DNA from: a virus
Strand: one strand, 5' to 3'
DNA: 24,286 bases
Virus record (IMG/VR): IMGVR_UViG_3300042507_008307
Span: 1-24,286 of that record
A program made the position numbers and the translations under genes. Shown here one piece after another: positions 1 to 24,286 of this stretch (its first letter is position 1; every line of letters begins with the position of its first letter). A model generated the notes under the pieces. The model saw nothing but the letters and a program-made list of their open reading frames with translations. It made no database searches and was not told the DNA's origin.

Positions 1-3000
1 TATAGGAGTATTGTTTCCAAAACTTTGATCTACATTCCAATAATAAGAAGAACTATAGTTAGGATTATATACACTTCCCGTTTCATCTATTAAATATCTA
101 ATATGTAAATTATATGAATTATCTCTTTCAGATAGTGAACTAGTAGTCCAATCATAATACAACATATAAGGTGTAGTTTTTTCTACATTAGGAATTTCTC
201 CTATAGAACTACTTATCATATTTTGATTAAATCCAGGAGAAGTAGTGCTTGAACCTATTTCTCTTGTTCTAAGATATCCCGTATCACTTAGATAAGTATC
301 TTGCCATTCATAACTAGATGTAACAGAAGTATTAATATTATTTAAATATTCTATTTTAGTAAATCCACCAGTATAGATAACTGAATCTTTTATAGTATTT
401 ATTTGATTTTGTTCAATAGGAAGAAAAGTTCTTGTTTGTGTATTTCCATAACAGTCTTTATATGTAATAGTTGATAAAAATCCAGATATATTTGCTATAT
501 AAGTATTATAACATGGTCCAAATAAATTTTGTAAAGAAGGTTGTCTTGATTTTTTAAACTGTGAAACAACATTTTGTTCTACATTATTATCTAAAGCATC
601 CCAACCTTCATATTGTTCTACAAATGCTTGTCCGTCAGCAAATCTACCTAAATCTTGAATAATAGGTTGCCCACCTAAAGGAAAAACTATATTATTAGGA
701 CCTGCACAAGCGTAAATTTGGTTAACTTCATAATTAGGTCCAGTTATAGTTTGTTGGTTTATTTCTCCATTACATCCTGCATAAAGAAAAGTTTGGTTGC
801 TAGTTACTTGATAACGATGACAATCACAAATAGCTCTAGTAAATGGATTATTTTGTTCATAATAATCATTCACTGGTATTAATGAACCACTAAATTCTCC
901 ATCAAAAAATGCTTCATTAAATGCAGAATTTCTAGTACAACAATATTCTCCTGGATTTGATCCTGTTATTGTAACAGTCCAGGTTTGACCATCATATGAA
1001 GCTGTATCTATAGTAGGTTCATATCTTCTAGTTTTACTTCTTTCTAGAATGTGAGGTTTAATTACAACTCCTGTTGCATTATTAGATCTTCCAGGAACAT
1101 AATCTTCTAAATATCTAAATAAAGACTTATGAAACGTTTCAATTAATTGAATAAAGTCTTTGTAATTATAAGGACCTATATATTTTTCAAAATATTCTTC
1201 TTGTAAAGGTTCTAAACCAGGATAATAATTCAAATCACTAAATCTAGGATCTCCTATAATTTGATCTAAATTATAAGTATTTCCTAATTGAGCAATAATA
1301 TCATTATTTATTTGGTCTTGAGGACTAAAACCTACCTGAGTTAAATGAATGTCTGTCGTTCTACTAGCAGTAGGATTATTATAAACTACTGATTTTAATA
1401 GTTGTAATCTATTAGTAGCTAAAGTTTGAGGTTCAATTCTAATTTTATCTGTATTAGGAATAGAATAACCTCCTACAGCTGGTTGAGTATAATATTGTTC
1501 AGTAAAATTTACATAATCTGATTGATTCCAAGTTCCATAAAAATACAAGAAATAATTAGAATTCAATTGTGGTTGAGAACCTGTTACTATTCCAAAATTA
1601 GTATACAAATCGTTTCCTAAAGGAAATCTAAATAATAAATCATCATAAGCCGAACTAGTAGTATTACCTATGTAAGATTCAGGATTTAAAGTATGAGCAT
1701 TTATTGAAGATTCATTTAAAGGTGCTGTCCATCCTCTTAATTCTTGTAATTGGCAATAACAATTTCCTGAACCAAAAAAACTAGGTAAAGTAGTTCCATA
1801 AAATGTATTTACATTTCCTAACTCTATTTTATTGTCAATAGAATCAAAAATAGGACTAGGATGAGATGCACTTACACTAAATCCTATTTCTCCATTTAAT
1901 TCATTCTTTACGTAAAAAATAGAACCTGTTCCTTCATTTTGCCAAATTACATTCCACCAATTATAATCGTTATCGGAATTAGACACAAAAATAGGTAAAC
2001 TAACAGAACTAGTAATTCCATTATTATATAATGTTACATTAGCATATTCATACCCATTAACACTTGTAGGGGTTAATATAAATCCCCAATCAACAGGTGA
2101 AGGAGTTGTATGGTTAGCGCTAATTAATAATGTTTGTATACTAGATGTATTTAAAGAAGTAGGTTTAAACCTAAATTCTAATCCAGTTACTCCATAAGGA
2201 TTACCAGTTGCATTATCTATATAAGTGTATCTATAAGGACTAAATTGTAAAGCAGCAGTAAATCTTGAATAATTGTATTCAGCAGTTTCAGATGATTTAT
2301 CTATTCCTCCAAATTCCATAGGAAACAAAATTGTTTCAGGAATACCAAAAGCTGTGTTTAAATAATTTATAAATTTATCTGTTCCTTTACTTTTTAAAAG
2401 AGTAGGTAAGTTTGCATATATTCGTTTAAATATACTTTTAGCTTCATCTTGACCAGACATAGTATATTTACTAGCTGTTACTCCTGTTTGCCAAGATTGA
2501 GTAGGAAAAAAATAACTTCCACTTGAATCTACACCATATAACCACTCATAAAGATTATCTTGATCGCCATCTGTGTATAAATGAATGCCCAAAGATTGTA
2601 AAGCATCAGCTACAATATCTTTACTTATACCGTCATTTAAACTACTTTCAGCTTTCCACAAGTCAGTCATTGCTTTAATGTAAATCCAAATGTCATCAAA
2701 TAATTGACCCATTGAATTTACAAAAGGTTTTACATAATCAAATGTAGGACTTTCTTGTAAATAAGCAGGTAATCCATAAACTAAATAATCATTATTAAAT
2801 TCGTCATAATAACTTGCTGATTCATATTGTTGATTATACCAAAAAATAGCTTGAGATGAAGTTACTGAATAGTTTGTATATGGTTTATCTCCTGGGTATT
2901 TAGGCCAAGCTAAACTACTAGATTCGTTATATAAATAATTTTCATAACCATTAAATTGTTGTAAAATTTCATTTATACGACTTGTATAAATTATATAATT

Positions 3001-3948
3001 AGGATCTGTAGAAGGTAAAGAACTTCTAAGTCCTTCATATGTTTGGATTTTTTCTAATTGATTCTTAAAAGTTTCTAATATTTGAACAGCTGATCCAAAA
3101 TGAATAAAGTTAGAATAATTTGTATAATCTACATTTATTCTTGGGTTAGATGCTGATATATAACCTAATAATTGTTGAAATTGAGAATTAGAACCTGTTT
3201 GAGTTATTATTTGATTATAATTATAATAATCACTTGAACCTATTCTAACTGAATCTACATCTAAACTAAAATTAGCTTCACGAAGTGATGGAAATTGAGG
3301 AACTATAGGGTCTGCTGTTAAAATAGCTTGATATTCTTTAGTATCTACTATTTTTTCAACTACATTTAATGAATTATTAATTATGTAAGTTTGAGGAAGA
3401 GGATCAAATAATTTAATTACAGCATAACTATTACCAGAAATATCTTGTTCTGCTGCTATAGATAAAGCAGGAATTAAATTATTATTTCCAAAATCTAAAT
3501 AAAATTCAATAAAATATTCTCTATTCTGAACTAAATTAATATAATTAACTGTATTTGAATAAAAAACATCATTAGATTCTATAGATGAAGCTAATTTTAT
3601 TTCTGTTCTATCTGCAGAAATATTTTTTATAAATAAATTAAGATTAGAAGTACTTGTTAAAACAGGTCTAAGAAAATTATAGACCATTTTATATGTACCT
3701 AATCGAAATCCTTCTTCTTCTATATCAAAAGCTGGATCAAAATTTATTTCTTTATTTTCAGTTACAGAATAACGTTGAAAGTTAGGGTTTATACCTAATA
3801 AAGTGTCTATATTATTATAAATATATAATTGAATATAATCTTGAGGTAAACCAAAATATCTAGTCATTTCCCTAGACTGTATTAAATTAGATTCATTTTG
3901 ATCTAAAATACTAGGGTTGGTTATTATATTATTTATAGTAATTGCCAT
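1..3948 (-). CDS. Large tail/baseplate structural protein, C-terminus outside window
   Basis: The frame is open from the ATG at 3948 to base 1, giving at least 1316 residues; the stop lies beyond the window. I translated the N-terminal half and the stretch near the window edge. Around residues 507-546 lies an RIYANLPTLLKSKGT-type segment followed by FGIPETILFPMEFGG. Around 917-970 lies LIETFHKSLFRYLEDYVPGR followed by TGVVIKPHILER. I recall both as signatures of very large virion proteins encoded after gp25/gp6-like genes in environmental myophages. From about residue 1000 on it is cysteine-rich, with two copies of a C..Y..(N)...Y..C.G pattern near 1040-1067 and 1144-1175. The start overlaps the upstream stop as TAATG, so translation is probably coupled. 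Likely role: baseplate periphery or tail-fibre attachment. The virion role is fairly secure, the exact position is not. Confidence 0.85.
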   Translation of the reverse strand, partial: MAITINNIITNPSILDQNESNLIQSREMTRYFGLPQDYIQLYIYNNIDTLLGINPNFQRYSVTENKEINFDPAFDIEEEGFRLGTYKMVYNFLRPVLTSTSNLNLFIKNISADRTEIKLASSIESNDVFYSNTVNYINLVQNREYFIEFYLDFGNNNLIPALSIAAEQDISGNSYAVIKLFDPLPQTYIINNSLNVVEKIVDTKEYQAILTADPIVPQFPSLREANFSLDVDSVRIGSSDYYNYNQIITQTGSNSQFQQLLGYISASNPRINVDYTNYSNFIHFGSAVQILETFKNQLEKIQTYEGLRSSLPSTDPNYIIYTSRINEILQQFNGYENYLYNESSSLAWPKYPGDKPYTNYSVTSSQAIFWYNQQYESASYYDEFNNDYLVYGLPAYLQESPTFDYVKPFVNSMGQLFDDIWIYIKAMTDLWKAESSLNDGISKDIVADALQSLGIHLYTDGDQDNLYEWLYGVDSSGSYFFPTQSWQTGVTASKYTMSGQDEAKSIFKRIYANLPTLLKSKGTDKFINYLNTAFGIPETILFPMEFGGIDKSSETAEYNYSRFTAALQFSPYRYTYIDNATGNPYGVTGLEFRFKPTSLNTSSIQTLLISANHTTPSPVDWGFILTPTSVNGYEYANVTLYNNGITSSVSLPIFVSNSDNDYNWWNVIWQNEGTGSIFYVKNELNGEIGFSVSASHPSPIFDSIDNKIELGNVNTFYGTTLPSFFGSGNCYCQLQELRGWTAPLNESSINAHTLNPESYIGNTTSSAYDDLLFRFPLGNDLYTNFGIVTGSQPQLNSNYFLYFYGTWNQSDYVNFTEQYYTQPAVGGYSIPNTDKIRIEPQTLATNRLQLLKSVVYNNPTASRTTDIHLTQVGFSPQDQINNDIIAQLGNTYNLDQIIGDPRFSDLNYYPGLEPLQEEYFEKYIGPYNYKDFIQLIETFHKSLFRYLEDYVPGRSNNATGVVIKPHILERSKTRRYEPTIDTASYDGQTWTVTITGSNPGEYCCTRNSAFNEAFFDGEFSGSLIPVNDYYEQNNPFTRAICDCHRYQVTSNQTFLYAGCNGEINQQTITGPNYEVNQIYACAGPNNIVFPLGGQPIIQDLGRFADGQAFVEQYEGWDALDNNVEQNVVSQFKKSRQPSLQNLFGPCYNTYIANISGFLSTITYKDCYGNTQTRTFLPIEQNQINTIKDSVIYTGGFTKIEYLNNINTSVTSSYEWQDTYLSDTGYLRTREIGSSTTSPGFNQNMISSSIGEIPNVEKTTPYMLYYDWTTSSLSERDNSYNLHIRYLIDETGSVYNPNYSSSYYWNVDQSFGNNTPI

Positions 3949-4286
3949 TATACGTTAGTTGAGTTAAATTCTCCTGTGTTGAATTCGTCTATTTGTTTTT
4001 GTAACTGTTTATTTTGTTCTTCTAAAAAGTTTATTTGTTCTACCAAGACATTTAAATCTAATCCTAAATATTCACTACTTTTTTCTACTAATTCAGCATG
4101 TGAATTACTTCCTGTTAATGGAATTTGATAAAATAAAATGTCATAGTTGTCAAAAAATTCATTAACTGTAGGAATAGAACTTACAACTTCTTCATTAGGT
4201 TTAGGAACCAAAGATGAAAACTGAGGATCTAAAACTTTATTTATTTCTTTACTATATATTAATTTTTGTGTTGATATAGTTGTCAT
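3948..4286 (-). CDS. Small virion-operon protein with C-terminal coiled coil
   Basis: This 112-aa protein lies between the DNRLRE-like protein and the giant tail protein, and its stop overlaps the next start as TAATG. The middle carries ILFYQIPLTGSNSHAELVEK, followed by a YLGLDLNVLVEQ segment and then a heptad-like coiled coil rich in L, Q, N and E (about residues 78-106). I recall similar small proteins at this point in baseplate operons of marine myophages, but no established function. A small structural or connector subunit that oligomerises through the coiled coil is the likely reading. No membrane segment or signal peptide is visible. Confidence 0.75.
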   Translation of the reverse strand: MTTISTQKLIYSKEINKVLDPQFSSLVPKPNEEVVSSIPTVNEFFDNYDILFYQIPLTGSNSHAELVEKSSEYLGLDLNVLVEQINFLEEQNKQLQKQIDEFNTGEFNSTNV

Positions 4287-4289
4287 GAC

Positions 4290-5369
4290 TTATATTGTTT
4301 GAGATACTTTAAATTTCATGTCAGTTTGAGATTTAACATAAGTACTACCATCAATATTTACTTTAACTTGTACTGTATAATATCTTTCTGGTTCTAATGT
4401 GTTCATGTCTACTTTAAAATAAGATCCTGTTTTGTTAGCACTTATTAGTGTGCCAGGATTATTGAAAGGTATTACTGCTTCATTTGTATCTACATCTACT
4501 ATTTGATAAAAACTTTGTGAAGGAAGTGTTTTATTAAATTCATATAATGATTGAGTTACAAATTGTCTTTGAGGATATTTATCTCTAGAAGCAACAGTAA
4601 ATCTAACATTACTTTCAGGGTAATAAATTCCATCATTATTTCCAATAGCTACGTCAAATACTTGGTTTGTTTGTAATTTAGTTAATTCAGGGTTCCATTC
4701 TTGTGTATTCCAATAAAAAATTAAAGAAGGAGGAAAAATTGTATTTGTGTCTCTACTAAAATAACTCAATTTATACTCATAATTAGGATTATTTTCTATA
4801 GATTCACTTACTCTTAAAATAAAACCATAATTAGGAATAATAGAAGAAGACCATTGATTTATTATAGGTGTTACATTGATCCAAAGATCTTGTAAACTAT
4901 ATTGAGAAATAGAATGAGAAACTACAGAACTTGTATACCAAGCTCCTCCTCCAATAGAACCGGAAATATAAGAACCTGTTGTTCCCGAAATAGATATATT
5001 CCATAAACTTCCTGTTTTAGGACCTACCCAACTAGCTCCATTTTTTGTAGTAGGACTGTCAGCTAGTTTTCCTGTTCCTTGATCCCACTGTTGTGAGACA
5101 GGATTAACAACAATAGGAACTATAGTAGGTAAATTTTCTACTTCTGATGCATATAATCTTAAGTAAGCTTCCCAAGAGCCTGTTGTTTTAGTAGTACTAA
5201 TTTGATTTAAAATACTTGTTATTTCTTCTTGGTCAAATTGAATAAGTATTCTAGATGCATTTTCTCCATTAGGCTTAGTAAGTTCTAATATAGGATCTAA
5301 TCCAGTATTAGTTTGAGGATCTAATGAATATAATGTAGCATCTTGTAAGGGAAATAGTTGAGAATACAT
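4290..5369 (-). CDS. DNRLRE/CBM-like beta-sandwich virion protein
   Basis: This 359-aa protein has an N-terminal half that resembles the DNRLRE/CBM96-like beta-sandwich: RILIQFD near residue 40, AYLRLYASE near 70, a WDQGTGKL segment, GASWVGPKTGSLWN, GGGAWYTSS, a DLWINVTPIINQW stretch and GFILRVSE. In that family these mark the strands and the W.GTG loop. The C-terminal third (about 235-359) is a separate beta-rich region with SNVRFTVASRDKYP and YYTVQVKVNIDG. It sits between the gp6-like wedge protein and the giant tail protein, so I infer a surface-exposed baseplate or fibre-network subunit, possibly carbohydrate-binding. There are 12 bases between the upstream stop and this start, and an ATATTTAT element lies just upstream of the ATG. 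No catalytic residues are recognised. Confidence 0.8.
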   Translation of the reverse strand: MYSQLFPLQDATLYSLDPQTNTGLDPILELTKPNGENASRILIQFDQEEITSILNQISTTKTTGSWEAYLRLYASEVENLPTIVPIVVNPVSQQWDQGTGKLADSPTTKNGASWVGPKTGSLWNISISGTTGSYISGSIGGGAWYTSSVVSHSISQYSLQDLWINVTPIINQWSSSIIPNYGFILRVSESIENNPNYEYKLSYFSRDTNTIFPPSLIFYWNTQEWNPELTKLQTNQVFDVAIGNNDGIYYPESNVRFTVASRDKYPQRQFVTQSLYEFNKTLPSQSFYQIVDVDTNEAVIPFNNPGTLISANKTGSYFKVDMNTLEPERYYTVQVKVNIDGSTYVKSQTDMKFKVSQTI

Positions 5370-5374
5370 ATACT

Positions 5375-5383
5375 ATAAATATT
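5375..5383 (-). promoter_or_regulatory. AATATTTAT element upstream of the 359-aa gene
   Basis: On the coding (minus) strand AATATTTATAG ends only a few bases before the ATG at 5369 and overlaps the stop of the upstream gene. It is one of six copies placed in the same orientation before sub-operon heads. If it is a -10 element, the transcript would be almost leaderless. No -35-like hexamer is evident upstream. Confidence 0.35.
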
Positions 5384-7256
5384 AAGCTCCAACTACTCTA
5401 CCACTGATGTCCTGATCAGCAAATCTTATTTCAAAAATCATTGGGTCTAAAGATGGATAAATAATTCCTCCTAATGTAGCTCCAGGAATATCATAAGTGT
5501 AAGGACTATAACTTCCTCCAAATTTATTAACAAATTCTAGTTTTTTAACAGCTGCTACTCCATTTACATTATTACAAGAAATAGCATTTTCTACTTGAGA
5601 AATAATAATAGGTTGATTGATAGACCAATAATTTATATTGAAAAATTCTTTTAAAGCATTTATACAACCTATAAGAACTTGTTGAGCATTAAATCCTTGT
5701 AATACTTGAATTTCAAAATTAATTCCTATATTAACATAAAATGCATCTTTAATTGTTACTGCATCTGTTAACATTTTATATTGACTTAAATAAGTTTTTA
5801 AATTTTGTTTAACAGCTAAATTAGCTGGGGCTAATTTGTTATCTAAATTAGTAGATAAAACATAAGCACTCAATGCTAATGGATTTGAACCAAATTGAGC
5901 TATATTTTGTTGATTGTCTCTATCAGCATTTAAATTTAAATCTTGAACAACATAAGCTTTACTTATATAACCAAATTCACTAGGCATGCTTAAAATTCTA
6001 ACTAAATAGTCTTCTTTAGTTACATTTCTTAATTGTGTAGGAAAATTAGCTAAAGTATTTAGTCTAATTTCTTCTAAAGTATCTCCAGGTCCACCTCCAG
6101 TTGCTCCAATTTCGTTATTAAATTTAATTGAACTACTAACTGTTTGTAAGGCTACTGGGTCTAATCCATATGAGTTTATTATAGGACTAACTGAATTGAT
6201 TTGATTTATATCATTTGCAGGAACATTAGAAATATTTCCTCCTCCTACAACATACGTAAAAGTAATAGTTGTATTATAAGGAGCTTGTCCATATTCATTT
6301 GTATAGAAAAAGTTTGAAGGATCAAAAGCAGTATTAAATTTACTTATTCCGTCTTGTATTCCTAAACCAACATTATCTGGATTTGGAATTATTAATTCTG
6401 AGTCTTTTCCTGTTGTTCCTGCTCCAAAACTAATTTCTAATTCTATATCTGAAACAAATTGAGCTGTAAATCTTTTATTTACCTTTTTTAATCTCAACAT
6501 ATAAGGAGCCTGATCATTATATTGAGAATAATTAGGTTCAAATACACTTATATTGTATGTTTTATCTATAATGGTATCTTGAGCTAAATAAGGAACTTCA
6601 TACCAAGTATTTCCATCACTATCTACAGCTTCTAAAATTTGGATTATGTTAGTATCTGTTAAAGTTACTTTAGTAAATTGTTCTAAAGTAGTAAAATTAA
6701 AACTTTGTGTTTTAATTTCTCCAGAAAATGCTTCTACCTGTTTTTTCAACACATAAAACATTGGATTAGAAGTACTGCTGTAATAACTATAAACAGCTAC
6801 ATCTGTTGGATCAAAACTACTTGAATAATTAAAATCAACTAAATTTTGAGTGATAAATGATATACTAGGTTGAGAAGTACTATTTACTAGTGAATTTTCG
6901 GGTATTCTCATCGCATACCTCCAATCAGGTACGTATCCTGCTGAAGCATCAGAAGGTATTAATTGAAATACGTCAAGAACTACAGAAGATGGTCTAGTTA
7001 CTTTAGGACTGTATCCTAAACTATATGCAATAGGTAATAAATTTTTACGTTCTTTAGCTTCTAAAAGTAAAGTTTCTTGAACTTGAGTATCAGTATAAAA
7101 TGACAATACATCACCTACATATGCAGCTAAATCACTAAACATATTACCAGGTGAAGACGGACCAAAATCAGTATAATTTTGATAATTATTTTTAATGTAA
7201 TCAGTTAGTGCTTGTTTTAACTGTTGAAAATCTTTATTTATGTATTGTATTGACAT
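5382..7256 (-). CDS. Baseplate wedge protein, gp6/J-like
   Basis: This 624-aa protein opens with an N-terminal segment typical of T4 gp6-like wedge proteins from marine phages: INKDFQQLKQALTDYIKNNY, then SSPGNMFSDLAAYVGDVLSF, YTDTQVQETLLLEAKERKN and LAYSLGYSP-like residues (about 5-85). A glycine-rich FGAGTTGKDS loop lies mid-protein and an RNVTKEDYLVRILSMPSEFG segment near residue 410, as in the gpJ/gp6 superfamily. In that family two copies fold around the central hub and build the wedge ring. The length fits a gp6-like protein. The gene directly follows the gp25-like gene, with its ATG overlapping the preceding stop as TAATG; this order is normal for contractile-tail systems. Confidence 0.9.
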   Translation of the reverse strand: MSIQYINKDFQQLKQALTDYIKNNYQNYTDFGPSSPGNMFSDLAAYVGDVLSFYTDTQVQETLLLEAKERKNLLPIAYSLGYSPKVTRPSSVVLDVFQLIPSDASAGYVPDWRYAMRIPENSLVNSTSQPSISFITQNLVDFNYSSSFDPTDVAVYSYYSSTSNPMFYVLKKQVEAFSGEIKTQSFNFTTLEQFTKVTLTDTNIIQILEAVDSDGNTWYEVPYLAQDTIIDKTYNISVFEPNYSQYNDQAPYMLRLKKVNKRFTAQFVSDIELEISFGAGTTGKDSELIIPNPDNVGLGIQDGISKFNTAFDPSNFFYTNEYGQAPYNTTITFTYVVGGGNISNVPANDINQINSVSPIINSYGLDPVALQTVSSSIKFNNEIGATGGGPGDTLEEIRLNTLANFPTQLRNVTKEDYLVRILSMPSEFGYISKAYVVQDLNLNADRDNQQNIAQFGSNPLALSAYVLSTNLDNKLAPANLAVKQNLKTYLSQYKMLTDAVTIKDAFYVNIGINFEIQVLQGFNAQQVLIGCINALKEFFNINYWSINQPIIISQVENAISCNNVNGVAAVKKLEFVNKFGGSYSPYTYDIPGATLGGIIYPSLDPMIFEIRFADQDISGRVVGA

Positions 7257-7675
7257 TATATTGTAGCTGAGTTTAATTCCACATTAAGTTCATCTGTTAT
7301 ACTATTTATAGAATAATTTATATTAATATTAATTGCGTTAGTTCTTGTAGTATTAGTAGTTATATTAACACTATTTACTATAATATTTTGAACATAGTTT
7401 TCTATTCCTTCTTGTAGTGTTCCTTCTAGTCCTTCTAAATCAACATCTTGTTGAAATAAAAGATTTCTAATTCCACTTCCAAAATAAGGTTGAAAAAGTC
7501 TTTCACCAGGATTAGTTAATATATAGTTAATTAGTTGGTTTTTTACTTGTTGTTTAGTAGTATAAGTACTTAAAAATACACTAGTTGGTTGAAATTGTAC
7601 ACTAATTCCAATTTCTCTTTGTTTGGCAGCATTAGAAGAGACATCACTATAACTATATACAGGTCTATTTGACAT
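7256..7675 (-). CDS. Baseplate wedge protein, gp25-like
   Basis: This 139-aa protein matches the gp25/gpW-like family: GISVQFQPTSVFLSTYTTKQ near the N-terminus, then the family hallmark NPGERLFQPYFGSGIRNLLF (about residues 55-74). A C-terminal beta-region full of I/N/T (NAINININYSINS) follows. gp25-like proteins sit at the sheath-baseplate junction and help start sheath polymerisation. Both ends overlap neighbouring genes by one base (TAATG), consistent with coupled, roughly stoichiometric translation. Despite the family's historical lysozyme naming I see no catalytic site. Confidence 0.92.
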   Translation of the reverse strand: MSNRPVYSYSDVSSNAAKQREIGISVQFQPTSVFLSTYTTKQQVKNQLINYILTNPGERLFQPYFGSGIRNLLFQQDVDLEGLEGTLQEGIENYVQNIIVNSVNITTNTTRTNAINININYSINSITDELNVELNSATI

Positions 7676-8094
7676 TATATCATTCCTTTACTTTTCATAG
7701 TTTTCATCATATCACTAAAATCAGGAACAGCATTTACTTGAACTTGTCTTATGTCTTGAGCTCCATTATTATTAGCTTTAATAAAACTTTGAACATCATT
7801 TACAGGAGCAGCTCCACCATATTCTGTCATTAATGCTTGTTGATGGTTAAATGTTAAAGCATCAGCTGCTGTAAAATTTCCCATATTTCTCCAATCACCT
7901 TCATATGCTGTTTCATTTAAAATGTCTTGTAAACTGTTTCCTGTTGATTTAGGTTTTTGAACTTTTTTAATAGATTCAATAGTAGGATTGTAATTTTCTT
8001 TAATAGATTGTTTAGATAATTCCTCTCTTAAAACAGCACGAACTTCATTACGAACTACTTCTTGTATTAATTTTATAAATTTTTTAGTGTCCAT
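7675..8094 (-). CDS. Virion-operon protein of unknown function
   Basis: This 139-aa protein starts with an amphipathic, charged helix (MDTKKFIKLIQEVVRNEVRA, continuing VLREELSKQS). A conserved-looking middle has LQDILNETAYEGDWRNMG and FTAADALTFNHQQALMTEYG, and the C-terminus is VPDFSDMMKTMKSKGMI. I recall similar proteins next to gp25-like genes in marine myophages, always unnamed. The N-terminal helix followed by E is loosely like the capsid-targeting peptides of other proteins here, but it lacks the compact L-x-E end, so I do not group it with them. It is the first gene after the short gap at 8095-8128, which carries an ATATTTAT element, so it may head a sub-operon. Confidence 0.78.
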   Translation of the reverse strand: MDTKKFIKLIQEVVRNEVRAVLREELSKQSIKENYNPTIESIKKVQKPKSTGNSLQDILNETAYEGDWRNMGNFTAADALTFNHQQALMTEYGGAAPVNDVQSFIKANNNGAQDIRQVQVNAVPDFSDMMKTMKSKGMI

Positions 8095-8104
8095 GATATA
8101 TTAT

Positions 8105-8113
8105 ATAAATATT
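8105..8113 (-). promoter_or_regulatory. AATATTTAT element upstream of the 139-aa gene
   Basis: On the minus strand TAATATTTATATAATATATC leads directly into the ATG at 8094, in the only small gap (34 bases) of this part of the operon. This is a candidate internal late promoter. The surroundings are so AT-rich that chance cannot be excluded for this copy. Confidence 0.3.
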
Positions 8114-8128
8114 ATATTGATTGATTTT

Positions 8129-9190
8129 TTAAAAAGATCCTGTTATTCTATTTACATTTGTGTTTATATTTGTATTTAATTGATTTAATGAACCATTTAA
8201 TTGGTTATTAACTCCAGATAAAGCTTTATTAAATAGTTGAGTTTGAAAATTATTTAGTGTAGTTTGAATACCTAATAATTTACTTTTACTTTTTTCATAT
8301 TTTTTACCATAAAAATCTACTTTTCTTTTTACAGCTGAAATTAATTCTTGAGCAGCCGCTAAATCATCTAATTGTGTTTGTTCACTAGCTGTATTTTGAA
8401 CTGCTTGTTGAGTTAATTTTGCTGCTAAAGCAACATTAGGAACAGGAACTTGAGCAGCAGCATTTGCTGCCGCAGATAAATCTAATGCTTTTCTAATTTT
8501 TATTTTTAAGTTTACTATTATTAAAGCAACAGAAATAATAGTTTCTATAAAATTTACTATTTGATTTAAACTTAAATTATTTTTTAAGTCATTTGTTGTT
8601 CTTATAGGATTAGTATTATAAATTCTTCTACCATACTTGTCTACAGTATTAACATAAGTATTAATAGTTTTTTGTAGATTTTCTATTGTTTGGTTTAATT
8701 GTTGACTTTGAATAGGTTGAGCTTGTATTTGACCATTCTCTACAGTTACATAACTAACATTACTTTGTTTTAAAATATTATTAACTTGTTTTTCAAGTAT
8801 AAGAGTTAACTTTTCTGATCTTAGAAAATTCTCTACAATACTTTTTACTACTCTTTTTACTAGTTGACTTGATTTTCTTGCTATTGGTTTAGAATCTGTT
8901 ACTTTTTTAGTTTGTCCATCAGTATCATTAGCTTGATTTTGTTTAGTAACAAATTCTCTAGCAAATTTAGATAAACTAAATGGTCCGTTACCTGATGCTA
9001 TACTAGCATTATTTAAAAAACTACTTATTTCATTTGATTTACTGCTAAGTTGTGAAACACTTTGAATAGTTTTTTGTAAACTTGGACTACTACCAGCTAT
9101 ATTATTAACACCAGGTATAGTAGTAATAGTACTTGTAGTAAGTCTTGTACTACCTGTTTGAAATGATTTTAATTGTTCTACAGCTGACAT
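8129..9190 (-). CDS. Helical virion-operon protein, unknown
   Basis: This 353-aa protein has a low-complexity S/T/N-rich N-terminus (about 1-75) and a basic stretch with RKSSQLVKRVVKSIVENFLR near residue 110. Then comes a long Q/N-rich helical region. Near 210-230 a hydrophobic segment (IVNFIETIISVALIIVNLKI) could be a membrane-inserting helix. An alanine-rich helix and a coiled-coil tail full of N, Q and L follow. It sits between the baseplate spike genes and the gp25-like gene. A hub, tape-measure-like or ejected protein is possible, but the length is short for a tape measure and I do not recognise the family. Confidence 0.72.
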   Translation of the reverse strand: MSAVEQLKSFQTGSTRLTTSTITTIPGVNNIAGSSPSLQKTIQSVSQLSSKSNEISSFLNNASIASGNGPFSLSKFAREFVTKQNQANDTDGQTKKVTDSKPIARKSSQLVKRVVKSIVENFLRSEKLTLILEKQVNNILKQSNVSYVTVENGQIQAQPIQSQQLNQTIENLQKTINTYVNTVDKYGRRIYNTNPIRTTNDLKNNLSLNQIVNFIETIISVALIIVNLKIKIRKALDLSAAANAAAQVPVPNVALAAKLTQQAVQNTASEQTQLDDLAAAQELISAVKRKVDFYGKKYEKSKSKLLGIQTTLNNFQTQLFNKALSGVNNQLNGSLNQLNTNINTNVNRITGSF

Positions 9191-9573
9191 TAGTAAGTTT
9201 TAGTTATAGTAGATTTTATTTTATTTAATTGAGAAGAAAGTAAATTTATTTCTCCTGTTATTGCTTCTTTTTCATCAGGATTATTAGTTATATCATTCAT
9301 AATACTTAACATTTGTTGTAAAACACTAATAAGCTGATCTGATTTAGGAATTGCTTCCAAAGTTAAAGTAGGGTCTGATTGATATCCTAATTCTATATTT
9401 GGACTATTTAATCTATAGATATTTATAGGATTTTTAGAACCTTGAGGACCTACATTTACAGTAAATGATCCTGCTGTAGACATATTAGTATTTTTAGCTG
9501 ATTGTATTATTACATCATTTATTGATGATGATATATATACTAATTCAGATGATATAAGAATATTATTGTCCAT
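9190..9573 (-). CDS. Small baseplate-operon protein, unknown
   Basis: This 127-aa protein has a beta-like N-terminal half (SSELVYISSSINDVIIQSAK, then GSFTVNVGPQG and INIYRLNSPNIELG) and a helical C-terminal half (QLISVLQQMLSIMNDIT, then INLLSSQLNKIKSTIT). The start lies inside the end of the lysozyme-spike gene (11-base overlap) and the stop overlaps the next ATG as TAATG. The S/G-rich N-terminus with the isoleucine pattern looks like part of the spike or hub, perhaps completing the beta-rich needle region of the neighbouring protein. This is inference from position only. Confidence 0.72.
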   Translation of the reverse strand: MDNNILISSELVYISSSINDVIIQSAKNTNMSTAGSFTVNVGPQGSKNPINIYRLNSPNIELGYQSDPTLTLEAIPKSDQLISVLQQMLSIMNDITNNPDEKEAITGEINLLSSQLNKIKSTITKTY

Positions 9574-10591
9574 AAATAACTGATGTTATTTTTGTTTGTG
9601 AAGGTTTTGTGTATCCTAATCTAATCCAACTTTTTAATACATTTGCTATGTATTTGTCGCTTACATTTTTAGGTGGAGGACAACCCTTAAATTCTCTTAT
9701 AACTGCAGCTCGTTTAGGATCAGTTTTATCTAAGGTTCCAGCTGCAAATAGTTTACATTCGTTTATTCTATTTTTATAGAAACCTTCTGACCAAATATAA
9801 AAAGCTCCATCTCCAGGACCATCACTTTCAGATACTGCTAGATTATAAGCATCTTGAATAGTTTTTACATTTTTTAATTTTGGAATCATTTTACTATATT
9901 GCTTTTCTTTAAGAGTTTGTACATTAGCACTAATTCCGTCTTCTTTATTTTTAAAATTTTTTACTCCAATATTGTTATATTGAGTAGCACCAGGTCTAGA
10001 AAGTGTAGTATTAAATGCGTTAAAGGCTGCTAATCCACCCTCAGCTTGTCTCCAAGCTTTAATAAAAATAATATTTCCATCTGTAGGAGTAATTCCTAAT
10101 CCTTCAAGAATTTTTATTAATATTTCTTCAGTTTCTACTTCACTTAATTTTTTAGTTCCCCTTGTATTATTACTTCCTTGTATACTTCTATTTCCTCTAA
10201 ATACTACTTCTTCAGTATTAATAAAAGAACTACTTACAGAAATAGAAGAACCAAATAAAGTATTAAATGTTTCTTCTGTTGAAGGTAAAAATAAATCTGA
10301 TAAAATTGATGATGTTTCTACTATAACTGAAGAAATACTTTTTGTTGGATAGTATGAAGGAACTATATCTTTTATAGGTTCATTTACAATAGATTTAATA
10401 AGACTTGAGCTAATATTAGTAGTAATATAAGTAGAAGTTTCAGAAGACGGAGTTGTAACAGGAGGTTGAGGAATATTTGGTGTATTAACCAATATAATTG
10501 AGTTTCCTGTATTTAATTTTACTCCCCCTTCTTTATCTAGAATAAGTTTATTATTATTTCTTCCTTTTATTACTACAGCTCCTTCATTCAT
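9563..10591 (-). CDS. Baseplate spike protein with C-terminal lysozyme-like domain
   Basis: This 342-aa protein has an N-terminal segment (about 3-35) with IKGRNNNKLILDKEGGVKLN, like the repeats that follow the OB-fold of gp5/gpV-type spikes. A long S/T/P-rich linker spans about 36-148. From about 150 to 335 there is a tail-lysozyme/transglycosylase-like domain: AWRQAEGGLAAFNAFNTTL with a candidate catalytic E184, then GATQYNNIGVKNFKNKEDG and a helical end containing GDGAFYIWSEGFYKN. The W..(A)EG...FN...TT...G...N..GV pattern is one I know from phage peptidoglycan-degrading domains. It likely opens the cell wall during tail penetration. The OB-like part is a separate upstream gene, so the spike seems to be split. 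In T4 gp5 the order OB, lysozyme, helix is within one chain. Confidence 0.85.
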   Translation of the reverse strand: MNEGAVVIKGRNNNKLILDKEGGVKLNTGNSIILVNTPNIPQPPVTTPSSETSTYITTNISSSLIKSIVNEPIKDIVPSYYPTKSISSVIVETSSILSDLFLPSTEETFNTLFGSSISVSSSFINTEEVVFRGNRSIQGSNNTRGTKKLSEVETEEILIKILEGLGITPTDGNIIFIKAWRQAEGGLAAFNAFNTTLSRPGATQYNNIGVKNFKNKEDGISANVQTLKEKQYSKMIPKLKNVKTIQDAYNLAVSESDGPGDGAFYIWSEGFYKNRINECKLFAAGTLDKTDPKRAAVIREFKGCPPPKNVSDKYIANVLKSWIRLGYTKPSQTKITSVIYGQ

Positions 10592-10594
10592 ATA

Positions 10595-11119
10595 TTAAGT
10601 CAATTTAGGTATCATTCCCATTAATGATTTATTATAATTTACAACATTTAATGAAGCCATTTGAGTATTTGTTGCCTGACCCGGGACAGTTGGATCAAGA
10701 TTTATGTTATCTCCCTCAAACGTATTCCAAATATTTAAAGATCCTTCATTACTTTTCCAATATTGTTTAGGAGAAAAAGAAGATTTATCTGCAGCTTTAC
10801 CATATGGATCAGGTCCAGTAAATAAATCTATGTATTCTCCTATAAAAGGAATATCTTGAATATTACTATCAGATGTATATGCAATTGAATTATTATTAGT
10901 AGTTCCTAAAGTAGATTGTCCATAATTTTGAAAAGTATCTTCATATTCTAAATGAGTACAATCACCTTTTTCATTAAAAAATAAATTTGTTACTCTATAT
11001 CTAAACCTAAGATCAATATTATCATTCTTTTTTTTTCCTAAAAAAGAAGTTCCTATACTTCCTACAGAAGCATTACTTATAGGACTACCCACAGTTTGAA
11101 AATTACTTGAGTCTGGCAT
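10595..11119 (-). CDS. Baseplate hub/spike protein, OB-fold-like
   Basis: This 174-aa protein contains NIDLRFRYRVTNLFF near residue 34, then the segment DIPFIGEYIDLFTGPDPYGK (about 90-109), a YWKSNEGSLNIWNTFEGDNI stretch and a short C-terminal tail. The I-P-x-(I/V)-G-E-x-(I/V) sequence followed by (L/I)NIWN matches the pattern I associate with OB-fold domains of gp5/gpV-like spikes in environmental phages. It lies three bases upstream of the lysozyme spike gene, and together they would form one spike complex. Family assignment is from remembered patterns and is moderately certain. Confidence 0.72.
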   Translation of the reverse strand: MPDSSNFQTVGSPISNASVGSIGTSFLGKKKNDNIDLRFRYRVTNLFFNEKGDCTHLEYEDTFQNYGQSTLGTTNNNSIAYTSDSNIQDIPFIGEYIDLFTGPDPYGKAADKSSFSPKQYWKSNEGSLNIWNTFEGDNINLDPTVPGQATNTQMASLNVVNYNKSLMGMIPKLT

Positions 11120-11121
11120 AA

Positions 11122-11466
11122 TTAATTATTAGAAATTCCTAAGTCATCTAAACTTTCAAATAATAATTGTTTATCTCTTTCAGACATTACTCCACCATTT
11201 TCTTCTACAGTTCTAGCAGCTACTGCTTCAAATTTTTGAATAGTTTGAACTATTTTAATAACAGATTCATCATTTTTAATTAGTAAATCCATGTATTCTT
11301 TAATTAAAGGAACCATCATAACAGCATCTCCGCCATCTTGAATAAGATCTTTCAATTGACCAATCATACTTTTCAATTGATTGCCTTTTTCTTGTTTGTC
11401 TACATAGACTTCTTGCATTAAATCTGCTATAGTTTTTTTCTTAAAAATAATTTTATTGTAATCCAT
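11122..11466 (-). CDS. Small helical protein after the late sigma factor
   Basis: This 114-aa, almost entirely helical protein contains IIFKKKTIADLMQEVYVDKQ near the start, then GDAVMMVPLIKEYMDLLIKN and IVQTIQKFEAVAARTVEENG, and ends MSERDKQLLFESLDDLGISN. There is no membrane segment and no known motif. It follows the gp55-like sigma gene (22 bases between stop and start) and precedes the spike genes. T4 late transcription uses a small coactivator, gp33, of similar size. I see no sequence match to gp33, so this is only a positional idea; a virion component is equally possible. An ATATTTAT element lies just before its ATG. Confidence 0.75.
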   Translation of the reverse strand: MDYNKIIFKKKTIADLMQEVYVDKQEKGNQLKSMIGQLKDLIQDGGDAVMMVPLIKEYMDLLIKNDESVIKIVQTIQKFEAVAARTVEENGGVMSERDKQLLFESLDDLGISNN

Positions 11467-11473
11467 ATCAAAA

Positions 11474-11481
11474 ATAAATAT
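11474..11481 (-). promoter_or_regulatory. ATATTTAT element upstream of the 114-aa gene
   Basis: On the minus strand ATATTTATTTTTGAT precedes the ATG at 11466, inside the 22-base gap after the sigma gene. It matches the other copies only in the eight-base core. Confidence 0.28.
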
Positions 11482-11488
11482 GGTCTTA

Positions 11489-12241
11489 TTAAAGTTTTTC
11501 TACTACTCCGTCACGAGTATATTGATTATAAAGTTCAACATACAGTGTTTTCATTTTTTTAATTACTTTAGTTATTAAAGTTGTGTCAACATCAACCATT
11601 TCTTTAATAAAAATATAAAAAGCTTTTTTATTGAATATGTCTAAGTTTTCTCTTTTGCGAAATAATTCTAAAACAGCATCTGCTACTTGTCTTTCTTTTT
11701 CTTTTGGATATAACTTGTGTAAATACTGTTCGTTAAATTTTACATACACATCAAAAAAATTACTTAAGGTATTTTCTACAAATGCTTCAACTATTAATTC
11801 TTTTTGAACACTTTCTTCTTCATTTGTAGTTTCTGTTATATCTTGATGTGTTTGAAGTTTTTTATAATTATTAGCATTATTAAATATAAAATATCTTTTA
11901 GCTATAGTTCCAAAATACGAATATGCTTTTCCTTTTCCTGGTTTGAATTTTTCTAAACGTTCTAATAAAAATATTATAGCATTATGTTGTAATTCTTCTA
12001 CTGAATGATTGTCTGTATAATAATACTTATAAGTGTGAATTAAATTTTCAGTTAATTTAAAAAAAGCATAGTGAATTTTATCTTTATAAATTCTGTCTCT
12101 TTTAGGTTTGTCTGTTTCTTTAACAAATTCTATTATAGCGTCTTCAGTTTCTTGAGTAAAATAATTACGATCTTTTTTTGGTTTTCTTTTCCTAAGTGTA
12201 CCTTTTTTAGTATACACGTTAGGATCTAACGTAGTACTCAT
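11489..12241 (-). CDS. Late-transcription sigma factor, T4 gp55-like
   Basis: This 250-aa protein has a basic N-terminus (KKGTLRKRKPKKDRNYFT). A sigma-70 region-2-like core spans about 51-120: RIYKDKIHYAFFKLTENLIH, then HSVEELQHNAIIFLLERLEK and GKGKAYSYFGTIAKRYFIFN. This (E/D)L.H....L.E.L.KF.P.KGKA.SYF...AK pattern is characteristic of gp55-like late sigma factors of T4-like marine phages. Such proteins direct host RNA polymerase to phage late promoters, with a -10 contact and no need for a -35. The C-terminal half is charged and less conserved. The start overlaps the upstream membrane-protein stop as ATGA. Its place among virion genes suggests it is expressed with, and feeds back on, the genes it activates. 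Confidence 0.85.
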   Translation of the reverse strand: MSTTLDPNVYTKKGTLRKRKPKKDRNYFTQETEDAIIEFVKETDKPKRDRIYKDKIHYAFFKLTENLIHTYKYYYTDNHSVEELQHNAIIFLLERLEKFKPGKGKAYSYFGTIAKRYFIFNNANNYKKLQTHQDITETTNEEESVQKELIVEAFVENTLSNFFDVYVKFNEQYLHKLYPKEKERQVADAVLELFRKRENLDIFNKKAFYIFIKEMVDVDTTLITKVIKKMKTLYVELYNQYTRDGVVEKL

Positions 12242-12501
12242 TGTTGATATTGCTTAAGAGCTTCATTTAATTGTTTTAATTCAAGCCACATTTGACCTAC
12301 ATAATCATTAGATCTAAAAATATTTTCTTCGTCTAATTTGTCAAAAGCATAAGTAATGTTACTTATAGCAGATTTTGTATTTGCTATAAATTGAGCTTGT
12401 TCTTCAGCTATTTTTTCTAGTTTAATCATTCGTTGCCAAAGGTTCCAAAATATAAATCCTAAAATAGTAGATATCCAAAGTATAATTGCTATTAACCCCA
12501 T
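12238..12501 (-). CDS. Small single-pass membrane protein with coiled coil
   Basis: This 87-aa protein starts with a hydrophobic helix (GLIAIILWISTILGFIFWNL, residues 2-21) and then a basic flank. A long amphipathic helix follows (KLEKIAEEQAQFIANTKSAI and beyond). This is the layout of a type II/III inner-membrane anchor with a coiled-coil domain. Such small proteins are seen near lysis or assembly genes, but no holin or spanin signature (second TM, lipobox) is present. The stop overlaps the sigma-factor start by four bases (ATGA). Confidence 0.78.
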   Translation of the reverse strand: MGLIAIILWISTILGFIFWNLWQRMIKLEKIAEEQAQFIANTKSAISNITYAFDKLDEENIFRSNDYVGQMWLELKQLNEALKQYQQ

Positions 12502-12502
12502 A

Positions 12503-13267
12503 TTATAAATTTTTTAAAGCGTTTAATAAATCGTTATTTTTATTTCCTAATTGTCTAATAGCTTTTTCTTGAGCTGATTTTTTAGGTTGAAAGTTAGTAG
12601 TTTTTTTAACTGGTTCTTTATAAAGACCGTCTAAACATTCGTGTTCCCATTCTATTCTAGCTGCCATTAAATCGGCCTGATGTAATAAGAAAATCAAACT
12701 AGTTCTGGGTTTTGTTTCGGGCATGTAAGATTTCAAGTAAGGTTCATTAGCTTGATCATAAAGACCATCATGTAACTTAATTGATAAATACTCATTTTGA
12801 GTTAAACTAATTCCTAATTCACTTAAAATCCACAAACCACGATCAGGAACAGTCATGTAAGTAAGTTTAGTGTTAAATTGATATAATTCACCTAATTTTT
12901 CTTTACGCCATTGATCTTGACTTTCTATTACTGCTTCATGATCAAAGTCTCCAAACTTTCCTAAATCGTGGTTTATGGCACTAAATACAAGTTCTTCAGT
13001 TGTATAAGTGTCTTTACATCCTATTTTACGCCATACTTTATCTAACTCAAGAGCAGCGTCTATAACTCTCAAAACATGATCAATGTATCCCCCAGGAAAG
13101 CAGTTGTGATAGTCACGTTTGTGACTTGCTGGCATAAGACTAAACCGTTCCTCGTATTCTTGATAAAAACCTAATAATTGTTCTTTCCTGGGGGACGAAA
13201 TATATTGATCTATAATTGAGAGAAAACGATTCCAATTGTTCAATATTTGTTCTGGCGTTAATTCCAT
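12503..13267 (-). CDS. HD-domain phosphohydrolase
   Basis: This 254-aa protein carries the HD-superfamily metal ligands in order: H64 in HNCFPGGYIDHVLRV, H100-D101 in AINHDLGKFGD, an HDG at 166-168 and D199 in LLHQADLMAARIEWE. The family hydrolyses phosphate esters of nucleotides or related molecules. I recall close relatives in many marine myophages, encoded near virion genes, with no proven substrate. No fused synthetase or response domain is seen. The last ~40 residues are basic and probably disordered. It is packed with one-base gaps between the membrane protein and the 80-aa protein, so it is transcribed with the late genes. A nucleotide or nucleotide-second-messenger hydrolase is the likely role. 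Confidence 0.85.
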   Translation of the reverse strand: MELTPEQILNNWNRFLSIIDQYISSPRKEQLLGFYQEYEERFSLMPASHKRDYHNCFPGGYIDHVLRVIDAALELDKVWRKIGCKDTYTTEELVFSAINHDLGKFGDFDHEAVIESQDQWRKEKLGELYQFNTKLTYMTVPDRGLWILSELGISLTQNEYLSIKLHDGLYDQANEPYLKSYMPETKPRTSLIFLLHQADLMAARIEWEHECLDGLYKEPVKKTTNFQPKKSAQEKAIRQLGNKNNDLLNALKNL

Positions 13268-13268
13268 A

Positions 13269-13511
13269 TTAAAATCTTCCTGAATTAATTTGGTGTTGTG
13301 GAGCTTTCATCATAGGAGTATTGTAAACTTCTTCTTCTTGATTTAAGAAAGTTCTCATTTGTTCAAATGCTTGTTTTGAAGCGTTAATTTGATTTTCAAG
13401 AACAGTCCTTTCACCTTCAGTAAGCTGGGTGTTTTTAATAAATTGAATGAAAGACTGTTGAATAGCTTCTATGTCTCCTAATACTTTTTGAAAATTTCTT
13501 TTGTTTCTCAT
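13269..13511 (-). CDS. Small coiled-coil protein, unknown
   Basis: This 80-aa protein has a charged helical body (FQKVLGDIEAIQQSFIQFIK, then ERTVLENQINASKQAFEQM) and a short proline/methionine tail (NTPMMKAPQHQINSGRF). There is no cysteine, membrane helix or known motif. Its ATG overlaps the stop of the thioredoxin-like gene as ATGA, so the two are likely translated together. Function is not recognised. Confidence 0.72.
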   Translation of the reverse strand: MRNKRNFQKVLGDIEAIQQSFIQFIKNTQLTEGERTVLENQINASKQAFEQMRTFLNQEEEVYNTPMMKAPQHQINSGRF

Positions 13512-13864
13512 GATAAGTGTGGTATTAATTGTTTATATATTGTTATAGTTGGATTTAAATTAGTTATTAGTTTTTCGTGTCTAACTGGTGAGTCGGTACA
13601 AATAATTTTAGTTTCTGGGTATGTTACTATGATAATAGGATATGAATTGGTTTCCAAAATAGCTTCTACTTCATCAGCTATTTCACTGTGTTTATCTTCC
13701 ATAAAATCTAATGAATCATAACTCCATCCATCAACCATTAATTCGGTCTCTAAGGATTTACAGGTATTACACCCATGAAGTTTTAATAAAATAATTTGGG
13801 GTTCGTATTCGGTACCATGGATTCTTTGGTACTCTTGAATTCGTTCAATCAATTTTTCTATCAT
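13508..13864 (-). CDS. Thioredoxin-fold (glutaredoxin-like) protein
   Basis: From the ATG at 13864 this is a 118-aa protein with QIILLKLHGCNTCKSLE, a CxxC redox site at C32 and C35. The strand-like SYPIIIVTYP about 55 residues later is the usual place of the cis-proline in thioredoxin folds. Likely role: thiol-disulfide exchange, for instance for ribonucleotide reductase or virion protein cysteines. The frame extends to a TTG at 13900 (130 aa), but the extra 12 residues are hydrophobic and atypical. TATAAT at 13872-13877 with TTGGCC 17 bases upstream would start transcription right at the ATG. I therefore prefer 13864; the start remains uncertain. Confidence 0.78.
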   Translation of the reverse strand: MIEKLIERIQEYQRIHGTEYEPQIILLKLHGCNTCKSLETELMVDGWSYDSLDFMEDKHSEIADEVEAILETNSYPIIIVTYPETKIICTDSPVRHEKLITNLNPTITIYKQLIPHLS

Positions 13865-14094
13865 ATCTGCTATTATAACATAGGTATAAGTGAAGGCCAA
13901 ACTTAGATTTATTTTTCTCCCCCACCATATCTTAGGAAAACAAACTAATTAATAAAAACTAAGCATAAATATATTGATTTAAGGAAAATCATACCCTTTA
14001 GAACCGACCGTAGGTTTTCCGTATGTAATTTAAGACGTACTAGTCTGTGTTACCACATGACTAGATATAATAAACTAATTTTTAAAAGCCAAAT
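13865..14094. other. Intergenic stretch with hairpins between two minus-strand gene blocks
   Basis: This stretch of about 230 bases separates the 429-aa gene from the thioredoxin-like gene. It holds a hairpin at 14040-14064 (6 bp, a bulged base, 4 bp, loop GTAA on the minus strand). It also has a GGAAAA/TTTTCC inverted pair at 13983-13988 and 14015-14020 enclosing an AACC/GGTT pair. An ATAAATAT copy lies at 13965-13972 (ATATTTAT on the minus strand). There is no U-run after the first hairpin, so it is not a classic intrinsic terminator. A processed leader, a weak terminator or a small structured RNA are possible. No ORF with coding character is visible. Confidence 0.4.
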
Positions 14095-15384
14095 TTACTT
14101 CAAAATTCCAGCTAAACGTTGGATTCTTTCCATCAAAGCATTATCAGCATCATCTGCTGTTTTGTCTTGACGCATTTGACTAAACTTGCCTTTCAACATA
14201 TTCATTTGATTGGTGTCTACTTTATTGTTAATAACATTAGTAATTAACTTAATAAACTCATCATTACTCAATTTATAAATGTCTTGTAAAAAGTCGTCTC
14301 TTTCTTCAGGTGTAACATTGGCTTCTAGTTTGTTGATTAAGTCAAATAAGTTTTTAGTAATCATTTGACCATAAGCAATGTCAGCAGGTTCATTTTGAAT
14401 TTTATCTACATTAGCAACTACTTTTTCTCCTCTTTCTAAGTCACCAAATCCAAATAAACCTATGATTTCATACATTCCCTTTACAATTTCTAAAATTAAA
14501 ACAGGAAAACAAACAGCTCTTGCTTTAATAATCCATTTTTCTTTTTCAAAATCATAAAATACAGACTCAGCACCTACAGCACTATCTTCCATACCACTTC
14601 CACCACTATTTCCACTACTACCCATTGCAACCATAAAATCAATCATGTCTAAAGCAGCTTGCATTAAATCTTTATATTTGTCTGTAGTTCCTTCTCCACC
14701 AATAATATCAATGTATTCTCGTTTTAAATAAGGAGCTGATATACTAAATGTTGATCCACCTTGAGTAATTGCATTGATTAGTCTTCTTTTTTTCAAATCA
14801 CCTGCTATATCTTGCATCATTTGATCTTCTTCTTCTTGATCTAAATCTTCAATATTTTCTTCTTCAGGGCTATCAGGTTGTAAAGCTTCTTTAACTTGAC
14901 TTTGAGGAACAATTTTAGCGTCAATTTCAATTACATCTTCATTTGATTTCAAATAAGGATAAGCTTCATAAACAACATCATAAGCTAATTGTTCTAATAA
15001 ATCTTCATTTCCCTTTTCTATCTGCATTACCTGCATAGCAAGTTGTTGCATTTGACCCATAACTTGCATTGGGTTTTTACCTTGTATTCTTTGTAAAACT
15101 GAACCTTGTAACGTTTTTAAAGTTTCAGGATCAAAGATTTTTTCATAGTCAACTTCATGTAAACCTTTAGCTAAACTAGCATAACGATCAGCAATTTTTT
15201 TCATTATATTACTAGCTTTAGGAGCAGGTGTTGGACTAGTACTAGGACTAGGAATACTTCTTCTACGAGGTGAAGGAGTTGTTTTAGGAGCACCAGGCAT
15301 TACCTCAGTATCACGTTCACGTTCAGGTGCAGATGGAGCTGGTTGAGCAGGAGCTTCAAGTAATAAATCTTTAAGTTTGATCAT
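14095..15384 (-). CDS. Virion/prohead-associated protein with capsid-targeting-like N-terminus
   Basis: This 429-aa protein begins MIKLKDLLLE and then A, closely resembling T4 internal-protein targeting peptides that the prohead protease removes after E. Residues 11-58 are rich in P, S, R and A and probably disordered. Then comes a helical region with methionine/glutamine-rich MQVMGQMQQLAMQVMQIEKG (about 104-123) and a very acidic stretch (PEEENIEDLDQEEEDQMM). A hydrophobic region follows with AALDMIDFMVAMGSSG, VCFPVLILEIVKGMYEIIGL and FGFGDLERGEK. The C-terminus is LMERIQRLAGILK. I recall this N- and C-terminal style in unnamed proteins of marine phages. Candidate roles are prohead core or internal protein. 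It is followed by a 230-base gap with hairpins. Confidence 0.72.
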   Translation of the reverse strand: MIKLKDLLLEAPAQPAPSAPERERDTEVMPGAPKTTPSPRRRSIPSPSTSPTPAPKASNIMKKIADRYASLAKGLHEVDYEKIFDPETLKTLQGSVLQRIQGKNPMQVMGQMQQLAMQVMQIEKGNEDLLEQLAYDVVYEAYPYLKSNEDVIEIDAKIVPQSQVKEALQPDSPEEENIEDLDQEEEDQMMQDIAGDLKKRRLINAITQGGSTFSISAPYLKREYIDIIGGEGTTDKYKDLMQAALDMIDFMVAMGSSGNSGGSGMEDSAVGAESVFYDFEKEKWIIKARAVCFPVLILEIVKGMYEIIGLFGFGDLERGEKVVANVDKIQNEPADIAYGQMITKNLFDLINKLEANVTPEERDDFLQDIYKLSNDEFIKLITNVINNKVDTNQMNMLKGKFSQMRQDKTADDADNALMERIQRLAGILK

Positions 15385-15402
15385 AATAGTTGACTATATA
15401 CA

Positions 15403-15411
15403 ATAAATATT
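15403..15411 (-). promoter_or_regulatory. AATATTTAT element upstream of the 429-aa gene
   Basis: On the minus strand AATATTTATTG lies 18 bases before the ATG at 15384, leaving room for a short leader with TATATAGTCAACTATT. It overlaps the stop of the upstream membrane-protein gene. This copy is better placed for a real promoter than the near-leaderless ones. Confidence 0.35.
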
Positions 15412-16087
15412 AGTCTTTTACAAGTAACAATTCGTTTTTAGGAATTCCTGTTTTTATAAAATCGTTTACTAATTCTAAACTACTAAAATCTAGATTTAAT
15501 TTGTACTTATCATATATCCAAGCTAAGTTTACTTTAGTAGTTCCTAATATAGGAATAGTTATGTTAAATTTAACTATGGGTTGGTGTGGATATCTTCCTT
15601 CTAAAATTTCATAAGTATCTAAAGTACCTTCATATACTTTATGATCTGTAAAGTCTCCTCCTAACACATAAGAAGAATCAGTTACTATTAAAACAGTTTT
15701 ACTTACTAAACCATCTAAAATTTCTAAAAATTTATCTAAATCAGTTGTGTTAAATAAATCTAAACCTACATTTCTCCAAGTAGAAGTGTTTATTGTGTAA
15801 GTTGATTTAAGTTGTTTTATTTCGTTTTCTAGTTGATTTATTTTATCTAAATTTTCTACTTCTACAATTTTTTCTACTTCGACAATTTTTTCTACTTCAA
15901 TTATCTTTTCAACGGGAACTTCAACAATTATTTCTTTAATTGTTTCTTTTTCGACAGGAATTTCTATTATCTTTTCTTCTTGGATTTGAAAAACATTTTG
16001 ATTATCATTAGAGTAAGGAGAAATATAACCTAAAAGTAAAAAACTAACCAATAAAATTCCTAAACTAACTAAAATTATAGTCCACAT
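15410..16087 (-). CDS. Membrane-anchored protein with V/E/K-repeat stalk
   Basis: This 225-aa protein has one N-terminal membrane helix (WTIILVSLGILLVSFLLLGY, residues 2-21). Residues about 35-80 form a very regular stalk of V/I-E-K repeats (VEKIIEVEKIVEVEKIVEVE), then a coiled coil LENEIKQLKST. The C-terminal domain (about 95-225) is mixed alpha/beta with LFNTTDLDKFLEILDGLVSK, VLIVTDSSYVLGGDF and FNITIPILGTTKVNLAWIYD. The likely topology is the anchor in the inner membrane with the stalk and domain on one side. It is not a recognised spanin, since there is no lipobox partner. It lies between two genes with capsid-targeting-like N-termini. Function unknown. Confidence 0.75.
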   Translation of the reverse strand: MWTIILVSLGILLVSFLLLGYISPYSNDNQNVFQIQEEKIIEIPVEKETIKEIIVEVPVEKIIEVEKIVEVEKIVEVENLDKINQLENEIKQLKSTYTINTSTWRNVGLDLFNTTDLDKFLEILDGLVSKTVLIVTDSSYVLGGDFTDHKVYEGTLDTYEILEGRYPHQPIVKFNITIPILGTTKVNLAWIYDKYKLNLDFSSLELVNDFIKTGIPKNELLLVKD

Positions 16088-16110
16088 AACTATATTATAA
16101 TAAAAACTAA

Positions 16111-18972
16111 TTAAGGTTCCTGTATTTTAAATCCTGGTTTTAAAGTATCATTTACACTATCTAAATTATTACTAAATTGTTTTACAATTTCCCAATCTTT
16201 AAGTTTTGGATTGTATTTATATAAATCTAAATAAACATAATCCCATATTCCATGTCTTTTTTCAATTTTATCTATTATGTATTTTTTACTCCAATCCTGC
16301 ATTTTTAAATTGGTAGGATCTAAAGTGTCTCCTACTCCTAATTCAATTATATTCCAATCTTCACTAGGAGTTATATTGAAATCTTCATCGGATTCGTTTA
16401 AGTGACCAGTAAATCTATATTCGGGTTTTAATTTATCATTAAATAAACTAGTTATAACTTGTATAATATTTGGATCATTGTACATCCATCTGTCTTCATC
16501 TCCAGGATTTAAAGTTTCATCTTCTTTACTTAAAACTCTTTTTAATTTTAATGCTGCACCATAATTACCTACTAGTAAATAACGACTAGTTTTTTTAGGA
16601 TCTAACCACATATAAGGTTCAATAATGTCTCCTACTTCTATAGTATTCCATGTTTCATTAGGAGTTACATTAAAGTCTTCATCTGATTCATTTAAAGTAG
16701 ACTCAGGAATTTCTACACTAATGTCCATATCTACTAAATCATAATCTAAATTATTACTTGATGGCTTAAAACCTCTATCAACATCATGCCAAGATTTTTT
16801 TTCTTCTCCATCCATATCAAAAAGTGCTATAACTACTTCACTGTTTTCATTTATCCAATTAGTAATATTTTTAACAGTTATTTCATCGTAATTATAGTTT
16901 TCTCCTGATTCTTCTTGTAATTCAGATACTGATGTTTTTATTAATGTAGTTTCAATTGATATAGCTGACGTATCAGTATTCCAATCTGTAACTTCAAATT
17001 CTTTTGTTATGGTTATGTTTATAGGCGTATCTAAATCTAAATTCCATAATACACTAGGAGTTACATTAAATTCATCGTCTGATTCATCTAATTGTTCAGG
17101 AGCTACATAATCATAAACTACTTCATAACCAGGTTTTAACAATCTATTTACAAAATCAACACTCCAATAACTAGGACCATCACTTACATTATTCCACATT
17201 CCTGAATATTCATTTTTTTCTTGTTTTATTATACCTGCTAATTCTCTTCCTTCAGGATCTTTTCTAAAATATTTTATTTCATATCGAATATTTGGATCAC
17301 CACCTAATCTATTAGTAGAGTCTAAATAACTATTAATTCCTAATTCTTTAACATTCCAATCTTGAGGAGCATCTACAGTAAATTCGTCTTCGTCTTGTTC
17401 TGTTATAAAATCAGAAATATAAGCACCATTTAATGGACCATAATTCTCGTTAAAATAACCAACAGAAAAAGCTAAATATTTTTCATCAGTATAAAAGTCT
17501 TCTCCACTCAATCTTCCAAATAATACTATATTTATATCATCGTTATATTCATGATAATCAAAACGTTTTCTTGTTTCTCCTGCTTTTCCAATAAAGACAA
17601 CTTTAAAAGGATCATCTTGAATTTCACTAGTAACAAATGTGTCTCCTACTTTAAGTTCACGAGGATTCCATTGTTTTTCATTAGGCGTGACGTTGAACTC
17701 GTCTTCTTCACCTTCAGCAAATATATCTACTTGATTGTCTATTGGAACATCAAGTTTATATTTAGGATCTAATGTATCATTATTGAACCATTCAGGAACT
17801 ACTCGATAATGTGAAGATGAGCCATCTTTTGGATTATATAGACGAACACCATACATTCCATTTTTAAAGTCTACAAGTTCATAGTAAGCGTCTTTGTTTT
17901 TACGAAAAAAGTACTTTTTATCTTGAGAACCGTCTCTAAGCATGTCGTAGGTAACTTTATCTCCTACTTGTAAGTAAGTTATATTCCAATCTTCACCAGG
18001 TGTAACATCAAATTCGTCTTCACTCTCATTTATAGAATTAGGATTATATACTTGATGTTCTGGTTTCAAATATTTTTTATTAAGAATATCTATCCAAATC
18101 AACACTGTCTTTCCATTTCCTGAAGTCAGTATTACATTTTCTACGCTATCTATTCCTTCTATATGCCAATTTATTGTTTTATCATCTATTTTATTATTTG
18201 AATCAATATAATTAAGACGATCAATATAATTAAGATTCCACATGTGTGGAGCAATAGTGTCTCCTACTGTCATTTTACCCCATTCTTCATCAGGTGTAAC
18301 GTTGAACTCGTCTTCACTTTCTACTAAATCATTATTTGTAGGTATTTCATATTTTGGATTAAGTAAATTATTAATTGTTTTAACACTAGGACCCCAAGTA
18401 ATTAAACGATCAAATTTAATCCATGGATATTCTTCAAATACTTGAATTGAATTTATAGTTACTCCTTCATCATAAACTTGTTTCCATAAATTAATTAATC
18501 GATTTAATTCTTCATGATCATCACCACTTTTATTATTACACCAATTAATAATTGATTTCCAGTTCCACATTGGACCTATAATAGTGTCACCTACTCCTAG
18601 TTCATGTTGATTCCATTCTTCATTGGGCGTAACGTTAAAGTAATCTTCACTTTCAGTTAAATTATCAGGTGGAAATACTTGGTATTGGGGTTTTAAATCA
18701 TTATTAATATATGGAAGCATCCATCGAGATATTATTTCATATGGGTTTGACGTACCTACAAGTACTTGAATTAAAGAATCATTATCATTGTATGGTTTAA
18801 AATCTAAAATCTCTAATTCAGACTCACCATCCATCCACCAATCTTCATTGTGTTTAAACATGTCAGGAATAATTGTGTCTCCAACTCCTAATTCTTCAAC
18901 ATTCCATTCTTCACTAGGCATAACGTTGAAATCGTCTTCAGATTCTAATATGAGTTTTTTCAAGGTAAACAT
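16111..18972 (-). CDS. Nine-repeat protein, candidate prohead-processed polyprotein
   Basis: This 953-aa protein begins MFTLKKLILE and then SEDDFNV. It contains nine modules of about 93-132 residues. Each opens with (S/G/Q)(E/D)-(D/E)-x-F-(N/D/T)-V and usually TPxExWN, then in most modules an (L)xVGDxI/T motif, and most end with (L)xPxYxV. Directly before modules 2-9 stand LTE (105-107), LVE (216-218), INE (314-316), FAE (418-420), ITE (523-525), LDE (628-630), LNE (760-762) and LNE (858-860). This mimics the E10-S11 junction of the N-terminal peptide. T4 prohead protease gp21 cleaves after E in (L/I)-x-E, so nine small proteins could be released. Module 7 is longest and lacks VGD. The modules are strongly diverged. 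No enzyme motif is recognised; an SH3-like beta fold is a guess. Confidence 0.82.
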   Translation of the reverse strand: MFTLKKLILESEDDFNVMPSEEWNVEELGVGDTIIPDMFKHNEDWWMDGESELEILDFKPYNDNDSLIQVLVGTSNPYEIISRWMLPYINNDLKPQYQVFPPDNLTESEDYFNVTPNEEWNQHELGVGDTIIGPMWNWKSIINWCNNKSGDDHEELNRLINLWKQVYDEGVTINSIQVFEEYPWIKFDRLITWGPSVKTINNLLNPKYEIPTNNDLVESEDEFNVTPDEEWGKMTVGDTIAPHMWNLNYIDRLNYIDSNNKIDDKTINWHIEGIDSVENVILTSGNGKTVLIWIDILNKKYLKPEHQVYNPNSINESEDEFDVTPGEDWNITYLQVGDKVTYDMLRDGSQDKKYFFRKNKDAYYELVDFKNGMYGVRLYNPKDGSSSHYRVVPEWFNNDTLDPKYKLDVPIDNQVDIFAEGEEDEFNVTPNEKQWNPRELKVGDTFVTSEIQDDPFKVVFIGKAGETRKRFDYHEYNDDINIVLFGRLSGEDFYTDEKYLAFSVGYFNENYGPLNGAYISDFITEQDEDEFTVDAPQDWNVKELGINSYLDSTNRLGGDPNIRYEIKYFRKDPEGRELAGIIKQEKNEYSGMWNNVSDGPSYWSVDFVNRLLKPGYEVVYDYVAPEQLDESDDEFNVTPSVLWNLDLDTPINITITKEFEVTDWNTDTSAISIETTLIKTSVSELQEESGENYNYDEITVKNITNWINENSEVVIALFDMDGEEKKSWHDVDRGFKPSSNNLDYDLVDMDISVEIPESTLNESDEDFNVTPNETWNTIEVGDIIEPYMWLDPKKTSRYLLVGNYGAALKLKRVLSKEDETLNPGDEDRWMYNDPNIIQVITSLFNDKLKPEYRFTGHLNESDEDFNITPSEDWNIIELGVGDTLDPTNLKMQDWSKKYIIDKIEKRHGIWDYVYLDLYKYNPKLKDWEIVKQFSNNLDSVNDTLKPGFKIQEP

Positions 18973-18978
18973 GTGTCG

Positions 18979-18987
18979 ATAAATATT
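18979..18987 (-). promoter_or_regulatory. AATATTTAT element upstream of the 953-aa gene
   Basis: On the minus strand AATATTTATCGACAC runs straight into the ATG at 18972. It lies in the 144-base divergent intergenic region, at the head of the whole minus-strand late block. A purine-rich GGAGAATGAAGGG lies just upstream but is too far from the ATG to act as its ribosome binding site. Confidence 0.38.
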
Positions 18988-19016
18988 AAATTCCCTTCAT
19001 TCTCCTACTTTACTAT

Positions 19017-19024
19017 GTATATAC
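19017..19024. repeat. GTATATAC palindrome, copy 1
   Basis: This palindromic octamer lies in the divergent promoter region between the 953-aa gene and the plus-strand pair. The other copies I found (20145, 20205, 22718) are also all intergenic, which suggests a regulator binding site. Confidence 0.3.
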
Positions 19025-19069
19025 TTTCATTTGGACTGTTTAAAATTATTTTGTATAATATAGAAGTAA

Positions 19070-19101
19070 TTGACGTTCTTTGACATATTAACTATATTTA
19101 T
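19070..19101 (+). promoter_or_regulatory. Promoter candidate for the plus-strand gene pair, with ATATTTAT core
   Basis: TTGACG at 19070-19075 is followed after 17 bases by TATATT at 19093-19098, which overlaps an ATATTTAT core at 19094-19101. The predicted transcript start near 19105 gives a leader of about 12 bases before the ATG at 19117. It is the only ATATTTAT copy here with a recognisable -35-like hexamer at normal spacing, so this pair could be read by both host-type and late polymerase. Confidence 0.4.
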
Positions 19102-19116
19102 AGTCAAACTAAAACT

Positions 19117-19620
19117 ATGGATAACTTTAATTTAAAGCAATACTTGGTAGAAAATAAGCTTACTTACCAAGAGAAAATGAAAGACAAGGCTAAATCAATG
19201 AAAGAAGCTGAAGCTACTAGTAAGCCAAAAGAACAAGAAAAAGGCCATCAAGCTCCCAAAGACAAGTCAAAGCAAGGTCCTTCAACCATGAACGAAGCAG
19301 AAGGTAAAGTAAAAATTAATTTTGTTAAAAAAGCTGAATTCAATGACATCAACGATAAGTACGACACGAAAAAAGGAGGAAAAATAAGTGATGAAGAAGA
19401 ATTGATTATGGATGCTGGAACTTGGAACAGTGAAGGTTTTTTTGCAAAGAAATACGAGTCATTAGAAGACTTTGCTAAGTTTGTTGAAAAAACATATGGT
19501 GGAAATCACAAACGTCATTTGAGTGATTTAATGAAAATGAAAAGTAAAGGCATCATTAAAGTTGAAACTAACGAGTCTATTTCATTGAACGAAGGAAAAG
19601 TATTCTTTGGCGGATATTAA
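19117..19620 (+). CDS. Small lysine-rich protein with capsid-targeting-like N-terminus
   Basis: This 167-aa protein starts MDNFNLKQYLVE and then N, the same pattern as the next gene's MDTFDLKKFLVE-N. Residues about 17-65 are lysine/glutamate-rich and low in complexity (KEAEATSKPKEQEKGHQAPK), probably disordered. The C-terminal half looks folded, with KINFVKKAEFNDINDKYDTK and DFAKFVEKTYGGNHKRHLSD, and ends SLNEGKVFFGGY, which contains another L-x-E. Basic, processed internal head proteins of T4 are the analogy. Packaging inside the capsid is an inference. It is transcribed opposite to the 953-aa gene from a shared 144-base region. Confidence 0.75.
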   Translation: MDNFNLKQYLVENKLTYQEKMKDKAKSMKEAEATSKPKEQEKGHQAPKDKSKQGPSTMNEAEGKVKINFVKKAEFNDINDKYDTKKGGKISDEEELIMDAGTWNSEGFFAKKYESLEDFAKFVEKTYGGNHKRHLSDLMKMKSKGIIKVETNESISLNEGKVFFGGY

Positions 19621-19631
19621 TTCAAAATTAC

Positions 19632-19901
19632 ATGGACACCTTTGACTTAAAAAAATTCTTAGTTGAAAATAAAATTACTTTAAATAGTAAATTGACTGAG
19701 AATAACAAACAACCTAAAGTAGGTGATAAAGTAGATGTGCGAAACCCTAAAGGCAAGTACAGTAAAGAATCATGGTGGGGACCTGATGAGTATTTATATA
19801 ATGCTGACGTTATCAAGGTTAACGGTCCAAAAATCACTGTTAAAGACATTAATGATGATGAATATGAGGTTGATGTTTATGATGTAGATGTGCTAGTATA
19901 A
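19632..19901 (+). CDS. Small protein with capsid-targeting-like N-terminus and SH3-like motif
   Basis: This 89-aa protein has an N-terminus of MDTFDLKKFLVE followed by NKITLNSKLTE-N, so there are two candidate (L)-x-E cleavage sites at E12 and about E23. The rest resembles a small beta-barrel: KVGDKVDVRNPKGKYSKE, then NADVIKVNGPKITVKDINDD and a DV-rich end. The VGDKV element recalls the VGDTI motif in the modules of the 953-aa protein, so a distant common fold is possible. It starts 12 bases after the previous stop and is followed by a strong terminator at 19934. Confidence 0.75.
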   Translation: MDTFDLKKFLVENKITLNSKLTENNKQPKVGDKVDVRNPKGKYSKESWWGPDEYLYNADVIKVNGPKITVKDINDDEYEVDVYDVDVLV

Positions 19902-19933
19902 CTGTGTAAAAAACATTAAAATGAACTTAAAGG

Positions 19934-19964
19934 GAAGTGCGGTATTTTACCGTACTTCTTTTTT
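19934..19964 (+). terminator. Rho-independent terminator of the plus-strand pair
   Basis: A 10-bp stem (GAAGTGCGGT with ACCGTACTTC, one G-T pair) closes a five-base loop and is followed by TTTTTT. It lies 33 bases after the stop of the 89-aa gene. Confidence 0.9.
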
Positions 19965-20144
19965 CACATATGGTTTAGTGAATTTAGTTTTTTAATCGAT
20001 AGTATTAAACGAGATTCCACGAATTTCGAGTGTATATATTTTGTGTCTCAAAGCAAAAGTCGCCCGTTGGGTTTGATTTGCGAATTGTGGATTTTGGTCG
20101 AAATGGACAAGTCGGAAAATTAGTTTCAATTGTGGGGTAGATTT

Positions 20145-20178
20145 GTATATACAAGGCGCGGCGGGCGAAAAGTGTTCG
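20145..20178 (+). repeat. 34-base direct repeat, copy 1
   Basis: It starts with the palindrome GTATATAC and continues CAAGGCGCGGCGGGCG. It differs from copy 2 (60 bases downstream) at four positions, all of them transitions. It is strikingly GC-rich for this genome. Confidence 0.75.
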
Positions 20179-20204
20179 TTTGGTTTAAATTGATTGGTAT
20201 AGAG

Positions 20205-20238
20205 GTATATACAAAGCGCGGCGGGTGAAAGGTATTCG
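20205..20238 (+). repeat. 34-base direct repeat, copy 2
   Basis: It starts GTATATACAAAGCGCG and continues GCGGGTGAAAGG. It matches copy 1 at 30 of 34 positions. The 60-base offset between the copies would place both on a similar DNA face if the helical repeat is about 10 bases. Confidence 0.75.
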
Positions 20239-20310
20239 GAGTCGTGCTTTTCATCAACAACCTACGCACCACCAGCCGCGCATCGATTGACAGCGGTTCG
20301 CCGTGGGTAT

Positions 20311-20349
20311 GCTAGCGGTTTGATAGCATTATGCTATCGGTCCGATAGC
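20311..20349. repeat. Two tandem 17-base palindromic sites, 22 bases apart
   Basis: Unit 1 (20311-20327) reads GCTAGCGGTTTGATAGC. Unit 2 (20333-20349) reads GCTATCGGTCCGATAGC, a perfect 8+1+8 palindrome. The same layout appears twice at about two helical turns, the usual arrangement of a dimeric regulator's tandem operators. The half-site GATAGC/GCTATC also pairs across units, so a cruciform or RNA hairpin is an alternative. Confidence 0.65.
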
Positions 20350-20360
20350 GTGCTAAGAAC

Positions 20361-20388
20361 AAAAAAAGCTCCCTTTTCAAGGAGCTCT
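20361..20388 (-). terminator. Terminator of the 104-aa AT-hook-like gene
   Basis: On the minus strand a 6-bp stem AGCTCC/GGAGCT with an 8-base loop is followed by TTTTTTT. It lies about 20 bases after the stop at 20407. Confidence 0.85.
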
Positions 20389-20406
20389 TAATGTGGTACT
20401 ATAGCG

Positions 20407-20721
20407 TTAGTCTTTTTTAACTTTTGGACGACCTAATTTCAATGTACCACTAGCACGCTTTTCAGCTAACATTTGCATGCGTTGTTGTCTTGGTGAATTT
20501 GGATCAACAGGCCTACCACGCTTACCGGTTAACAGCCCAGCTCCAGCGAGTTCACTCCTACGCTCTAGCTTCATTTGGTTCTTTGAACCTTCAACTACCG
20601 GACGACCACGTTTGATTACAACACCACTTGCTTTTAGTTCAGCTTTAGCTTTCAGTTGCTGTTGACGAACTGAGTTAGGATTAGTTGGGCGACCGAGTTT
20701 CTTAGTTTCTTGATTTTTCAT
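20407..20721 (-). CDS. AT-hook-like protein with four GRP repeats, paralog 1
   Basis: This 104-aa basic protein has four GRP cores at residues 10-12, 39-41, 69-71 and 97-99, in KKLGRPTNPNS, IKRGRPVVEGS, GKRGRPVDPNS and LKLGRPKVKKD. KRGRP is the AT-hook core that inserts into the minor groove of AT-rich DNA. Between hooks are short basic helices such as VRQQQLKAKAELKASG. It is a close paralog of the 114-aa protein at 21308-21652. The frame extends up to an ATG at 20757, but that codon lies inside the -10 box of the shared promoter type. The ATG at 20721 also matches the paralog's start, so I chose it. Probable role: phage nucleoid-associated or regulatory protein. Confidence 0.8.
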   Translation of the reverse strand: MKNQETKKLGRPTNPNSVRQQQLKAKAELKASGVVIKRGRPVVEGSKNQMKLERRSELAGAGLLTGKRGRPVDPNSPRQQRMQMLAEKRASGTLKLGRPKVKKD

Positions 20722-20752
20722 ATGTTTTATTATCTTATTTATTTTATACTGT

Positions 20753-20780
20753 ACCATACGTTGAACCTTGTATAGTGCAA
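20753..20780 (-). promoter_or_regulatory. Promoter, paralog-1 gene (TTGCAC-N16-TATGGT)
   Basis: On the minus strand CTTTTTTGCAC is followed after 16 bases by TATGGT, one base off the TATAGT of the other three copies. The predicted start near 20746 gives a leader of about 25 bases to the ATG at 20721. Confidence 0.65.
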
Positions 20781-20800
20781 AAAAGATCTCGTGAGATTGT

Positions 20801-21203
20801 ACTGCCTTATTCTCGGGACCAGCTTGTAAAACACTGCCTTCCTCTCGAGGGCCAGCTTATAAAATACTGCCTTGCTCTCGAGGGGCTCCTCTAAAAATAC
20901 TGCCTGCTTTCGAGGGGGCCACTCGAGCACACTGCCTGATCTCGAGGGTGTCCTTTAGGAATATTGCCTAGTCTTTGAATCTGAATCAAAAAACATTGCC
21001 TTCCTCTCGAGAGCCAGCTTGTAAAGCACTGCCTTACTTTTCGGGGGCAATCTGAAAAATATTGCCTGGGCTCTGAGGTGTCCTTTTAGAGTACTGCCTG
21101 GGCTCGAGAGTGTCCTCTTGGAATACTGCCTTACTTTTGAGGGGCACTCTGTAAAACACTGACTTGCTCTCGGACCTGAAATGTAAAATATTGCCTTATA
21201 AAT
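20801..21203. repeat. Array of 13 degenerate repeats with 32/33-base period
   Basis: Units start at 20801, 20833, 20866, 20899, 20931, 20963, 20995, 21028, 21061, 21093, 21125, 21158 and 21190; every step is 32 or 33 bases. Each begins A(C/T)TGCCT (unit 12 has ACTGACT). Most continue with a CTCGAGG-like block at about +12 and end in an A-rich GTAAAAC/T. The rest of each unit varies. The period is about three helical turns. The array lies between the terminator of paralog 2 and the promoter of paralog 1 and encodes no plausible protein. Confidence 0.85.
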
Positions 21204-21212
21204 TAATACACT

Positions 21213-21251
21213 GTGGTGAGGAATCCTACAGGAATCAAGTTAACAGGAATC
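21213..21251 (-). repeat. GATTCCTGT triplet, locus A
   Basis: Three GGAATC sites on the plus strand start at 21220, 21231 and 21246 (spacing 11 and 15), preceded by GTGGTGA. On the minus strand each of the last two reads GATTCCTGT. It lies immediately upstream, in the minus-strand sense, of the 13-unit array. Confidence 0.75.
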
Positions 21252-21261
21252 CTAGTATAGA

Positions 21262-21290
21262 CAAAAAAAGCGATCTCACGATCGCTTTAA
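21262..21290 (-). terminator. Terminator of the 114-aa AT-hook-like gene
   Basis: On the minus strand the perfect 6-bp stem AGCGAT/ATCGCT closes a 6-base loop and is followed by TTTTTTT. It lies 18 bases beyond the stop at 21308. Confidence 0.88.
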
Positions 21291-21307
21291 TTTAACTAAC
21301 TAACTTA

Positions 21308-21652
21308 TTAGTCTTTATTTTGTTTAGGTCTACCTAATTTCAATGTACCGTTAGCTCGTTTTTCACTTAACATTTTCATTCGCTGTTGACGAGGTGAATT
21401 AGGATTAACAGGCCTACCTCGTTTACCAGTAGCTACACCTGCTGCTACTAATTCAAATCGACGATTTAACTTTTGTTGATTTTTGCTGCCTTCAATTACA
21501 GGCCTACCTCGCTTAATTTCAACACCACTTGCTTTTAATGCTTCTTTTTCTGCTAGTCGTTTCTGTCTTTCACTGTTAACATTTACAGGACGACCTAATT
21601 TCTTAGCTTCAACAACAACAACTTCTTCTGATTTTACGATTTGCTTTTTCAT
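21308..21652 (-). CDS. AT-hook-like protein with four GRP repeats, paralog 2
   Basis: This 114-aa protein has GRP cores at 20-22, 49-51, 79-81 and 107-109, about 29 residues apart. Flanks are as in paralog 1 (KKLGRPVNVNS, IKRGRPVIEGS, GKRGRPVNPNS, LKLGRPKQNKD). It has an extra N-terminal segment with VVVVEAKK. The RGRP cores with P-N-S-x-R-Q followers suggest DNA binding with several contacts per chain. Promoter, leader, terminator and upstream repeat modules are all parallel to those of paralog 1, so the gene was duplicated together with its control region. Possible roles are compaction of AT-rich phage DNA, or a regulator acting at the nearby arrays; the sequence cannot decide. Confidence 0.82.
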   Translation of the reverse strand: MKKQIVKSEEVVVVEAKKLGRPVNVNSERQKRLAEKEALKASGVEIKRGRPVIEGSKNQQKLNRRFELVAAGVATGKRGRPVNPNSPRQQRMKMLSEKRANGTLKLGRPKQNKD

Positions 21653-21682
21653 ATCTTTTATTTCTTATTTATTTTATGCTGT

Positions 21683-21710
21683 ACTATACGTCGAAGATTT
21701 TATCTTGCAA
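21683..21710 (-). promoter_or_regulatory. Promoter, paralog-2 gene (TTGCAA-N16-TATAGT)
   Basis: On the minus strand CTTTTTTGCAA is followed after 16 bases by TATAGT. The predicted start near 21676 leaves a leader of about 24 bases. The leader sequence aligns with that of paralog 1. Confidence 0.7.
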
Positions 21711-21750
21711 AAAAGACTTTCAAAACTTTTTAAAGGTCAAGATTTAAAAC

Positions 21751-21790
21751 ACTGCCTTTCTTTTGAATGTCAGATTTAAAACACTGCATC
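21751..21790. repeat. Short ACTGCC array, two units
   Basis: ACTGCC at 21751 and ACTGC at 21783 are 32 bases apart, each preceded by TTTAAAAC, as in the 13-unit array. A possible third, decayed unit lies at about 21719. It has the same position relative to its gene as the larger array. Confidence 0.65.
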
Positions 21791-21799
21791 GTCACACGA

Positions 21800-21838
21800 T
21801 GGTAAGGAATCAAGCAGGAATCAGTTTTACAGGAATCA
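21800..21838 (-). repeat. GATTCCTGT triplet, locus B
   Basis: GGAATC on the plus strand starts at 21806, 21817 and 21832, again 11 and 15 bases apart, preceded by ATGGTAA. It lies between the tRNA terminator and the two-unit array. Confidence 0.75.
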
Positions 21839-21845
21839 GTTTAAA

Positions 21846-21872
21846 CAAAGAAAGCGACCTTGTGGGTCGCCT
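21846..21872 (-). terminator. Terminator downstream of the tRNA
   Basis: On the minus strand the perfect 6-bp stem GCGACC/GGTCGC closes a 5-base loop and is followed by TTTCTTTG. It ends the tRNA transcript about 30 bases past the CCA end. Confidence 0.85.
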
Positions 21873-21901
21873 TCCTTGATAATAAAATGAAAAATCAAAA
21901 C

Positions 21902-21983
21902 TGGTTGTCAGGACAGGATTCGAACCTGTAAACTTCCCCTTCCACTTAAGGGAGGGGTCGCGTGTGCCTTCCGCCACCTGACT
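21902..21983 (-). tRNA. tRNA-Leu(UAA), atypical anticodon arm
   Basis: On the minus strand an acceptor strand AGTCAGG pairs with CCTGACA at 6 of 7 positions (terminal A-A mismatch). A D-arm GCG/CGC follows, then the T-arm ACAGG-TTCGAAT-CCTGT, a discriminator A and an encoded CCA. The anticodon loop CTTAAGT gives UAA with U33 and G37, hence leucine, decoding UUA. The stem around it is unusual: CCCCTCC against GGAAGGGG forms 7 bp with one bulged A, instead of 5 bp plus a long class II variable arm. Genes in this window use TTA heavily for leucine, which fits the supply of this tRNA. Function is likely but not certain. Confidence 0.75.
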
Positions 21984-21988
21984 GTTTT

Positions 21989-22017
21989 TTTTATCATTCA
22001 ACTATTTGGAGTGTCAA
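21989..22017 (-). promoter_or_regulatory. Promoter candidate for the tRNA
   Basis: On the minus strand TTGACA (22012-22017) is followed after about 17-18 bases by an AT-only TAAAAA stretch just before the tRNA. The -35 box is perfect and the -10 is weak. It differs from the TTGCAA promoters of neighbouring genes. Confidence 0.4.
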
Positions 22018-22037
22018 CCATATAAAAAACATTGCTA

Positions 22038-22151
22038 TTACGACTGCCATTGTCTTTGTTCTGATTTAAACTTAATGTACGCTCCGCCAATTAAACTAGC
22101 GAACAATGTAACTACTCCTACCAATGCTAAAATTACTGTTGTGTTATTCAT
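22038..22151 (-). CDS. 37-aa single-pass membrane peptide
   Basis: This short ORF begins at the ATG at 22151: MNNTTVILALVGVVTLFASL, then a glycine pair and a basic tail ending FKSEQRQWQS. Residues 5-25 form one membrane helix with the charged end after it. It has its own copy of the conserved promoter, with the predicted start about 12 bases upstream of the ATG, which supports it as a real gene. Function unknown. Small early phage membrane peptides can act in lysis inhibition or superinfection exclusion, but nothing here proves that. Confidence 0.7.
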   Translation of the reverse strand: MNNTTVILALVGVVTLFASLIGGAYIKFKSEQRQWQS

Positions 22152-22169
22152 ATCTTTTTATTATACTAT

Positions 22170-22197
22170 ACTATACGTTAAACTTTCAATTTTGCAA
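22170..22197 (-). promoter_or_regulatory. Promoter, 37-aa gene (TTGCAA-N16-TATAGT)
   Basis: On the minus strand CTTTTTTTGCAA is followed after 16 bases by TATAGT and then a second TATAGTATAATAA. It lies between the stop of the 107-aa gene and the ATG at 22151, so the peptide is expressed independently of the gene before it. Confidence 0.7.
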
Positions 22198-22209
22198 AAA
22201 AAGTCGTTA

Positions 22210-22533
22210 TTAAATGTTATCAACGCTTTCTTCAACATACTCAATTATGTCTTCATTTGTAACTTCATAGTTACTTTCAAACCAATAATCGTTAAAATTC
22301 AGTCCTAAGTCTAACTTTGCTAGTTCTAAGTCTGAATAGTCTGACCAAGTTCCTACCTGTTTAGCTATTTCTAAAGCGTCTTGATCACTTCCAGCAACAT
22401 GTCCTTTAATTCCTTGTTTTAAAAATTCTCTTACATTGTCAACCCGTTTAGCTATTTCAGTAAGATACATTTCAGCTTTTTCTTCTACGTTAGGTAGAAT
22501 TCCTAGATTTTTTAAATTTACTTTCATTTTCAT
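22210..22533 (-). CDS. Small acidic protein, unknown
   Basis: This 107-aa protein has a helical first part (VEEKAEMYLTEIAKRVDNVR, then EFLKQGIKGHVAGSDQDALE). A second, acidic part has GTWSDYSDLELAKLDLGLNF and EVTNEDIIEYVEESVDNI. There are no cysteines and no membrane helix. It has its own TTGCAA-type promoter, with a predicted start only a few bases before the ATG at 22533; an in-frame ATG two codons later (22527) would give a normal short leader. Acidic small early proteins are often inhibitors of host enzymes or DNA mimics. That is a possibility, not evidence. Confidence 0.78.
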   Translation of the reverse strand: MKMKVNLKNLGILPNVEEKAEMYLTEIAKRVDNVREFLKQGIKGHVAGSDQDALEIAKQVGTWSDYSDLELAKLDLGLNFNDYWFESNYEVTNEDIIEYVEESVDNI

Positions 22534-22541
22534 TTTATTAT

Positions 22542-22569
22542 ACTATACAGTACAATCTTAAACTTGCAA
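22542..22569 (-). promoter_or_regulatory. Promoter, 107-aa gene (TTGCAA-N16-TATAGT)
   Basis: On the minus strand CTTTTTTGCAA is followed after 16 bases by TATAGT and then ATAATAAAATGAAAATG. Spacing and both boxes match two of the other copies exactly. Confidence 0.7.
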
Positions 22570-22572
22570 AAA

Positions 22573-22917
22573 AGACTTTTAAATTTTTTTCTTAAAATAA
22601 ATCTTACATTATATGACTTTTATTTGACGTGTGTGGTAAGGAATCTTACAGGAATCAGTTTAACAGGAATCTACTTTACAAACATTTACAGGAATCGCTC
22701 GAACAGGAATCTATTTTGTATATACTTTGTGGAACAGGAAGGGAAGGCTGGGGAGGTGCGGAAAGGTACCACATGACACAACTCACCTACCACACACCAC
22801 ACCTACTACTTGCTATATACCATCTACTTCTTCATTGAATATTCGTTGACTACTTGCGATTGCTTTCCACATTCACCTACTTCATTGACACACTTAATTC
22901 ATTCGCTAACAATGCGC
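22573..22917. other. Intergenic region with GATTCCTGT repeats and CA-rich tract
   Basis: About 345 bases between the 79-aa gene and the promoter of the 107-aa gene. It contains GGAATC repeats (22640-22711) and GTATATAC at 22718-22725. A purine-rich GGAAGGGAAGGCTGGGGAGG is followed by a C/A-rich tract around 22770-22800 (CACCTACCACACACCACACC). Two CTACTTC(A/T)TTCATTGA-like stretches lie near 22823 and 22880. No terminator hairpin with a T-run is visible for the operon ending at 22918. Short plus-strand frames here have no coding character. Confidence 0.5.
22633..22712 (-). repeat. GATTCCTGT repeats, locus C (five sites)
   Basis: GGAATC on the plus strand starts at 22640, 22651 and 22666 (spacing 11 and 15, preceded by GTGGTAA), with extra sites at 22691 and 22706 (again 15 apart). 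It lies about 70 bases upstream of the -35 box of the 107-aa gene. No ACTGCC units follow here. Confidence 0.75.
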
Positions 22918-23157
22918 TTACTTCAACGAATTTCCATATTTTTCGTCGTAGTATTGTTCACCTGTTAAAAATTCACCTAATTCGTTTGTCGAAGCATCCT
23001 CATTAGCATCAATTATTTGTTGCTTTTCCATTTCTTTGGCTATTTGATACAAATCGTGCATCTGACGCACATCATCATTCGATAAATCTTTAGCTATTTC
23101 CAAATCAACCAATCCTGTTAAAAAAAATTGTAATGCTGTTTGTTTATTCATGCTCAT
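22918..23157 (-). CDS. Small QYY-family phage protein, copy 1
   Basis: This 79-aa protein contains NKQTALQFFLTGLVDLEIAK, then QIAKEMEKQQIIDANED and a C-terminal EQYYDEKYG. The A-K-E-M-x-K-Q-x-I-x-D-A and Q-Y-Y-x-E-x-(F/Y)-G elements are shared with the 77-aa gene at 23234-23467. I recall this small protein from many Bacteroidetes phages and prophages, always without a function. The start MSMNKQ overlaps the stop of a 27-aa ORF as ATGA. Two nearby ATGs (23157, 23151) are possible starts. No membrane segment. Confidence 0.78.
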   Translation of the reverse strand: MSMNKQTALQFFLTGLVDLEIAKDLSNDDVRQMHDLYQIAKEMEKQQIIDANEDASTNELGEFLTGEQYYDEKYGNSLK

Positions 23158-23237
23158 TTTATTTTATCTCTAATTTTACTTAATTCAGTAACAATTATCC
23201 ATAATGGTGTGCTGATTATTATTGCTTCAATTATCAT
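23154..23237 (-). CDS. 27-aa peptide ORF bridging two paralogs
   Basis: The frame starts at the ATG at 23237 (MIIEAIIISTPLWIIVTELS) and ends in a basic KIRDKIK. Its ATG overlaps the stop of the 77-aa gene as ATGA, and its stop overlaps the start of the 79-aa gene as ATGA, so it fills the gap exactly. GGAGG lies eight bases before its ATG, the best Shine-Dalgarno match I found at any start in this window. About 17 hydrophobic residues could form a short membrane helix. The size is below usual gene-calling limits, so expression is not proven. Confidence 0.55.
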   Translation of the reverse strand: MIIEAIIISTPLWIIVTELSKIRDKIK

Positions 23238-23467
23238 TTGTTACCTCCGAATGTTTCGTTGTAGTATTGTTCTGCCATATCATTATAATGAATTAGTCTT
23301 GTTGATTCAACATGACAACCAACACCAAAAGCATCCATTATCTCCTGCTTGTGCATTTCTTTGGCTTGTTCTATAATTTCATAATGAACAAGTTTAGATT
23401 CTCCTATATAATATAATTCAAGTTCATTTACTAACCAATCCACGCTACTTTGTTTATTATTGCTCAT
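23234..23467 (-). CDS. Small QYY-family phage protein, copy 2
   Basis: This 77-aa protein begins SNNKQSSVDWLVNELELYYI. The middle carries EIIEQAKEMHKQEIMDAFGV and the C-terminus AEQYYNETFGGNK. It is clearly related to the 79-aa protein and close to the form I remember most often in flavobacterial phages. In both, a helical N-terminal part precedes a conserved aromatic tail. It starts two bases after the stop of the 265-aa gene and overlaps the 27-aa ORF by four bases. Confidence 0.82.
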   Translation of the reverse strand: MSNNKQSSVDWLVNELELYYIGESKLVHYEIIEQAKEMHKQEIMDAFGVGCHVESTRLIHYNDMAEQYYNETFGGNK

Positions 23468-23469
23468 TG

Positions 23470-24267
23470 TTATTTCTTTTTAAATTGTTCAAACCACATA
23501 TTCAATATTTCTTTAGAGCTTAGTTTTTGCTCTAATTCTTCTTGTTCTTCATTTACCCAATAACCTTTACTTGGTAAATAGACCCAATCTTCATGTGAAA
23601 TCCATTGAGAAAACTCAAACATATCTTCTTCACTATACATTCTTTCTTGTTGCCATTTAGCACCTTCTATAAATGCATCTTCATTGTAAGGTTGTTTAGA
23701 CCAATATTTTTCAGCAGCTTCTTCAAGTGTTTCTTGTTTAGGTTTAAATGTAATTGTAGTTGATGAAGGAAATACAATACTGCCACCACCTTTTACACTT
23801 TTAGCTTCTTCTTTTGGAATGATTATTTCATAAATTCTTTCAACATTTCCATTGACAAAACTTTCTACTTCAATAAACATACAACTCGGATTCTTTACAA
23901 ACCACTCTAAGAATGTATCATCAATAGCTTGTACACCATCTTTGATTAGGTCGGCATCTGTTGTTAATACAACTTTTAAAACTTCTGCTTTTTTCTGACC
24001 ACCTAAACCTTCCATTGCTTGTCTTTGTTCTGAATCCATTTTAAAAACCGCTTGATTTGATTTAAAACCTTTTCTAACTAAATTAAGACAAATACCATAC
24101 TCCCCATTTTTAATTTCTTCTGAATTAGTGATGTAGATGTTTTGAAATTTTGCTTGTATAAAATGCAATTCAGTCTGACTAAATTGAGTTGGGGTTATTC
24201 CATAACCAAGATTATTCTTGATTAACCTACTTGGTTTGTCTGTTGGTAATACGTGTATGTTTTTCAT
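23470..24267 (-). CDS. Conserved phage protein with MKNIHVLPTDKPSRL start
   Basis: This 265-aa protein opens MKNIHVLPTDKPSRLIKNNL, then QNIYITNSEEIKNGEYGICL. A central VVLTTDADLIKDGVQAIDDT is followed by FLEWFVKNPSCMFIEVES, and YEIIIPKEEAKSV lies near residue 148. A C-terminal helical part has TLEEAAEKYWSKQP, AFIEGAKWQQERMYSEEDM and W..E-rich residues. This modular protein, with a variable middle, is familiar to me from flavobacterial phages and prophages and has no known biochemical role. It is the main ground for the host inference. No catalytic motif or membrane helix is visible. It is probably the first gene of a four-gene operon in this window; its promoter is not within the last 19 bases. 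Confidence 0.82.
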   Translation of the reverse strand: MKNIHVLPTDKPSRLIKNNLGYGITPTQFSQTELHFIQAKFQNIYITNSEEIKNGEYGICLNLVRKGFKSNQAVFKMDSEQRQAMEGLGGQKKAEVLKVVLTTDADLIKDGVQAIDDTFLEWFVKNPSCMFIEVESFVNGNVERIYEIIIPKEEAKSVKGGGSIVFPSSTTITFKPKQETLEEAAEKYWSKQPYNEDAFIEGAKWQQERMYSEEDMFEFSQWISHEDWVYLPSKGYWVNEEQEELEQKLSSKEILNMWFEQFKKK

Positions 24268-24286
24268 TATTCGTGTTCTAAATCTA

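Follow-up and report, generated by a model that had tools for sequence, protein, structure and literature searches.

Genes at the locus and module architecture

The window analysed here, positions 1 to 24,286 of IMG/VR record IMGVR_UViG_3300042507_008307, is a 24.3-kb viral contig fragment without head genes, whose T4-like features include a baseplate wedge protein of the gp6 kind with a relative in Flavobacterium phage immuto, a gp25-like neighbour and a sigma-factor-like protein. On the minus strand, an open reading frame at 16111-18972 encodes from its ATG start a protein of 953 residues with nine modules, which has syntenic orthologues in the phages L003, L006, L007, L008/L009, L010 and L011. 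On the same strand lie a conserved syntenic neighbour of 429 residues (A2; 14095-15384), a candidate co-packaged protease substrate that begins with MIKLKDLLLE↓A (here and below, ↓ follows the E of a site), and, between the two genes, a small membrane-anchored protein (15410-16087) that is syntenic in L006, L007 and L010.

Hydrophobic-x-E sites in the 953-residue protein end at residues 10, 107, 218, 316, 420, 525, 630, 762 and 860 and delimit predicted fragments of 97, 111, 98, 104, 105, 105, 132, 98 and 93 residues. The original prediction for this locus, a polyprotein cut by the prohead protease into nine small proteins, had given these positions and lengths exactly to the residue. The chain opens with a capsid-targeting-like N terminus of ten residues, MFTLKKLILE (18943-18972, minus strand), which contains the first L-x-E site (I-L-E10↓S11) and is similar to that of T4 IPII and IPIII. 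It is followed on the same strand by module 1 (residues 11-107; 18652-18942; ending L-T-E107), module 2 (108-218; 18319-18651; L-V-E218), module 3 (219-316; 18025-18318; I-N-E316), module 4 (317-420; 17713-18024; F-A-E420), module 5 (421-525; 17398-17712; I-T-E525), module 6 (526-630; 17083-17397; L-D-E630), module 7 (631-762; 16687-17082; L-N-E762), module 8 (763-860; 16393-16686; L-N-E860) and module 9 (861-953; 16114-16392). The F-A-E at residue 420 is the only one of the nine sites that is not strict [LI]xE. Six further strict [LI]xE motifs occur elsewhere in the protein. By the module limits, only two of them, at 687 and 709 in module 7, fall inside a body; two (757 and 952) belong to a linker or the C terminus, and two (785 and 877) are found close to where a module body begins.

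Clustering of module bodies across the phages, with singletons assigned by eye, distinguished type A (about 53 modules), type B (10) and a helical type C (3-4), plus a lysine-rich insert in L008. All window modules except module 7, which is type B and has a different fold, are type A; module 2 was a clustering singleton and was placed there by its motif, module 5 is a long variant with counterparts in L006 (module 8), L007 (module 3), L010 (module 1) and L011a (module 3), and module 6, the counterpart of L007 module 9, carries an NVDAP-style tag. The nine-module layout was confirmed, with eight modules sharing one diverged fold family and module 7 belonging to another, whereas the suggestion that each module has its own job was overstated, most modules being paralogues with one small fold in common.

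AlphaFold2 predicted folded cores for module 3 (type A) and module 7 (type B), both with pLDDT of about 90, separated from low-confidence, linker-like junctions (about 63-74 at the L-x-E flanks of module 3 and below 50 at the flanks of module 7), in favour of the original prediction, although confidence also falls at the ends of truncated constructs. Predicted secondary structure differs between the two types, and an hhalign comparison of their profiles aligned only a 26-residue tag; at least three unrelated folds carry a tag of the same kind. Neither the protein nor its modules gave a significant hit in Pfam or PHROG, and no peptidase domain was matched in the window protein in these scans. 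Structure searches gave no match at E < 0.001; type A resembled SH3, Tudor and FeoA folds only weakly and type B showed no resemblance, and a function was therefore not assigned by fold. Several folds occur in one chain and none matches a known domain; by Pfam, PHROG and PDB search the modules are new protein families.

Relatives of the polyprotein

Direct searches of IMG/VR and INPHARED with the whole protein yielded no match, T4 included, and none was found in the GTDB genomes searched. Relatives were reached via module profiles and the conserved neighbour gene (14095-15384). They are uncultivated phages with a related polyprotein at the same place, comprising 1537 residues and 15 modules in L006, 1308 residues and 12 modules in L007, 1560 residues and 15 modules in L003, and 862 residues and five modules in L008/L009; the L010 protein is partial and close to that of L006, and L011 has two polyprotein genes (567 and 335 residues; five and three modules). 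Module number (3-15), order and content differ among these phages, and the neighbour protein is 70-79% identical. The isolated relatives immuto and Mel-JY01 possess the protease, and the modules were not found in them. Kinship with Flavobacterium phages suggests, as a guess, that the hosts belong to the Bacteroidota.

Two local irregularities were observed. The near-identical contigs L002 and L003 differ at about 9259-9326, where an in-frame TAG, either a nonsense variant or a sequencing error, splits the 1560-residue polyprotein in L002 and a W is encoded in L003. In L008 (404-2992), some 250 residues of module 4 form a repetitive, lysine-rich coil (YAKYLEK-KQYREKNPEKIKQ) inside the polyprotein, located after the type A body and past LDE/LNE.

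Putative cut-site motif and targeting sequence, and the protease

The junctions were compared in 68 modules from nine orthologous or partial proteins. All 68 carry [LIVMF]xE within 2-8 residues before the aromatic residue of the start motif, a count that overstates the number of trials since homologous repeats are not independent, though their tag sequences are very different. In a 7-residue window the same motif precedes 12.8% of control positions, and of 164 further acidic-aromatic spots 44 have it; the placement of a site before each module is not chance. Around the site, P3 has low entropy (1.36 bits) compared with P4 (3.61 bits) and P2 (3.08 bits), the P1 glutamate being fixed by how the search was built, and the commonest P1' residue is S. 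Judged by residue usage, a fixed P3 and P1 with a free P2 is the gp21 consensus. Within module bodies [LI]xE is mildly depleted (56 found versus 76.4 ± 7.5 in shuffles). One check proposed with the original prediction was whether the junctions are the most conserved positions. In a 53-module alignment just five columns reach 90% conservation, and the E of L-x-E is among them; none of the 68 modules keeps the module start while losing L-x-E.

The start motif itself varies between phages, being FNVTP in the window, F[NTS]V[DE]AP in L003, L006 and L007, FEFTDTDKELA in L008 and FELGDEDLELAK in L011. L-x-E is kept across these tag replacements (NVTP, NVDAP, EFTDTDKELA, ELGDEDLELAK) and across changes in spacing, and because it outlasts both it is hard to hold that it was merely inherited with the repeat. 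We infer that the chain is cut at its junctions.

The ten-residue N terminus MFTLKKLILE↓S, with I8 and E10, matches MKTYQEFIAE↓A of T4 IPII and IPIII in length and in the placement of P3 and P1 at positions 8 and 10, in agreement with the T4-like targeting sequence proposed originally; in the T4 IPIII targeting sequence, these two positions are reportedly the ones on which processing depends (PMC9026906). The L008 orthologue starts ...KTYQMFLNE↓S, and genes with such ten-residue starts are enriched in the near-complete relatives G001 (10 versus 0.3 expected) and G003 (4 versus 0.28).

Tandem repeats with conserved linkers are common, and conservation of an acidic-F-x-V tag need not imply cutting, so that the L-x-E tag could be only a repeated linker or binding motif in a chain that works whole, like beads on a string, in the head or elsewhere. 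We regard such an uncut chain as rather unlikely, given that L-x-E survives four different tags at changing distances, that P3 and P1 are fixed while P2 is free, and that the first L-x-E coincides with the canonical cut site of a targeting sequence.

Processing of the chain would depend on a prohead protease, which was sought in relatives because the window fragment lacks head genes. A gp21-type protease is present in both near-complete relatives (PF03420, E = 4e-32 in G001 and 6e-34 in G003), is homologous to T4 gp21 (5jbl, E = 3.6e-17) with the SRG-GS motif kept, and is clustered with gp23-, portal- and terminase-like genes. The major capsid protein of G001 is gp23-like (phrog_138, E = 2e-70), and the alignment of mature gp23* to it begins at T60, directly after ..KELIVE59; the T4 gp23 maturation site is FLTE↓A. 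The prohead protease of the group presumably has [LI]-x-E specificity.

Tags, bodies and exchange of modules

Tags and bodies follow different patterns of similarity. Tag identity is 64% within a phage versus 37% between phages, whereas body identity is 23% versus 22%; 48 of 68 tags, but only 14 of 68 bodies (12 expected), have their nearest neighbour within the same phage. For window tag pairs with the same amino acid, codons are identical at a rate of 0.61 versus 0.65 expected from codon usage, which excludes recent DNA conversion as the cause of tag homogeneity in the window. As synonymous codons are randomised in the tags of the window, it is at the protein level that selection maintains the tag, in a phage-specific form. 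Codon identity is 0.71 versus 0.63 expected in L003 and 0.96 versus 0.72 in L011b, the latter from few sites, and the tags of these two may include some recent duplication. We read the phage-specific tag as an adaptation to a putative phage-specific partner.

The body of window module 4 is 76% identical to that of L007 module 10, and both carry the NVTP tag, whereas the rest of L007 has NVDAP-type tags. In L041 (1314-2462), a single type A cassette with L-x-E on both sides is located in a 382-residue protein beside the large terminase; the G003 orthologue of this protein has 66 residues and the same N terminus (63% identity over 32 residues) without the module. With one module common to two phages and one standing alone in a head-cluster protein, the modules move as units. 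The L041 cassette also bears on the notion of a tail- or baseplate-associated repeat protein, for which the gp25- and gp6-like baseplate genes downstream on the same strand could speak. We consider this highly improbable, since the cassette occurs in the head cluster, the N terminus of the window protein is capsid-targeting-like and no trimeric-fibre or Ig-like features were seen; in addition, proximity to baseplate genes is also seen in T4-like phages for Alt-type ADP-ribosyltransferases, which are packaged in the head (PMC5512222).

Comparison with known head-packaged proteins

T4-like phages load single internal proteins by means of a targeting sequence and one cut. Like the window protein, T4 IPI, IPII, IPIII and Alt have a ten-residue targeting sequence ending in hydrophobic-x-E, a gp21-type protease and small variable cargo. 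However, each of these T4 genes provides one cargo, from which an N-terminal propeptide is cut, whereas here one targeting sequence precedes 3-15 units with a site before each. No homology to IPI, IPII, IPIII or Alt was found in phage-record, Pfam and PHROG searches, and we would therefore say that the window polyprotein works like the T4 internal proteins rather than that it is a member of them.

T4 gp22, gp67 and gp68 are likewise head proteins that gp21 cuts many times, and they are degraded to small peptides (PMC9958956). By analogy, the window protein might be a sacrificial core or scaffold component that is packed into the prohead core and cut, with pieces that exit the head or have a role only in assembly. 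In favour of this, all nine window modules carry a net negative charge, which makes the chain strongly acidic, and the neighbour of the gene encodes another protein with a targeting sequence. The idea appears quite unlikely to us. Folded domains of some 100 residues are predicted as pieces, and these represent three or more fold types and have conserved counterparts across phages, which better suits cargo; moreover, phages differ in module content and have anywhere from 3 to 15 modules, whereas a scaffold candidate sits in the head cluster. The propeptides of the giant phages SPN3US, phiKZ and 201phi2-1 also combine several protease sites in one head protein; there, however, the cuts remove or shred the propeptide, whereas here they would part repeated folded units. 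Polyvalent proteins (Iyer et al. 2017, PMC5512222) are similar in being long multidomain cargo, predicted to be packaged in the head and subject to domain shuffling. Unlike the window protein, they contain known effector domains and in some cases embedded peptidases, neither of which was found here, where prohead-protease sites are present at every joint.

We found no description in the open-access literature of a phage protein with this layout, tandem units each preceded by a prohead-protease site, in keeping with what the original prediction had stated. T4-style targeting, gp21 cutting and multidomain head-packaged proteins are known already; the tandem polyprotein form appears to be new.

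Proposed mechanism and implications

Established at the sequence level are the architecture, the fixed cut motif, the protease of the relatives, the independence of tag and body and the exchange of modules, and on our reading the gene product is probably a cargo polyprotein that is targeted to the head and processed by the prohead protease. The cargo reading of the original prediction held up in the sequence-level tests, though not its picture of nine unrelated proteins, there being one small fold and one other. We infer the following course of events. The single chain would be docked in the prohead core by MFTLKKLILE, like a T4 capsid-targeting sequence, and once the prohead is complete the gp21-type protease would cut the flexible linkers after the E of each hydrophobic-x-E, which would set free nine folded units, each about 93-132 residues long. 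The units would stay with the DNA in the head, each starting with the same acidic tag, S-[DE]-[DE]-[DE]-F-N-V-T-P, a possible recognition element for a phage-specific partner. Together with the DNA they would then pass into the host, in the manner of T4 internal proteins, plausibly to act against host defences; this post-delivery function is a guess from the T4 internal proteins, which are described as diverse defence proteins with only the targeting sequence in common (PMC3012670). Counting against a cargo polyprotein are the six [LI]xE motifs outside junctions, two of them inside module 7, the F-A-E junction outside strict [LI]xE, the lack of head genes in the window record and the absence of a recognisable function for any module in our searches.

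More tentatively, the locus may represent a cassette cargo system, in which each interchangeable unit joins a payload domain to a protease site and an address tag, the latter being particular to the phage and matched to a partner there. Units would be traded between phages and head proteins, and a changeable set of up to 15 proteins would be delivered from one gene. If true, the polyprotein form would let many proteins be loaded in equimolar amounts through a single signal, and would amount to a naturally diversified collection of cargo released by a protease. A phage-specific tag kept at the protein level leads to the testable prediction of a head partner, and units delimited by L-x-E offer a search handle for further head-delivered proteins. 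The modules are candidates for delivered anti-defence proteins.

Other features of the locus

The neighbour protein (14095-15384) and its orthologues have a second conserved L-x-E at residues 75-77, with H, S or N as the middle residue, so that two cuts in the protein are conceivable; the N-terminal site is absent from the called L008 orthologue. On the plus strand, two small genes at 19117-19620 and 19632-19901 encode products that start with MDNFNLKQYLVENK and MDTFDLKKFLVENK, similar to the start of an L011 polyprotein, MKNNFDIKKFLIENK, and are candidate single-cargo head proteins. The product of 19117-19620 ends in SLNE↓GKVFFGGY and its L007 counterpart in SLNE↓SKIFFGGY.

T4-type late promoter motifs (TATAAATA) were found 12 times versus 8.0 ± 2.5 expected, which is not clearly above chance, and the copy at 19095-19102 was therefore dropped as promoter evidence. 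A ATATTTAT(CGAC) element, possibly regulatory, is located just before the polyprotein start at 18973-19000 and also upstream of position 1232 in L007 and 6064 in L011; in the latter two phages a palindrome lies upstream of it. The region 20001-22000 has a GC content of 41%, compared with 26-32% elsewhere, and contains a tRNA-Leu (21902-21983) together with two minus-strand genes (20407-20757 and 21308-21652) for paralogous small basic proteins with GRPxNPNSxRQ repeats, the GRP cores of which are AT-hook-like; L011 has two more such genes.
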